A stretch of 64,000 nucleotides of DNA from an uncultured Acidimicrobiaceae bacterium (GTDB lineage Bacteria > Actinomycetota > Acidimicrobiia > Acidimicrobiales > RAAP-2): contig CAITPI010000112.1 of assembly GCA_903894295.1 (NCBI GenBank), positions 1 to 64,000 of the forward strand, given 5' to 3'. Under the pieces are notes generated by a model, which ran no database searches, was not told where the DNA came from, and was given only the letters and a program-made list of their open reading frames with translations. This document shows positions 1 through 64,000 of this stretch, one piece after another; within the stretch, counting starts at the first letter, position 1; every line of letters starts with the position of its first letter. Both the position numbers and the translations under genes were made by a program.

Positions 1-83
1 AGCAGGCGCTCCTGGGCCGGAGAGGGGTCGAGGGGGAACACGGCGGCCCGGGTCAAGTACTCCTCTGTGATGGCCCCGGTCAT
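1..83 (-). CDS. TnpB-like (IS200/IS605 OrfB) protein, N-terminal fragment
   Basis: The minus strand opens with ATG at 83 and reads without a stop to the window edge, about 27 residues. They include FPLDPSPAQERLL, the beginning typical of IS605 OrfB/TnpB proteins, which start with a short strand followed by (Y/F)xLxPTxEQxxLL. TnpB proteins are RNA-guided nucleases carried by IS200/IS605 elements. The rest of the gene, including the RuvC-like domain and Cys4 zinc finger, lies outside the window, so it cannot be said whether it is intact. The frame upstream of the ATG is closed by a stop 16-18 nt away, which supports this start. Family assignment rests on this short match only. Confidence 0.55.
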   Translation of the reverse strand, partial: MTGAITEEYLTRAAVFPLDPSPAQERL

Positions 84-95
84 GACTTTGATTGT

Positions 96-113
96 CCGTC
101 ACGGGTGTGACGG
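96..113. repeat. 7-bp inverted repeat upstream of the TnpB-like gene
   Basis: CCGTCAC, a 4-nt loop and GTGACGG form a perfect stem 13-30 nt before the TnpB start. Sub-terminal hairpins mark the ends of IS200/IS605 elements, so this may be the element end. It could equally be a transcriptional hairpin. No target motif could be confirmed. Confidence 0.4.
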
Positions 114-190
114 TGCCCGATTTTGGATACATCTCATCTCACCTTGCTGCCGAACCCGAACTCGCCTGAGGCCGGGTCTTCGACCCGTAG

Positions 191-1267
<1,077 letters not shown>

Positions 1268-1268
1268 A

Positions 1269-1303
1269 CCGGCCCCGGCGGGCCGGACAACCGGACGTTC
1301 CGG
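1269..1303. terminator. Hairpins between convergent asd and phoU
   Basis: CCGGCCC-CGGC-GGGCCGG (1269-1286) follows the asd stop by one base. A second small palindrome, CCGGA-CGT-TCCGG, occupies 1291-1303. Neither has a T-tract, as is common for high-GC actinobacterial terminators. They could end both convergent transcripts. Confidence 0.45.
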
Positions 1304-1304
1304 A

Positions 1305-1949
1305 TCAGGCTGTTTCTTCGGACGCGTTGAAGGGAGGCCCGGCCTCCATCAACGAGACCCGGCGGGCCAGGTTCACGGCGTGGTCACCAAAACGTTCGTA
1401 GAAGCGGGCAACCATGGCGAGTTCGACGGCTACCGGCAGTGGCATGGTGTCCGCCACGACCTCGACCGTCAGGCTGACGTGCAGGTCGTCCATCTCGTCA
1501 TCCAGGGTTTCGATGACCGCGGCGGCCATCGCCTGGCGTTCGGCATAGGCGTCGGTGGTGGCGCGCCACATCCGCACGGCCACCTCACCCATCCGTTCCA
1601 CCAGGCCCCGGCTGCGCGGGGACAGCTCGGCTCCGAGGCCACGGGCCGCCCGTCGGGCCACGTGTTCGGCCAGGTCGCCGTTTCGTTCGAGGTCGGGCAG
1701 CATCCGGATGACGGCGACGAGGTATCGGAGGTCCCGGGGACCGGTGACCCCGCCGATGGTGAGCTGACGCAAGGTCAGTTGCTCGATGTCCCGGTAGAGC
1801 TTGTCGACCACATCGTCCCCTTCGGCCAGCCGCTTGGCCGCTTCCCGGTCTCCGGACAGGAGGGCATGGGTCGCCCCGGACACGCTCTCGCCCACAAGGG
1901 CGAACAGCTGGAGGACCATGTGGTCGATCTGCTTGAGGCTCTCCTGCAT
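1305..1949 (-). CDS. phoU: PhoU-family phosphate signalling regulator
   Basis: PhoU proteins are cytosolic all-helical regulators that damp the PhoR/PhoB response and Pst phosphate uptake. This 214-residue protein has the two PhoU repeats: LVGESVSGATHALL near the start, VMRxLPDLERxGDLAEH-type residues in the middle, and the closing YERFGDHAVNLARRV motif typical of the second repeat. The chosen ATG is preceded by a TACCCT -10 box 6 nt away. Longer in-frame starts would overlap ndh and add low-complexity Arg/Pro sequence foreign to the family. No pst or phoB/phoR genes are in view, so it sits apart from its usual partners. Confidence 0.88.
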   Translation of the reverse strand: MQESLKQIDHMVLQLFALVGESVSGATHALLSGDREAAKRLAEGDDVVDKLYRDIEQLTLRQLTIGGVTGPRDLRYLVAVIRMLPDLERNGDLAEHVARRAARGLGAELSPRSRGLVERMGEVAVRMWRATTDAYAERQAMAAAVIETLDDEMDDLHVSLTVEVVADTMPLPVAVELAMVARFYERFGDHAVNLARRVSLMEAGPPFNASEETA

Positions 1950-1955
1950 TCCTTC

Positions 1956-1961
1956 AGGGTA
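1956..1961 (-). promoter_or_regulatory. Leaderless-type -10 box of phoU
   Basis: TACCCT on the minus strand ends 6 nt before the phoU ATG. It lies in the 38-nt gap after the ndh stop, so phoU may be transcribed on its own as well as by read-through from ndh. Confidence 0.5.
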
Positions 1962-1987
1962 CCGGCTGCGTGAAGGCCTGGCCCGGC

Positions 1988-3349
1988 CTACGTGGCGGGA
2001 TCGACGGGTGGCAGGCGGAGATGGGGGTCGTAGGGATCGGCGAAGCCCGGTGGTTCGGCTGCATCCCCGACGGGTGCATACCGGGCGCCGCTCACGATGA
2101 GACGGGGTCCGGACCCCCAGGACAGGTAGCGCCATGTCCAGTTGATCAGGACCACCAGCTTGTTCCGGAAGCCGACCAGGTAGACGAGGTGGAGTCCCAG
2201 CCAGGAGAGCCAACCCAGGGTGCCCTTGATGACCTGCCCCTTGGGGAACTGGGCGACAGCCGCCTTGCGTCCGATCGTCGCCATGATCCCCTTGTCGAAG
2301 TAGTGGAAGACCGGAAGCTCTTCGCCCTTCAGGCTGCGCAGGATCTGCTCGGCGGCGTGCTTTCCCGACTGGATGGCCACCTGGGCCAACTGGGGGCAGG
2401 TCGGGTCGTTCTCCGAGGGTTCCGCCTTCTTGGCCACGAGGGGGATGGCGGCGGCATCACCGATGGCGTAGGCACCATGTTGTCCGGGGATGGTGAGATC
2501 CGGATTGACCACCAACCGTCCGCCCCGGGCCGTCGGGCAGCCAATGGCCGCGGCCACGGTTCCCTCGACGGTGACACCTCCGGCCCAGACGACGGTCTGG
2601 GTCGCCACGGTTGTGCCGTCGTCGAGTTCGAGACCCTCGGAGGTGATGGACTTCACCATGCGTCCGAACCAAAGTTCGATGCCCCGGCGTTCGAGTGTGT
2701 GGGCGGCATAGGACGAGGCGGATTCCTTGAACGGGGTGAGCAGTCGCTCCTCCCCGTCGATCAGGATGATCCGGGCCTTGGTGATGTCGAACCGGAACCC
2801 GTCGTGACGCCGGGAGATGTCCTTCAGTTCGGCCAGGGCACCGGCTACCTCGACGCCGGTGGCGCCCCCTCCGACCACGACGAAGTTGAGCATGCCGTTC
2901 GTGTCGGGATCCGGCGAGTTGTCGGCCGCCTCGAGGGTGGCCAGCACGTGGTCGCGCAACGTTCGGGCATCGGTCAGCGTGTAGAGCGGGTAGCTGAACT
3001 CGTGGGCACCGGGGATCCGGAAGAAGGCGGCGGTGGCTCCGCTGGCCACGATCAGCGAGTCGAACGGGATGCCTCCGGTGGAAGAGGTGAGGAGCTGACG
3101 CTGTTCCCAATCCACGCCGGTGACGGCGTCGTAGTGGAAATCGATGTTGTCGGCCTTCCCGAACATGGAACGGATCGGGTAGGCCACGTCCCCTGACTCG
3201 AGGCCCGCTGTCGCGACCTCGTAGAGCAGCGGTTGGAAGGTGTGGAAGTTCCTCTGGTCGACAACGGTGACGTGGACCGCCGTGTTGCGAAGCCGGCGGG
3301 CTGCCGCCAGTCCGCCAAATCCCGCTCCCACGATGACAACACGATGCAT
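1988..3349 (-). CDS. ndh: Type II NADH dehydrogenase (NDH-2)
   Basis: It is a single-subunit flavoprotein that oxidises NADH and reduces membrane quinone without pumping protons. The 453-residue length fits. The FAD-binding GAGFGG is at residues 8-13, followed by the acidic strand end VVDQ. The second nucleotide-binding loop GGGATG is at 160-165. An FAD-contacting segment, YAIGDAAA, is near residue 290. The C-terminus has the amphipathic and hydrophobic anchor region LSWLGLHLVYLVGF and a basic cluster, as expected for membrane association. It starts at ATG 3349 and lies 38 nt upstream of phoU on the same strand. Some family members are other FAD-dependent quinone reductases. Confidence 0.9.
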   Translation of the reverse strand: MHRVVIVGAGFGGLAAARRLRNTAVHVTVVDQRNFHTFQPLLYEVATAGLESGDVAYPIRSMFGKADNIDFHYDAVTGVDWEQRQLLTSSTGGIPFDSLIVASGATAAFFRIPGAHEFSYPLYTLTDARTLRDHVLATLEAADNSPDPDTNGMLNFVVVGGGATGVEVAGALAELKDISRRHDGFRFDITKARIILIDGEERLLTPFKESASSYAAHTLERRGIELWFGRMVKSITSEGLELDDGTTVATQTVVWAGGVTVEGTVAAAIGCPTARGGRLVVNPDLTIPGQHGAYAIGDAAAIPLVAKKAEPSENDPTCPQLAQVAIQSGKHAAEQILRSLKGEELPVFHYFDKGIMATIGRKAAVAQFPKGQVIKGTLGWLSWLGLHLVYLVGFRNKLVVLINWTWRYLSWGSGPRLIVSGARYAPVGDAAEPPGFADPYDPHLRLPPVDPAT

Positions 3350-3705
3350 GCGTCATCGTCCCACAGTTTCTTCCACTTCCATAAACCCGCCCCGGTGGGC
3401 CCGGACCTCATCCTGTTCTCAGGCTCCGGGCCGAAGCGCCATGCGAAGGGAGACGGACCCGGCCGGATGGCCGGTTTCCGACCGGACGAAACGGTGTGTG
3501 GTGTCAAGGAGGAACGAGAGGAGGAACGAAGCGGGAAAGTTGGTGGAGCGTTGCCCCGGTCATGCTCCAGCCACCTGCTACACATCATGACGATGCCCTT
3601 TCTCCTCACGCCTTCGAAGTCCCCTCCCGGACGGTGCCGGGATGCCCGGCCCGGGCTTCACATGGGAAAGTCGGGCGCCTACGGCAACCTCCCGGGGAGC
3701 CGGGG
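3350..3705. other. Divergent intergenic region, ndh/rmuC
   Basis: This 356-bp gap between divergent genes has no convincing coding sequence: the frames crossing it lack codon-position bias and plausible starts. It holds a 10-bp direct repeat GGAGGAACGA at 3508-3517 and 3520-3529. No clear -35/-10 pair was found for either gene. It presumably contains both promoters. Confidence 0.5.
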
Positions 3706-5070
3706 ATGACCGGGGCCGTCATCTCGGCCCTGGTGACCGGCCTCGTCGTCGGCGTTCTGGTCGGTTTGGCCGTCCGGGCCCGTTCTGCCGGCCGGGCCCG
3801 TCAGGAAGCGGCGGCGGCCCGGATCGAGGCCACCCGGTACGGCACGGAACTGGAGGTCGTCCGCCGGTCCCTGCTGGAGCGCTCGGCCGATGAAGAGGCG
3901 GCCCGGGCCCGGATGGGCAGCGAGTTCTCCGAACTGTCCGCCCAGGCGTTGCAGCGGGCCAGTGAGCAGTTCCTGCAGTTGGCCGACGTCAAACTCCAGG
4001 AGAGCCGTCAGGTGGCCGAGAACGAACTGGCCTTGCGCCACCAGGCCATCGACGCCCTGCTGGTCCCCCTGAAGGAGCAGCTGGGTGCCTATGGGACCGG
4101 AGTGCAGCGTCTCGAGGTCGAACGGCAGAAGGCCTACAGCGAACTGGTCGAGCAGATGAAGACCCTTTCCACCTCGCACGACCGCCTCGAGCGGGAAACC
4201 CGGAACCTCGTGACCGCCCTCCGCTCGCCCCAGACCCGGGGCCGATGGGGTGAGCTCCAACTCCGGCGGGTGGTCGAGATGGCCGGCATGTTGGCGCATT
4301 GCGACTTCGACGAGCAGGTGACCGCCGATACCGACGCCGGCCGGCTGCGGCCGGACATGGTGGTCCACCTGCCGGGTGGCAAGAACGTCGCCGTGGACGC
4401 CAAGGCCCCGATGCAGGCCTTTCTCGCCGCCAACGAGGCGGACGACGAAGACGTCCGGCGCGACGCCCTCCGCCAGCACGCCCGTCAGGTCAAGGCCCAC
4501 GTCGATGCCCTGGCCAGGAAGGAGTACTGGAAGGGCATCGAGCCCTCACCGGAGTTCGTCGTGGCTTTCATCCCCGGTGACTCACTCCTGACGGCCGCCC
4601 TCGAGCATGAACCGGGCCTGATGGAGCACGCTGTGGCCAATCACGTGCTGCTGGCCACCCCCACCTCGCTGATCGCCCTGCTGCGGGCGGTTTCCTACGG
4701 CTGGCAGCAGGATGCCCTGGCCGAACACGCCCGGGAGGTCCAGAAACTCGGGGCCGAGCTCTACCGTCGACTCGGGGTCTTCAGCGAACATCTGGGCAAG
4801 ATCGGGAAGGGACTCAGTCAGGCGGTGGGCTCCTACAACCAGGCGGTCGGCTCGCTCGAGAGCCGGGTGCTGGTCACGGCCCGGCAGTTCTCGTCCATGG
4901 GCGTGATGCCGGCCGGCGAAAAGGTGCTGCCCACGCCCGACCCGGTGGACCTGCTGACCCGGGAACTCTCCACCGGGAACCTTCCGGCGGTCGGGAGGCC
5001 GGAGGACACGCAACATGACGCCGACCCCGGAGACGAAGGCGGACCGGCGCCAGAACCGGAAGGCGCCTGA
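3706..5070 (+). CDS. rmuC: RmuC-family DNA recombination protein
   Basis: RmuC proteins limit DNA inversions and are predicted nuclease-like factors. The 454-residue protein begins with one transmembrane helix (about residues 5-24). A long Ala/Arg/Glu/Gln-rich coiled coil runs from about 25 to 160. The RmuC domain follows, with the PD-(D/E)xK-like residues RPDMVV and VAVDAKAP at about 215-235. The last 40 residues are a loose Pro/Glu-rich tail. The start was chosen at 3706 because GGGGAG lies 7 nt upstream and the transmembrane helix begins at once. An in-frame start at 3496 would add about 70 unconserved residues. The next gene begins 63 nt downstream. Confidence 0.87.
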   Translation: MTGAVISALVTGLVVGVLVGLAVRARSAGRARQEAAAARIEATRYGTELEVVRRSLLERSADEEAARARMGSEFSELSAQALQRASEQFLQLADVKLQESRQVAENELALRHQAIDALLVPLKEQLGAYGTGVQRLEVERQKAYSELVEQMKTLSTSHDRLERETRNLVTALRSPQTRGRWGELQLRRVVEMAGMLAHCDFDEQVTADTDAGRLRPDMVVHLPGGKNVAVDAKAPMQAFLAANEADDEDVRRDALRQHARQVKAHVDALARKEYWKGIEPSPEFVVAFIPGDSLLTAALEHEPGLMEHAVANHVLLATPTSLIALLRAVSYGWQQDALAEHAREVQKLGAELYRRLGVFSEHLGKIGKGLSQAVGSYNQAVGSLESRVLVTARQFSSMGVMPAGEKVLPTPDPVDLLTRELSTGNLPAVGRPEDTQHDADPGDEGGPAPEPEGA

Positions 5071-5120
5071 GCGGAATCTGCTGCCGGCGCCGGACCGGGA
5101 TGGGTGGGGTTCGCCGGCGG

Positions 5121-5126
5121 TAACGT
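5121..5126 (+). promoter_or_regulatory. Leaderless-type -10 box
   Basis: TAACGT ends 7 nt before ATG 5134. The same hexamer and spacing recur at 10667, before another membrane protein gene. It supports the downstream ATG over the one at 5104. Confidence 0.5.
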
Positions 5127-5133
5127 CTTGGCG

Positions 5134-6324
5134 ATGCCGAAACTCCGCCGGAAGCGCCGGCCCGCCGATCAGACAAACGCGCTCCGTTGGCTGGCGGTGG
5201 TCGCCGTCGTGGTCGTGGTGCTGGTGTTGCTGGTCGGCTCGATCCATTCCATCAACAAGGAGTCATCCGGCTACCGGGCGGCCATCGACCGGAGCTTTGC
5301 CGCCCTGGCCACCCCCGTCGTCACTGCATCCAACCTGACCAGTGCGGACCTCTCGAATCTGTTGCAGGCGGTGGGGACCCTGCCGAACAACGTGCCACCG
5401 GACACGGCCCGATCCCGGCTGCAGCAGGGGCTCGACCAGGCGGTGGCCGCCACGGCCCAGCAGTCCTCCCAGGCGTCGACGATGGCCAACCCGCCCGCCT
5501 CGGACAACCTCTCCTCCCACTTCGAACAGGTGATGGAGGAGCGGGCCTCAGCCGTCAGTGCGATGCGTACGACCATCGACCAGCTGCTCGGCATGACCCC
5601 GGTGCCGATCGCCGGATCCCCGCCCACCACAGCCGCCAACGCGCCGGTCTCCATCGCCCTGACCGGATCCCAGGCGTCCGCCCAGCTGGCCGAGGAAGGC
5701 CAGCGGCTGGTGTCGGCGGATGCGACCTACCGGTCGCTTCGTGGTTCGGCCGCGCACCTCTCCACACCGGTGCATCTTCCCCGTTCCGTCTGGGTGGCAA
5801 CACCGGCGGCCAGCGCTCCTCTCGGACCGAACCTCCTCGCCCAGACCGGTGAACTGCTGGCGACGTCGACCAACATGGAACCGGTCCGTCGTCTGATCAT
5901 CACGGCGGTAGGCCTCGCACCACCGGCGACGGTGCTCGGAGGTGTCGGAGTGGCGGCGACGTCGTGCGTGCAGCCACAGCTCACGACACCCACCTCCACG
6001 CCGACGCTGCTGCCTCCGACGAAGACGTTGGGCGTGGCGGTGACGGTGACCAACTGCGGAAACGTGCCCGAAGCCGGAGTGGTCGTCGGGATCATCCTGG
6101 CCCTGGCCGATCCGGTCGGCATCCGCCCGCCGGGCGCCCGGTTCCAGGGCGGATCGGTGAGCCGGTCCCTCACGCTTTTGTCCGGCGGGTCCAAGGCGGT
6201 CACCTTCCCGCACCTTTCGGTGGCCGCCGGGCATACCTACTCCCTGGCCGTATCCATCGGAAGTTCACCCGCCGAGGCCGTTGCCTCGGGCGCGGCGGAC
6301 CGCTTCCTCATCCACATCGCCTGA
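5134..6324 (+). CDS. Uncharacterised membrane-anchored extracytoplasmic protein
   Basis: I do not recognise this 396-residue protein. A basic start (MPKLRRKRR) is followed by one very hydrophobic helix, about residues 20-40, so it is probably a type II anchored protein with an outside C-terminus. The next 230 residues are Ala/Ser/Thr/Gln-rich and predicted helical or linker-like. After a Thr/Pro-rich stretch (TTPTSTPTLLPPT), the final 120 residues alternate in a beta-rich pattern (LGVAVTVTNCGNVPEAGV, then HTYSLAVSIG) like a CARDB or other immunoglobulin-like fold. Two cysteines, one before and one within the beta domain, could pair. It sits between rmuC and citrate synthase on the same strand; the context gives no function. 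Confidence 0.7.
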   Translation: MPKLRRKRRPADQTNALRWLAVVAVVVVVLVLLVGSIHSINKESSGYRAAIDRSFAALATPVVTASNLTSADLSNLLQAVGTLPNNVPPDTARSRLQQGLDQAVAATAQQSSQASTMANPPASDNLSSHFEQVMEERASAVSAMRTTIDQLLGMTPVPIAGSPPTTAANAPVSIALTGSQASAQLAEEGQRLVSADATYRSLRGSAAHLSTPVHLPRSVWVATPAASAPLGPNLLAQTGELLATSTNMEPVRRLIITAVGLAPPATVLGGVGVAATSCVQPQLTTPTSTPTLLPPTKTLGVAVTVTNCGNVPEAGVVVGIILALADPVGIRPPGARFQGGSVSRSLTLLSGGSKAVTFPHLSVAAGHTYSLAVSIGSSPAEAVASGAADRFLIHIA

Positions 6325-6387
6325 GGCCCTTCCCGGCCGACCGCCAGAGGTCACAGCCGGCCGGAAGGTCGGGTTGCCCCCACCCTC

Positions 6388-6393
6388 TAAGAT
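6388..6393 (+). promoter_or_regulatory. Putative -10 box of citrate synthase
   Basis: TAAGAT lies 14 nt before ATG 6408 and 44 nt before GTG 6438. A transcript from here would have a short leader carrying the AAAGG ribosome site used by the GTG start. No strong -35 box is seen. Confidence 0.45.
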
Positions 6394-6437
6394 GGTCGGG
6401 ACAGAGAATGGGCGACATCCGGGAAAGGCCTGAACCA

Positions 6438-7709
6438 GTGACCGAGAGCATCACGATCACCGACAATCGAACCGGTGAATCGATCGAGATCCCCATCACC
6501 GACGGTGGTGTATCCGCCTCCGAGTGGTCGAAACTGCTGCCGGGAATCTGGTTCTACGATCCCGGATTCACCAGCACGGCCGCCTGTGAAAGTTCCATCA
6601 CCTATCTCGACGGTGAAGAAGGAATCCTCCGCTACCGGGGCTATCCGATCGAGCAGCTGGCGGAGAGTTCGACCTACCTCGAGGTGGCCTACCTGCTGTT
6701 GAACGGGGAGTTGCCGAACGCCGAACAACTTGCGGTGTGGCAGCACGACATCACCCACCACACGTTCATCCACGAGAACGTCCGCAAGCGCTTCCTCGAG
6801 GGGTTCCACTACGACGCCCACCCGATGGGCATGCTGGTGTCGGCCACCGCTGCCCTCTCCACCTTCTATCTGGACGCCAAGGACATCTTCGACCCGGTCT
6901 CCCGGGACAAGCAGATCGTCCGGTTGATCGCCAAGATGCCCACGCTGGCCGCCGCCGCCCACCGGTTCAGTGTGGGCATGCCGTTTGTCTATCCCGACAA
7001 CTCGCTCGGCTTCACCGCCAACTTCCTCTCGATGATGTGGAAGACGGCCGAACCCCGTTTCGATGCCAATCCGGCCCTGGCCCGGGCGCTTGACGTGCTG
7101 TTCATCCTCCATGCCGACCACGAGCAGAACTGTTCGACCACAGCCATGCGGGTCGTGGGCTCCTCGCACGCCGACCCCTACTCGGCCACGGCGGCCGCGG
7201 CGGCCGCCCTCTACGGTCCGCGTCACGGCGGAGCCAACGAAGCGGTCATCAGGATGCTCGGCGACATCGGCTCGATGGACAATGTGGAAGCGTTCGTGGA
7301 GTCCGTCAAGCGGGGCGACGGTGGCCGACTGCAGGGCTTCGGCCACCGGGTCTACAAGAGCTACGACCCCCGGGCCAAGATCATCAAGCGCACGGCCGAC
7401 GAGGTCTTCGAGATCACCGGCAAGAACCCGTTGCTCGACGTGGCCCTGAAGCTCGAGGAAGTGGCGCTTTCGGACGAGTACTTCACGTCCCGGCGGCTCT
7501 ATCCCAACGTGGACTTCTACTCGGGTCTCATCTACCAGGCGATGGGCTTCCCCCTCGAGATGTTCCCGGTCCTGTTTGCCATTCCCCGCACGGCCGGCTG
7601 GCTGGCGCACTGGCAGGAGATGCTGGAGCAGGACTCCAAGATCGCCCGTCCCCGCCAGCTTTACATCGGGGCCGAAGAGCGCAACTACGTACCGATCGCC
7701 GAACGCTGA
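6438..7709 (+). CDS. gltA: Citrate synthase
   Basis: It condenses acetyl-CoA and oxaloacetate to citrate, the entry step of the TCA cycle. The 423-residue length is normal for the hexameric type. The conserved catalytic region contains LHADHEQNCSTTAMRVVGSS (about residue 230) and GPRHGGANEAV (about 265). FGHRVYKSYDPRAK (about 305) carries the catalytic His and the CoA-site Arg. GTG 6438 was chosen because homologues begin with TExxTITDNRTGE and AAAGG lies 9 nt upstream. ATG 6408 would add ten residues and is the alternative. An earlier in-frame reading through the upstream gene is a shadow. Confidence 0.94.
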   Translation: MTESITITDNRTGESIEIPITDGGVSASEWSKLLPGIWFYDPGFTSTAACESSITYLDGEEGILRYRGYPIEQLAESSTYLEVAYLLLNGELPNAEQLAVWQHDITHHTFIHENVRKRFLEGFHYDAHPMGMLVSATAALSTFYLDAKDIFDPVSRDKQIVRLIAKMPTLAAAAHRFSVGMPFVYPDNSLGFTANFLSMMWKTAEPRFDANPALARALDVLFILHADHEQNCSTTAMRVVGSSHADPYSATAAAAAALYGPRHGGANEAVIRMLGDIGSMDNVEAFVESVKRGDGGRLQGFGHRVYKSYDPRAKIIKRTADEVFEITGKNPLLDVALKLEEVALSDEYFTSRRLYPNVDFYSGLIYQAMGFPLEMFPVLFAIPRTAGWLAHWQEMLEQDSKIARPRQLYIGAEERNYVPIAER

Positions 7710-7745
7710 CCGGAAACTTCTCCCGGGCAGTTGGGAGGGAAACCT

Positions 7746-8603
7746 CTAGCGGTTCGCTTCGCCGACGCGCATGAGTCCTTCCTGGACCATCGAGACGACC
7801 AGTTCGCCGGCCTGGGTGTAGAGAAACCCTCGGGCGAGGCCACGGGAACCGTAGCTGGTTGGCGAGTCCATGTCGTAGAGCAGCCACTCGTCGATGCGGA
7901 AGGGCCGGTGGAACCACATGCAGTGGTCCAGGCTGGCCCCCATGAAGTTGCCGTCGTCCCACCGGACCTGGTGGGGGGCGAGCATTGTGTCGAAGAGCGA
8001 CATGTCCGAGGCGTAGGCGGCGATGCAGGCGTGCAACAAGGGATCGTCCGGCAGGGTTCCGTCGGCCCGGATCCACAGCTGCTGGATCGGGTCGCGTCCT
8101 TCCCGGTGGATGAACGGCAGCGGGCCGATGTGCCGTTGGTCGATGGGGTGGGGCCGGTCGAACCAGTCACCCATGTGCTCGCGGTAGGGCTCGAGTCGTT
8201 CCTCGAGGGTTGGCAGCTCGTCGGGCAGGGGCACCTCGGGGCGCTGGATCTGGTGGCTGAGTCCCGGTTCGTCGGCATGGAAGGAGGCCGAGAGGTTGAA
8301 GATGGCCCGCCCGTGCTGGATGGCGACCACCCGACGGGTCGTGAACGACTTGCCGTCCCGGATCCGGTCCACCTGGTAGAGGATCGGAATGGTGGGATCG
8401 CCCGGTCGGAGGAAGTAGGCGTGGAGCGAGTGGGGCCGGCCGGTCTCCACGGTGCGACCGGCGGCCATGAGGGACTGGGCCGCCACCTGACCGCCGAACA
8501 CCCGCTGGCGCTCCTCGCCGGCCGGAGAGGAGCCCCGGAAGATGTTGACCTCGATGGGCTCGATGTCGAGGAGGTTGACGAGAAAGTCGAGATCGTTGCT
8601 CAC
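7746..8603 (-). CDS. tesB: Acyl-CoA thioesterase II
   Basis: TesB hydrolyses medium- and long-chain acyl-CoA to free fatty acid and CoA. At 285 residues it matches the two-hotdog-domain family (E. coli TesB 286). Recognisable blocks are the N-terminal RVFGGQVAAQSLMAA and the central HAYFLRPGDPTIPILY. The C-terminal hotdog contains DGNFMGASLDHCMWFHRPFR and a closing strand ELVVSMVQEGLMR. The GTG start at 8603 gives the family N-terminus and is preceded by a TACACT box 6 nt away. The 3' end converges on citrate synthase with a 36-bp gap. Confidence 0.92.
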   Translation of the reverse strand: MSNDLDFLVNLLDIEPIEVNIFRGSSPAGEERQRVFGGQVAAQSLMAAGRTVETGRPHSLHAYFLRPGDPTIPILYQVDRIRDGKSFTTRRVVAIQHGRAIFNLSASFHADEPGLSHQIQRPEVPLPDELPTLEERLEPYREHMGDWFDRPHPIDQRHIGPLPFIHREGRDPIQQLWIRADGTLPDDPLLHACIAAYASDMSLFDTMLAPHQVRWDDGNFMGASLDHCMWFHRPFRIDEWLLYDMDSPTSYGSRGLARGFLYTQAGELVVSMVQEGLMRVGEANR

Positions 8604-8609
8604 CGGTCC

Positions 8610-8615
8610 AGTGTA
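8610..8615 (-). promoter_or_regulatory. Leaderless-type -10 box of tesB
   Basis: TACACT on the minus strand ends 6 nt before the tesB GTG. It decides between the GTG at 8603 and longer in-frame starts. Confidence 0.5.
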
Positions 8616-8833
8616 TGGGCGATGTTCCCGGCGACCATGAAGTCCGCCCCCTGGTTGTTCCGGGTTTGCTTCCCGCCGGTTCCTCCCACGGGAGCCGGTG
8701 GGGAGCACCCACGATGGCACGAGGCGTCGCCACCGTTGGTGCCGCCGTTGGTGCATCCAGTTGTCCGGCCCGGGTCGGACCGGGGGAGGTTGTCGGGGAA
8801 CCTGTGGTCAAGGCGCGCCCGGTGGGGGGACGC

Positions 8834-8839
8834 TACGGT
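8834..8839 (+). promoter_or_regulatory. Leaderless-type -10 box of the GH1 gene
   Basis: TACGGT ends 6 nt before GTG 8846. The promoter lies back to back with that of tesB in a region of about 240 bp. Confidence 0.45.
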
Positions 8840-8845
8840 GGCGCC

Positions 8846-10018
8846 GTGACTGCGACCAACTTTCCCGACGGGTTCCTCTGGGGGACGGCGACCGCCGCCC
8901 ACCAGATCGAGGGTGGGAACTCCAACAACGACTGGTGGGCCATGGAGCACGACCCGGCCGCCCTCTGCGCCGAGGTCAGCGGCGATGCGTGTGACTCCTT
9001 CCATCGCTACCCCGAAGATGTGGCCATGGTGGCCGGACTGGGATTTGGCTCCTACCGTTTCTCGCTCGAGTGGAGCCGAATCGAACCCGAGGACGGTGAG
9101 TTCTCCCGCTCGGCCCTCGACCACTACCGGCGGATGATCGGCACCTGCCTGGACCAGGGGATCGTCCCGGTGGTGACCTACCACCACTTCACCCACCCGA
9201 GGTGGCTGGCCGCCCGGGGCACGTGGGAGTGGGACGAGGCACCCGGGAGGTTTGCCCGTTTCTGCGAGCGGGCCACCGACCACTTCGGTGACCTGATCCA
9301 GATGGCGTGCACCATCAACGAGCCCAACATCGTGGCCACCATGGGCTGGGAGCTCGGCATCTTCCCACCCCGGGTCAGTGACGTCTCCCGTCGGGATGTG
9401 GTGAACGCCGCCCTGATCTCCGCCCACCACAAGGCGTCGGAGGCCATCAAGGGTTCGAAGGGCGAGTTTCCGGTCGGCCTCACCCTCTCCATGGCCGACT
9501 TCCAGGCCGAGCCCGGGGCGGAAGAGGCCCTCGAGGCCATCCGGCGTCCGGCCGAGGACGTCTTCCTCGAAGCCGTCGGGGGTGACGACTTCTTCGGGGT
9601 CCAGACCTACACCCGGATGCGGGTCGGTCCCAAGGGCTATCTCCGGTCGGAACCGGGTGTTCCGCTCACCCAGATGGGCTACGAAGTGTGGCCCGAGGCG
9701 CTCGAGGGCACCATCCGTCGGGCGTGGGAGAAGACCGGTGGCATCCCGCTGTACGTCACCGAGAACGGTATCGGGACCAGCGACGACGCCCAGCGCATCG
9801 ACTACATCACCCGGGCGCTGGGCGGAGTGCAGGCGTGCCTTGAGGACGGCATTGACGTCCGGGGGTACTTCGCCTGGTCGTTGATGGACAACTTCGAATG
9901 GGTCCTCGGCTACGGGCCGACCTTCGGAATGGTGGCGGTTGACCGGGAGACCTTCGAGCGCACCCCGAAACCGAGCGCCACCTGGCTGGGGAACGTCGCC
10001 CGGTCGAACGCCCTCTGA
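8846..10018 (+). CDS. Glycoside hydrolase family 1 (beta-glycosidase)
   Basis: GH1 enzymes hydrolyse beta-linked glucosides or galactosides with retention. The protein starts with the diagnostic FPDGFLWGTATAAHQIEGG. The acid/base glutamate is in TINEPN (about Glu159) and the nucleophile in YVTENG (about Glu306). The late motif GYFAWSLMDNFEW is present too. There is no signal peptide, so it is cytosolic. At 390 residues it is shorter than the usual 430-470; the missing length seems to lie in barrel loops, which may narrow or change substrate choice. The substrate cannot be inferred. GTG 8846 is set by the -10 box and the family N-terminus. Confidence 0.88.
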   Translation: MTATNFPDGFLWGTATAAHQIEGGNSNNDWWAMEHDPAALCAEVSGDACDSFHRYPEDVAMVAGLGFGSYRFSLEWSRIEPEDGEFSRSALDHYRRMIGTCLDQGIVPVVTYHHFTHPRWLAARGTWEWDEAPGRFARFCERATDHFGDLIQMACTINEPNIVATMGWELGIFPPRVSDVSRRDVVNAALISAHHKASEAIKGSKGEFPVGLTLSMADFQAEPGAEEALEAIRRPAEDVFLEAVGGDDFFGVQTYTRMRVGPKGYLRSEPGVPLTQMGYEVWPEALEGTIRRAWEKTGGIPLYVTENGIGTSDDAQRIDYITRALGGVQACLEDGIDVRGYFAWSLMDNFEWVLGYGPTFGMVAVDRETFERTPKPSATWLGNVARSNAL

Positions 10019-10019
10019 A

Positions 10020-10040
10020 CCCGGGCGTCCACCTCCCGGG
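10020..10040 (+). terminator. Hairpin after the GH1 gene
   Basis: CCCGGG, a 9-nt loop and CCCGGG directly follow the GH1 stop. It has no T-tract. It is a candidate end of the monocistronic transcript before the gtrA-like gene's own promoter. Confidence 0.4.
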
Positions 10041-10083
10041 CTCCACGGGAGACCCGATGACGGTGGGGTGGGAACGGGAAAGA

Positions 10084-10089
10084 TAGGCT
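10084..10089 (+). promoter_or_regulatory. Leaderless-type -10 box of the GtrA-family gene
   Basis: TAGGCT ends 7 nt before ATG 10097. Confidence 0.5.
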
Positions 10090-10096
10090 GGGAGCC

Positions 10097-10609
10097 ATGC
10101 CCAGTCTGGTGACCCGTGTCGTTCATGTGTGGGAGCGCCGGGACACCCCCGAGGCCCAGAAACTGATCCGCTACACAATGGTGTCGGTGATCTCGACCGC
10201 CGTGTCCTTTGTGGTGCTGTTCCTGGTGTTCGGCGTGCTGCGCCTGTGGGGCCAGATTGCCAGCACGGTGTTCGCCAATGCCGTGGCCACCGTTCCTTCG
10301 TACTTTCTCAACCGGCAGTGGGCCTGGGGCAAGAACGGCAAGTCACGCCTCATGCGGGAGATCGTCCCGTTCTGGGTCATGGCGGCCGCCGGCATCGTGG
10401 TGTCGGTGGGAGGAGCCGCCCTGGCCAAGCATCTCTCCCGGGTGCACCACCTGGGCCATGTCGAGTCCACCGTCCTTGTCCTGGCGGCCAACCTCTTCTC
10501 CTTCGGACTCTTCTGGATCCTGAAGTACCTGTTGTTCAACCGGATCTTCCACGTCCACCCGGTGGAAGACCTCGACGAGCTGGTCGAAGCCCTCGAACCG
10601 GTTGACTGA
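10097..10609 (+). CDS. GtrA-family membrane protein
   Basis: GtrA-like proteins are small four-helix membrane proteins involved in moving or using polyprenyl-linked sugars for cell-surface glycans. This 170-residue protein has the family opening LIRYTMVSVISTAVSFVVL, the loop NAVATVPSYFLNRQWAW with its conserved Asn-Arg-Trp, and the C-terminal SFGLFWILKYLLFNR. Four hydrophobic helices are visible at about 28-50, 55-75, 95-117 and 130-150. The last 20 residues are acidic and cytosolic. A partner glycosyltransferase is not adjacent, but an MptB-like enzyme lies about 2.2 kb downstream. Confidence 0.85.
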   Translation: MPSLVTRVVHVWERRDTPEAQKLIRYTMVSVISTAVSFVVLFLVFGVLRLWGQIASTVFANAVATVPSYFLNRQWAWGKNGKSRLMREIVPFWVMAAAGIVVSVGGAALAKHLSRVHHLGHVESTVLVLAANLFSFGLFWILKYLLFNRIFHVHPVEDLDELVEALEPVD

Positions 10610-10666
10610 CCAACCCGGCCGGTCCGTTCCCGACCGCCCCGGTCAAGGGTCGTGACACGTGCCCGG

Positions 10667-10672
10667 TAACGT
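10667..10672 (+). promoter_or_regulatory. Leaderless-type -10 box
   Basis: TAACGT ends 7 nt before ATG 10680. It favours that ATG over the GTG at 10659, which would lie upstream of the predicted transcript start. Confidence 0.5.
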
Positions 10673-10679
10673 GTCGGCC

Positions 10680-11759
10680 ATGGGCCACCTACTGGTTGCG
10701 GCAAGCGTCCCCCATGGCGGCACGGTTGTGTTGGTGGCCGCCGTCTTTCTGGCGAGCGCGGTCGAAATGGTGGAGGCGCTCACCATCGTGCTGGCTGTCG
10801 GCGTCACCCAGGGCTGGAAGCAGGCCATGAGGGGCGTGGGCGTGGCTCTTGCTGCCCTGGCCGTCCTGGTCGTGGTGATCGGCCCACCGCTCGTCCACTA
10901 CGTCCCGCTGCCGGTGCTGCGTCTGGTGGTGGGCGGACTGCTCGTCAACTTCGGCCTCCAGTGGTTCCGCAAGGCCATCCTGCGGGCCTCGGGCCGGAAG
11001 GCCAAGCACGACGAAGACGCCATCTTCGCCGAGCAGGTCGAGGAGTTGTCGGGGCCGGGCATGTCGGCCACGACCGGTTTCGTCGTGGCCTTCAAGGGCG
11101 TCTTCCTCGAAGGACTCGAGGTGGTCATCATCGTGCTCACCCTCGGCTCGACGTCACGCAATCTTGGCGTGGCGGCACTGGCCGCGGCGGCGGCCGTCCT
11201 GCTGGTCGCTGTGGTCGGCCTGATCGTCGCCCGCCAGCTCTCTTCGGTGCCCGAGAACGCCATGAAGATGGCGGTCTCGTTGATGCTGGTGAGCTTCGGC
11301 ACGTTCTGGTCCGGTGAGGGTGTCGGTGTCCACTGGCCCGGCTCCGACGCCGCCATCGTGGTGTTGGTTGCCTTCTACGGAGCCGTCGCGGCCATCGCCG
11401 TCCGGGTCATTGCCAGGCCGGCACCGGCTCCGGTTCCCCTGGTTTCGACCGCGGCCACTCCGTTGGCGGTCGAGGTCGCTGGTTCAGGGTCGGGTCACCT
11501 GGGTGCCGTCCCCGGCGCTGTGACGCCGAAGACCCCGGCCTGGCCCGAGCGGATCGTGGTCGGCTTCGGGCACTTCTGGTGGGAGTTCCTGGTGGGAGAG
11601 ACCTACGAGCTCTTCGTCGGTGTCCTTCTGGCCCTCGGGATCACGTTCCTTCTGGCCCACCCGGCCGGGCTGCACACGGCGACCGCCTTCGTACTCCCGG
11701 TCCTGGTGGTCGTCGTCCTGGCCGTGTCCCTCCGTTGGAGCGTGAAACGCCGGACCTGA
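10680..11759 (+). CDS. FTR1-like polytopic membrane protein (COG4280-type)
   Basis: This 359-residue protein has about eight hydrophobic helices. Two related segments, SAVEMVEALTIVLAVG near residue 20 and VFLEGLEVVIIVLTLG near residue 150, each carry an E-x-x-E pair in a helix, as in the two halves of FTR1-type iron permeases. It resembles the uncharacterised COG4280 membrane proteins. A Pro/Ala/Val-rich loop with little conservation (about 245-285) separates the first six helices from the last. A cation-transport role is an inference from the paired acidic motifs; no substrate is known. It stands alone between gtrA-like and yajQ, with its own -10 box. Confidence 0.65.
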   Translation: MGHLLVAASVPHGGTVVLVAAVFLASAVEMVEALTIVLAVGVTQGWKQAMRGVGVALAALAVLVVVIGPPLVHYVPLPVLRLVVGGLLVNFGLQWFRKAILRASGRKAKHDEDAIFAEQVEELSGPGMSATTGFVVAFKGVFLEGLEVVIIVLTLGSTSRNLGVAALAAAAAVLLVAVVGLIVARQLSSVPENAMKMAVSLMLVSFGTFWSGEGVGVHWPGSDAAIVVLVAFYGAVAAIAVRVIARPAPAPVPLVSTAATPLAVEVAGSGSGHLGAVPGAVTPKTPAWPERIVVGFGHFWWEFLVGETYELFVGVLLALGITFLLAHPAGLHTATAFVLPVLVVVVLAVSLRWSVKRRT

Positions 11760-11760
11760 C

Positions 11761-12249
11761 TCAGTCCCGGAAGTTGTTGAACTGGAGCGGGATGCCGAAA
11801 TCCTCTTCCTTGCAGGCGGTAATCACGGCCTGCAGGTCATCCCGCTTCTTGCCGGTCACCCGCAACTGGTCGCCCTGGGTCTGTGAACTCACCCCTTTCA
11901 GGTTGAGCTCCTTGATGAAACGGTTGATCTTCTTGGCGTGGTCGGTCGAGATGCCGGCCCGGATGGCCAGTTTCTGGCGGGCCGAGCCCCGGGAACCTTC
12001 TTCGATCTTCCCCGGGTCGATGGACTTGAGGGAGACACTCCGCTTGACGAACTTCTCCTGAAGCAGCTGATACAGCGCCCGAAGGCGGTCCTCGGTGCTC
12101 GATTCCAGGGTGATCTCCTGGTCGTTCAGTTCGATGCTGGAGTCGGTGCCTTTGAAGTCGAACCGGGTCGAGGCTTCCCGGGTGGCCTGATCCACGGCAT
12201 TGCGGACCTCCTGCATGTCAACTTCGGAAACGATGTCGAAAGTGGGCAT
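11761..12249 (-). CDS. yajQ: YajQ-family nucleotide-binding protein
   Basis: YajQ proteins are small two-domain RRM-like proteins. Some bind cyclic di-GMP and act in gene regulation, and one binds tRNA and GTP. This 162-residue copy has the full family pattern: MPTFDIVSEVDMQEVRNAVD at the start, FDFKGTD near 35, and the C-terminal DQLRVTGKKRDDLQAVI and DFGIPLQFNNFRD. The start at 12249 is set by the family N-terminus and a TACTGT box 6 nt upstream; longer in-frame starts run across the tRNA-Tyr gene. It converges on the FTR1-like gene with a one-base gap, and its start lies close to the oppositely oriented tRNA. Confidence 0.93.
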   Translation of the reverse strand: MPTFDIVSEVDMQEVRNAVDQATREASTRFDFKGTDSSIELNDQEITLESSTEDRLRALYQLLQEKFVKRSVSLKSIDPGKIEEGSRGSARQKLAIRAGISTDHAKKINRFIKELNLKGVSSQTQGDQLRVTGKKRDDLQAVITACKEEDFGIPLQFNNFRD

Positions 12250-12255
12250 GGCGAA

Positions 12256-12261
12256 ACAGTA
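12256..12261 (-). promoter_or_regulatory. Leaderless-type -10 box of yajQ
   Basis: TACTGT on the minus strand ends 6 nt before the yajQ ATG, 34 bp from the tRNA-Tyr gene, so the two are divergently transcribed. Confidence 0.5.
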
Positions 12262-12294
12262 GTGCCGCTGCAGGCGATAACCTGTTCCTCTTGC

Positions 12295-12376
12295 GGGTCG
12301 GTGCCCGAGCGGCCAAAGGGAGCAGACTGTAAATCTGCCGGTTCTGCCTTCGAAGGTTCGAATCCTTCCCGGCCCA
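12295..12376 (+). tRNA. tRNA-Tyr (GTA)
   Basis: The sequence folds as a class II tRNA of 82 nt. The acceptor GGGTCGG pairs with CCGGCCC (one G-U) before discriminator A. The anticodon loop is CTGTAAA with anticodon GTA, there is a long variable arm, and the T-arm contains GGTTCGAATCC. No CCA is encoded. Confidence 0.95.
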
Positions 12377-12390
12377 CTGCAAGCGTAGGG

Positions 12391-12429
12391 ACCCCGGTCC
12401 GTCGAGTGGAGACACTGGACGACCGGGGT
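12391..12429 (+). terminator. Strong hairpin downstream of tRNA-Tyr
   Basis: ACCCCGGTC pairs with GACCGGGGT, and the stem continues inward as GTCGAGTG against CACTGGAC with one mismatch and one bulged C, closing on a GAGA loop. It starts 15 nt after the tRNA. Only a short T-run (GTTTC) follows. It probably ends the tRNA transcript. Confidence 0.65.
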
Positions 12430-12472
12430 TCCGTGTTTCATCGAACCCCAAGGTTCCGTGTTTCATCGAACC
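12427..12472. repeat. Two 21-bp direct repeats with inner palindrome
   Basis: Identical 21-bp units lie at 12427-12447 and 12452-12472 (period 25). Each begins GGTTC and ends GAACC, so each can form its own 5-bp hairpin around CGTGTTTCATC. The first overlaps the end of the tRNA-Tyr terminator stem. With only two copies this is not a CRISPR; they could be binding sites or a duplicated terminator tail. Confidence 0.6.
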
Positions 12473-12524
12473 TCAAGTGGGAGGCGCCGACGAAGGGACC
12501 GGCCCGGCCGGCCCGGCCGGCCAC

Positions 12525-12552
12525 TTGCCGGCCCGGACCCGCTGGCTACAAT
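12525..12552 (+). promoter_or_regulatory. Sigma-70-type promoter upstream of the MptB-like gene
   Basis: TTGCCG (12525-12530), a 16-nt spacer and TACAAT (12547-12552) form a good housekeeping promoter. The -10 box is one of the closest to consensus in the window. Transcription would start near 12559, about 215 nt before the coding sequence. Confidence 0.65.
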
Positions 12553-12773
12553 GTCCGTGCCCGCCCTCGGGCCCGGTCCGGACGCCAGGCGCCGGAAATG
12601 GGTACCCGTGGGGAGTTGTCGAATGTGCGGTTCGTCGACCGCGGGAGTTGACGTCAAGGCGACTGGTGTGAGCGGCCGTTGAGTCACCGGCGACCGGCGG
12701 TCAGGGCGGAAACGGTGATCCGGATCTCCTTCGGGCGACCGGAACGGACACGGCAGGGGAGTGAAGGGTAGCG
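12553..12773 (+). other. Long 5' leader of the MptB-like gene
   Basis: This roughly 220-nt leader contains a short reading frame (12623-12682) and hairpins such as GCGGT-TCGTCG-ACCGC. A wider stem pairs TCACCG (12682-12687) with CGGTGA further down. GAAGGG precedes the mptB start by 6 nt. I compared it by eye with known riboswitch cores and recognised none. Confidence 0.45.
12623..12682 (+). CDS. Possible 19-residue leader peptide
   Basis: An ATG with GGGGAG 7 nt upstream opens a 19-residue frame, MCGSSTAGVDVKATGVSGR, ending 91 nt before the MptB-like gene. The ribosome site is well placed, and the frame lies inside a promoter-driven leader. There is no run of regulatory codons and no homologue I can name, so it may be chance. 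If translated it could couple leader folding to translation. Confidence 0.3.
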   Translation: MCGSSTAGVDVKATGVSGR

Positions 12774-14441
12774 ATGGCCAACGAACAAGCGACCGAGGAG
12801 AGAGGGATCGACGTATCGGCGACCTCCCTTGTCTCGAGCGCGCTTGGCGTTCTCCGCCTTCGTCGGGACGAGTTGGTCTCCGACTTTTCGACCTGGCTCT
12901 TCCAACCTTCCCGGCCCGCCGGGAAGGATGAAGAAGCCCCGGTGACGTCCCCGGTGGCACTCGAGCCCGGCTTGTTGGTCCGGCCGGCCATCCTCGGATT
13001 CGTGGCCATGGTTGCCGTCCTGTTCGGTGCGTCCCTGCCCGGCTCTCCCTTCAAGCTGGAGATGCCCGGCGTGTGGTTCTTCGGCGAACCAGCGAGTGGC
13101 GGGGCCAGCCAGTGGGGGGTTTACTTCTCGCTCGCCGCCACCTACGGAGGACTTCTCCTGTTCATGCGTGTCTGGTGGGGCATGACCCGGCTGTTCCGGG
13201 AGCACCCCGGCGTGTCCCTGCGCAAGTTGTGGTGGGTGCTCGCCCTCTGGGCGGTGCCCATGCTGGTGGTCGCCCCGCTGTTCAGCCGGGACGCCTACTC
13301 GTATGCGGCCCAGGGCGAGATGGTGAGCCACCACGTCAGCCCGTACCTTTATGGCCCGTTCGAACTGGGCAACAACGCCTACACCGCACCGGTGGACAGC
13401 CTCTGGGGAAACTCCCCGGCGCCCTATGGCCCCTTGTTCCTCATGGTCGACGGATTCTTTGCCCGGGTCACCTTCCACAACGAACTGGCCACCATCGTCC
13501 TGCTCCGCCTCCTGGCGCTGTCCGGTGTACTCCTGATCGCCCTGTGCGTGCCCCGTCTGGCCCGTCTCTACCGTCGGGACGGTGCCGAACTGTTCACCCT
13601 GATGGTGCTCAACCCGGTGGTCCTGCTCCACTTCGTCGGAGGCATCCACAACGACTCGTTGATGGTGGGCCTCCTGGTCTGCGGGGTGACCGCCGCCAAG
13701 GAGAAGCGTCCCATCGTGGCGGTGGTGCTCTGCGCGCTGGCCGCCTCCATCAAGGCCCCGGCCGCCCTGGGGGTGGTCTACGTGGGCTGGACCTGGCTCG
13801 GGCCGGACGTTCCGGTGCGGGACCGGTTGCGACCCCTTCTGACCTCGGGGCTGCTGGCGGTGGGCGTCCTCGGATTCTTCTCCTACGTGAGCGGCCTCGG
13901 CTGGGGCTGGGTGTCGGCTCTCGGTACGCCGGGTGCCGTGAAGTCCTGGGTGGCTCCGACCACCGGGGTGGCCATGGCGATCAGCGGAATGGTCCACCTC
14001 GCCCACATCGGGGTTTCCCCGGCTGGGGTTCTCGCCATCTGCCGGGTCATGGGCCTTGTGGTCTCGATGGTCGTCGGCGTCTGGCTGTTGTTCAACAGCG
14101 ACCGGCTCGGGGCACTCAAGTGCCTGGGCCTCACCTTGTTGATCTTCGTGCTGCTGAGCCCGGTGGTCCAGCCGTGGTATCTCTCCTGGGGTCTGGTCCT
14201 GTTGGCTCCGGTGGCCCGCCACCGGCTGCGCTCCCTCATCATCGCCATGGCGATGGTGAGCGCGTTCCTGGAACTTCCCGGTGCCTCCCAACTGGTCGGC
14301 AGCCTGATCCACGGCGATCCGTTGCTGATTGCCGTGACGATCCTGTGGATCCTCGGCGTGCTCACCGTGCCGCTCAGCCCGTGGGACAAGAGCGGCCGAA
14401 AGGTGGCCGCCCGGGTCGGGACCTCGCCCGTCTCAGCCTGA
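12774..14441 (+). CDS. Polyprenol-phosphomannose-dependent alpha-1,6-mannosyltransferase (MptA/MptB type)
   Basis: These GT-C membrane enzymes use polyprenyl-phosphomannose to extend the alpha-1,6-mannan backbone of lipomannan or lipoarabinomannan in actinobacteria. The 555-residue protein has a 70-residue soluble N-terminus, then about 12 hydrophobic helices. The diagnostic extracytoplasmic loop after the third or fourth helix is LFSRDAYSYAAQGEMVSHH, whose Arg-Asp pair is the typical GT-C catalytic site. Further family pieces are YGPLFLMVDG, HNDSLMVGLLVCG and the late VVQPWYLSWGLVLLAP. It has its own promoter and leader. Its 3' end overlaps the convergent acetyltransferase gene by 9 bp. MptA and MptB cannot be told apart here. 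Confidence 0.83.
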   Translation: MANEQATEERGIDVSATSLVSSALGVLRLRRDELVSDFSTWLFQPSRPAGKDEEAPVTSPVALEPGLLVRPAILGFVAMVAVLFGASLPGSPFKLEMPGVWFFGEPASGGASQWGVYFSLAATYGGLLLFMRVWWGMTRLFREHPGVSLRKLWWVLALWAVPMLVVAPLFSRDAYSYAAQGEMVSHHVSPYLYGPFELGNNAYTAPVDSLWGNSPAPYGPLFLMVDGFFARVTFHNELATIVLLRLLALSGVLLIALCVPRLARLYRRDGAELFTLMVLNPVVLLHFVGGIHNDSLMVGLLVCGVTAAKEKRPIVAVVLCALAASIKAPAALGVVYVGWTWLGPDVPVRDRLRPLLTSGLLAVGVLGFFSYVSGLGWGWVSALGTPGAVKSWVAPTTGVAMAISGMVHLAHIGVSPAGVLAICRVMGLVVSMVVGVWLLFNSDRLGALKCLGLTLLIFVLLSPVVQPWYLSWGLVLLAPVARHRLRSLIIAMAMVSAFLELPGASQLVGSLIHGDPLLIAVTILWILGVLTVPLSPWDKSGRKVAARVGTSPVSA

Positions 14442-14939
14442 CGCCCGGCTCCCGAGCATCCGCTGCATGATGGCCACGTCGAGCCATCGGCCGAACTTGC
14501 GCCCGACTTCCCGCTCGATGCCCACCATGGCGAAGCCACACTCGCGATGGAGGGCGATGGACGCCTCGTTGTCTCCGCTGATGCGGGCCACCACCGAGTG
14601 GTAGCCGAGACCGGTGGCGAGCTCCACGAGCTCGGTGAGCAGCATCCGTCCGATGCCCCGGCCTCGCTGGTCCTTGTCGACGTAGACCGAGTTTTCGACC
14701 GTGATGGAGTAGCTGGGCCGGTCCCTGAAGACGGCGAGCGAGCCGAAGCCGAGCACGGTGCCGTCGTCGTCGATGGCCACAATGGCGGGGTGGGTGCCCT
14801 GGTGGTCGGCCAGCCAGCGGGCCTGCTCCTCGATGGTCCGGGGAACGAGGTCGAACGTGGCGGTCGAGTTGGTCACTTCGTGGTTGTAGATACGGCGCAT
14901 GGCTTCGGAATCGGTGGCTCGGGCCTGACGCACATGCAT
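14433..14939 (-). CDS. GNAT N-acetyltransferase (phosphinothricin acetyltransferase-like)
   Basis: It is a 168-residue GNAT protein of the Pat/Bar type, whose members acetylate small amines such as phosphinothricin or methionine sulfone derivatives. The N-terminus reads VRQARATDSEAMRRIYNHEV; the region ENSVYVDKDQRGRGIGRML carries the acetyl-CoA pyrophosphate loop (R/Q-x-x-G-x-G). The family C-terminus IALHRECGFAMVG then Gly-Arg-Lys-Phe-Gly-Arg-Trp is intact. The ATG at 14939 is fixed by a TACCAT box 6 nt upstream. The real substrate is unknown. It converges on, and overlaps, the MptB-like gene. Confidence 0.85.
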   Translation of the reverse strand: MHVRQARATDSEAMRRIYNHEVTNSTATFDLVPRTIEEQARWLADHQGTHPAIVAIDDDGTVLGFGSLAVFRDRPSYSITVENSVYVDKDQRGRGIGRMLLTELVELATGLGYHSVVARISGDNEASIALHRECGFAMVGIEREVGRKFGRWLDVAIMQRMLGSRASG

Positions 14940-14945
14940 GCCCAG

Positions 14946-14951
14946 ATGGTA
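14946..14951 (-). promoter_or_regulatory. Leaderless-type -10 box of the GNAT gene
   Basis: TACCAT on the minus strand ends 6 nt before the ATG at 14939. Confidence 0.5.
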
Positions 14952-14990
14952 TCCAGACAACGAGGACTGTCCGAGCGTCCCGGAAGCGAG

Positions 14991-14996
14991 TATGCT
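14991..14996 (+). promoter_or_regulatory. Putative -10 box of the tRNA-Thr/tRNA-Met unit
   Basis: TATGCT lies 34 nt before tRNA-Thr. A weak -35 candidate CTGTCC is at 14967-14972. It faces away from the GNAT promoter. Confidence 0.4.
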
Positions 14997-15030
14997 GTTC
15001 TTTCTGCCTCTCTTACCGAGGAGCAGGAAC

Positions 15031-15102
15031 GCCCTTGTAGCTCAGTGGCAGAGCACCTCCATGGTAAGGAGGGGGTCGTGGGTTCAATCCCCACCGAGGG
15101 CT
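15031..15102 (+). tRNA. tRNA-Thr (GGT)
   Basis: This is a 72-nt cloverleaf. Acceptor GCCCTTG pairs with CGAGGGC, the D-arm has TAGCTCAGTGGCAGAGCA, and the anticodon stem CCTCC/GGAGG encloses ATGGTAA (anticodon GGT). The T-arm contains GGTTCAATCCC. Discriminator T; no encoded CCA. Confidence 0.95.
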
Positions 15103-15109
15103 CGCCCGT

Positions 15110-15186
15110 GGCGGCGTAGCTCAGTTGGTTAGAGCACACGGCTCATAATCGTGGGGTCGCCGGTTCGAGTCCGGCCGCCGCTACCA
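15110..15186 (+). tRNA. tRNA-Met (CAT), elongator type
   Basis: Acceptor GGCGGCG pairs with CGCCGCT (first pair G-U), followed by discriminator A and an encoded CCA. The anticodon loop is CTCATAA. A paired first base in the acceptor and the body resembling elongator tRNA-Met argue against the initiator. A tRNA-Ile2 with modified C34 shares this anticodon and is not fully excluded. It follows tRNA-Thr by 7 nt, so the two are probably co-transcribed. Confidence 0.93.
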
Positions 15187-15227
15187 GCCCGGCAGCACAG
15201 CAGTAGCAACCAGCAGCACCGACCTGT

Positions 15228-15254
15228 CCCGATCACCGGTTTTTGGTGAACGGG
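15228..15254 (+). terminator. Terminator of the tRNA-Thr/tRNA-Met unit
   Basis: CCCGATCACC and GGTGAACGGG pair with one mismatch around a GGTTTTT loop, 42 nt after tRNA-Met. The following rpmG promoter's -35 region overlaps its right arm. Confidence 0.55.
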
Positions 15255-15270
15255 GCGGTGGCACTACCCT
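15243..15270 (+). promoter_or_regulatory. Putative rpmG promoter
   Basis: TTGGTG (15243-15248), a 16-nt spacer and TACCCT (15265-15270) lie about 60 nt before the rpmG start. The leader carries a good AGGGGA ribosome site. Confidence 0.5.
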
Positions 15271-15331
15271 AGAGACAGAGACAGGAACCGACCCCGGGCG
15301 ATCCGTTGCCCGAACCGTAAGGGGAAGCATC

Positions 15332-15496
15332 GTGGCCAAGAACGAAAAGCGCATCCAGGTCACCCTGGCCTGCGAGCAGTGCAAGCGACGCAACTACATC
15401 ACGACCAAGAACAAGGTGAACGACCGGGAACGGATCGAGATGAAGAAGTTCTGTCGGTGGGATCGGGAACACACCATGCACAAGGAGACCCGCTAG
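15332..15496 (+). CDS. rpmG: 50S ribosomal protein L33
   Basis: L33 is a small protein near the E site of the large subunit. The 54-residue product reads [20 protein letters not shown] and ends HTMHKETR, the family pattern. It starts at GTG 15332 with AGGGGA 7-12 nt upstream. The first zinc knuckle is intact (Cys14, Cys17). The second is CRWD (Cys41, Asp44) instead of the usual CPxC, so one ligand position is altered. Between two tRNA genes and upstream of secE-nusG is a common place for rpmG. Confidence 0.95.
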
Positions 15497-15514
15497 CCGG
15501 TTGTCCCGGTCGCC

Positions 15515-15535
15515 GGAACCCGCCTGGCGGGATCC
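15515..15535 (+). terminator. Hairpin after rpmG
   Basis: GGA-A-CCCGC, loop CTG, GCGGG-A-TCC forms eight pairs with one A-A mismatch, 18 nt after the rpmG stop. There is no T-tract. Confidence 0.4.
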
Positions 15536-15619
15536 GCATGGGACAATTGCCATGGCTGGTGCTAGCGTGTCAGTCCGTCCCTCAGATCGGATGCGCTCCG
15601 AGTTGCGTGAGGATCACCG

Positions 15620-15692
15620 AGGGCAGTAGCTCAACTGGTAGAGCACCGGTCTCCAAAACCGAAGGTTGGGGGTTCAAGTCCCTCCTGCCCTG
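15620..15692 (+). tRNA. tRNA-Trp (CCA)
   Basis: This is a 73-nt cloverleaf. Acceptor AGGGCAG pairs with CTGCCCT, discriminator G, anticodon loop TCTCCAAAA-type with anticodon CCA, and T-arm GGTTCAAGTCC. It lies 36 nt before secE, as in many bacteria. Confidence 0.95.
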
Positions 15693-15728
15693 CGCTTACC
15701 CGGTACCAGAACATCAAGGAAGTTCGAA

Positions 15729-16025
15729 GTGAACCGAGAACAGAAGCGAATGATGCAGCGCCAAGGCCAGGACCCCGACGGGGAGTCCTCCTCGAAGCGC
15801 GCCGCCGCTCCGCCGAAGAGGAACCCGGTCAAGCGGGAGCCCTTCCGGCCCGGCCTCTTCTTCCGCGAGGTTCGCTCGGAGCTGCGTCAGGTGGCCTGGC
15901 CCAACCGGGCCGAGGTCGTCAACTACACCTCGGTGACCCTGATCACCCTGCTCAGCCTGATGGCGTTGATCTTCTTGCTGAACTACGGCTTCGCCCACCT
16001 GATTTTCTGGCTCTACAACGTCTGA
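15729..16025 (+). CDS. secE: Preprotein translocase subunit SecE
   Basis: SecE is the essential small subunit that clamps SecY in the inner-membrane translocon. The 98-residue protein has a charged cytosolic N-terminus of about 40 residues, then the amphipathic helix [20 protein letters not shown] that defines the family. One transmembrane helix follows (about 70-93). The GTG start has GGAAG 6 nt upstream. It follows tRNA-Trp and precedes nusG by 5 nt, the standard order. Confidence 0.95.
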
Positions 16026-16030
16026 TCGGT

Positions 16031-16780
16031 ATGACAGTGACCAATGAAGGAACCGAAACTCCCATGACCATGGCCGACGACCTCGAAGAGGCGGAGGTGA
16101 CCGGCGCGCCCGACGTGGCCGAAGCCGAGGCCGTGACGGAAGACGTGGTGTCCGACGAAGGAGCCACCGACGAGTCCGACGGGGAGTTCGACGACGAATT
16201 CGACGACGAGCCCGTCATCATCAGCCCCTACGACCAGCCCGGACGCTGGTATGTGGTGCACACCTACGCCGGCTACGAGAACAAGGTGAAGTCCAACCTG
16301 CACAGCCGTTCGGTGTCGATGAACATGGAAGACCGCATCTACGAGGTGGTCATCCCCATGGAGGACGTGGCCGAGTTCAAGAACGGCAAGAAGGTGATCG
16401 TCCAGAAGAAGGTCTTTCCGGGCTACCTGCTCTGCCGGTGCGAGCTGGACGACGACAGCTGGTCGGTGATCCGCAACACGCCGGGCGTGACGGGCTTCGT
16501 CGGTCCGGGCACCAAGCCCACGCCGCTGAGCCGCAAGGAAGTCGAAGGCATCCTCCAGGTCAAGGTCGAAGGAGGCGAGCCGACGCCGTCCAAGCGCAGC
16601 AAGCCCCGCATGGAGCACGAAGTGGGCGAGACCGTCCGGGTCAAGGAAGGCCCCTTCGCCGACTTCTCGGGCCAGATCGCCGAGATCAACGAAGACCAGC
16701 TCAAGCTCAAGGTGCTGGTCAACATCTTCGGCCGGGAGACCCCGGTCGAACTGGAGTTCAGCCAGGTCGCCAAGCTCTAG
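16031..16780 (+). CDS. nusG: Transcription antitermination factor NusG
   Basis: NusG binds RNA polymerase through its NGN domain, modulates pausing and Rho termination, and links to ribosomal S10 through its KOW domain. An unusual acidic N-terminus of about 65 residues (EFDDEFDDE near its end) precedes the NGN domain, which starts at [25 protein letters not shown] and [10 protein letters not shown] follow. The KOW motif [15 protein letters not shown] starts near residue 200. At 249 residues it is longer than the usual 180. ATG 16031 is 5 nt after secE; ATG 16064, with AAGGA 12 nt upstream, is an alternative start that shortens only the acidic tail. Confidence 0.95.
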
Positions 16781-16814
16781 CCGAGCGTCCCCGGGTTAAG
16801 GAAGAAAGAGACTC

Positions 16815-17246
16815 ATGCCACCGAAGAAGCGCGTACTCGCCATCGTCAAAATCCAGCTCCCGGCCGGCGGGGCCACGCCCGCGCCGCCGGTTGGTACGGC
16901 GCTGGGCCCCCACGGCGTCCAGACCATGGACTTCGTGAAGCAGTACAACGACGCCACCGCCAACCAGCAGGGCTCCATCATCCCGGTGGAGATCTCCATC
17001 TACGAGGACCGCACGTTCTCGTTCGTGTTGAAGACCCCTCCGACCCCGGCCCTGCTCCGTCAGGCCGCCGGTCTGGAGAAGGGCGCCGGCACCACCGGAC
17101 GCGAGACCGTGGGCAGCGTGACCGCCGCCCAGGTGGAGGAGATCGCCACCACCAAGATGCCCGACCTCAACACGACCAACCTCGAATCGGCCAAGCGCCA
17201 GGTCGAGGGCACCGCCCGGTCGATGGGGATCACCGTCGTCGGCTGA
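16815..17246 (+). CDS. rplK: 50S ribosomal protein L11
   Basis: L11 binds 23S rRNA in the GTPase-associated centre with L10 and L12 and is the site of thiostrepton action. The 143-residue protein has the full family sequence: the Pro-rich hinge [20 protein letters not shown] in the N-terminal domain, [12 protein letters not shown], and the rRNA-binding [13 protein letters not shown] near the end. GGAAG-type purines precede the ATG. It is followed by rplA after 40 nt. Confidence 0.97.
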
Positions 17247-17286
17247 GTCCGCCGACGGCAACGAATCGAAGAAACGGAGACAGCAG

Positions 17287-18012
17287 ATGTCCAGGGGAAA
17301 GAAGTACCAGGAAAGCATGGCGTCGATCGACCGGCAGGCGCTCTACTCGCCGTCCGAAGCGGTTGACCTGGTGAAGAACTCGGCCAAGGCCGGATTCGAC
17401 GAGACGGTCGAAGTGGCGCTGCGCCTTGGCGTGGATCCCCGCAAGGCGGACCAGATCGTCCGCGGCACCCTCTCGCTCCCGGCCGGAACCGGTCGGACGG
17501 CCCGGGTGGCGGTCTTCGCCTCCGGCGAAAAGGCGGCCGAGGCCCGCGCTGCCGGCGCTGATGTGGTTGGCGCCGACGACCTCGTGGCCCGGGTGGCCAA
17601 CGAGGGGTTCCTTGATTTCGATGTGGCCGTGGCCACGCCGGACATGATGGGCCAGGTCGGGACCCTGGGTCGGGTGCTTGGGCCCCGGGGGCTCATGCCC
17701 AACCCCAAGACCGGCACCGTGACCGAAGACGTCGAGAAGGCCGTCACCGAGTTCAAGGGTGGCCGGGTGGAGTACCGCACCGACAAGGTGGGGAACATCC
17801 ACCTGCGCATCGGCAAGGCGTCGTTTGACAAGACCAAACTGCTCGAGAACCTCCACGCCGTCATCGAGGAGATCCACCGGGCCAAGCCGGCCTCGGCCAA
17901 GGGCAAGTACCTCCGTGGCGTGACCATCTCGTCCACCATGGGCCCCGGCGTGCACATCGACCCGCTGTTGGCCCGCAAGGTCGACGCCGAGTTGGCGGCC
18001 GCCGCATCCTGA
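17287..18012 (+). CDS. rplA: 50S ribosomal protein L1
   Basis: L1 forms the mobile L1 stalk at the E site and can repress its own mRNA. The 241-residue length is normal. Characteristic stretches are [37 protein letters not shown] and [15 protein letters not shown]. It is the last gene of the rplK-rplA unit; the rplJ promoter begins 14 nt after the stop. Confidence 0.97.
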
Positions 18013-18025
18013 CCATCCCGGGCAC

Positions 18026-18055
18026 TTGGCAACCGGCCCGGTGCTCGGCTAGAGT
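18026..18055 (+). promoter_or_regulatory. Promoter of the rplJ-rplL operon
   Basis: TTGGCA (18026-18031), an 18-nt spacer and TAGAGT (18050-18055) lie directly upstream of the L10 leader RNA. The transcript would start near 18062. Confidence 0.7.
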
Positions 18056-18071
18056 CTGACCTTTCGTGTAG

Positions 18072-18165
18072 CAACCTCAGTTTTATCGAACTGCCGTAGA
18101 TCTCCGGTGCGCTGTTTTCCCGGCGCCGAAGGGACCCAGCCGGGTCCGCCTGACGAGGCGTTTTC
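18072..18165 (+). ncRNA. Ribosomal protein L10 leader RNA
   Basis: In bacteria the L10(L12)4 complex binds a leader before rplJ and represses the operon. This segment has the recognisable L10-leader pattern: CTGCCGTAGATCTCCGGTGC, then a GC-rich hairpin (GACCCAGCCGGGTC), and CGCCTGACGAGG. The outer helix pairs CCTC near 18075 with GAGG near 18155. It lies between a promoter and rplJ, as required. Boundaries are approximate. Confidence 0.75.
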
Positions 18166-18244
18166 GTGTGCGGTCATCTGACCTGCGCGTGGCCCTCGAC
18201 GGTTTCTGCGGCCTGACCAAGAGCGCAAGCTTGTTGGAGTGACC

Positions 18245-19033
18245 ATGGACAATCCGAGGCCCGAGAAGGTCGCCGTAGTCGAGGAAGTGCGTGACCGCTT
18301 CGCGTCGAGCGACGGCGCCTTGCTGACCGAGTACCGCGGGATGACCGTGGCCGAACTGGCCGAACTCCGCACCGCCCTGGCCGCCGCCGGGGGCGAGTAC
18401 AAGGTCTACAAGAACACCCTGGTCCGGCTGGCCGTTGCCGACCGGGGACAGGACGGCATCGACGACCTTCTGACCGGCCCGACGGCGATCGCCTTTGTGC
18501 AGGGTGACGTCAGTGCGGTGGCCAAGGCCCTTCGGACGTTCGCCAAGGAGAACCCCAACCTGATCGTCAAGGGCGGCCTGGTCGGATCCGGACTGCTCTC
18601 GGCCAACGAAGTCGACCGACTGGCGGATCTCCCGTCCCGTGAAACCATGCTGGCCCAGTTGGCCGGCGGCCTGCAGGCTCCGATGCAGAAGATGGCCGGA
18701 CTCATGCAGGCGCTCACCCGCAACTTCGCCTACGGCCTGTCGGCCCTGATCGACCAGCAGGGCGGTGCTCCGGCCGAAGCTTCGACCGACGAGGCCACCT
18801 CCGACGAGGCCCCGGCCACCGAGTCAACCGACGAAGCCCCCGAGGCCACCACCGACGAGGCCCCCGAGGCCACCACCGACGAGGCCCCCGAGGCCACCAC
18901 CGACGAGGCCCCGGCCGAAGAGCCGGCCGCCGAAACGCCGGCCGGGGAAGCGGTGACCGACGAGGTGGCCACCGACGAGGCCGGAGAAGCCGCCTCCGAC
19001 GAGGCCCCGGCCGAAGAACCGGCCGCCGAGTAG
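18245..19033 (+). CDS. rplJ: 50S ribosomal protein L10 with long acidic tail
   Basis: L10 anchors the L7/L12 dimers on the ribosomal stalk. The body (about residues 1-172) is normal, with LLTEYRGMTVAELAELR, YKVYKNTLVRLA and a C-terminal helix MAGLMQALTRNFAYGLSALI that binds L12. The remaining 90 residues are low-complexity Asp/Glu/Ala/Thr/Pro (EAPEATTD repeats), giving 262 residues instead of about 175. GGAG 5 nt before ATG 18245 sets the start; the GTG at 18239 lies inside that ribosome site. The tail follows the L12-binding helix, so it would project near the factor-binding stalk. Confidence 0.95.
   Translation: MDNPRPEKVAVVEEVRDRFASSDGALLTEYRGMTVAELAELRTALAAAGGEYKVYKNTLVRLAVADRGQDGIDDLLTGPTAIAFVQGDVSAVAKALRTFAKENPNLIVKGGLVGSGLLSANEVDRLADLPSRETMLAQLAGGLQAPMQKMAGLMQALTRNFAYGLSALIDQQGGAPAEASTDEATSDEAPATESTDEAPEATTDEAPEATTDEAPEATTDEAPAEEPAAETPAGEAVTDEVATDEAGEAASDEAPAEEPAAE
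18830..18901 (+). repeat. Three 24-bp tandem repeats in the rplJ tail
   Basis: Three consecutive 24-bp units, nearly identical (one G/A difference), each encode DEAPEATT. Repeat-number change here would lengthen or shorten the L10 tail in steps of eight residues without a frameshift. Confidence 0.85.
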
Positions 19034-19116
19034 TTCATCTTTCGCAGTACCGCACCACCCAGTAACCGACCGTAGAGACCAACCGAAGTACCACCAAGAA
19101 AACAAGGAGCATCAAG

Positions 19117-19518
19117 ATGGCAGGTTCCCTGACCAAAGAACAGATTCTGGACGGCATCTCTGAGCTGTCCGTCCTCGAGCTCAGCGAGCTCCTGAAGGAC
19201 TTCGAAGAGCGCTTCGACGTCACCGCCGCCGCTCCGGTGGCCGTGGCTGCTGCTGCCGCTCCGGCCGCCGGTGGCGGAGGCGACGCGGGCGGAGGCGAAG
19301 AGGAGAAGTCCGAGTACGACGTCATCCTCACCGGTGCCGGCGACAAGAAGATCCAGGTCATCAAGGAAGTCCGGGCCCTCACCAGCCTCGGACTGAAGGA
19401 AGCCAAGGATCTCGTCGACGAGGCTCCCAAGCCGGTTCTCGAGCGGGTCAAGAAGGAAGACGCCGAGAAGGCCAAGGCCCAGCTCGAAGCCGCTGGCGCC
19501 ACCGTCGAACTCAAGTAG
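19117..19518 (+). CDS. rplL: 50S ribosomal protein L7/L12
   Basis: L7/L12 is the multi-copy stalk protein that recruits and stimulates EF-Tu, EF-G and other GTPases. The 133 residues show the N-terminal dimerisation domain ([20 protein letters not shown]), an Ala/Gly-rich hinge, and the C-terminal factor-binding domain ([29 protein letters not shown]). AAGGAG precedes ATG 19117. It is the last gene of its operon, before a strong hairpin. Confidence 0.97.
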
Positions 19519-19524
19519 TTCGGG

Positions 19525-19557
19525 GGACTCCGGCGGCCCTGGTGGTCGCCGGAGTCC
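19525..19557 (+). terminator. Terminator of the rplJ-rplL operon
   Basis: GGACTCCGGCG and CGCCGGAGTCC form a perfect 11-bp stem around an 11-nt loop, 6 nt after the rplL stop. The T-tract is poor (TGCGTTCT). Attenuation here could set the ratio of L12 to RNA polymerase. Confidence 0.75.
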
Positions 19558-19642
19558 TGCGTTCTCCGCACAGGGGCTGGCCCCGGACCGGAGAGACAGG
19601 TGCCGGCCACCATCCCGGGCGGCCGAAGGCAGTGCAGAACCC

Positions 19643-19671
19643 TTGACGAACGTTTCGCGAGGCCCTACGTT
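19643..19671 (+). promoter_or_regulatory. rpoB promoter, upstream copy
   Basis: TTGACG (19643-19648), a 17-nt spacer and TACGTT (19666-19671) form a near-consensus sigma-70 promoter 260 nt before the rpoB start. Confidence 0.7.
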
Positions 19672-19701
19672 GGGCGCTGGCGCACGGGATTCTCCCCTGG
19701 G

Positions 19702-19730
19702 TTGTGTTCACCTTTGTCCCCGGCTATGAT
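19702..19730 (+). promoter_or_regulatory. rpoB promoter, downstream copy
   Basis: TTGTGT (19702-19707), a 17-nt spacer and TATGAT (19725-19730) form a second promoter 59 bp after the first. The remaining leader, about 19738-19931, has no clear gene or recognised RNA motif. Confidence 0.6.
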
Positions 19731-19931
19731 CCGGACATCGTGCCTGCCTCTCCTGTCTCCGCCGTCTTGTTGGCCGCTTGACGCGCGCTTCGGCATCCCC
19801 TTCTGCTCGCCCGGTCCGTCCCGAGCGTGGCCTGACCCCCCATGGGGTCCATTCGGCTTTTCGAAGTACCAGGCAGTCACCACAGTTTTTGCCCTTGCCC
19901 CAACCGACACGCAACTGGGAGGAGTAGGCCG

Positions 19932-27580
<7,649 letters not shown>

Positions 27581-27595
27581 CCCGGCAGTTCCGGG

Positions 27596-27623
27596 TTGCC
27601 CACCGGTCTCTCCGGTGCGGCAA
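27596..27623 (+). terminator. Terminator after rpoC
   Basis: TTGCC-CACCGG, loop TCTCT, CCGGTG-C-GGCAA forms an 11-bp stem with one bulged C, 15 nt after the rpoC stop and just before the rpsL promoter. Confidence 0.65.
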
Positions 27624-27630
27624 TCCGGGC

Positions 27631-27659
27631 TTGCCCGCATGGCGAAGTTGTCGTAGCAT
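27631..27659 (+). promoter_or_regulatory. Promoter of the rpsL-rpsG-fusA operon
   Basis: TTGCCC (27631-27636), a 17-nt spacer and TAGCAT (27654-27659) lie between the rpoC terminator and rpsL. The leader is about 130 nt. Confidence 0.65.
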
Positions 27660-27795
27660 CTTGTCCCTGTGGCTGCGCTCCTGAAAAGGTGCGATGCCGG
27701 TCCTGACCACCGTCGTGGGTTGACCGCCAAGGCGTGGGGACCATTCCTGTTGTCTGTCCTGTCTCCAACCCCGAAGTATCGAACAGAGGTAACGC

Positions 27796-28167
27796 GTGCC
27801 GACCATCTCCCAGCTAGTCCGCAAGGGCCGGGCTACCAAACCGACGAAGTCCAAGACGCCGGCGCTCAAGGGCGCCCCGCAGCGTCGTGGCGTCTGCACG
27901 CGTGTGTACACCCACACTCCGAAGAAGCCGAACTCGGCCCTTCGCAAGGTGGCCCGTGTCCGCCTCACCAGCGGCCTCGAGGTCACGGCCTACATCCCGG
28001 GTGAAGGCCACAACCTCCAGGAGCACTCGATCGTTCTCGTCCGTGGTGGTCGTGTGAAGGACCTCCCGGGCGTTCGCTACAAAGTCATCCGCGGCACTCT
28101 CGATGCGTCGGGAGTCCGGGAGCGTCATCAGGCCCGTAGCCGCTACGGCGCCAAGAAGGAGTCCTGA
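27796..28167 (+). CDS. rpsL: 30S ribosomal protein S12
   Basis: S12 sits at the decoding centre and is the classic streptomycin-resistance locus. The 123-residue sequence is canonical: [11 protein letters not shown] at the start, [20 protein letters not shown] (Lys42-type residue in the TPKKPNSA loop), [11 protein letters not shown] and VKDLPGVRY. It starts at GTG 27796 with GAGGTAA just upstream and is separated from rpsG by a single base. Confidence 0.97.
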
Positions 28168-28168
28168 C

Positions 28169-28639
28169 GTGCCTCGTAAAGGTCCTGCTGTCCGTCGGGA
28201 ACTCATGCCCGATCCCGTCTACCACTCGGTGCTGGTCACCCAGGTGGTCAACCGCGTCCTGAGCCGCGGCAAGCGCACGCTCGCCGAGCGCATCGTCTAC
28301 ACGGCGCTGGAGGACGTGGCGGAGAAGACCGGCAACGACCCGGTCGCCGTGCTCAAGAAGGCCGTGGAGAACACCCGGCCCGAACTCGAGGTCCGCAGCC
28401 GCCGCGTCGGCGGTGCGACCTACCAGGTGCCGGTCGAGGTGCGTCCGCGCCGGGCCACCACGCTGTCGATCCGCTGGCTGGTCGGCTACTCCCAGCAGCG
28501 TCGGGAGAAGACCATGTCCGAGCGTCTGTCGAACGAGATCCGCGACGCCGCCAACGGCATCGGCGCCGCCGCCAAGCGTCGGGAAGACCTCCACAAGATG
28601 GCCGAGTCCAACAAGGCCTTCGCCCACTACCGCTGGTAA
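28169..28639 (+). CDS. rpsG: 30S ribosomal protein S7
   Basis: S7 nucleates assembly of the 30S head and can repress its operon. The 156 residues are canonical: [29 protein letters not shown], the rRNA-binding [19 protein letters not shown] and the end FAHYRW. It starts at GTG, one base after the rpsL stop, with AAGGAG inside the end of rpsL, so the two are translationally coupled. Confidence 0.97.
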
Positions 28640-28724
28640 CCACCCGTTGACTCCAGCATGGGTTCCATGTTGCACTGTTCTCCACGCTTTCATGACGTCC
28701 GCACAATCCGAGAGTTGATCCATC

Positions 28725-30821
28725 ATGTCTGACACCCCGAAGCGCACAACCTCGCTGGCCAAGACCCGCAACATCGGGATCATGGCCCACATCGACGCCG
28801 GCAAGACCACCACGACCGAGCGGATCCTCTACTACACCGGCAAGAACTACAAGATCGGTGAGGTGCACGAAGGTGCGGCCACCATGGACTGGATGGTCCA
28901 GGAGCAAGAGCGCGGCATCACCATCACCTCGGCGGCCACGACGTGTACCTGGCGGGACAACACCATCAACATCATCGACACCCCCGGCCATGTCGACTTC
29001 ACGGTGGAAGTGGAGCGCTCGCTGCGCGTCCTCGACGGTGCGGTCGCCGTGTTCGACGCGGTGGCCGGCGTGGAGCCCCAGACCGAGACGGTGTGGCGTC
29101 AGGCCAACAAGTACGAAGTGCCCCGCATCTGCTTCGTCAACAAGATGGACCGCACCGGCGCCGACTTCGCCCGGTGCGTGGACATGATCCGCGACCGTCT
29201 GGACTGCGTGACCGCCGTTGTCCAGCTGCCGATCGGTGCCGAGAGCGAGTTCCGGGGCGTGGTCGACCTGGTGCACATGCGGGCGCTGGTCTGGGACGAC
29301 GCCATGGGTGAGGACACCATCGTCGAGGAGATCCCGGCCGACATGACGGACGAAGCCGAGCTGGCCCACACCGAACTGATCGACGTGCTCTCGAACTACG
29401 ACGACGGCATCATGGAGAAGTACCTGGCCGAGGAGCCGATTCTCCCCGAGGACCTCCAGCGGGCGCTGCGCACGGTGACCCTCGGCACGCACGCCATCCC
29501 GATCCTGTGCGGTTCGGCTTTCAAGAACAAGGGCGTCCAGCCCATGCTCGATGCCGTCGTGGACTACCTGCCGAGCCCGCTCGACATCCCGGTCACGGTG
29601 GGCACCCTGCCCCGCAAGGAAGACGAGTTCGTCGAGCGCCCGGCCTCGGACGATGCGCCCTTCTCGGCCCTCGCCTTCAAGATCATGACCGACCCCTACG
29701 TCGGCAAGCTCACCTACCTCCGGGTCTACTCGGGCACCCTGACCAAGGGATCTGGTGTCCTCAACTCCACCAAGGACCGCAAGGAGCGGGTCGGTCGCAT
29801 CCTCCAGATGCACGCCAACACCCGGGAAGACCTCGATGCGGTGTTCGCCGGCGACATCGTCGCCGTGGTGGGCCTGAAGGGCACCACCACCGGTGACACC
29901 CTGTGCGATCCGGACCAGCCGGTCGTGCTCGAGTCGCTGACCTTCCCCGAGCCGGTCATCCACGTGGCCGTCGAGCCCAAGACCAAGGCCGACCAGGACA
30001 AGCTCTCCAAGGCGCTCTATGCCCTTTCCGAGGAGGACCCGACCTTCCGGGTGCAGTCCGACGAAGAGACCGGCCAGACCGTCATCTCGGGCATGGGCGA
30101 GCTGCATCTCGAGGTGCTCGTCGACCGCATGCTCCGCGAGTTCAGCGTGGACGCCAATGTCGGCAAGCCCCAGGTGGCCTACCGCGAGACCGTCCGCAAG
30201 ACGGTCGAGAAGGTCGAGATGAAGTACGTCCGCCAGACCGGCGGCAAGGGCCAGTACGGTCACGTTGTCATCTCGCTCGAGCCCACCGGACCCGGGGGCG
30301 GATACGTCTTCGAGGACAAGATCACCGGTGGTGTCATTCCGAAGGAGTACATCCCCTCGGTCGACCAGGGCATCCGCGAGTCGATCACCTCGGGTGTGCT
30401 CGCCGGCTATCCGACCGTCGACATCAAGGTGACCCTGACGTTTGGTTCGTACCACGACGTCGACTCCTCCGAGATGGCGTTCAAGATCGCCGGGTCGATG
30501 GCCATCAAGAAGGCGGCCAACCTGGCCAGTCCGGTCCTGCTCGAGCCGGTGATGGCCGTCGAGGTCAACACCCCCGAGGACTACATGGGCGACGTCATCG
30601 GCGACCTTTCGTCCCGCCGCGGCAAGGTCGAAGGCATGGAACAGCGGGGCAACAGCCACGTGGTCAAGGCCCAGGTACCGCTGAGCGACATGTTCGGCTA
30701 CGCTACCGACCTGCGGTCGCGTACGCAGGGACGGGCAACCTACTCCATGCAGTTCGCGGCCTACAACGAAGTGCCCGAGTCCATCGCCAAGGAGATCATC
30801 GCCAAGGCGAGGGGCGAGTAG
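28725..30821 (+). CDS. fusA: Elongation factor G
   Basis: EF-G is the GTPase that drives translocation and, with RRF, ribosome recycling. The 698-residue protein has the G1 loop AHIDAGKTT near residue 22, the switch [11 protein letters not shown]3 DTPGHVDF and G4 NKMDRTGA. Domain IV includes [18 protein letters not shown]. The C-terminal domain V carries [19 protein letters not shown]. It is canonical and the only copy in the window. Confidence 0.97.
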
Positions 30822-30985
30822 CAACAACAGCACCCGGCAACATCCCGGCAACAACAAGGTTTGCAGTACCGCAGTACCCGTAACACCCGCAGTACAACCA
30901 TCCACGTACAGGGACGAAGACGAAGGTCTTCGTCGTGGCGGGCCCGAAGGGGTTCCGTCCGAGATCCAGGAGCCACACCCCAGCC
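30822..30985 (+). other. fusA-tuf spacer with perfect hairpin
   Basis: This 164-nt gap is rich in CAACA and GCAGTAC repeats (three copies of GCAGTAC within 50 nt). It holds a perfect 9-bp hairpin at 30913-30934, GACGAAGAC-GAAG-GTCTTCGTC. No clear promoter pair was found. The hairpin may be a processing or attenuation site that sets EF-Tu apart from EF-G. AGGAG lies 13 nt before the tuf ATG. Confidence 0.5.
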
Positions 30986-32173
<1,188 letters not shown>

Positions 32174-32210
32174 CAGACCCACAACCAACCCCAGGAGAGG
32201 ACGCAGCACC

Positions 32211-32540
32211 ATGGCCGCAGAAGGCCCCCGACAGAAGATCAGGATCCGCCTCAAGGCCTACGATCACGAAATTCTCGACCAGTCGACCGAGAAGATCGTC
32301 CAGACGGTGCTTCGCACCCAGGCCAAGGTTCTCGGACCGGTGCCGCTTCCCACGGAGAAGCACCGCTACACCGTGATCCGTTCACCGCACAAGTACAAGG
32401 ACTCCCGCGAGCACTTCGAGATGCGGGTGCACAAGCGGTTGGTGGACATCGTGGAACACACCCCGAAGACGGTTGACTCGCTCCAGCGGCTCGACCTTCC
32501 GGCGGGCGTGGACATCGAGATCAAGATCCAGACGGTCTGA
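32211..32540 (+). CDS. rpsJ: 30S ribosomal protein S10
   Basis: S10 is a head protein of the small subunit and the partner of NusG/NusB in antitermination. The 109-residue sequence has [38 protein letters not shown] and the end [12 protein letters not shown]. It starts at ATG 32211 with AGGAGAGG upstream. It follows tuf by 37 nt. Unusually, 305 nt with a hairpin and a strong promoter separate it from rplC, so it is cut off from the rest of the S10 operon. Confidence 0.97.
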
Positions 32541-32548
32541 GTCGTCAT

Positions 32549-32569
32549 CCGGCCTTTTTGACAGGCCGG
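32549..32569 (+). terminator. Hairpin after rpsJ overlapping the rplC promoter
   Basis: CCGGCCT, a TTTTGAC loop and AGGCCGG follow the rpsJ stop by 8 nt. The T-run lies in the loop, so a termination role is uncertain. The -35 box of the next promoter is embedded in the loop and right arm. Confidence 0.45.
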
Positions 32570-32585
32570 GGTGAGGGTGTATAGT
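32558..32585 (+). promoter_or_regulatory. Near-consensus promoter of the rplC-led operon
   Basis: TTGACA (32558-32563) is a perfect -35 box and TATAGT (32580-32585) a near-perfect -10 box, with a 16-nt spacer. It is the closest match to the sigma-70 consensus in the window and should drive rplC onward. Confidence 0.8.
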
Positions 32586-32591
32586 CGTACT

Positions 32592-32845
32592 CCGGCCTGG
32601 GATTGGGCCAATGATCGAAAAGGATGTGCTTGAACGACCGTGGTTCGCCACGGTGACCTCAAGCCAAGCCAGGCGAGCGCTCCGCTCGGATTTGTCCGAG
32701 CGGAGCGTCTGCGTGCGGGGTGGAACACCACCCGGTTCCAGAGCCCGGGCGGCCGGTGCTGACGCACCAGCCGGTACAGAAGTGTTCATCGGAATGCAGT
32801 GCTGCCTTCGGGTGGCGCCGCAGAGAAGCGAGACGGAGAGCTCCA
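32592..32845 (+). ncRNA. Structured leader RNA upstream of rplC
   Basis: The leader of about 255 nt holds a series of strong hairpins. 32628-32664 has an outer GCTTGA/TCAAGC stem and an inner ACCGTGG-TTCG-CCACGGT. 32678-32707 is a perfect 13-bp stem with a TTTG loop. 32718-32733 is GGGTGG-AACA-CCACCC. 32755-32768 is GGTGC-TGAC-GCACC. 32798-32817 is an 8-bp stem with a TTCG loop. The last one and the purine-rich tail after it recur before infA. The tail leads into the GGAGAG site of rplC. No known r-protein leader family was recognised; autoregulation by L3, L4 or another product is an inference. Confidence 0.6.
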
Positions 32846-33511
32846 GTGGCCAGCAAGGCGATCGTGGGCGAAAAAGTAGGGATGACCCAGATCTGGGACG
32901 AGCAGCAGCGGGCGATTCCCGTGACCATGGTGCGCGTCTCCCCGGTCCGGGTGGTTCAGGTGAAGACCCCCGAGACCGAGGGATACTCGGCCGTGCAGGT
33001 GACCTGGGGTCACCGTCGGGCCAGCACCCTGACCAAGGCCGAGCAGGGCCACTATGACAAGGCCGGGGTGGACCCGGGCCGTCGTCTGGTCGAGTTGCGC
33101 ATCGACGATGCGTCCGGCTTCGAGGTCGGCCAGGAGCTCACGGCCGACCTGCTCGAGGCGGGCGAGTTGATCGACGCCACGGCGGTGTCCAAGGGCAAGG
33201 GGTTCGCCGGTGGCATGAAGCGTCACAACTTCAAGGGCCAGGGCGCCTCCCACGGTAACCACAAGCACCACCGGGCCCCCGGCTCGATTGGGGCCTGCGC
33301 GACGCCGTCGCGGGTGTTCAAGGGAACCCGGATGGCGGGCCGGATGGGTGGCGAGCAGGTCACCACGCTCAACCTCGAAGTTGTCCAGGCCGACGCCGAG
33401 CGCGAGATCGTTCTCGTCAAGGGCGCCATCCCCGGACCCCGGGGCGGCATGGTCATCCTGCGCAACGCCATCAAGGCTCCGGTCAAGGCCGGCAAGGGGG
33501 CAGGCAAGTGA
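32846..33511 (+). CDS. rplC: 50S ribosomal protein L3
   Basis: L3 is an early assembly protein whose loop reaches the peptidyl transferase centre. The 221-residue protein has the family start SKAIVGEKVGMTQIWDE, the central VSKGKGFAGGMKRHNFKGQG, and RRFTLKG-like GTRMAGRMGGEQVTTLNL. The GTG start at 32846 has GGAGAG about 6 nt upstream. It overlaps rplD by 4 nt (GTGA), so rplD is translationally coupled. Confidence 0.97.
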   Translation: MASKAIVGEKVGMTQIWDEQQRAIPVTMVRVSPVRVVQVKTPETEGYSAVQVTWGHRRASTLTKAEQGHYDKAGVDPGRRLVELRIDDASGFEVGQELTADLLEAGELIDATAVSKGKGFAGGMKRHNFKGQGASHGNHKHHRAPGSIGACATPSRVFKGTRMAGRMGGEQVTTLNLEVVQADAEREIVLVKGAIPGPRGGMVILRNAIKAPVKAGKGAGK

Positions 33512-34329
33512 GTATCGACTCCATCGACTTCGAAACGGCCACGCCGGCCGAGCTGCGTCGGGCGCTCCGTCCGGCCGCGGTGGCCCGTCAGGTCACCCGC
33601 CGTTCCCAGGACGGCGCCGAACTCGGAACGGTCAACCTCGAGCCGGCGATCTTCGGGCTCGAGCCCAACGTCGCCGTGATGCACCAGGTGGTGACCGCCC
33701 AGTTGGCCAACGCCCGGGCCGGGACCCAGTCGACCAAGACCCGTTCGGAAGTGCGCGGTGGTGGTTCCAAGCCGTTCAGCCAGAAGGGCACCGGCCGCGC
33801 CCGCGCCGGTTCGAGCCGTTCGCCGGTCTGGGTCGGCGGTGGCATCGCCCTCGGACCGAAGCCCCGCTCGTACGCCCAGAAGACCCCGAAGAAGATGATC
33901 CGCCTCGCCATCAACTCGGCCCTGTCGGACCGGGCCATGGAAGAGCGGGTGGCCCTGGTCGATGCCTGGAACTTCGAGGTCCCGAGCACCAAGGCCGCCA
34001 TCGGTTGCCTGAAGGCGCTCGATCTCGAGGGTCGGGTGCTCGTGGTGCTCGGTGACGACGACTACAACGCCGGTCGGTCGTTCGCCAACCTGCCCGAGGT
34101 GCAGTTGATCACGACGTCGGAACTCAACACCTACGACATCCTGGTCAACGACTGGATCGTCTTCACGGACGCCACCCTGCCCGGCGCCGACGCCGAGGTG
34201 GAGATCGACGTGACCGCCGAGGTCGCCGTCGAGGCAGCGGAGACCAAGGAGACCGTCGAGGAAGCCGACACCGTGGCCGTGGTCGACGAGGCTGCGGACA
34301 GTGCCGATGACGAAGGGAGTGGATCGTGA
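33508..34329 (+). CDS. rplD: 50S ribosomal protein L4 with acidic C-terminal tail
   Basis: L4 lines the peptide exit tunnel and, in some bacteria, represses the S10 operon. The body carries TRSEVRGGGSKPFSQKGTGRARAGSSRSPVWVGGG as the tunnel loop (quoted in part: RGGGSKPFSQKGTGRAR) and PKKMIRLAINSALSDR. After residue 230 the protein ends in about 40 residues of Glu/Ala/Val/Asp-rich sequence (EAAETKETVEEADTVAVVDE). The total of 273 residues exceeds the usual 205-225. It starts at GTG overlapping rplC and overlaps rplW by 4 nt. Confidence 0.95.
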   Translation: MSIDSIDFETATPAELRRALRPAAVARQVTRRSQDGAELGTVNLEPAIFGLEPNVAVMHQVVTAQLANARAGTQSTKTRSEVRGGGSKPFSQKGTGRARAGSSRSPVWVGGGIALGPKPRSYAQKTPKKMIRLAINSALSDRAMEERVALVDAWNFEVPSTKAAIGCLKALDLEGRVLVVLGDDDYNAGRSFANLPEVQLITTSELNTYDILVNDWIVFTDATLPGADAEVEIDVTAEVAVEAAETKETVEEADTVAVVDEAADSADDEGSGS

Positions 34330-34616
34330 GGGATCCCCACAACGTACTGATCCGGCCGGTCGTCTCGGAGAAGTCCTACGCCCTGATGGACGAGAACGTC
34401 TACGTCTTCATCGTGGACCCGTCGGCCACCAAGATTGACGTCCGCCACGCCGTGGAGCAGGCCTTCAACGTGCGGGTCAAGAACGTCAACACGCTGAACC
34501 GCAAGGGCAAGACCAAGCGGGGTCGTCGTGGCAACACGATGGGCCACCGCCCCGACACCAAGCGAGCGATCGTCACCCTGGCCCCGGGTGACTCGATCGA
34601 CCTCTTCGAGAGCTGA
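34326..34616 (+). CDS. rplW: 50S ribosomal protein L23
   Basis: L23 surrounds the exit tunnel and is the docking site of trigger factor and SRP. The 96-residue protein has [20 protein letters not shown] at the start, the loop [19 protein letters not shown] and the C-terminal [14 protein letters not shown]. It starts at GTG overlapping rplD by 4 nt; rplB follows after 13 nt. Confidence 0.96.
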
Positions 34617-34629
34617 TCAGGACAGGACC

Positions 34630-35466
34630 ATGGCACTTCGCTCACGTAAACCCACCAGCCCCGGACGCCGGTTCCAGACCGTCTCGGACTTCGCCGAGAT
34701 CACCCGCGACCGTCCCGAGAAGTCCCTGCTGGCGCCCAAGCCCTCGACCGGTGGTCGCAACAACTACGGCCGCAAGACGTCCCGTCACCGCGGTGGCGGA
34801 CACAAGCAGCAGTACCGCATGGTCGACTTCAAGCGGACCAAGGACGGGATTCCCGCCAAGGTGGCCGCCATCGAGTACGACCCGAACCGCAACGCCCGGA
34901 TCGCACTCCTCCACTACCTCGACGGCGAGAAGCGCTACATCCTGGCTCCGGCCGGCGTGAAGGTGGGCGACATGCTGCAGTCGGGCCAGGGGGCGGACAT
35001 CCGCCCCGGCAACGCCCTGCCGCTGCGCTACATCCCGGTCGGTTCGGTGATCCACAACGTCGAGCTGCGCCCGGGTGGCGGCGGCAAGATGGCCCGGGGC
35101 GCCGGCATGAGCATCCAGCTGGTGGCCAAGGAAGGCCTTTACGCCACGCTGCGTCTGCCGTCCACCGAAATGCGCCGGGTCTCGATCGACTGCCGGGGCA
35201 CCCTCGGCGTGGTCGGCAACTCCGAGTTCGAGCTGATCAAGATCGGCAAGGCCGGACGCAACCGGTGGAAGGGCAAGCGCCCGCAGACCCGTGGTGTGGC
35301 CATGAACCCGGTCGACCACCCGCTCGGTGGTGGCGAAGGCAAGACCTCGGGTGGTCGCCATCCGGTGTCGCCGTGGGGTCAGCCGGAAGGCCGCACCCGC
35401 GCCCGCAACAAGGATTCCGACAAGATGATCGTCCGTCGGCGCCGCACCCGCGGGGCCCGTCGGTAG
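34630..35466 (+). CDS. rplB: 50S ribosomal protein L2
   Basis: L2 helps join the subunits and supports peptidyl transfer. The 278 residues are canonical: [40 protein letters not shown], and the C-terminal [20 protein letters not shown] with the conserved histidine. ACAGGAC precedes ATG 34630. A longer reading from inside rplW is spurious. Confidence 0.97.
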
Positions 35467-35489
35467 GGAAGACAGAGGAAACGCACGAT

Positions 35490-35768
35490 ATGCCCCGCAG
35501 CCTCAAAAAAGGTCCGTTTGTCGACGACCACCTCCTGAAGAAGGTGGACGTCCTGAACGAGGCCGGCGAAAAGAAAGTCATCAAGACCTGGTCACGCCGG
35601 TCGACGATCATCCCCGACATGGTGGGTCACACCATTGCCGTCCACGACGGGCGCAAGCACGTCCCGGTCTATGTGACCGAGTCCATGGTCGGCCACAAGC
35701 TCGGCGAGTTCGCCCCGACCCGGACGTTCAAGTTCCACGCCGGGCAAGAACGAGCGGGGAGGCGCTGA
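35490..35768 (+). CDS. rpsS: 30S ribosomal protein S19
   Basis: S19 forms a complex with S13 in the 30S head. The 92 residues are canonical: [60 protein letters not shown] precedes ATG 35490. rplV begins one base after its stop. Confidence 0.97.
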
Positions 35769-35769
35769 C

Positions 35770-36486
35770 GTGCCGGGAGTGAAGACCAACGAGCGTGAAG
35801 GCACCCGCGCCTACCTGCGGGACTGCCGGATGTCGGCCTACAAGGTCCGCCAGGTGCTGGACCAGATCCGGGGCATGGACGTCGACCGGGCCGCCGAGAC
35901 GCTGGCGCTGGGTGACCGGGACGCCGCGGTGGTGGTCGGCAAGCTGCTGGCTTCGGCCGTGGCCAACGCCGTGCACAACGACGGACTCGACGCCGAAGAA
36001 CTCTTCGTGTCGGCCTGCTACGCCGACGAGGGCAGCACGCTCAAGCGCTGGCGCCCCCGGGCCCGTGGTCGGGCCACGCGCATCCGCAAGCGCACCAGTC
36101 ACGTCACCATCATCGTGAGTCGCCTGCCGGAAGAGCGCATCGCCCGTCGTCGGGCCAAGGCCGCCTCCGGAGCAGCCCAGCGGTCCCGCCGGGTGGCCAG
36201 TTCCCGTCGCAACCAGAGCGAAGAGACCACGGCCACCACCACGGTCGAGGAGACCACGACGCTCGAGACGCCGGAAGCCGAGAACACGACGGCCGAAGTG
36301 GTCGAAGAGACCACGGCTGACCAGGTCGAAGAGACGACCACCGACGAGGTCGAAGCGACCACCACCGACGAGGTCGAAGCGACCACCGACGAGGCCGGCG
36401 ACGAAGTGGCCGCCGAAGAGACCGAGGCCGAAGCGGCCACCGAAGAGAGCACCGACGGCGAAGCCGCGGAAGAGAAGGGCGAGTAG
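35770..36486 (+). CDS. rplV: 50S ribosomal protein L22 with about 100-residue acidic tail
   Basis: L22 reaches into the exit tunnel and contributes to macrolide sensitivity. Residues 1-125 are the normal fold, with AYLRDCRMSAYKVRQVLDQI and the tunnel hairpin TLKRWRPRARGRATRIRKRT. A basic linker (about 125-150) follows. The last 90 residues are a Thr/Glu/Asp/Ala/Val tail with repeated TTDEVEAT, giving 238 residues instead of 110-150. It starts at GTG one base after rpsS; rpsC starts immediately after the stop. Confidence 0.95.
   Translation: MPGVKTNEREGTRAYLRDCRMSAYKVRQVLDQIRGMDVDRAAETLALGDRDAAVVVGKLLASAVANAVHNDGLDAEELFVSACYADEGSTLKRWRPRARGRATRIRKRTSHVTIIVSRLPEERIARRRAKAASGAAQRSRRVASSRRNQSEETTATTTVEETTTLETPEAENTTAEVVEETTADQVEETTTDEVEATTTDEVEATTDEAGDEVAAEETEAEAATEESTDGEAAEEKGE
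36334..36393 (+). repeat. Tandem repeats in the rplV tail
   Basis: Imperfect 21-24-bp units containing ACCACCGACGAGGTCGAAGC repeat about 2.5 times, encoding TTDEVEA. The core ACCACCGACGAGG is also the core of the repeats in the rplJ tail. Confidence 0.7.
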
Positions 36487-37452
36487 ATGGGCCAGAAGGT
36501 AAACCCCTATGGGTTCCGACTCGGCGTAACCACCGACTGGAAGTCGCGTTGGTTCGAGGAGCGCAACTACCAGGACTGTGTGATCGAGGACTGGAAGATC
36601 CGCGACTACCTCACGACACAACTGGAGTCGGCGGCCGTCAGCCGTATCGAGATCGAGCGCACCCGTGACCGTCTGCGGGTCGACATCCACACCGCCCGGC
36701 CGGGCATCGTGATCGGTCGTCGTGGCGCCGAGGCCGACCGCCTCAAGAAGAAGATCGAAGAGATCACCGGACTGAACAACCGGATCCAGCTGAACATCCA
36801 GGAGATCAAGCAGCCGGAGCTTGACGCGGCGCTGATCGCCCAGGGTATCTGCGACCAGTTGGCCCGCCGGGTGGCGTTCCGTCGGGCCATGAAGCGGTCG
36901 ATCCAGACCGTGCAGAAGGCGGGTGCCCTCGGGGTGCGCGTCCAGTGCTCGGGTCGTCTTGGCGGTTCGGAAATGTCCCGCAAGGAGTCCTACCGGGAAG
37001 GCCGGGTGCCGCTGCACACGCTGCGGGCCGACATCGATTACGGCTTCCGCGAGGCCAAGACCACCTATGGACGCATCGGCGTCAAGGTGTGGATCTACAA
37101 GGGCGACATCCTGCCGTACAAGATCTCGTCGGAAGAGAAGATCACCCGTGAGGCCGCCATGGCGGTCGGCGAGACCTCCGGCCAGAGTGCTGACGGTCCC
37201 CGCCGTCTGATCACCGCCGGTGGCGGTCGTCGCCGGGCCGAGCAGGGTGACCCGGGCAGCGTGGTGACGGTGGATGCCGAGCACACGGCCGTCGAGATTC
37301 CCGAGGGCATGGGAGACCACCCGGTGGCCGACATCGCGGCGGCCCCGGCGGTGCCCGACGAACTCGAGCGCATCCTCACCGAGGACGAAGAGATCGAACG
37401 TCGGACCCGTGAGCACCACGAGACCCCGCACTTCCGCAAGGAGGTCGACTGA
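36487..37452 (+). CDS. rpsC: 30S ribosomal protein S3 with extended C-terminus
   Basis: S3 lies at the mRNA entry tunnel and has helicase-like activity. The body of about 215 residues includes [19 protein letters not shown], the KH domain [20 protein letters not shown] and [20 protein letters not shown]. About 100 further residues form a polar, acidic extension ending [15 protein letters not shown]. The total of 321 residues is longer than in most bacteria. The start directly abuts the rplV stop. Confidence 0.96.
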
Positions 37453-37453
37453 C

Positions 37454-37891
37454 ATGTTGATGCCCCGCAAGGTCAAGCACCGCAAGCAGCAGCGTGGCCG
37501 GATGACCGGCAAGGCCAAGGGTGGCAGCGAAGTCTCCTTCGGCGACTTCGGCATCCAGGCCCTCGAGCCGGGATGGATGACGGCCCGCCAGATCGAGGCG
37601 GCCCGTATTGCCATGACCCGACACATCAAGCGTGGTGGAAAGGTCTGGATCCGGGTCTTCCCGGACCGTCCGGTCACCAAGAAGCCGGCCGAGACCCGCA
37701 TGGGTTCGGGCAAGGGCAACCCCGAACTCTGGGTGGCGGTCGTGAAGCCGGGCCGGGTGCTCTTCGAGCTCGCCGGCGTGGACCAGGAACTGGCCCGGGC
37801 CGCCATGGAGCGGGCCATCCAGAAGCTTCCGTTCAAGGCCAAGTTCGTGGTTCGGCCCGGAACCCATGGAACCCCGGAGGTGCAGATCTGA
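37454..37891 (+). CDS. rplP: 50S ribosomal protein L16
   Basis: L16 contacts the A-site tRNA elbow and is needed for late 50S assembly. The 145-residue protein has [39 protein letters not shown] and [20 protein letters not shown]. It starts one base after the rpsC stop and overlaps rpmC by one base (TGATG). Confidence 0.97.
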
Positions 37892-38286
37892 TGGCGACCG
37901 CTTCCGACATTTCCCAGTACGACACCGAGGAGCTCGAGCGTCAGCTGAGCGAGACCCGGCGTGAGCTGTTCAACCTCCGGTTCCAGTTGGCGACCGGTCA
38001 GTTGGACAACTTCTCCCGGATCAACCATTGCCGCAAGGACATCGCCCGGATGCTGACCGAGCTCCGGTCCCGGGAGATCGCCGAAGCCGAAGGTCTGGCC
38101 CTGGCCGACCTGCCGGCGCACCGGGCGGCCGCCCGTCGGCGTAGTGACGATGACGCCAAGGGCCGGGATGCCACGACGGCGTCCGAGCGGCGGGCCCAGG
38201 CCCGGGCGGAAGCTGCGGCGGAAGCCGAAGCGGCGTCCGGTCCCGAGGTCGCCGAAGACGAAGTTGAAGCAGAGGAGAAGGACTGA
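37891..38286 (+). CDS. rpmC: 50S ribosomal protein L29 with C-terminal extension
   Basis: L29 lies by the tunnel exit next to L23. The L29 fold spans about residues 1-75, with [20 protein letters not shown] and [20 protein letters not shown]. It continues with 55 residues of alternating Arg/Ala then Glu/Ala sequence ending EVEAEEKD, giving 131 residues instead of 65-80. Start and stop overlap the neighbours by one base each. Confidence 0.93.
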
Positions 38287-38557
38287 TGTCCGAAGAAGCC
38301 ACGGAAACCCGGCCGAACGCCCGCAAGGTGCGTGAGGGCCTGGTCGTGTCCGACAAGATGGAGGCCACCCTGGTGGTGGCCGTCATCGAGCGGGTGCGGC
38401 ATCCGAAGTACGGCAAGACCGTGCAGCGGACCAAGAAGCTCTATGTCCATGACGGCGAGAACAGCGCCAAGGTCGGTGACCGGGTCCGGGTTGTCGAGAC
38501 CCGTCCGATGTCCAAGCTGAAGCGCTGGCGCCTGTCCGAGGTTCTGGAGCGTGCGCG

Positions 38558-38561
<4 letters not shown>
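38286..38561 (+). CDS. rpsQ: 30S ribosomal protein S17
   Basis: S17 is a primary 16S rRNA-binding protein. The 91 residues have the OB-fold family pattern: [38 protein letters not shown] and [20 protein letters not shown]. The start overlaps the rpmC stop (TGATG) and the stop overlaps the rplN start (ATGA). Confidence 0.97.
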
Positions 38562-38925
<364 letters not shown>

Positions 38926-38926
<1 letters not shown>

Positions 38927-39231
38927 TGCGGATCCGCAAGGGTGACAAGGTCCAGGTCATTTCCGGCAAGGACAAGGGCAAGCAGGCTTCGGTCGTGCGG
39001 GCCATTCCCGCCGAAGGCCGGGTCATCGTCGAAGGTGTCCACGTGGCCAAGAAGTCGGCCAAGCCGACCCGGGCCACCATGCAGGGCGGCCTGATCGACA
39101 AGTTCATGCCGATTGCCGTCTCGTCGGTCGCCATTGTCTGTGACAGCTGCGGCCCGACCCGGATCGGGATGCGTTTTGATGAGCAGGGTCGCAAGGTGCG
39201 GGTCTGCCGGAAGTGTGGAGCTGATCTCTGA
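38926..39231 (+). CDS. rplX: 50S ribosomal protein L24
   Basis: L24 initiates 50S assembly and lies at the tunnel exit. The 101 residues start [20 protein letters not shown] (KOW motif) and end in a two-CxxC zinc ribbon, CDSCGP and CRKCG, as found in many actinobacterial L24 proteins. ATG 38926 is preferred over GTG 38923 because GGAGG is 8 nt upstream and the family begins with MRI. Confidence 0.96.
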
Positions 39232-39803
39232 TGCCATCGACCTCGGCCCCGAGCCGTCCCCGCCTGAAGGTTCGTTTCGACGAACAGGTACGGGGCGAAC
39301 TGAAAGAGACCCTTGGTCTCGGCAACATCATGGAAGTCCCCCGCCTCTCCAAGATCGTGATCAACATGGGTGTCGGCCGGGCCACCCAGCAGAAGTCCCT
39401 CATTGAGGGGGCGCTGCGGGACCTCGAGATCATCTCGGGCCAGAAGCCGGTCGTGACCAAGGCCAAGAAGTCAATCGCCTCCTTCAAGCTCCGCGAGGGC
39501 CAGGAGATCGGTTGCATGGTGACCTTGCGCGGCGACCGGGCCTGGGAGTTCCTCGACCGGTTGCTGGCCACGGCCATCCCCCGCATCCGTGACTTCCGCG
39601 GGCTGTCGCCCCGGTCGTTCGACGGGCGTGGCAACTACACCTTTGGCGTCACCGAGCAGCTGATCTTCCCGGAGATCGACTACGACCGTATCGACACCAT
39701 CCGTGGCATGGACATCACCATCGTCACGACCGCACGAAACAACGACGAGGGTAGAGCGCTGCTGAGGGCGTTCGGCTTCCCATTCCGACAGGAGAACCAG
39801 TAA
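39231..39803 (+). CDS. rplE: 50S ribosomal protein L5
   Basis: L5 binds 5S rRNA in the central protuberance. The 190-residue protein has [40 protein letters not shown] and [20 protein letters not shown], and ends [10 protein letters not shown]. It overlaps rplX by one base (TGATG) and is followed by rpsN after 4 nt. Confidence 0.97.
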
Positions 39804-39807
39804 CCCC

Positions 39808-39993
39808 ATGGCGAAGAAGGCTTTGATCGAGAAGCAACAGCGCACGCCGAAGTTCAAGGTGCGTGGCTATACCCGGTGCCGCCGGTGTGGTCGACCCAAG
39901 TCGGTCTACCGCAAGTTCGGCCTGTGCCGGATCTGTCTGCGAGTGATGGTCCACGCCGGCGAGATTCCCGGTGTGACGAAGGCCAGTTGGTGA
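39808..39993 (+). CDS. rpsN: 30S ribosomal protein S14, zinc type
   Basis: S14 is a late-assembling 30S head protein. This is the short 61-residue form with a Cys4 zinc site: CRRC near residue 24 and CRIC near residue 40. Flanking residues [12 protein letters not shown] and [13 protein letters not shown] are canonical. A zinc-free paralogue is not in the window. Confidence 0.97.
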
Positions 39994-40009
39994 GAGGAGG
40001 CGACGAACA

Positions 40010-40414
40010 ATGACGATGACCGATCCAATCGCCGACATGCTGACTCGCATTCGGAACGCCAACATGGCCCACTTCGATACCGTCAAGATGCCGGGTTCGA
40101 AGTTGAAGGAGTCCCTGGCCGAGATTCTGGTGAGCGAGGGCTACATCAAGGGTTTCAAGGTGGCCGATGAACCGGGTCGCCCCGGCACCACCCTCGAGAT
40201 CACGATGAAGTACGCCCCGGACCGGGCCCGGACCATCTCCGGGATCAAGCGGGTCTCCAAGCCGGGCCTTCGCATCTACGCCCGGGCCGACAAGATGCCC
40301 CGGGTACTCGGTGGCCTCGGTGTGGCCGTGGTCTCCACCTCCAAGGGTCTGATGACCGACCGTGAGGCCCGCAAGCGCCGCATGGGCGGGGAGGTCCTCT
40401 GTTATGTCTGGTAA
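40010..40414 (+). CDS. rpsH: 30S ribosomal protein S8
   Basis: S8 is a central-domain 16S binder and the classic repressor of the spc operon in E. coli. The 134 residues start [20 protein letters not shown] and include [18 protein letters not shown] and a C-terminal [26 protein letters not shown] lies 9 nt before ATG 40010; ATG 40016 is the close alternative. Confidence 0.97.
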
Positions 40415-40465
40415 GAGTCGTGGCTCCCTTCCGGGAGCGTCGGCCACTGTGGAAGGAGAGCGCTG

Positions 40466-41008
40466 ATGTCCCGCATCGGACGTGCCCCCATCGCCGTGCC
40501 CTCGGGCGTGTCGGTGGCCATGGGCAGTGACAACACCGTGACCGTCAAGGGCCCCCAGGGCGAACTGGCCCGCACCGTGCCCGGCGCCATCACCATCCGA
40601 CAGGAGGGTGACGAACTGCTCGTCGAGCGGCCGGATGACCAGCGTCAGAACCGGGCCCTGCACGGCCTGACCCGTTCGCTGGTGGCCAACATGGTGGTCG
40701 GAGTGACCGAAGGCTTCATCAAGGAACTCGAGATCGTCGGCGTCGGCTACCGGGCCGCCGCCCAGGGCCCGGGTGCCCTGGAGTTGGCGCTCGGCTTCTC
40801 GCATCCGGTGCACGTCAACGCCCCCGACGGCGTGACGTTCGAGGTTCCGAGTGCCACCCGCATCATCGTCAAGGGAATGGACAAAGAGAAGGTAGGCCAG
40901 GTGGCGGCCGACATCCGCAAGCTGCGTAAGCCCGAGCCCTACAAGGGCAAGGGCATCCGTTACGCCGGTGAACGGGTCGTCCGCAAGGCCGGGAAGGCAG
41001 CCAAGTAG
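40466..41008 (+). CDS. rplF: 50S ribosomal protein L6
   Basis: L6 lies at the base of the stalk by the sarcin-ricin loop. The 180 residues start [19 protein letters not shown] and include [33 protein letters not shown] and the C-terminal [28 protein letters not shown] precedes the ATG. rplR starts with the base after its stop. Confidence 0.97.
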
Positions 41009-41371
41009 ATGGCGAACACCGATCACAAACTCGAGCTCCGCCGGCGCCGCCACTACCGGGTGCGCAAGCGGGTCACCGGAACGGCCGAGCGTCCGCGCCT
41101 CGCCGTGTTCCGGTCGAACAAGCACATCACCGCCCAGGTCATCGACGACGTCGCCGGTCGCACCCTGGCGGCTGCCTCGACGGTCGAGAGCGACCTGCGC
41201 TCGTCATCGGGCGGCAACATCGCAGCGGCTGAAAAGGTCGGCAAACTCGTGGCTTCCCGGGCCAAGGAGGCGGGCGTGAGCACCGTCGTCTTCGACCGGG
41301 GCGGCTTCGCATATCACGGACGGGTGGCGGCGCTGGCCGACGCGGCCCGCTCCGAAGGACTGGAGTTCTGA
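41009..41371 (+). CDS. rplR: 50S ribosomal protein L18
   Basis: L18 binds 5S rRNA with L5. The 120 residues have [37 protein letters not shown] and the end [20 protein letters not shown]. It directly abuts rplF and precedes rpsE by 2 nt. Confidence 0.97.
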
Positions 41372-41373
41372 GC

Positions 41374-41961
41374 ATGGCGAACAATCCAAACAACAACAAC
41401 CGTGACAACCGTGACGGCGACCAGCAGTTCGAAGAGCGGACCATCCGGGTCAACCGGGTCTCCAAGGTCGTAAAGGGTGGTCGCCGGTTCTCCTTCGCCG
41501 CCCTCATGGTGGTCGGCGACGGGAACGGCCGGGTCGGTCTCGGCTACGGCAAGGCCAAGGAAGCCGGTCTCGCCGTGCAGAAGGGCATTGAAGAGGCCCG
41601 CAAGAACATGTTCGACGTCCCCCTGGCCGGTGCCACCATCACCCACCCGGTGATGGGCGAGAGCGGAGCCGGACGGGTCATGATGAAGCCGGCGGCGCCC
41701 GGTACGGGAGTGATCGCCGGAGGCGCGGCCCGGGCCATCTTCGAGATGGCCGGCATCCGCGACATCCTGGCCAAGTCGCTCGGCTCCTCGAACGGCATCA
41801 ACGTGGCCCACGCCACCATCGCCGGCCTGAAGGACCTCAAGCGGCCCGACGAGATCGCCGCCCTGCGTGGCAAGTCGGCCGAAGAAGTGGCGCCCGGACC
41901 GATGTTGCGGGCCTACCGCGAGCGTCGCCGTCAGGCCGACATCTTCACGGAGGTGAGCTGA
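41374..41961 (+). CDS. rpsE: 30S ribosomal protein S5
   Basis: S5 guards decoding accuracy and the mRNA entry site. The 195 residues contain an N-terminal Asn/Asp-rich lead of about 22 residues, then [40 protein letters not shown], and the C-terminal domain [20 protein letters not shown] and [13 protein letters not shown]. rpmD follows after one base. Confidence 0.97.
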
Positions 41962-41962
41962 C

Positions 41963-42181
41963 ATGGCAGCAGCCACGGTTGAGACCGGCTGGATCCGGGT
42001 CACCCAGGTCCGCTCCGCCATCGGCACCAAGCCGAAGCACCGCGGCACCCTTCGGGCGCTCGGACTGCGCGGCATCGGGCAGTCCAACGTGCTGCCTGAC
42101 CGACCGGAAATCCGCGGCATGATCGCCCGCGTCCCCCACCTGGTGGATGTGGCGGCCGCCCAAGCAGATGAGAAGGGCTGA
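41963..42181 (+). CDS. rpmD: 50S ribosomal protein L30
   Basis: L30 is a small peripheral 50S protein. The 72-residue sequence has WIRVTQVRSAIGTKPKHRGT and LRALGLRGIGQSNVLPDRPE, the family core, and a short acidic end. It lies between rpsE and rplO with gaps of 1 and 2 nt. Confidence 0.96.
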   Translation: MAAATVETGWIRVTQVRSAIGTKPKHRGTLRALGLRGIGQSNVLPDRPEIRGMIARVPHLVDVAAAQADEKG

Positions 42182-42183
42182 GA

Positions 42184-42672
42184 ATGAAGATTCATGATCT
42201 CCAGCCGCCCGCCGGGTCCAACCGGGCCCGCCGCCGGGTCGGACGCGGTATCGCCGGCAAGGGCGGCAAGACCGCCGGCCGCGGCACCAAGGGTCAGGGC
42301 GCCCGCGACACCATCCCCATGGGCTTCGAAGGTGGACAGTTGCCGTTGATGCAGCGGATCCCGAAGCTGAAGGGCTTCAAGAACCCGTTCCGCATCGACT
42401 ACACCCCGGTCAACCTGGAGCGTCTGGAGGCCCTCGGGGTCGACAGCATCGACCTCGACGGGTTCGTCGAGAACGGTCTGGCCAAGAAGAGCGAGCTCGT
42501 GAAGGTGCTCGGCGTCGGCTCCCTCAGCCGGGCGGTCCGGGTGGAAGCCCACGCGTTCTCGAAGTCGGCCGAAGCGGCGATCACCGCCGCCGGGGGCACC
42601 GTGACCGTGGTTCCGTTGCCGTTCGGCCACAACCGTCCGCCAGCGCAGGGCAACCAGCACACAAACCGGTAG
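42184..42672 (+). CDS. rplO: 50S ribosomal protein L15
   Basis: L15 is an early 50S assembly protein. The 162 residues begin MKIHDLQPPAGSNRARRRVG, continue with the Gly-rich GRGIAGKGGKTAGRGTKGQG and FEGGQLPLMQRIPKLKGF, and end with a VLGVGSLSRAVRVEAHAFSKSA-type fold (VEAHAFSKSAEAAITAAGG). It is followed by secY after 30 nt. Confidence 0.97.
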   Translation: MKIHDLQPPAGSNRARRRVGRGIAGKGGKTAGRGTKGQGARDTIPMGFEGGQLPLMQRIPKLKGFKNPFRIDYTPVNLERLEALGVDSIDLDGFVENGLAKKSELVKVLGVGSLSRAVRVEAHAFSKSAEAAITAAGGTVTVVPLPFGHNRPPAQGNQHTNR

Positions 42673-42702
42673 CATCGTCCGGACGCGGCGTCGAGGAGTC
42701 CC

Positions 42703-43995
42703 ATGCTTACCAGTCTGGCCAACATCTTTCGCATCCCCGACCTTCGCAAGAAGGTCCTCTTCACGCTGACCATCATCGGGCTCTACCAGTTCGGCGCCAA
42801 CGTTCCGGTGCCGTTTGTGAACTTCTCCAAGATCGCCCAGCTCGAATCGGCGTCGCGTTCGTCGGGCGTGCTGGGCTTCCTCAACCTGTTCTCGGGTGGG
42901 GCGCTGACCCGCATGGCCATCTTCGGCCTCGGCATCATGCCGTACATCACCTCGAGCATCATCATCCAGCTGCTCTCGACGGTGATCCCGAAGCTGGAGC
43001 AGTGGCGTGACCAGGGAGCGATCGGCCAGAAGAAGATCACCCAGACCACCCGGTATCTCACGGTGGCGCTGGCCCTGATGCAGTCGACCGGACTCGTCTA
43101 CCTGTTCCACAAGAATGGTGGTGGCCTGTTCGGTTCGAGCCAGAACCTCGACCTGATCCTCAACTACTCGATCTGGCGGGCCGCCTTCATCGTCATGACC
43201 CTGACGGCCGGCACGGCGTTCGTCATGTGGCTGGCCGAACTCATCACCCAGCGGGGGATCGGCCAGGGCATGTCGATCCTCATCTTCGCCAACGTGGTGG
43301 CCGGCATCCCGAGCGGACTGAACACGGTCCTTCAGGAGGGCGGTCGCATCAAGTTCTTCGCCATCGTGCTGGTCTCGGTGGCGCTGCTGGTGGCCATCGT
43401 CTTCGTCGACCAGGGCCAGCGTCGCATTCCGGTCACCTTTGCCAAGCGGGTGGTGGGTCGCAAGATGTTCGGTGGCCAGAACACCTACATCCCGCTCAAG
43501 GTGAACCAGGCCGGTGTCATCCCGATCATCTTCGCCTCGTCGGTGCTCTACATCCCGATCCTGCTCTCGAACATCATCCCGTCGCAGGCCTTCCGGACCT
43601 GGGTGAACCACAACATCACCCCGACCAGCATCTTCTACATCGCGGTGTACTTCTTCTTCATCATCCTGTTCGCCTTCTTCTACGTCTACGTCCAGTTCGA
43701 TCCGCACCAGCAGGCCGACACCATCCGCAAGCAGGGTGGCTACATCCCCGGCATCCGGCCGGGCCAGCCCACCGAGCGGTACCTGGCCCACATCCTGAAC
43801 CGCATCACATGGCCCGGCGCCCTCTTCCTCGGGTCGGTGGCCGTCATCCCGTCGCTGCTCATGGCGGCGTGGAACATCAACAACTATCCCTTCTACGGGA
43901 CGACCCTGCTCATCGCCACCGGCGTGGCACTCGAGACCATGAAGCAGATCGACAGCCAGTTGATGATGCGGAACTACGAGGGATTCCTCAAGTAA
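42703..43995 (+). CDS. secY: Preprotein translocase subunit SecY
   Basis: SecY is the ten-helix channel of the Sec translocon. The 430-residue protein shows the family pattern: LANIFRIPDLRKKVLFTLTI, the plug and helix 2 region GGALTRMAIFGLGIMPYITS, IIIQLLSTVIPKLEQW, ITQRGIGQGMSILIFANVVA and QGGYIPGIRPGQPTERYL. It ends LMMRNYEGFLK. adk begins at the base after the secY stop. Confidence 0.97.
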   Translation: MLTSLANIFRIPDLRKKVLFTLTIIGLYQFGANVPVPFVNFSKIAQLESASRSSGVLGFLNLFSGGALTRMAIFGLGIMPYITSSIIIQLLSTVIPKLEQWRDQGAIGQKKITQTTRYLTVALALMQSTGLVYLFHKNGGGLFGSSQNLDLILNYSIWRAAFIVMTLTAGTAFVMWLAELITQRGIGQGMSILIFANVVAGIPSGLNTVLQEGGRIKFFAIVLVSVALLVAIVFVDQGQRRIPVTFAKRVVGRKMFGGQNTYIPLKVNQAGVIPIIFASSVLYIPILLSNIIPSQAFRTWVNHNITPTSIFYIAVYFFFIILFAFFYVYVQFDPHQQADTIRKQGGYIPGIRPGQPTERYLAHILNRITWPGALFLGSVAVIPSLLMAAWNINNYPFYGTTLLIATGVALETMKQIDSQLMMRNYEGFLK

Positions 43996-44676
43996 GTGCT
44001 ACCTGGAGCCAGACTCGTCGTTTTGGGCAAACAGGGGGCGGGGAAGGGCACGCAGTGTGAGCGCCTCTCCCACCACTACGCCGTGCCCCACGTCTCCACC
44101 GGCGACATGCTGCGCGCCGTGGTCAAGGAAGGCACGCCACTCGGCCTCAAGGCCAAGAGCCTGATCGACCGGGGCGAACTGGTCAGCGACGAACTGATCA
44201 TCGAGATGGTGTCCGTCCGGCTGGCCGAGTCCGACGTGCGGGCCCGGGGCTTCATCCTCGATGGCTGCCCCCGGACCGTTGCCCAGGCGGAGTTGCTGGT
44301 CAAGGTGCTCGATCCGATCGACATCGACCTCGCCATCGACATCGATATCCCCACAGCGGTGGTCCTGCGTCGCCTGGCGGCCCGCCGGGTCTGTGTGGAC
44401 TGTGGCTCCAACTACTCGACGACGGCGCCGCCCCGGATCGGCTGGACCTGTGACGTCTGCGGTGGTGAGGTGGTCCAGCGGCCGGACGACACGGAAGAGG
44501 CCATCAAGCGCCGGCTCGAGCTGTACGAGAAAGAGACGGCCCCGTTGATCGAGTGGTACCGGAACCGGCGGCAGCTGGCCACCGTCTCGGGCACCGGGGC
44601 GCCCGATGCCGTCTCCAGGCGGATGATCAAGATGGTGGAGAACCAGCGGGCCAAGAAGGGCGGACGACTGTCATGA
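43996..44676 (+). CDS. adk: Adenylate kinase
   Basis: It interconverts ATP + AMP and 2 ADP. The 226-residue protein has the P-loop GKQGAGKGTQ, the AMP-binding STGDMLRAVVKEGTPLG and DGCPRTVAQAE. The long LID carries a Cys4 zinc site (CVDCG ... CDVCG), typical of many Gram-positive Adks. It starts at GTG 43996 directly after secY and overlaps map by 4 nt. The standard secY-adk-map-infA order is kept. Confidence 0.96.
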   Translation: MLPGARLVVLGKQGAGKGTQCERLSHHYAVPHVSTGDMLRAVVKEGTPLGLKAKSLIDRGELVSDELIIEMVSVRLAESDVRARGFILDGCPRTVAQAELLVKVLDPIDIDLAIDIDIPTAVVLRRLAARRVCVDCGSNYSTTAPPRIGWTCDVCGGEVVQRPDDTEEAIKRRLELYEKETAPLIEWYRNRRQLATVSGTGAPDAVSRRMIKMVENQRAKKGGRLS

Positions 44677-45416
44677 GGCGCAACGCCACCGAGCTCGAAA
44701 AGATGCGCCGCGCCGGGCGGGTCGTGGCCGAGATCCACGAGGAGACCCGCAAGGCGATCCGGCCCGGTGTGACCACCGGGGACCTCGACCGGGTGGCCCG
44801 GGAGGTGCTGGAGCGACGGGGGGCCGGATCGAACTTTCTCGGCTACCACGGCTTTCCGGCGGTCATCTGCACGTCACCGAACTCGATGATCGTCCACGGC
44901 ATCCCTTCCGACGAGGTCGTTCTGGTCGAAGGCGACATCATCTCGGTGGACTGCGGAGCCATCATCGAGGGCTACCACGGCGACGCGGCCTACACGGCCG
45001 GGGTGGGGGAGATCAGCGCCGAGGCCAGGCGGCTCCTCGAGGTGACCGAGCGGAGCCTTCAGGCCGGCATCGAGCAGCTCCGTGACGGCAACCGCCTCCA
45101 CGAGGTGGGCCGGGCGGTCCAGGCCGTGGCCGAAGCGGCCGGATTCACCGTGGTGCGCGAGTACGTCGGCCACGCGATCGGCACCGCCATGCACGAAGAC
45201 CCCCAGGTCCCCAACTACTGGCCGGGATCGCCGGGCCCGACGCTCAAGACCGGCATGGTCTTCGCCATCGAGCCCATGGTGAACGCCGGCGGGCCCGAAA
45301 CGGTGCAGCTCGACGACGGGTGGAGCGTGGTCACCGCCGACGGGGAGCTGTCGGCCCATTTCGAACACACCATCGTCGTGACCGAGAACGGACCGGAGGT
45401 GTTCACCGTTCCGTGA
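44673..45416 (+). CDS. map: Methionine aminopeptidase type I
   Basis: It removes the initiator methionine from nascent proteins. The 247 residues include the N-terminal ELEKMRRAGRVVAEIHEETR, the catalytic-pocket HGIPSDEVVLVEGDIISVDC, and the five metal ligands: Asp in SVDCG, Asp in YHGDAA, His in VGHAIG, Glu in AIEPM and Glu in HFEHT. It overlaps adk by 4 nt. The infA promoter lies 56 nt after its stop. Confidence 0.96.
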   Translation: MRRNATELEKMRRAGRVVAEIHEETRKAIRPGVTTGDLDRVAREVLERRGAGSNFLGYHGFPAVICTSPNSMIVHGIPSDEVVLVEGDIISVDCGAIIEGYHGDAAYTAGVGEISAEARRLLEVTERSLQAGIEQLRDGNRLHEVGRAVQAVAEAAGFTVVREYVGHAIGTAMHEDPQVPNYWPGSPGPTLKTGMVFAIEPMVNAGGPETVQLDDGWSVVTADGELSAHFEHTIVVTENGPEVFTVP

Positions 45417-45472
45417 CCGCCCCGGCCGGGGTGGGGTCGGTTGGCCCGGAGAACGGCCGGTCCGGATTCGGA

Positions 45473-45501
45473 CTGGCAATTTTCCGGTGAAGGGCTAAAC
45501 T
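45473..45501 (+). promoter_or_regulatory. Promoter of the infA-led operon
   Basis: CTGGCA (45473-45478), a 17-nt spacer and TAAACT (45496-45501) lie 56 nt after map. The transcript would begin near 45508, about 196 nt before infA. Confidence 0.65.
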
Positions 45502-45507
45502 GTCCCT

Positions 45508-45703
45508 TCGGCTGTCCGCGGGTGTCTGGCGGGCGGGCCGTATCCGCTTGTGGCGACCATCATCCGGTGGCACGTCACGGGGCACACCCGGAGGATGTTG
45601 ACCGTTTGTGCTGCACGTCACCCTCCGGGGTGGCGCCGAGCGAAAGCAAGAAGGACCGGACGGACGTTCCGGTGCTGACAGATCGAGTATCGAGGAGATT
45701 CAC
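45508..45703 (+). ncRNA. Structured leader RNA upstream of infA
   Basis: This leader of about 195 nt contains an 8-bp hairpin at 45616-45635 (CGTCACCC-TCCG-GGGTGGCG) with a UNCG loop. It is followed by CCGAGCGAAAGCAAGAAGGA. The same loop class, the GGTGGCGCCG side of the stem and the purine-rich tail occur at the end of the rplC leader. A further hairpin GGACG-GACGTT-type (ACCGGACGGACGTTCCGGT) follows, then GAGGAG before the start codon. A shared regulator is inferred, not shown. Confidence 0.5.
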
Positions 45704-45928
45704 CTGCCCAAGCCCAAGGAAGATGCCATCGTGCTGGAGGGAACGGTCGTCGAGCCGTTGCCCAACGCCATGTTCAAGGTGGAGTTGGAAAACGGCCACA
45801 ACGTTCTGGCGCACAGCTCCGGGAAGATGAGGATGCACCGCATCCGCATCCTGCCGGGCGACAAGGTCCAGGTGGAGATCACCCCCTACGACCTGTCCCG
45901 GGGGCGGATCACCTACCGGTACAAGTAG
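45704..45928 (+). CDS. infA: Translation initiation factor IF-1, CTG start
   Basis: IF-1 binds the A site of the 30S subunit during initiation. The 74-residue OB-fold protein reads [40 protein letters not shown] and [20 protein letters not shown]. No ATG, GTG or TTG stands at the family N-terminus. CTG 45704 does, with GAGGAG 6 nt upstream, and gives exactly the family start (M-PKPKEDAI). A GTG at 45608 would add 32 residues of unrelated leader sequence. A non-canonical CTG start is therefore the best reading. Confidence 0.88.
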
Positions 45929-45973
45929 GACGTCCCGTCGGCCGGTGGCCGGCAGGGCAGCAGCGGAGGCACC

Positions 45974-45988
45974 GCCTCCAACGGTTGG
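45974..45988 (+). repeat. Hairpin between infA and rpmJ
   Basis: GGAGGC-ACC-GCCTCC forms a perfect 6-bp stem in the 107-nt gap between infA and rpmJ. A second, imperfect stem lies at about 45997-46017. They may be processing or regulatory sites; no terminator T-tract follows. Confidence 0.4.
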
Positions 45989-46035
45989 GCCCGCACAAGG
46001 CGGGACCCAGGAAGAACGTAGACAAGGACGAGAGC

Positions 46036-46149
46036 GTGAAGGTTCGACCGAGTGTCAAGCCGATGTGTGAAAAGTGCAAGGTGATCCGTCGGCATCGGCG
46101 CGTCCTGGTCATCTGCGAGAACCCCCGGCACAAGCAGCGCCAGGGTTGA
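46036..46149 (+). CDS. rpmJ: 50S ribosomal protein L36
   Basis: L36 is the smallest 50S protein. The 37-residue product reads [19 protein letters not shown] and ends NPRHKQRQG, with the zinc ligands Cys11, Cys14, Cys27 and His32. It starts at GTG 46036 with AAGGACGAG upstream, between infA and rpsM as usual. It is too short for many gene finders. Confidence 0.96.
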
Positions 46150-46198
46150 TGGATCCGGTTCAGGGTTAGATCAGGGTCAAGAGGAGAAAGAAGAACAG

Positions 46199-46576
46199 GT
46201 GGCTCGTATTTCCGGCGTGGACATCCCCCGCGAAAAGCGGTTGGAGATCTCCCTCACTTACATCTTTGGCATCGGCCGCACGTCGGCCCAGCAGATCTGC
46301 GATGCCACCGAGACCAACCGCGACACCCGTGTGCGCGACCTGACCGACGAAGAAGTCACGCGTCTGCGCAACTACATCGATGCCACCTTCCGGGTGGAAG
46401 GTGACCTCCGTCGGGACATCTCCCAGGACATCAAGCGGAAGATGGAGATCGGTTGCTACCAGGGCATCCGTCACCGCAAGGGTCTGCCGGTCCACGGCCA
46501 GCGCACCCACACCAACGCCCGTACTCGTAAGGGACCGAAGAAGACGGTCGCCGGCAAGAAGAAGGTTCGCAAGTAA
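46199..46576 (+). CDS. rpsM: 30S ribosomal protein S13
   Basis: S13 bridges the 30S head to the 50S subunit and P-site tRNA. The 125 residues have [33 protein letters not shown] and the C-terminal [20 protein letters not shown]. It starts at GTG 46199 with AGGAGAAAG upstream and overlaps rpsK by one base (TAATG). Confidence 0.97.
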
Positions 46577-46974
46577 TGGCCAAGCCCACCGGAGGCGCAC
46601 GACGTCCCCGCAAGAAGGAACGCAAGAACATCACCTTTGGTGTTGCCCACATCAAGAGTTCGTTCAACAACACCATCGTGTCCATCGCCGATCCCGAGGG
46701 CAACGTGCTGGCCTGGGCGTCGGCCGGCAACGTCGGCTTCAAGGGTTCCCGCAAGTCCACGCCGTTCGCCGCCCAGCTGGCCGCCGAGCAGTGCGCCAAG
46801 AAGGCCATGGAGCACGGTGTGCGCCGGGTCGATGTGCTGGTCCGGGGCCCGGGTTCGGGCCGCGAGACGGCCATCCGTTCGCTGGCCGCGGCCGGAATCG
46901 AAGTGGCCGGCATCAAGGACGTCACCCCGATGCCCCACAACGGCTGCCGGCCGAAGAAGCGTCGTCGGGTCTAG
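46576..46974 (+). CDS. rpsK: 30S ribosomal protein S11
   Basis: S11 lies on the platform near the E-site mRNA. The 132 residues have [40 protein letters not shown] and the end [18 protein letters not shown]. Its start overlaps the rpsM stop. Confidence 0.97.
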
Positions 46975-47004
46975 GTCGGGAACGCAAGGAACAAAAGGAA
47001 ACTC

Positions 47005-47652
47005 ATGGCTCGTTACACCGGACCTGTCTGCCGTCTCTGCCGTCGGGAGCGCACCAAGCTCTTCCTGAAGGGCGAGCGGTGCTACTCGATGAAGTGCCCC
47101 GTCTCCGAGGCGGTCACCGACCGCCACAGCCGCGCCTACCCCCCGGGTGAGCACGGCCGCGACCGCATGCGTCAGGGCTCGGACTACCTCGCCCAGCTGC
47201 GCGAGAAGCAGAAGTGCCGCCGCATCTACGGACTGCTCGAGAAGCAGTTCCACAACCTCTACGTCGAAGCCAGCCGGGCCCCGGGCATCACCGGTGAGAA
47301 CCTGCTGCGCATGCTCGAACTGCGGCTCGACAACGTGGCCTTCAGGGCCGGTTGGGGTGCGAGCCGCTCGCAGGCCCGCCAGTTCGTCCGCCACGGCCAC
47401 GTCTCGGTCAACGGCAAGCGGGTCACCATCCCGAGCTACCGGGTCCGCCAGGGCGACGTCGTCACCCTCAAGCAGTCCTCCCGGGAGATGTTCCACGTCC
47501 GTCGCAACATGGACACCATCGAGCGGAACCTCCCGCCGTGGCTCGAGACCGTGGGTGATCGCTTCGAGGTCAGGATCTTCGCCCTGCCGATCCGCGAGAA
47601 CATCGACGAGCCGGTCCAGGAACAGCTGATCGTCGAGTTGTACTCGAAGTAG
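47005..47652 (+). CDS. rpsD: 30S ribosomal protein S4, zinc type
   Basis: S4 nucleates 30S assembly and affects decoding fidelity. The 215-residue protein has an N-terminal zinc motif, CRLCRRERTKLFLKGERC and then MKCPV, with the family spacing. The S4 RNA-binding domain LELRLDNVAFRAGWGASRSQ and ARQFVRHGHVSVNGKRVTIP follows. AAAGGAAAC precedes the ATG. rpoA follows after 83 nt. Confidence 0.97.
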   Translation: MARYTGPVCRLCRRERTKLFLKGERCYSMKCPVSEAVTDRHSRAYPPGEHGRDRMRQGSDYLAQLREKQKCRRIYGLLEKQFHNLYVEASRAPGITGENLLRMLELRLDNVAFRAGWGASRSQARQFVRHGHVSVNGKRVTIPSYRVRQGDVVTLKQSSREMFHVRRNMDTIERNLPPWLETVGDRFEVRIFALPIRENIDEPVQEQLIVELYSK

Positions 47653-47735
47653 TCCCCGAAGGTCGCCCCACCCGTCGTCGCCACACCAGTCATCCCCGCC
47701 CACCTACGTCTACCTGCCGAGGAGCCACGAACCGC

Positions 47736-48674
47736 ATGCTCATCATCCAGCGCCCCACCGTCGAAGCCATCGGTGAAGAAGAGGACAACCGCCAGAAGTT
47801 CGCCGTTGGCCCGCTCGATCCCGGATTCGGTCACACGCTCGGGAACTCCCTGCGTCGGACCCTGCTGTCTTCGATCCCCGGTGCGGCCATCACCCAGGTT
47901 CGTTTCGACGAAGCCCTCCACGAGTTCACGACCCTGCCGGGCGTGAAGGAGGACGTGACCGACATCATCCTCAACCTGAAGGACCTCCTCTTCAGGGTCC
48001 ACAGCGACGAGCCGGTGACCATCCGGCTCGACAAGAAGGGCCCGGGCGACGCCACGGCCGGTGACCTGCACGTCAGCTCCGACGTCGAGGTCCTCGTGCC
48101 GGGCCAGCACATCGCCTCCCTCAACGCCAAGGGCCACATCGCCGTCGACCTCACCGTCGAGAAGGGCGTGGGCTACCTGTCGGCCGACAAGACCAAGAAG
48201 TCGCCCACCATCGGGGTCATCCCGGTGGACGCCATCTTCTCGCCGGTGCGCCGGGTCTCCTTCACCGTGGAGCCGGTCCGGGTCGAGCAGTCCACCGACT
48301 TCGACCGTCTGGTCCTCGACATCGAGACCGACGGCTCCCTCACCCCGCGGGAAGCCCTCGCCTCGGCCGGTGACACCCTGCGTACGCTGGTGGCGCTCGT
48401 GGCCGATCTCGAGGACGAGCCCATGGGTCTCGAACTCGGCGAGATCAGCACGGTCGGCACCGGATCGCCCGACCTCGACCTCCGCATCGAGGACCTCGAC
48501 CTCACGGAGCGTCCCCGCAACTGCCTCAAGCGGGCCCAGATCAACACCATCGGCGAGTTGGTCGAGCGGACGCTCGACGACTTGCTCAACATCACCAACT
48601 TCGGCCAGAAGTCGCTCGACGAGGTGCTGCAGAAGCTCGACGAGCGGGGCCTGGCCCTCCGAGTGAAGGACTGA
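47736..48674 (+). CDS. rpoA: DNA-directed RNA polymerase subunit alpha
   Basis: Alpha dimerises to scaffold RNA polymerase and its C-terminal domain binds UP elements and activators. The 312 residues include [40 protein letters not shown], and the alpha-CTD (about 240-305) with [20 protein letters not shown] and [17 protein letters not shown]. Normal in length and content; rplQ follows after 2 nt. Confidence 0.97.
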
Positions 48675-48676
48675 TC

Positions 48677-49030
48677 ATGCTTGGTACCCCGAAGAAGGGT
48701 CGTCGCTTCGGCGGCAGCTCGGCCCACCAGAAGGCCATGATGGGCAACCTGGTCGCCTCCTTGATTGCGGCCGAGTACCTGGTCACGACCGAGGCCAAGG
48801 CCAAGGCGCTGCGCCCGGTGGTGGAGAAGTGCATCACGGCGGCCGCCAAGGGTGGCGTGGCCCGCCAGCGCAACGTGGTGGCCCTGATCCGGGACAAGGA
48901 CATGGCCCACAAGCTGTTCGACGAGATCGGCCCGCGTTACGTGGACCGTCCGGGTGGCTACACCCGCATCCTGAAGCTCGGCAACCGTCAGGGCGACAAC
49001 GCTCCGATGGCCCGGATCGAACTGGTGTGA
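48677..49030 (+). CDS. rplQ: 50S ribosomal protein L17
   Basis: L17 lies near the tunnel exit. The 117 residues contain [38 protein letters not shown] and the end [20 protein letters not shown]. The truA start overlaps its stop (GTGA). Confidence 0.97.
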
Positions 49031-49992
49031 GCACGACCCCCCACACCGGGGGGTCGGCCGGGCACGTTCCCGGCGATGGACAGGATCCCGCTTCCGGACC
49101 GGCCGACGTGCCGAACGAGGCCCGAACGGCCCCGGCGGAGGAGTCGGCCGACACGGTCCGGTGGCGGCTGGTGGTGGCCTATGACGGCGCACCGTTCCAC
49201 GGATTTGCCGCCCAGGAGGACCAGTCGACCGTGGCCGGGTCACTCATGGTGGCCCTCGGCCGGGTGGCCCGCACCCCGGTGACCCTGACCTGTGCCGGCC
49301 GGACCGACCGCGGGGTCCACGCCCTCGGCCAGGTGGTCCACGTCGACCTGCCGGCCGGGGTTTCGGCCCGCCTGGATCCCGAGGCGGTGGTGCGGTCGTG
49401 CAACAGCCAACTGGCCCCGGCCATCGTGGTCCGCGAGGCGGCCCCGGCGCCGACCGGTTTCGACGCCCGCCACTCGGCCACGGCCCGCTGCTACCGCTAT
49501 CTGGTGCTCAATGCACCGGTGGCCGACCCGCTGCTGGCCCCGTTGGCCTGGCACGTGGCCGACCCGCTGGACCTGCGCACCATGACCATGGGGGCCGACG
49601 CCCTGTTGGGGGAGCACGACTTCCGGGCCTTTTGCCGCCGGGTGTCCGGCACGTCGGCCACCGATCCGATTCCCCGCCGGGTGATCGACGCCCGCTGGAG
49701 CACGCTCGGGGCCCGTCGGCACCATCCGCTGTCCTCCGCCGCCCTCGCCCCGGCCACCGGAGAGCTGCTGGCCTTCGAGATCGAGGCGAACGCCTTCTGT
49801 CACCAGATGGTCCGCTCGATCGTCGGCACCCTGGTCGACGTGGGCCGGGGTCGCAAGAAGCCGTCGGACATCCTGTGGATCCTGGAGTCGGCCGACCGCC
49901 AGGCCGCCGGCCAGCCCGCTCCGCCCCATGGCCTCACCCTGATGAAGGTCCGCTACGGAGCCGACGAGCGGGCGGCGGGACAATCCGGGTGA
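49027..49992 (+). CDS. truA: tRNA pseudouridine(38-40) synthase
   Basis: TruA converts uridines 38-40 of the anticodon arm to pseudouridine. The catalytic aspartate is in [19 protein letters not shown]. Other family blocks are [14 protein letters not shown] and the C-terminal [20 protein letters not shown]. The GTGA overlap with rplQ gives a 321-residue product with a 45-residue low-complexity lead not seen in typical 250-270-residue TruA. A later start cannot be excluded, but no better ribosome site was seen. Confidence 0.93.
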
Positions 49993-50018
49993 CCCGGGAA
50001 CCCTCCGGCGCGACCGGT

Positions 50019-50048
50019 TTGCCCCCGGGGGCCCGGGCGACCTAGAGT
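50019..50048 (+). promoter_or_regulatory. Promoter of the rplM-rpsI operon
   Basis: TTGCCC (50019-50024), an 18-nt spacer and TAGAGT (50043-50048) lie 27 nt after truA. The -10 hexamer matches that of the rplJ promoter. Confidence 0.65.
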
Positions 50049-50054
50049 ATGAGG

Positions 50055-50176
50055 CCGGTCCTTTGGCGCCGGGCGCAAGCCCGGACACCGACCGGGAACC
50101 ACCCCGGTCCCACCAACGGCCGCCAGAAGCAAAGAGTCCGTTCTCCCTTTACCCACCCGACCACCAAGGAACACCT
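50055..50176 (+). other. Structured leader of rplM
   Basis: The leader of about 120 nt carries a 6-bp hairpin with a GCAA tetraloop (CCGGGC-GCAA-GCCCGG, 50067-50082) and, directly after it, a second stem (GACCGGG against CCCGGTC, about 50089-50108). Some bacteria use an L13 leader for autoregulation, but this sequence does not obviously match that motif. Confidence 0.45.
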
Positions 50177-50644
50177 GTGCGTACCTACTCCCCGAAGCCC
50201 GCCGACATGACCCGCAGCTGGCACATCGTCGACGCCGAAGGACTCGTGCTCGGCCGTCTGGCCACCGAAGTGGCTGCGGTCCTCCGGGGCAAGCACAAGC
50301 CGACCTTTGCTCCCCACGTGGACATGGGCGACCACGTGGTGGTCATCAACGCCGACAAGATCGTGTTGACCTCGGGCAAGGCCGACCTCAAGATGGCCTA
50401 TCGCCACTCCGGCTACCCGGGCGGCCTGACCGCCACCCGCTACTCCGACCTGTTGGCCACCCGGGCCGACGACGTGGTGCGCAAGGCGATCGTCGGCATG
50501 CTGCCGAAGAACCGGCTCGGTCGCCAGATGGCCACCAAGTTGAAGGTCTACAAGGGCGCCGAGCACCCGCACGCCGCCCAGTCCCCCCAGCCGATGGAGA
50601 TCCCGGGAGCCCGCCGCACGGCGTCGGCCCGCAGCGGTTCCTGA
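50177..50644 (+). CDS. rplM: 50S ribosomal protein L13
   Basis: L13 is an early 50S assembly protein. The 155 residues have [40 protein letters not shown], and [20 protein letters not shown] near the end. It starts at GTG 50177 with AAGGA about 8 nt upstream. rpsI follows after 44 nt. Confidence 0.97.
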
Positions 50645-50688
50645 TCCTCTCCACCCCCTAGCGACGCCAAGAAACCAAGGAGCACAAC

Positions 50689-51087
50689 GTGGCCACCGCC
50701 GTACCTCTCTGCCAGACCACCGGACGACGCAAGCAGGCCGTCGCCCGGGTCCGTGTCCGTCCCGGTGAAGGGGCCATCACGGTCAACGGCCACACCTTCG
50801 AGGAGTACTTCACCTCGGCCACCCACCGCATGATCGTCACCGAGCCGCTCCGTCTCACCGACACGGCCACGTCCTGGGACTTCGACGTCACCATCGACGG
50901 CGGCGGCGTGTCCGGCCAGGCCGGTGCGTTCCGTCTCGGCATCTCCCGGGCACTGTGCGAACTGAACCCCGAACTGCGGCCCGCCCTGAAGAAAGCCGGC
51001 TTCCTGACCCGCGACTCGCGTGAGAAGGAATCCAAGAAGTACGGTCTGAAGAAGGCTCGCAAGGCGCCGCAGTACTCCAAGCGGTAA
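50689..51087 (+). CDS. rpsI: 30S ribosomal protein S9
   Basis: The C-terminal tail of S9 contacts P-site tRNA. The 132 residues have [40 protein letters not shown] and the canonical end [12 protein letters not shown]. It starts at GTG 50689 with AAGGAG upstream; glmM begins 3 nt after the stop. Confidence 0.97.
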
Positions 51088-51090
51088 GCC

Positions 51091-52536
51091 GTGGCCAACC
51101 TGCGGTTTGGCACCGATGGCGTTCGGGGCGTCGCCAATGTCGAGCTGACCCCGGAGTTCGCCCTGGCCCTCGGCCGGGCTGTGGCCCGCACGATTACGGC
51201 CGCCACCTTTCTGGTGGGCCGTGACACCCGACGCTCGGGTCCCATGCTGCAGGCGGCACTGGCCGCCGGATTGGCCAGCGAAGGGGCCGACGTCGTCGAC
51301 GTCGGTGTCCTCCCCACCCCGGCGCTCGCCTGGCTGTCGGCCCGACGGTCGGTGCCGGCCGCGGTGATCTCGGCCTCCCACAATCCCTTTGCCGACAACG
51401 GCATCAAGCTGTTCGCGGCCGGAGGACTGAAACTCGCCGCCGAGACCGAAGTGGCCATCGAGGAGGAACTGGCCCGGGTGCTCGATCCCGAGGTCAAGGG
51501 GCCCAAACCCCTGGAGGGCCATGGGGTGGGTCGGGTGACCCACGAGTTCGATCTTGGGGACGCCTATCTCGAGTATCTGACCGGCGCCATCGACGGCCGC
51601 ACCCTGGACGGCCTGCGCATCGTGGTCGACAGCGCGCATGGCGCCGGCTCGGCACTCGCCGCCCGGCTCTATGAGTCCCTCGGGGCCGAGGTAATCGCCA
51701 TCGGCAACGAGCCGGACGGCAGCAACATCAACGCCGGATGCGGATCGACCAGCACCGAGACGCTGGCCACCGCCGTGGTCGAGCACCGGGCCCACCTCGG
51801 ACTGGCGCTCGACGGGGACGGCGACCGGCTGCTGGCCGTCGACGGCGACGGCCGGCTCGTCGACGGTGACGAACTGATCGCCTTGTTCGCCCTCGACCTG
51901 GCCGAGCAGGGGCAACTGGCCGGCAACACCGTGGTGGTGACGGTGATGACCAACCTGGGTTTCCGGATCGCCATGGACCAGCGCAACATCCTGGTGAAGG
52001 AGACCCCGGTGGGCGACCGCCACGTGCTCTCCGCCCTCGACAAGGACGGACTGGCCCTCGGGGGCGAGCAGTCCGGCCACATCATCTTCCGCCGGCTGGC
52101 GACGACCGGTGACGGACTGCTGACCGGACTGGTGCTGGCCGATCTCGTAGCCCGTCAGGGCCGGCCACTGGCCGAGCTGCTCGACGGTCTGGTCGTCCAG
52201 GTCCCCCAGGTGCTCCTGAACGTCCGGGTGGAGGACCCGTCGCTGCTCGAGGGCGCCGAAGTGGTGTGGGGGGCGGTCCGGGAAGAGCAGGAGAACCTGG
52301 CCGACCGGGGTCGGGTCCTGTTGCGACCGAGCGGCACCGAACCGTTGATCCGGGTGATGGTGGAAGCCGCCGAGGGCACGGAGAACGACCCGGCGGAGGC
52401 CATCGCCCAGCGTCTCGCCACCCTGGTCGAGTACGAGCTGCACCAGCTGTCCGTGGCGGCCTCCCTGGCCGCCGCCGAAGCCGAAGCCAAGGAAGCCGAC
52501 GATTCCGCCTCCTCGGTGGTGGTCTTCGAAGCCTGA
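51091..52536 (+). CDS. glmM: Phosphoglucosamine mutase
   Basis: GlmM interconverts glucosamine-6-phosphate and glucosamine-1-phosphate for UDP-GlcNAc synthesis. The 481-residue protein has the start LRFGTDGVRG, the active-site phosphoserine (Ser96) in ISASHNPFADNGIK, the magnesium loop LDGDGDR and the phosphate-binding RPSGTEPLIRVMVE. About 30 Ala/Glu-rich residues extend the C-terminus. It starts at GTG 3 nt after rpsI, so it may be co-transcribed with rplM-rpsI. glmS follows with its own -10 box. Confidence 0.95.
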   Translation: MANLRFGTDGVRGVANVELTPEFALALGRAVARTITAATFLVGRDTRRSGPMLQAALAAGLASEGADVVDVGVLPTPALAWLSARRSVPAAVISASHNPFADNGIKLFAAGGLKLAAETEVAIEEELARVLDPEVKGPKPLEGHGVGRVTHEFDLGDAYLEYLTGAIDGRTLDGLRIVVDSAHGAGSALAARLYESLGAEVIAIGNEPDGSNINAGCGSTSTETLATAVVEHRAHLGLALDGDGDRLLAVDGDGRLVDGDELIALFALDLAEQGQLAGNTVVVTVMTNLGFRIAMDQRNILVKETPVGDRHVLSALDKDGLALGGEQSGHIIFRRLATTGDGLLTGLVLADLVARQGRPLAELLDGLVVQVPQVLLNVRVEDPSLLEGAEVVWGAVREEQENLADRGRVLLRPSGTEPLIRVMVEAAEGTENDPAEAIAQRLATLVEYELHQLSVAASLAAAEAEAKEADDSASSVVVFEA

Positions 52537-52568
52537 ACAAGACCTGTCGGAAACCGGTGCTCCACCAC

Positions 52569-52574
52569 TAGCCT
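52569..52574 (+). promoter_or_regulatory. Leaderless-type -10 box of glmS
   Basis: TAGCCT ends 8 nt before the glmS ATG. No glmS ribozyme is present in the 46-nt gap after glmM. Confidence 0.45.
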
Positions 52575-52582
52575 GAGAGATC

Positions 52583-54456
<1,874 letters not shown>

Positions 54457-54460
<4 letters not shown>

Positions 54461-54975
54461 GGGACCCGGCGCTCCGTCAGGCGATGGACGCAGCCATCCG
54501 GGCCGGGGCGGACTTCGCCCCGGTGATCCTGGCCGGAGATGGAGAACCCGCAAGCAGCGGTGTTCCAAGAGGCGGGACGAGGATCCTCGGGATCGGGGTC
54601 GACGCCGTCGACGTGGTGCGGTTCCGCCGGGTGATGGCCCGACGGCCCCGCCTGACCACCCGGTGCTTCACCGAGGGGGAGCGATCCTATGCCGGGATCT
54701 CGGGGGATCCCGGACTGCGCCTGGCCACCCGCTTTGCCGCCAAGGAGGCGGTCATGAAGTGCCTCGGCGTCGGCATCACGGCGGTGGCGTTCCGGGAGAT
54801 CGAAGTGGTGCGCCCCGGTCGGGACCAACCCGTCCTCTCGCTCTCCGGCCGGGCGCGGGCGCAGGCGGAGGTCATGGGGATCACGGGTTGGCATCTCTCC
54901 CTGACCCACACCGACACGCTGGCCATGGCCTTTGTCGTGGCCGAAGGTGCCGCGGACCGGTCCCCTTCGGCCTAG
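54457..54975 (+). CDS. acpS: Holo-[acyl-carrier-protein] synthase
   Basis: AcpS transfers phosphopantetheine from CoA to acyl carrier protein. The core has the two family motifs: GIGVDAVDVVRFRR near residue 47 and ATRFAAKEAVMKCLGVG near residue 90, then WHLSLTHTDTLAMAFVV. Reading from the GTG that overlaps glmS gives 172 residues, with a 44-residue lead before the usual N-terminus. AcpS is normally about 120-130 residues. The overlap supports the long form, but a start near residue 40 cannot be excluded. Confidence 0.88.
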
Positions 54976-54978
54976 CGT
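54973..54978 (+). promoter_or_regulatory. Leaderless-type -10 box of nnr
   Basis: TAGCGT, overlapping the acpS stop, ends 8 nt before the nnr ATG. Confidence 0.45.
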
Positions 54979-54986
54979 CTTGGGGT

Positions 54987-56423
54987 ATGCAACCCGTCCT
55001 GACCGTGGCCGACCTCACCGGGGTGGACGCCCGTGCCCTTCAGGACGAGCCCCTCGAAGCCCTGGTGGCCCGGGCCGGATTCGCCGTGGCCAGGGAAGCC
55101 ATCCGGATGCTCGGTGGTGCCTACGGACGGAGGATCATCGTGGTGGCCGGGCCGGGCAACAACGGAGCCGACGGCAAGGTGGCCGCCCGGGTCCTGGCCG
55201 CCCGGGGGGCCCGGGTTGAGGTGGTTGGCCCGGACGTCGCCTCCGTCGGAGCGTGCGATCTCTTGGTCGATGCCGCTTTCGGCACCGGGTTCCGGGGGGA
55301 GTATGTGGCGCCGGAGAGGCCGGAAGGCTCCCGGGTGCTGGCGGTCGATGTGCCCTCGGGGGTCCAGGGTGATTCCGGGATCGCCTCGGGCCGGCCCTGG
55401 CGGGCCGAGCGCACCGTCACCTTCGTGGCACCCGTCCCGGGCCTGTTGCAGGGGGACGGCAAGGAACTGGCCGGCACGGTGGTGGTGGCCGACATCTCGT
55501 TGCTGGCCGAACCGGTCGATCCCGACCGGCGGATCGACCTGGTGGAAGACGGTGACCTGGCCCGGTGGCTCACACCCCGGGGAGTCCGGGCCCACAAGTG
55601 GGAGCGGGCGCTCTGTCTGGTGGCCGGATCGCCGGGGATGGCCGGGGCGGCGCACCTGGCGGCGGCCGGAGCGATGCGGGCCGGGGTCGGCATGGTGCGA
55701 CTCGGGATGCCCGGAACCGACCCGGCCACCGGCGCCGGGTTGACCGAGGCGGTGCAGTTCTCCCTGGAGTCCACCAACTGGTCGCCACCGGCGCTCGAGG
55801 CGGCGAGCCGGTGTCACGCCATGGTGGTCGGACCGGGGCTCGGCCGGGACGAAACAACACCCGAGGAGGTCCGCCGGGTCGTGGACGCGGCCCCGGGTCC
55901 CCTGGTGCTCGATGCGGACGGCCTCTTTGCCCTGGGTCGGATCACCACCCGGTTGCGGGAAGGAACCGGTGGGCAAGGACCCGGGGCCGGCCCGGTTGTT
56001 CTCACTCCCCACGACGGGGAGTATGACCGGCTGGTGGGGTGCCCACCGGGCCCCGACCGGGTGGCCGCGGCCCGGTATCTGGCCACAATCTCGGGGGCGG
56101 TTGCCCTCGTCAAGGGTTCCACGACGGCGGTGGCCGATCCTTCGGGCCGGGTGCTGCTCGTCACCTCGGGCTCGTCCGCGCTGGCCACGGCCGGCACCGG
56201 GGATGTGCTCTCGGGGGTGATCGGTGCCTTCCTGGCGGCCGGGATCCCGGCCCTCGAGGCGGCCGCCCTGGCGGCCCACGTCCATGGCCGGGCCGGCCGG
56301 TTGGCTTCGGGGGTCCTGGTGGCCGGGGACCTCCCGGCGTTGGTCGGAGAAGTGGTGGCGTCCCTGCGAAACTCTGGACCGGAGTCGACGCCTCGTGGGG
56401 AGCACGGACATGACGGGACCTGA
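54987..56423 (+). CDS. nnr: Bifunctional NAD(P)H-hydrate epimerase / dehydratase
   Basis: It repairs hydrated NAD(P)H: the N-terminal YjeF domain (about 1-210) epimerises NAD(P)HX and the C-terminal YjeF-C kinase-like domain (about 220-470) dehydrates the S form with ADP. Visible motifs are VVAGPGNNGADGKVAARVLA and AFGTGFRG in the first domain; in the second, VVGPGLGRD, VLDADGLFAL, LTPHDGEYDRL, VALVKGSTTAV and ATAGTGDVLSGVIGA. The 478-residue length suits the fusion form. It lies 11 nt after acpS and overlaps alr by one base (TGATG); yjeF-alr adjacency is common. Confidence 0.94.
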   Translation: MQPVLTVADLTGVDARALQDEPLEALVARAGFAVAREAIRMLGGAYGRRIIVVAGPGNNGADGKVAARVLAARGARVEVVGPDVASVGACDLLVDAAFGTGFRGEYVAPERPEGSRVLAVDVPSGVQGDSGIASGRPWRAERTVTFVAPVPGLLQGDGKELAGTVVVADISLLAEPVDPDRRIDLVEDGDLARWLTPRGVRAHKWERALCLVAGSPGMAGAAHLAAAGAMRAGVGMVRLGMPGTDPATGAGLTEAVQFSLESTNWSPPALEAASRCHAMVVGPGLGRDETTPEEVRRVVDAAPGPLVLDADGLFALGRITTRLREGTGGQGPGAGPVVLTPHDGEYDRLVGCPPGPDRVAAARYLATISGAVALVKGSTTAVADPSGRVLLVTSGSSALATAGTGDVLSGVIGAFLAAGIPALEAAALAAHVHGRAGRLASGVLVAGDLPALVGEVVASLRNSGPESTPRGEHGHDGT

Positions 56424-57604
56424 TGGAAATGGCTGAGCGGTGGCGCCCGGCATGGGCTGACGTTGATCTTGATGCGGTGGTCCACAACGCCGCCCTGTTG
56501 GGCCGTCTGGTCGCCCCGGCCGAACTGTGTGCCGTGGTGAAGGCCGATGCCTACGGCCACGGCAGCCTGGCCGTCGCCCGGGCCGCAGTGGCCGGAGGGG
56601 CGTCGTGGCTGGCGGTGGCCCTGGTGGAAGAAGGGGTGGCCCTCCGGGAGGCCGGCCTTGAGGTTCCCATCCTGCTGCTGTCCGAACCGCCGGCCGACGG
56701 TATGGCCGAGGCGATCGCCCGGGGGCTGTCACCGACCGTCTACACCGAAGAAGGCATCGCCATGCTGGACCGGCTCGCCCGGGAGGGTGGTCACCCGCCG
56801 GTTGGCGTCCACCTCAAGGTCGACACCGGCATGCACCGGGTGGGAGCGGCTCCGGCCGAGATCCCGGCGCTGGCCCGCCAGATCGATGCGGCCCCGCACC
56901 TTGTTCTCGATGCCCTCTGGACCCACTTCGCCGTGGCCGACGGGGCCCGGTCCAGTGACCGCGAGTTCACCAACGCCCAGGTGGCGCGCTTCGACGAGAC
57001 CCTGGCCGCCCTCGTGGCCGAAGGGTTGCGGCCCCGCCTCGAACATCTCGCCAACACGGCGGGGGCGATCGCCACCCCGGCGGCCCGGCGCCACATGGTG
57101 CGCTGTGGCCTCGGCCTCTACGGACTCGCTCCCACCCCGGCCCTCGAGGCGGCCATTGGAGAACTCACCGGCGGTGACGGGCTGCGCCCGGCCCTCTCGT
57201 TCCGCACCCAGGTGACCTTCGTGCGTGAACTCGACGCCTCCGAGCGGGTCTCTTACGGCTTGCGCCGGCCGTTGCCCGAGGCCAGCCGGGTGGCGATCGC
57301 CCCGGTCGGTTACGCCGACGGCGTGCCCCGCCGGCTGTTCGACGTGGGAGGACACGTACTGATCAACGGAGTGCGTCGCCTGTTGGCCGGATCGGTCACG
57401 ATGGACCAGATCATCATCGACTGTGGACCCTCGGACACTTCGGACGTCAAGGTCGGGGACGAAGTGGTCCTGCTCGGCCGGCAGGGTGACGACGAGATCG
57501 GTGCCCGGGAGTGGGCGGAGCATTTCGACACGATCCACTACGAGATCCTGTGCGACATCGGACCGCGGGTTCCCCGGCGCCATACCGGGACCCTGCCGTC
57601 ATGA
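56423..57604 (+). CDS. alr: Alanine racemase
   Basis: This PLP enzyme makes D-alanine for peptidoglycan. The PLP lysine is Lys40 in VVKADAYGHG. The second catalytic residue, the tyrosine of the C-terminal domain, lies in VSYGLRRPLPE-type sequence (ERVSYGLRRP). APVGYADGVPRRLFDVGG and GSVTMDQIIIDCG complete the family signature. The 393-residue length is normal. It overlaps nnr by one base and udg by four (ATGA). Confidence 0.95.
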   Translation: MEMAERWRPAWADVDLDAVVHNAALLGRLVAPAELCAVVKADAYGHGSLAVARAAVAGGASWLAVALVEEGVALREAGLEVPILLLSEPPADGMAEAIARGLSPTVYTEEGIAMLDRLAREGGHPPVGVHLKVDTGMHRVGAAPAEIPALARQIDAAPHLVLDALWTHFAVADGARSSDREFTNAQVARFDETLAALVAEGLRPRLEHLANTAGAIATPAARRHMVRCGLGLYGLAPTPALEAAIGELTGGDGLRPALSFRTQVTFVRELDASERVSYGLRRPLPEASRVAIAPVGYADGVPRRLFDVGGHVLINGVRRLLAGSVTMDQIIIDCGPSDTSDVKVGDEVVLLGRQGDDEIGAREWAEHFDTIHYEILCDIGPRVPRRHTGTLPS

Positions 57605-58191
57605 GTGGCGGCATGGACCGGCACCAGGCGCTGGCCGACCTGGCTGGCCGGGTGGCCGATTGCCGGGGGTGTGGCCTGGCCGAAGGACGCACCAATGTGG
57701 TGGTCTCCTCCGGACCAGAATCGGCCCGGGTGGCCGTCGTGGGTGAAGCACCCGGCCGGGAGGAAGACCTGGCCGGCCGGCCGTTTGTGGGTCGGTCCGG
57801 CCGGCTGCTCGACCAGCTGCTCGACGACACAGGCGGGCTCGGCCGCAACGAGGTCTACGTGGTGAACATGGTCAAGTGCCGGCCACCGGACAACCGGGCG
57901 CCGAAGGCCGACGAGTTGGCGGCGTGTCGTCCGTTTCTCGACGAGCAACTCGCCCTTGTCCATCCCCGGGTGGTGGTCACGTTGGGCAACGTGGCGACCC
58001 GGGCCATGCTGGACACGAAGGAAGGCATCACCTCCCTGCGGGGCCGGAGCCATGCCGATCCCGGCGGGGCACCCTGGCCGATCGTGCCGACCTTTCATCC
58101 TTCGGCCGGACTGCGCAACGGGGCCCGGGTCACCGGGCCGATGCGCGAGGATCTCGCCCGGGCGGCCGAACTGGCGGAAGCAACCAGATGA
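57601..58191 (+). CDS. Uracil-DNA glycosylase, family 4
   Basis: Family 4 UDGs are iron-sulfur enzymes that excise uracil from DNA. This 196-residue protein has the first cysteine pair CRGCGLAEGR, motif 1 VGEAPGREEDLAGRPFVGRS, and MVKCRPPDNRAPKADELAAC carrying two more cluster cysteines. Motif 2 is TFHPSAGLR. The start overlaps alr by 4 nt. tsaE begins 49 nt later with a strong ribosome site. Confidence 0.92.
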   Translation: MSGGMDRHQALADLAGRVADCRGCGLAEGRTNVVVSSGPESARVAVVGEAPGREEDLAGRPFVGRSGRLLDQLLDDTGGLGRNEVYVVNMVKCRPPDNRAPKADELAACRPFLDEQLALVHPRVVVTLGNVATRAMLDTKEGITSLRGRSHADPGGAPWPIVPTFHPSAGLRNGARVTGPMREDLARAAELAEATR

Positions 58192-58240
58192 CCAGTTGCC
58201 CAGGCAACCAGGAAGACCGGCATCCCGGGAGGAAGGAACG

Positions 58241-58849
58241 ATGACCACCGAGCACGAAACCCGGATCACCCCGGTGACCCTGGCGACGTCCGACGTGGCG
58301 GCGACCCGATCGGTGGCAGGAGTGGTGGCCAACCATTGCCGCGTCGGTGACGTGGTCCTGCTGGTCGGCGATCTTGGGGCCGGCAAGACGGCCTTTGCCC
58401 AAGGGGTGGGGACCGCCCTCGGGATTCCGGAGCCCGTCACCAGCCCGACCTTCACGCTGGTCCGTCACTACGCCGTCCCCCGGTCCATCACGGGTCAGGA
58501 CCGGGGGATCTCGGTGCTGCTCCACGCCGACGTCTACCGGTTGGACCACCTCCAGGAGATCGCCGATCTGGGACTCGGGGAGTTGGTGGAGGACGGCGGG
58601 CTGGCGCTGGTCGAGTGGGGCGACATGGCCGAGCCGCTTCTGGGGCAAGATGCCCTGGTGGTCACCCTCTTGCCGGACGACGTACACGACGAGCACCGGC
58701 GGATCGTCCTTCAGGGCCGGGGGTCGACGTGGGCCGCCCGGTGGAGTGCCCTCGCTGCGGCATTGGAGCCATGGCAGGCCGGTCCGGCTGTGGCCGGCGA
58801 GGTGGACGGTCCGGCTGTGGCCGGCGAGGTGAAGGGAACCGACCGGTGA
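58241..58849 (+). CDS. tsaE: tRNA t6A biosynthesis ATPase TsaE
   Basis: TsaE is the ATPase that activates the TsaB-TsaD complex for N6-threonylcarbamoyladenosine (t6A37) formation. It has Walker A GDLGAGKTAFAQGV near residue 44, VTSPTFTLVRHY, HADVYRLDHLQEIADLG and LALVEWGDMAEPLL. GGGAGGAAGG precedes ATG 58241. At 202 residues it is longer than the usual 150-165; the C-terminus ends with two copies of GPAVAGEV. tsaB overlaps its stop. Confidence 0.94.
   Translation: MTTEHETRITPVTLATSDVAATRSVAGVVANHCRVGDVVLLVGDLGAGKTAFAQGVGTALGIPEPVTSPTFTLVRHYAVPRSITGQDRGISVLLHADVYRLDHLQEIADLGLGELVEDGGLALVEWGDMAEPLLGQDALVVTLLPDDVHDEHRRIVLQGRGSTWAARWSALAAALEPWQAGPAVAGEVDGPAVAGEVKGTDR
58781..58834 (+). repeat. 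27-bp tandem duplication in the tsaE tail
   Basis: A 24-bp identical stretch occurs at 58781-58804 and 58808-58831 (period 27), encoding GPAVAGEV twice. It lies after the conserved domain, so it probably tolerates change in copy number. Confidence 0.8.
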
Positions 58850-59595
58850 CGGTGCTGGCAGTGGAGACGGCCACCAGCATGGTGGGAGTGGCGTTGGTTG
58901 CCCCGGATGGTCGCCGGGCCGAGCGCTGTCACTTCGAAGGTCGCCTGCACGCCGAACTGTTGGCGCCGGCCATCGCCGAGGTGTGCGACGAGTTGGACGT
59001 GCCGCTGTCGGACATCGACCTGGTGGTGGCCGACTGCGGGCCCGGACTCTTCACCGGATTGCGGGTGGGCGTGGCCACGGCCAAGGCGATGGCCCAGGCG
59101 TTGGGTGTTCCCACCCTCGGTGTGTCGAGCCTGGACGTCCTGGCGGCCGCGGCATTTCCCCACCGGGACGGCCGTTGTGTGGTCTCGGTGGTCGACGCCC
59201 GTCGGGGGGAGGTCTTTGCCGCCGCCTATGGACCCGGACCGGAGGAAGATCCCGCCGCCAACCGCCAGGAGTGGGCCACGCCGGTCACGCCCGAGCAGCT
59301 GGAGTCCTGGTTGGACGGACTGATCGGTCACTTTGGTCCGTTGATGGTGGTCGGGGACGGGGCGGTCCGCTACGCCGACCGCCTGGCCGGGAACCCCGGT
59401 CTGGACCTGACGCAGGCTCCCTCGTTGGCGGCACCACCACCCGGCATCATGGCCGACCTGGCCCGGTTGCGACGCGACGCCGGAGTGCCCCTTGTGGCCG
59501 CCGGCGACCTGATGCCGGACTATCGCCGTCCGGCCGACGCCCAGATCAACTGGGAGCAACGCCGGCCACCGGTTGTGCCCGGCCCGGCTGCTTGA
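58846..59595 (+). CDS. tsaB: tRNA t6A biosynthesis protein TsaB
   Basis: TsaB is the inactive paralogue that scaffolds TsaD and TsaE in t6A synthesis. The 249 residues have VLAVETATSMVGVALVAPDG, HAELLAPAIAEVCDELDVPL, VVADCGPGLFTGLRVGVATA and SVVDARRGEVFAAAYGP. It starts at GTG overlapping the tsaE stop. rimI follows after 16 nt, the usual tsaE-tsaB-rimI order. Confidence 0.94.
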   Translation: MTVLAVETATSMVGVALVAPDGRRAERCHFEGRLHAELLAPAIAEVCDELDVPLSDIDLVVADCGPGLFTGLRVGVATAKAMAQALGVPTLGVSSLDVLAAAAFPHRDGRCVVSVVDARRGEVFAAAYGPGPEEDPAANRQEWATPVTPEQLESWLDGLIGHFGPLMVVGDGAVRYADRLAGNPGLDLTQAPSLAAPPPGIMADLARLRRDAGVPLVAAGDLMPDYRRPADAQINWEQRRPPVVPGPAA

Positions 59596-59611
59596 CTCCC
59601 GGGGTTACCTG

Positions 59612-60142
59612 GTGAGTCCGGAAGTGTTGGTGCTGGCCCCGATGCGCATGGGCGACCTGCGGGCGGTGCTTCGTATCGAGGAGGAGTGTTTTCCCGATCC
59701 GTGGTCGAAGCGCCTCTTCGAGGAAGAGTTGAAGCAGCGCACGTCCCGGTCGTATCGGGCGGCCTGGGTGGGCCACGACCTGGTGGGATTCGCCGGCCAG
59801 ATGTTCATCGACGACGAGTCCCACGTGAACAACGTTGCCGTCGACCCGGCCCGTCAGGGCGAAAAGATCGGCGGAGCCCTCCTCGTCGACCTGGTGCGCA
59901 ACGCCCTCGATCGGGGCCAGCGTCATCTCACCCTCGAGGTGCGGGTCGGCAACGAGCCGGCCATCGCCCTCTACCGGCGGCTCGGCCTCGCCCCGGTCGG
60001 CGTGCGTCCGAACTACTACCCCAACGGCGGAGACGCCCAGATCATGTGGGCCCACGACCTCGACGACCCGGCCTACGAAGAACGCCTGGCCGGCCTGGAG
60101 GCCGAACTGGCGGCCCACTGGACCATCGACCGCCGGTTCTGA
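59612..60142 (+). CDS. rimI: Ribosomal protein S18-alanine N-acetyltransferase (RimI)
   Basis: RimI is a GNAT enzyme that acetylates the N-terminus of S18 and sometimes other proteins. The 176 residues have MGDLRAVLRIEEECFPDPWS near the start, GQMFIDDESHVNNVAVDPAR, the acetyl-CoA loop ARQGEKIGGALL and the C-terminal VRVGNEPAIALYRRLGLAPV and GVRPNYYPNGGDAQIMW. GTG 59612 was chosen over TTG 59573, which overlaps tsaB. The acetyl-CoA loop has Gln-Gly-Glu-Lys-Ile-Gly, a normal variant. Confidence 0.9.
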   Translation: MSPEVLVLAPMRMGDLRAVLRIEEECFPDPWSKRLFEEELKQRTSRSYRAAWVGHDLVGFAGQMFIDDESHVNNVAVDPARQGEKIGGALLVDLVRNALDRGQRHLTLEVRVGNEPAIALYRRLGLAPVGVRPNYYPNGGDAQIMWAHDLDDPAYEERLAGLEAELAAHWTIDRRF

Positions 60143-60150
60143 TCTCGGCG

Positions 60151-60167
60151 TCAGCCCTTCCGGCTGA
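60151..60167. terminator. Bidirectional hairpin between rimI and the small Cys-rich gene
   Basis: TCAGCC-CTTCC-GGCTGA is a perfect 6-bp stem overlapping the stop codon of the convergent small gene, 8 nt after rimI. It could end both transcripts. Confidence 0.45.
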
Positions 60168-60306
60168 ACCACCGCTTCGTCGCCGTGGCTTCATGGCCGG
60201 AGCACCGCTGGTCGGCCGGGACGTGACCCAGCACCGATTCGACGTGGGCGCCACAACCCTTCCAGGTGGGGCGGCCGCAGGTTCGACACGTTACTTGTCT
60301 GCACAT
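60151..60306 (-). CDS. Small Cys-rich zinc-ribbon-like protein
   Basis: A 51-residue reading frame starts with [19 protein letters not shown], continues AHVESVLGHVPADQRCSGHE and ends in a basic tail. Cys2, Cys7, Cys10, Cys18 and Cys35 plus several His could bind a metal. I recognise the pattern M-C-x-x-V-x-C-x-x-C-G-x-x-T-W-x-G-C-G-x-H from small uncharacterised actinobacterial proteins; no function is established. It is the third gene of the minus-strand csoR module. The ATG lies at the end of a CsoR-type operator and 7 nt after a TACCCT -10 box inside that operator, so it is predicted leaderless and separately controlled. Confidence 0.75.
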   Translation of the reverse strand: MCRQVTCRTCGRPTWKGCGAHVESVLGHVPADQRCSGHEATATKRWFSRKG

Positions 60307-60320
60307 ACCCCCGAGGGTAT
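60305..60320 (-). promoter_or_regulatory. CsoR-type operator O2, overlapping the small gene's -10 box and start codon
   Basis: ATACCCCCGAGGGTAT (plus strand) is a near-palindrome of the ATACCCC-type sites bound by CsoR-family repressors. It matches the site upstream of csoR in 14 of 16 positions. On the minus strand it contains the -10 box TACCCT, and its last two bases are the AT of the small gene's ATG. Confidence 0.65.
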
Positions 60321-60353
60321 CAGGGAGCACCGGGAACCGGACCGCGGCCTTGG

Positions 60354-61037
60354 TTAGCGTTGGAACACCCGGGAGAGGAAGCCTTCGAGCCGGGACGGGT
60401 CGGCCGTGATGGTCTTGTGGCCGTCGGCGTCCTTGGTGATGGTGAGCCCCGGGCAGAACATGCCCTCGTCACCGAAGAAGAAGTGTGGCGAGCCGATGAC
60501 ACCCCGTCGCCCGCCTTCTGCGTAGTCATCGGCCACGGTCTCCCGGTCCCGCTCCGTGATTCCGGTGACCCCGACGGCGGCGCCGAGTGAGCGGAGGACC
60601 CCGGGGTCCGAGATGTCCCGTCCCTCTTCGAACAGGGCGGTGCGCAGCGAAAAGCTGAGCGCCTCACCTTGTTCCGGCCCCTTCCGGTAGGCGGCGGCCA
60701 CCCAGGCCAGGGCTTCGAGGGTCGACTCCGGGAAGTTGGCCGGATCGAAGTGGGCGAACAGGTCGGGGGCGACCTGGTGGCGCAGCTCGTGGACGTGCCC
60801 GGCGGTGGTCGAAGGATCGAGCGGGCGCTGGTTCACCCATTCGAGCGGCCACGCCCGGACCCTGACCGGGACGTCGGCCCGGCCGAAATTGTCTCGTTGC
60901 CGGGCCACCATGACGAGGCCGACGTAGGCGAAGGGGCACCAGATGTCGGCGAAGATCTCGAGTGGGGCCACCGCGCCGGGGCGGACGTCTCGATGTGGCG
61001 TCGGCCCGGAGTTGGCGGTGGGGGTGGGTTCGGACAT
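60354..61037 (-). CDS. DsbA/FrnE-family protein with CPFA active site
   Basis: It is a thioredoxin-fold protein of the DsbA/FrnE branch, 227 residues. After a 25-residue polar lead comes the strand LEIFADIW and the active site C34-P-F-A37-YVG. FrnE relatives have CPWC here, so the resolving cysteine is missing and disulfide exchange would be monothiol. The helical insertion (about 90-170) and the cis-proline loop GVIGSPHFFFGDE are conserved. A further cysteine sits in MFCPGLTI. There is no signal peptide, so it is cytosolic. AAGGAG lies 7 nt before the ATG. It is 60 nt downstream of csoR on the same strand, so sulfur or redox chemistry linked to that regulator is likely. Confidence 0.85.
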   Translation of the reverse strand: MSEPTPTANSGPTPHRDVRPGAVAPLEIFADIWCPFAYVGLVMVARQRDNFGRADVPVRVRAWPLEWVNQRPLDPSTTAGHVHELRHQVAPDLFAHFDPANFPESTLEALAWVAAAYRKGPEQGEALSFSLRTALFEEGRDISDPGVLRSLGAAVGVTGITERDRETVADDYAEGGRRGVIGSPHFFFGDEGMFCPGLTITKDADGHKTITADPSRLEGFLSRVFQR

Positions 61038-61097
61038 GGACACTCCTTGGGACGGGGACGGGTTCGTGGTGTCGGGCCGGCCCACCGGGCCGGTTCT

Positions 61098-61367
61098 TCA
61101 GGCCAGTTTGGTGAAAAGGCGCTGGACCTCCTCGATGGGGTAGCCCGAGGACCGGGCCTCTTCCGGGTGCTCGATGCAGTAGGCGAGGCCGGCGGCGATC
61201 AGCCGGAAGCCGACCTGCTCGAGGGCCTTGGTGGCCGCGCTGAGCTGGGTCACGATGTCCCGGCACTCCCGACCCTGTTCGAGCATGGCCTCAACGGCCT
61301 TCACCTGTCCGCCGGCCCGACGGAGCCTCACGGCGAGGTCGGCGACGACATCGTCAGGGAGTTGCAC
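61098..61367 (-). CDS. CsoR/CstR-family transcriptional repressor
   Basis: This 89-residue all-helical DUF156 protein is of the family that senses Cu(I), Ni, formaldehyde or persulfides. It has RLRRAGGQVKAVEAMLEQGR, then Cys35 in ECRDIVTQLSAATKALEQVG and Cys64 in AAGLAYCIEH. The 29-residue Cys-Cys spacing equals that of Cu-sensing CsoR (Cys36/Cys65) and of CstR (Cys31/Cys60). The third copper ligand of CsoR (His61) is Gly60 here, so a copper sensor is unlikely and a CstR-like persulfide sensor is the better guess. GTG 61367 has GGAGG 8 nt upstream. It leads the csoR-dsbA-like-small gene set. Confidence 0.88.
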   Translation of the reverse strand: MQLPDDVVADLAVRLRRAGGQVKAVEAMLEQGRECRDIVTQLSAATKALEQVGFRLIAAGLAYCIEHPEEARSSGYPIEEVQRLFTKLA

Positions 61368-61396
61368 GGTTCCTACCTCCGGTGGTGGCGGACAAC

Positions 61397-61412
61397 ATAC
61401 CCCCAAGGGTAA
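61397..61412 (-). promoter_or_regulatory. CsoR-type operator O1 upstream of the csoR-like gene
   Basis: ATACCCCCAAGGGTAA (plus strand) lies 30-45 nt before the csoR-like GTG. On the minus strand it reads TTACCCTTGGGGGTAT and contains the -10-like TACCCT, so bound repressor would block its own promoter. It is also 28 nt from the divergent tsaD -10 box and could affect tsaD. Confidence 0.65.
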
Positions 61413-61440
61413 TGGAACCGGACCGAAACCGGCGCGGCGA

Positions 61441-61446
61441 TAGCCT
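61441..61446 (+). promoter_or_regulatory. Leaderless-type -10 box of tsaD
   Basis: TAGCCT ends 6 nt before the tsaD ATG. tsaD thus has its own promoter after being separated from tsaB-rimI. Confidence 0.5.
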
Positions 61447-61452
61447 GTCGGG

Positions 61453-62499
61453 ATGACCACGTCTGCGCTCCGGTCGCCCGACAACCGCCCGATCCGCCGG
61501 GTGCTTGGCATCGAGACCAGTTGTGACGACACGGCGGCCTCGGTGGTGGACGACGGGGTGACCATCGTCTCCTCGGTGGTCTCCAGCCAGATCGACCTGC
61601 ACGCCACCTACGGTGGCGTGGTGCCCGAACTGGCGGGCCGGGCCCACCTGGAACTGCTGACCCCGGTGATCGCCGACGCGCTGGCCCGGGCCGGGTCGGA
61701 CGAGACCGGACGCGGCATCGACGCCATCTGCGTGACCCACGGTCCCGGCCTGGTGGGCTCGTTGCTGGTGGGGGTGTCCGAGGCCAAGGCGCTGGCCATG
61801 GCCTGGGGCGTTCCCTTTGTCGGGGTGAACCACCTGGAAGCCCATCTGTTCGCCTCGATGCTGGAGCAGCCCGATCTCGGCTGGCCGCTGGTGGTCCTTC
61901 TGGTTTCGGGGGGCCACTCGATGGTGGTGGAGGTGACCGAACCCGGCCGCTACCGCGTGCTCGGCGGCACCATCGACGATGCCGCCGGCGAAGCGTTCGA
62001 CAAGGTGGCCCGGTATCTGGGACTTGGCTATCCCGGCGGCCCGGTCATCGACCGGCTGGCCCGGGAGGGTGACCCGAAGGCGTTCAACTTCCCCCGGTCC
62101 CTGCCCGGTGACGGGTATGACTTCTCCTTTTCGGGCCTCAAGACGTCGGTCATCAACACGGTGCGCAAGAACCCGGAGGCGGCCACCGCCGACGTGGCCG
62201 CCTCGTTCCAGCAGGCCGTGGTCGACGTTCTGGTCACCCGGGCCACCGCCGCCGCCGAAGAGGTCGGGGCCAGGGCCATCTGCCTGGCCGGTGGAGTGGC
62301 CGCCAACTCGCAACTGCGCGAGGCGGTGGCCGAGGTGGCCGCCGGTCTTGGCATCGGGGCGTTCCTGCCGAGTCGTTCGCTCTGCACCGACAACGCCGCC
62401 ATGGTGGCCGCCGCCGGCTACTGGCGCCTCCACCACGGCGACACCAGTGGACTCGACCTCGGGGTCGATCCCAACCTCCGTCTGGTCCCGCTGGCCTGA
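61453..62499 (+). CDS. tsaD: tRNA N6-adenosine threonylcarbamoyltransferase TsaD
   Basis: TsaD transfers the threonylcarbamoyl group to A37 of ANN-decoding tRNAs. The 348 residues carry a short lead, then VLGIETSCDDTAASVVDDG, VVPELAGRAHLELL, THGPGLVGSLLVGVSEAKAL, the metal-binding His127-x3-His131 in NHLEAHLF, SGGHSMVVEV, FDKVARYLGLGYPGG and the late LAGGVAANSQLR. The family is normally in the tsaE-tsaB-rimI-tsaD order; here a minus-strand module of about 1.3 kb lies between rimI and tsaD. Confidence 0.95.
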   Translation: MTTSALRSPDNRPIRRVLGIETSCDDTAASVVDDGVTIVSSVVSSQIDLHATYGGVVPELAGRAHLELLTPVIADALARAGSDETGRGIDAICVTHGPGLVGSLLVGVSEAKALAMAWGVPFVGVNHLEAHLFASMLEQPDLGWPLVVLLVSGGHSMVVEVTEPGRYRVLGGTIDDAAGEAFDKVARYLGLGYPGGPVIDRLAREGDPKAFNFPRSLPGDGYDFSFSGLKTSVINTVRKNPEAATADVAASFQQAVVDVLVTRATAAAEEVGARAICLAGGVAANSQLREAVAEVAAGLGIGAFLPSRSLCTDNAAMVAAAGYWRLHHGDTSGLDLGVDPNLRLVPLA

Positions 62500-62555
62500 T
62501 TGCCCGGTTTTTTGCCGGACCGATACCGCCCTGAACAGGAGTTTTGTCTCTTCCG

Positions 62556-62582
62556 TTGGCACTCTCGGGGGGTGTTTGCCAA
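62556..62582. promoter_or_regulatory. CIRCE-like repeat, degenerate upstream copy
   Basis: TTGGCACTC, a 9-bp spacer and GTTTGCCAA have the same arm length and spacing as CIRCE; six of nine arm positions pair. It overlaps the -35 box of the groES promoter. Confidence 0.5.
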
Positions 62583-62604
62583 GTAGGCTCCGGCCCACTA
62601 TCAT
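62576..62604 (+). promoter_or_regulatory. groES-groEL promoter
   Basis: TTGCCA (62576-62581), a 17-nt spacer and TATCAT (62599-62604) place the transcript start near 62611, inside the downstream CIRCE element. Confidence 0.65.
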
Positions 62605-62630
62605 TAGCAGTCTCATACCTCGACTGCTAA
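62604..62630. promoter_or_regulatory. CIRCE element (HrcA operator)
   Basis: TTAGCAGTC, a 9-bp spacer and GACTGCTAA form a perfect inverted repeat. The consensus is TTAGCACTC-N9-GAGTGCTAA; one symmetric position differs in each arm. It lies over the transcript start of groES, the standard place for HrcA repression released by heat shock. No HAIR (HspR) sequence was seen. Confidence 0.85.
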
Positions 62631-62655
62631 CTGCGAGCCAATAGGAGGCCCACAC

Positions 62656-64000
<1,345 letters not shown>

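Follow-up and report, generated by a model that had tools for sequence, protein, structure and literature searches.

A small cysteine-rich protein gene fused to a CstR-type operator and its probable place in the sulfane-sulfur response of actinobacteria

The window, which is the whole 64,000-nucleotide stretch of an uncultured Acidimicrobiaceae genome that was analyzed, contains what we take to be a cstR-dsbA-small gene module on the minus strand, set between rimI-like and tsaD-like genes (56423-63998). The surrounding run lies otherwise on the plus strand and presumably reads alr/tsaE/tsaB/rimI/tsaD/groES/groEL, with names given from sequence. Translation of 60151-60306 on the minus strand yields a 51-residue product with Cys at positions 2, 7, 10, 18 and 35, as the original prediction had it, and relatives conserve all five. 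The placement of this gene third on the strand, after CsoR-like and DsbA-like genes, was borne out by matches of the two neighbors to PF02583 and PF01323 (Table 1). The 3' end of the small gene lies 8 bp from the stop of the convergent rimI-like gene.

Table 1 Coordinates of genes and promoter elements of the module in the window
Feature	Position	Strand	Remarks
Small Cys-rich protein gene, 51 codons	60151..60306	-	Stop 60151-60153, ATG 60304-60306; supported by translation, family conservation and purifying selection
CstR-type operator ATACCCCCGAGGGTAT	60305..60320	.	On the minus strand, 3' half runs into the small-gene ATG
TACCCT, candidate -10 element (TANNNT)	60314..60319	-	7 nt before the ATG; predicted from sequence
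DsbA/FrnE-like thioredoxin-fold protein, CPFA replacing CxxC	60354..61037	-	PF01323, E 5.5e-11; FrnE is the nearest structure
CsoR-family repressor, CstR type, C-x28-C, Gly for copper-ligand His	61098..61367	-	PF02583, ligand typing
Second CstR-type operator ATACCCCCAAGGGTAA	61397..61412	.	In the gap that separates csoR (-) from the divergent tsaD-like gene (+)

The repressor is the only PF02583 gene in the window's genome and matches the family with an E value of 8.8e-20 (71.3 bits versus a cut-off of 22.8). By the rule that we assume for this family, a His four residues before the second Cys is the copper ligand of copper-type members, and its absence indicates the CstR type. The window repressor has two Cys 29 residues apart and carries Gly, not His, at that position; because the copper-ligand His is absent, it is classified by sequence as a CstR-type, persulfide-sensing member of the CsoR family. 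Copper or metal sensing was dropped as the main reading after this ligand typing, there being no copper-type (C-H-C) repressor at the locus. The closest solved structure to the DsbA-like protein is FrnE (E 1.4e-4). The small gene likewise directly follows a DsbA-family gene on a Mycolicibacterium plasmid (L294), and loci L076 and L078 gave DsbA-like matches.

An operator of its own had been claimed for the small gene, and ATACCCCCGAGGGTAT at 60305-60320 answers to that description, fitting ATACC-N6-GGTAT exactly; the site at the csoR promoter fits it at 15 of 16 positions. ATACC-N6-GGTAT is the site described for the sulfane-sulfur CsoR (SCO0620) of S. coelicolor (PMC7533328). The repressor site also has the form TACCC-N4-GGGTA. 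In the minus-strand reading, GATACCCTCGGGGGTATG, the palindrome forms one piece with the ATG and a TANNNT-like -10 box, an arrangement that implies a leaderless mRNA, so the small-gene transcript is probably leaderless. Leaderless mRNAs are described as common in mycobacteria (PMC4633059). Only two copies of the core TACCCNNNNGGGTA are present in the assembly (2.68 Mb, 95% complete), one at the csoR promoter and one at the small gene; because its backwards control also occurs at two places, it is the position of the pair, 1.1 kb apart at both promoters of the module, and not its count that goes beyond chance. The looser form ATACCNNNNNNGGTA added one place, on contig C111.

The same fusion recurs in relatives. 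TACC-N6-GGTA was found within 150 bp upstream of the small gene in 72 of 128 distinct relatives, compared to 0.2 for base-shuffled upstream regions, and in 51 of the 128 it stands at exactly -13, fused to the start (0.0 after shuffling); within those 150 bp it was absent in 56. A search of the order (148 genomes) located TACCCNNNNGGGTATGTG at 24 places, spread over 23 genomes, with two for the backwards control. By coordinates, 20 of the 24 are small-gene starts and one more is the G090 copy, which is broken in the assembly; two others precede SulP-like genes, as judged by eye, and the last has a TauE gene next to it (L312; Pfam).

Homologues of the small protein were detected at 45 places in 43 of the 148 genomes of the order, in 49 of 396 genomes of the phylum, in 67 of 72,556 plasmid records (the organisms among the matches listed being actinobacteria) and in at least 588 stretches of species genomes. 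From these last, the best 80 of at least 588 were taken as loci, a set that leans to near relatives and belongs mainly to Actinomycetota, plus five Myxococcota-labelled contigs. By sequence similarity, the family is thus found to be widespread in actinobacteria. Phage records contained one relative and viral contigs another (L116). In the latter (8179-10186), the small gene sits directly 3' of an integrase-like ORF, as judged by eye, and is probably host DNA at a prophage edge; for this reason we do not regard the small gene as a phage gene.

Alignment of 81 relatives revealed a strictly kept core. All five Cys are retained in 81/81, M1, G17, G19 and H21 are invariant, every protein starts with Met-Cys, and the spacing C7-x2-C10-x7-C18-x2-H21, a CxxC knuckle with a second ligand pair, is universal. 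After C35, the next potential ligand is C37 in 53 relatives and H38 (C-x-G-H) in 26, with neither in two; such Cys/His exchange is typical behavior of metal ligands. Within the last 12 residues, 61 of the 81 carry [WFLI][WFLIV]x[RK], compared to an average of 5, and at most 11, over 500 shuffles. Pooled pN/pS was 0.15 over 20 pairs of close relatives, which are non-independent and in part redundant, and the peptide is taken to be under purifying selection. These sequence comparisons confirm 60151-60306 on the minus strand as a real, conserved gene.

The proposed search against small-protein families was performed with Pfam, NCBIfam, PHROGs and PDB and gave no family. For the window protein, NCBIfam, PHROGs and PDB yielded no match and Pfam only DUF702 (PF05142), a plant SHI-type zinc finger with a weak likeness in Cys/His spacing (E 0.04; 14.9 bits versus a curated cut-off of 20.6). 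Even with E values as high as 1 allowed, just 10 of the 81 relatives gave a match to it; homology to DUF702 is not claimed. Searching all 81 relatives against Pfam and NCBIfam gave no convincing match, those to FeS and Zn_ribbon families being weak throughout, and the family profile matched zero PDB chains. Three RefSeq plasmid records label the protein 'hypothetical'. Text searches with its peptide fragments returned a single, unrelated malaria paper, and the family was absent from titles and abstract beginnings of literature on leaderless, small Cys-rich and CsoR or sulfane-sulfur small proteins.

An AlphaFold2 model built with the 81 sequences has two short strands at 3-6 and 13-16 and a helix at 22-26, and is weak (mean pLDDT 71, pTM 0.42). 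A search of solved folds with it gave a best Foldseek E value of 3.7 and no Z of 2 or more. The model fits a treble-clef-like zinc site C7-C10-C18-H21 that would leave C2, C35 and C37/H38 free; a zinc-ribbon pairing of C7-C10 with C35-C37/H38 is equally possible. The zinc-ribbon-like layout first proposed thus stands as far as plausible zinc binding is concerned, given the C-x2-C-x7-C-x2-H spacing and the Cys/His swap at the last ligand.

The small gene keeps close company with CsoR-family genes. Over the 80 loci, 24 CsoR-family matches fall within 500 bp (30.4 per 100 kb) compared to one at 5-10 kb (0.2), a 150-fold difference in density. Frequent pairing with csoR-like genes had been named as support for a shared function, and a CsoR-family gene lies within 2.5 kb in 29 of the 80 loci; a rhodanese does so in 26. 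Across 87 loci (L031-L116 and the window), 38 contain 39 CsoR-family proteins; the copper-ligand His is missing from all but one of the 39, which assigns those 38 to the CstR type. The CstR of Staphylococcus aureus is likewise without the copper ligand set. The five Myxococcota-labelled loci (L089, L102, L103, L111 and L112) lack both the operator and a CsoR-family gene over the flanks examined. On plasmids, 10 of 14 annotated stretches carry a CsoR-family gene, usually accompanied by rhodanese, TauE/SafE, MBL-fold, DUF302, DsrE or FAD oxidoreductase genes. The small gene also stands next to cstR on plasmid pRHL3 of Rhodococcus jostii RHA1 (WP_085996134) and in a Glutamicibacter. CsoR is missing from stretches H1 (TauE and rhodanese) and H8 (DUF302 and YgaP-like genes). 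In H16, a DsbA-family gene that ends directly before the small gene is the sole such companion, and H40 has no sulfur-type or CsoR companion. Besides CstR, no recurrent fixed partner was found.

Co-occurrence across the 148 genomes pointed the same way once the repressors were typed. PF02583 as a whole is present in 32 of 43 genomes with the small gene versus 68 of 105 without it, which is uninformative because copper-type CsoR confounds the count. A CstR-type repressor, in contrast, stood out after typing at 28 of 43 versus 19 of 105 (Fisher 6e-8, ignoring shared ancestry), with both numerators tallied by hand from 110 PF02583 places among the matches listed (L183-L292) and with G108, which has a truncated copy, counted among the 28. 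Counting ten untyped genomes against the link gave 28 of 43 versus 29 of 105 (p = 2.6e-5, again without regard to ancestry). Operator position, proximity and this co-occurrence strongly uphold the predicted link to a CsoR/CstR-type repressor.

The genes that share the operator were then considered in eight genomes (G005, G032, G040, G053, G082, G087, G095 and G117), which hold 39 other exact sites; 35 of these were examined, in 33 regions, the remaining four being in G005. Pfam matches at the sites included PDO-rhodanese (L304, L314, L321 and L348), rhodanese (L306, L309 and L318), TauE (L312 and L339), the CstR gene itself (L315 and L321), thioredoxin (L308, L313 and L346) and DUF302 (L316). 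At L307, a coenzyme A-disulfide-reductase-like gene (subfamily by eye) likewise has its ATG fused to the operator, and at L341 and L342 Pyr_redox_2 genes that look SQR-like by eye lie 142-190 bp from the site. In all, 13 of the 33 regions have a strict sulfur gene or cstR, four have thioredoxin or DUF302, three have other genes of interest and 13 have nothing relevant or recognizable. At L310, the exact core site of CstR type, TACCCAGGAGGGTA, precedes a cytochrome bd subunit I gene by 66 bp, which fits a sulfide-resistant oxidase under sulfur control; a ferritin-like gene was matched at L303 and MMPL at L302. PDO, rhodanese and TauE genes carry this operator in relatives; in the window's genome, none was found with the exact site.

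These target classes are those of a known circuit. In the available parts of its report, S. coelicolor SCO0620 is persulfidated at Cys37 and controls PDO (SCO0618), rhodanese (SCO0621) and TauE genes (PMC7533328); its repressor family, two conserved Cys and operator are those of the window, and its target classes recur in relatives of the window's genome. Those parts of the report name no small Cys-rich protein. Unlike that circuit, the exact operator in the window's genome marks csoR(-dsbA) and the small gene only, and no sulfur enzyme. The CstR of the Staphylococcus aureus cst operon is likewise a persulfide-responsive CsoR-family repressor; it controls a single operon of sulfur enzymes, with no mini-protein mentioned in the available parts of that report (PMC5480029).

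Homologues free of any csoR-like link had been proposed as evidence against the prediction. Of the 43 genomes that have the small gene, 13 showed no CstR-type protein. Where CstR is missing from a lineage, the small gene often carries a different palindrome, WTGTMCGKACAW, also given as a ATTGTCCGTACAAT-type form, which lies 10-60 bp upstream in relatives without the CstR operator (for example L023, L038, L055, L061, L072, L073, L101, L120, L135 and L145); L009 has it upstream of the small gene as well. In eight genomes chosen for having the small gene and no detected CstR-type protein, WTGTMCGKACAW occurs 20 times, at 1-4 places per genome compared to 0-2 for the backwards control; the window's genome has none. 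Three of the 20 are the small gene, and the other 17 (L322-L338) were all examined. Sulfur or thiol genes are present at 13 of the 17: PDO-rhodanese (L325, L334, L336 and L337), rhodanese (L326, L330 and L333), SulP (L322, L326 and L338), sulphur transport PF04143 (L323), a Cys/Met PLP enzyme (L332) and 1-Cys peroxiredoxin (L328 and L329). The remaining four comprise an ECF sigma factor (L324) and three places outside the Pfam run (L327, L331 and L335). Literature searches with six forms of WTGTMCGKACAW gave, among the matches listed, titles unrelated to bacterial sulfur regulation. The palindrome marks a second sulfur/thiol regulon, apparently undescribed, of which the small gene is a member in Acidimicrobiia and related actinobacteria, and offers a route to a further sulfur-responsive regulator. 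Because several CstR-less genomes carry WTGTMCGKACAW, the link to sulfur survives, whereas that to csoR is not universal. Since the CstR operator and WTGTMCGKACAW both mark sulfur genes, the small gene can be assigned, on sequence grounds, to the sulfane-sulfur response, with control by two or more regulators.

The small protein is therefore probably a sulfur- or zinc-handling protein of the reactive-sulfur stress response. More specifically, we propose, at a probability of about 0.45, that it is a CstR-repressed zinc-thiolate protein that carries or buffers persulfide (protein-bound sulfane) sulfur. At low sulfane sulfur, the CstR-type repressor would sit on the palindrome over the -10 box and ATG and keep the gene off; as sulfane sulfur rises, modification of its two Cys would release it and the leaderless mRNA would be made, a sensing and derepression scheme that follows from the repressor family and operator. 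The product would be cytoplasmic, with seven conserved thiol or imidazole positions (C2, C7, C10, C18, H21, C35 and C37 or H38). Four of these would most likely hold one zinc, and the other thiols, including Cys2 exposed by Met removal, could accept sulfane sulfur and pass it to rhodanese, persulfide dioxygenase or thioredoxin-type proteins; this division of ligands is a guess. The basic aromatic tail may dock the protein to a partner or the membrane. We favor the carrier or buffer reading because the product would be inducible and of zinc-thiolate type, would keep one or more thiols spare, and belongs to regulons with PDO, rhodanese, SQR-like, TauE and thioredoxin genes.

The same features can be read in other ways. 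The main rival, a serious if unlikely one, is that the protein serves the sulfane-sulfur response as a small zinc-finger adaptor or regulator, with structural zinc and a tail that binds the repressor, a rhodanese, a membrane enzyme or RNA polymerase and with no sulfur carried. The C-x2-C-x7-C-x2-H spacing and the Cys/His swap at the last ligand are typical of structural metal sites, and the strong C-terminal motif and the two strands and short helix of the model suit it as well; yet its thiols, all of them invariant, outnumber those that a single zinc site requires, and a recurrent fixed partner other than CstR is missing. Improbable in our view is a thiol peptide consumed stoichiometrically as a persulfide sink or substrate, its N-terminal Cys acting as acceptor without onward transfer: the universal Met-Cys start and the persulfide dioxygenase and rhodanese in the same regulons agree with this, but the strict spacing across the core implies a fold and not merely thiols.

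The original prediction left sulfur and metal sensing side by side. A Cys-rich mini-protein beside a CsoR-family gene does recall a metallothionein-like buffer for copper or zinc that is controlled by a metal-sensing CsoR, and MymT, the mycobacterial copper metallothionein of the RicR regulon, is short, Cys-rich and CsoR-family-repressed. The sequence patterns of MymT and the small protein presumably differ, however, and the MymT regulon is copper-type whereas the repressors at the small gene are CstR-type. The copper-ligand His is missing from the window repressor as from 38 of 39 neighbors, the co-regulated genes are sulfur genes and not copper exporters, and five fixed Cys are more finger-like, so that of the two proposals sulfur is favored and this buffer is quite improbable. 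A leaderless Cys-codon attenuator uORF with a functionless peptide, of the kind proposed in mycobacteria (PMC4633059), would account for the leaderless-type start and the Cys content. With a convergent gene 8 bp away, nothing co-directional downstream in the window to attenuate, and purifying selection on a peptide with a conserved C terminus, its likelihood is negligible, and it was discarded in view of gene order and conservation.

The known members of CstR-type sulfane-sulfur regulons are enzymes (persulfide dioxygenase, rhodanese, TauE and SQR). A conserved mini-protein, often unannotated, is bound to such regulons as tightly as the enzymes are. That it matches nothing in the family libraries that were searched suggests a missing step, the carrying or buffering of protein-borne sulfane sulfur without glutathione. 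As a tentative and, on present evidence, somewhat unlikely extension, this family of about 50-residue zinc-thiolate proteins may be a core, regulator-independent effector of actinobacterial sulfane-sulfur homeostasis, an encoded persulfide carrier or buffer in bacteria without glutathione that has been recruited by two repressor-operator systems, CstR and that of WTGTMCGKACAW, unrelated to each other.

The csoR operator at 61397-61412 stands upstream of the divergent tsaD-like gene too, about 40 bp from its start, and the window repressor may for this reason also affect this tRNA-modification gene. In Microbacterium, two divergent paralogs of the small gene lie less than 2.5 kb apart (7808 and 10001 in L077; 7574 and 10001 in L098), one with an operator at about -40 and the other downstream of cstR.

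Follow-up and report, generated by a model that had tools for sequence, protein, structure and literature searches.

A three-gene module with two putative operators

The window, the whole 64,000-nucleotide stretch of DNA that we analysed from an uncultured Acidimicrobiaceae bacterium, carries three minus-strand genes between rimI and tsaD, which encode a CsoR-family repressor, a DsbA-family oxidoreductase, and a 51-aa cysteine-rich protein. This module of ~1.2 kb lies on the opposite strand inside a tsaE-tsaB-rimI / tsaD-groES-groEL cluster (window 58849-62499). Most relatives of the same genus have tsaB and tsaD ~1.2 kb closer together and lack an operator near tsaD. The features of the module, in window coordinates, are as follows.

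61397..61412, no strand assigned: operator O1, ATACCCCCAAGGGTAA, CstR/CsoR-type, before the csoR-like gene (exact)
61406..61411, minus: TACCCT within O1, putative -10 of the csoR-like gene; a TANNNT with the spacing of the genome's leaderless promoters
61376..61380, minus: Shine-Dalgarno sequence GGAGG of the csoR-like gene, read from the sequence
61098..61367, minus: predicted CstR-like repressor, 89 aa, GTG start (PF02583, E 8.8e-20)
60354..61037, minus: DsbA-family thiol oxidoreductase, 227 aa, ATG at 61037 (PF01323, E 5.5e-11)
60314..60322, minus: predicted extended -10 of the small gene, TGATACCCT, mostly inside O2
60305..60320, no strand assigned: internal operator O2, ATACCCCCGAGGGTAT (exact), in the same register in 46 homologous genes
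60151..60306, minus: 51-aa cysteine-rich protein, predicted leaderless, ATG at 60306, with homologues in relatives

The original prediction held that two near-identical 16-mers with the shape of CsoR-family operators bracket the module. An exact sequence check agreed with both positions and with the match at 14 of 16 nucleotides (O1 and O2 differ at positions 9 and 16), and TACCCT-N7-ATG was read on the minus strand at both sites. The labels used in that prediction are consistent only in transcription order, with O1 at 61397 and O2 at 60305. As expected of operators of the CsoR/RcnR family (DUF156, PF02583), a pseudo-palindrome with a G/C run, ATACCC-N4-GGGTAW at 61397, adjoins the gene.

A whole-genome scan had been proposed along with the prediction, and we ran it as a pattern search with ATACCC-N4-GGGTAW. 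O1 and O2 were the only exact ATACCCNNNNGGGTAW sites in the 2.68-Mb genome, where ~0.3 would be expected by chance from a simple base-composition estimate, and a reversed control pattern had no match in the whole genome. Across 150 genomes of the family, we detected 313 forward sites compared to 3 for the reversed control. A looser search of the 64-kb window, allowing three mismatches or fewer, is not strong evidence alone, as it returned 3 matches compared to 0.93 expected. Sites elsewhere in the genome with two mismatches were rejected as regulon members; because a palindrome is counted once per strand, their number did not clearly exceed that of the control. In the source genome, the regulon appears limited to the cstR-dsbA-small gene module.

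At O1, the predicted layout held only in part. TACCCT-N7-ATG precedes the csoR-like gene as proposed, but the ATG at 61398 begins a frame of 14 codons that is out of phase with the gene, and it was rejected as the csoR start. The real start is the GTG at 61367, because the GGAGG Shine-Dalgarno sequence precedes it and orthologues agree. With TACCCT in O1 as the -10, the csoR-like transcript would start near 61398 and would therefore carry a leader of ~31 nt. This putative -10 lacks a TG extension, and a -35 is not obvious. Since the ATG at 60306 is a real start and the one at 61398 is not, the fusion of operator, promoter, and start codon is confined to O2. At window 61441-61453, tsaD, which diverges from cstR, looks leaderless, with TAGCCT-N6-ATG; as O1 lies just upstream of the tsaD -35 region, CstR might also influence how tsaD is expressed.

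The operator, predicted -10, and start codon at O2

The ATG at O2 had been taken as the start codon of the small gene, and it does open a real 51-aa gene at 60306. On the minus strand, the last AT pair of O2 is the AT of this ATG (60306-60304), and O2 appears to fuse an operator, an extended -10, and a leaderless ATG into ~17 bases. The features expected of a leaderless gene, a TANNNT ~7 nt before the ATG and no Shine-Dalgarno sequence, can be read at O2.

We surveyed 103 distinct small genes from genome searches, and the counts that follow are among the matches listed; the named records include Ferrithrix, Desertimonas, Acidiferrimicrobium, Arthrobacter, Microbacterium, and Glutamicibacter. 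The fusion was kept in 46 of the 103, among them genes of the cultured relatives Ferrithrix thermotolerans (L182), Desertimonas flava (L212), and Acidiferrimicrobium (L211). In the 46 genes, TACCCT starts 13 nt upstream of the ATG, TG precedes it in most, and a Shine-Dalgarno sequence is absent from all 46. In sixteen other small genes the operator is 32-104 nt upstream, and 13 of these genes have a Shine-Dalgarno sequence. The remaining 41 have no operator within 110 bases, although some of these 41 sit in operons behind cstR or sqr. Six operator-less homologues still have TANNNT at -13. The T that completes the -10, at operator position 7, was present in 46/46 fused sites compared to 2/18 operators further upstream of the same gene. 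One fused site came from a record labelled Acidobacteriota (L206), whose protein is almost identical to an actinobacterial one (L222); this record is probably a case of mis-binning or transfer.

Within the window, TANNNT starts 12-14 nt upstream of 7 of the 31 first ATGs of coding-like frames, compared to a single TANNNT among the same 31 for all other 35 offsets together. On the homologue and window comparisons together, both the -10 and a leaderless start are very likely at O2.

Repressor class, sulfur genes in relatives, and the small protein

The repressor gene is the sole PF02583 (CsoR-family) gene in the genome, with a score of 71.3 bits against a curated cut-off of 22.8. In an alignment to solved CsoR-family chains, C35 and C64 are present and a Gly occupies the position of the copper-ligand His, where it aligns with the ligand His of the copper CsoRs 4m1p and 4adz. 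The chain 7mq1, which we take to be the pneumococcal persulfide sensor, also has a non-His residue at this position. The copper-ligand His was absent in all 45 relatives, and both cysteines were invariant in an alignment of 15 diverse relatives. The His-to-Gly change thus breaks the Cys-His-Cys copper-ligand set of CsoR and RicR, leaving the CstR-type combination of two conserved cysteines without a metal-binding His. Judged by these residues, the repressor resembles the reactive-sulfur sensor CstR rather than a copper CsoR.

We then compared 40 stretches around cstR genes and operators, drawn from 30 related genomes, and checked representatives against Pfam. The recurrent neighbours were Pyr_redox_2 (SQR-like), Pyr_redox_2 with rhodanese (CoA-disulfide reductase-like), DsrE_2, DsrC, DUF302, YgaP-like, and MMPL proteins, as well as a PF03601 exporter and methyltransferases, and there was no copper exporter among these recurrent families. 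The SQR and CoA-disulfide reductase identities in relatives are our readings of Pfam domains and sequences. Only DsbA and the small protein adjoin the repressor in the source genome, whereas sulfide and sulfane-sulfur genes adjoin it in relatives. Searches of the source genome (~95% complete) revealed neither a close SQR nor a close CoA-disulfide reductase, so the sulfur pathway that would make the nature of the signal evident does not lie beside the module. The nearest thing to an SQR in the genome was encoded at window 1990-3352 on the minus strand, but this candidate was rejected, as its sequence looks like an NDH-2-type FAD dehydrogenase.

Orthologues of dsbA occur in the CstR operons of five relatives, with an operator between this gene and sqr in L111, L113, L115, L117, and L146. 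The window keeps this dsbA-operator order, with the small gene next in place of sqr. Since the order is kept in the window and in five relatives, the predicted internal promoter, with repression of its own, is a common trait of the operon. In the source genome sqr has apparently been lost, an order of events that we infer. At the sqr promoter of the relatives, a TANNNT -10 comes directly after the operator (L111 13215, L113 5858, L115 4971, L117 6117, and L146 8197) and precedes a leader that has a Shine-Dalgarno sequence; this layout is a second promoter arrangement for the same operator. Overall, the comparison supports the proposed local regulon with autoregulation and an internal promoter under separate repression; one CsoR-family gene, two operators, the post-dsbA operator in five relatives, and the fusion in 46 genes all argue for it.

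Homologues of the 51-aa protein were found in 26 of 61 relatives, with at least 485 confirmed matches in named genomes. Its invariant residues are M1, C2, C7, C10, G17, C18, G19, H21, and C35, which include a C-x2-C-x7-C-x2-H pattern. For 38 members of the family, Pfam and NCBIfam gave no convincing match (best E 0.02-0.1), and weak matches to DUF702, Fe-S, and PHD models in this range were disregarded. A search of the PDB returned no sequence or fold match, and we found no report of this small protein in open-licence papers. Because the AlphaFold2 model is weak (mean pLDDT 72, pTM 0.44) and all Foldseek matches to it were insignificant, we make no fold claim.

The small gene was detected in 48 of 396 sampled genomes of the phylum. 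High-scoring CstR-type genes were present in 29 of the 48 genomes with the small gene compared to 23 of the 348 without it, at a score cut that we chose ourselves and in counts that ignore shared ancestry. The two genes are neighbours in several genomes, and on the Clavibacter plasmid pCM2_1101 the small gene sits beside a metal-sensitive-regulator/rhodanese/FAD-oxidoreductase set. These patterns suggest that the small protein is an uncharacterised, recurrent member of the CstR regulon. Our guess is that it handles thiols, sulfane sulfur, or zinc through C-x2-C-x7-C-x2-H together with C2 and C35. On Rhodococcus and Clavibacter plasmids (L267 and L268), the small gene was matched where no gene is listed underneath in PLSDB, whose table is incomplete; the gene may be under-annotated.

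Alternative readings and the proposed circuit

A copper-sensing CsoR/RicR regulon, with the small cysteine-rich protein as a copper metallothionein in the manner of RicR-MymT, would account for some of these features. RicR is the best NCBIfam match of the repressor, albeit at 44 bits against a cut-off of 175, the operator shape is common to RicR and CsoR (PMC7533328), and the small protein is rich in cysteine. However, the ligand His is replaced by Gly here and is missing from the 45 relatives, the neighbourhoods in relatives carry sulfur genes with no recurrent copper exporter, and the cysteine spacing and invariant His of the small protein are zinc-finger-like, not metallothionein-like. The missing His and the gene neighbourhoods rule out a copper CsoR as the leading view, and we regard a copper regulon as improbable. 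A two-cysteine regulator could also respond to another signal, such as formaldehyde, nickel/cobalt, or another electrophile, and the FrmR and RcnR family models do match the repressor, although weakly. Given the different ligand pattern and the sulfur-related neighbourhoods of many relatives, we consider a signal of this kind very improbable.

The operators could also be real while the small gene is expressed mainly by read-through from cstR-dsbA, with the O2 -10 as a by-product of the palindrome. The small gene shares its strand with dsbA, which ends 33 nt short of O2, and two relatives have the small gene after sqr, preceded by a Shine-Dalgarno sequence of its own and without a fused site. 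The position-7 T that sets fused sites apart from upstream operators, with TG preceding the -10 in most, speaks against a by-product, as does the TANNNT retained exactly at -13 in the six operator-less homologues. In addition, many genomes carry a fused small gene with no cstR in the fetched flanks. We therefore doubt that read-through is the main route, and give it little credence.

The reading that we prefer, and consider likely from the combined sequence comparisons, is a small CstR-type reactive-sulfur-response module with two operators and a leaderless small gene. The CstR-like repressor would bind two copies of ATACCC-N4-GGGTAT. At O1 it would cover the -10 of its own cstR-dsbA transcript, resulting in autoregulation, while at O2, behind dsbA, it would cover the extended -10 and the start codon of the leaderless small gene. 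Modification of C35/C64 by per- or polysulfide would cause the repressor to let go, and both promoters would fire. The expected output is a leadered cstR-dsbA transcript, perhaps running into the small gene, and a leaderless transcript of the small gene. Repressor binding, derepression by reactive sulfur, and the transcript starts are thus predictions of this model.

We lean slightly toward a broader proposal, in which the phylum-wide family of ~50-60-aa cysteine proteins is a core CstR output (e.g., a sulfane-sulfur or zinc carrier), and in which Acidimicrobiia have compressed operator, extended -10, and start codon into ~17 bases that the repressor covers. An unstudied small-protein family would then be tied to reactive-sulfur regulation and gain a testable function, and a single short sequence serving as repressor site, promoter element, and start codon would represent a minimal natural switch. 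What is new here is a variation on the CstR-type circuit, in which operator, promoter, and start are compressed into one element and the output is an unstudied small protein.

Parts of this circuit resemble known systems. In Mycobacterium tuberculosis, RicR is a CsoR-family repressor that controls MymT, a small cysteine-rich target, in a copper system, and the present module likewise pairs a CsoR-family repressor with a small cysteine-rich protein. MymT is not known to carry the residue pattern conserved in the 51-aa protein family. The repressor shares with Staphylococcus aureus CstR, a sulfide/persulfide sensor, a cysteine pair without the copper His; the likeness to its sulfide-detoxification neighbourhood is found in relatives of the module, whereas no cst-type operon genes lie beside the repressor in the source genome.

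Streptomyces coelicolor ScCsoR (SCO0620; Cys37/Cys66) acts as a repressor of its own gene and of sulfane-sulfur genes; it binds a 16-bp operator, ATACC-N6-GGTAT, from which polysulfide releases it (PMC7533328). Its targets are a persulfide dioxygenase with a 12-nt leader, a rhodanese, and a transporter, and one of its sites is at -9 from the target transcript start (PMC7533328). The repressor described here is likewise a two-cysteine CsoR-like protein with predicted autoregulation, and O1 and O2 fit ATACC-N6-GGTAT, but its predicted targets are DsbA and a leaderless 51-aa protein with its start codon inside the operator. In open-licence papers, we found no report of a CsoR-family operator over both a -10 and a start codon. 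CsoR-family control of a leaderless transcript is itself known from Mesorhizobium NreA, a CsoR/RcnR-family nickel sensor that represses such a transcript through a 19-bp operator (PMC12724321). The module would share this predicted CsoR/RcnR-family repression of a leaderless transcript, but the NreA operator is located between the -35 and -10 (PMC12724321), whereas O2 overlaps the predicted -10 and the start codon.
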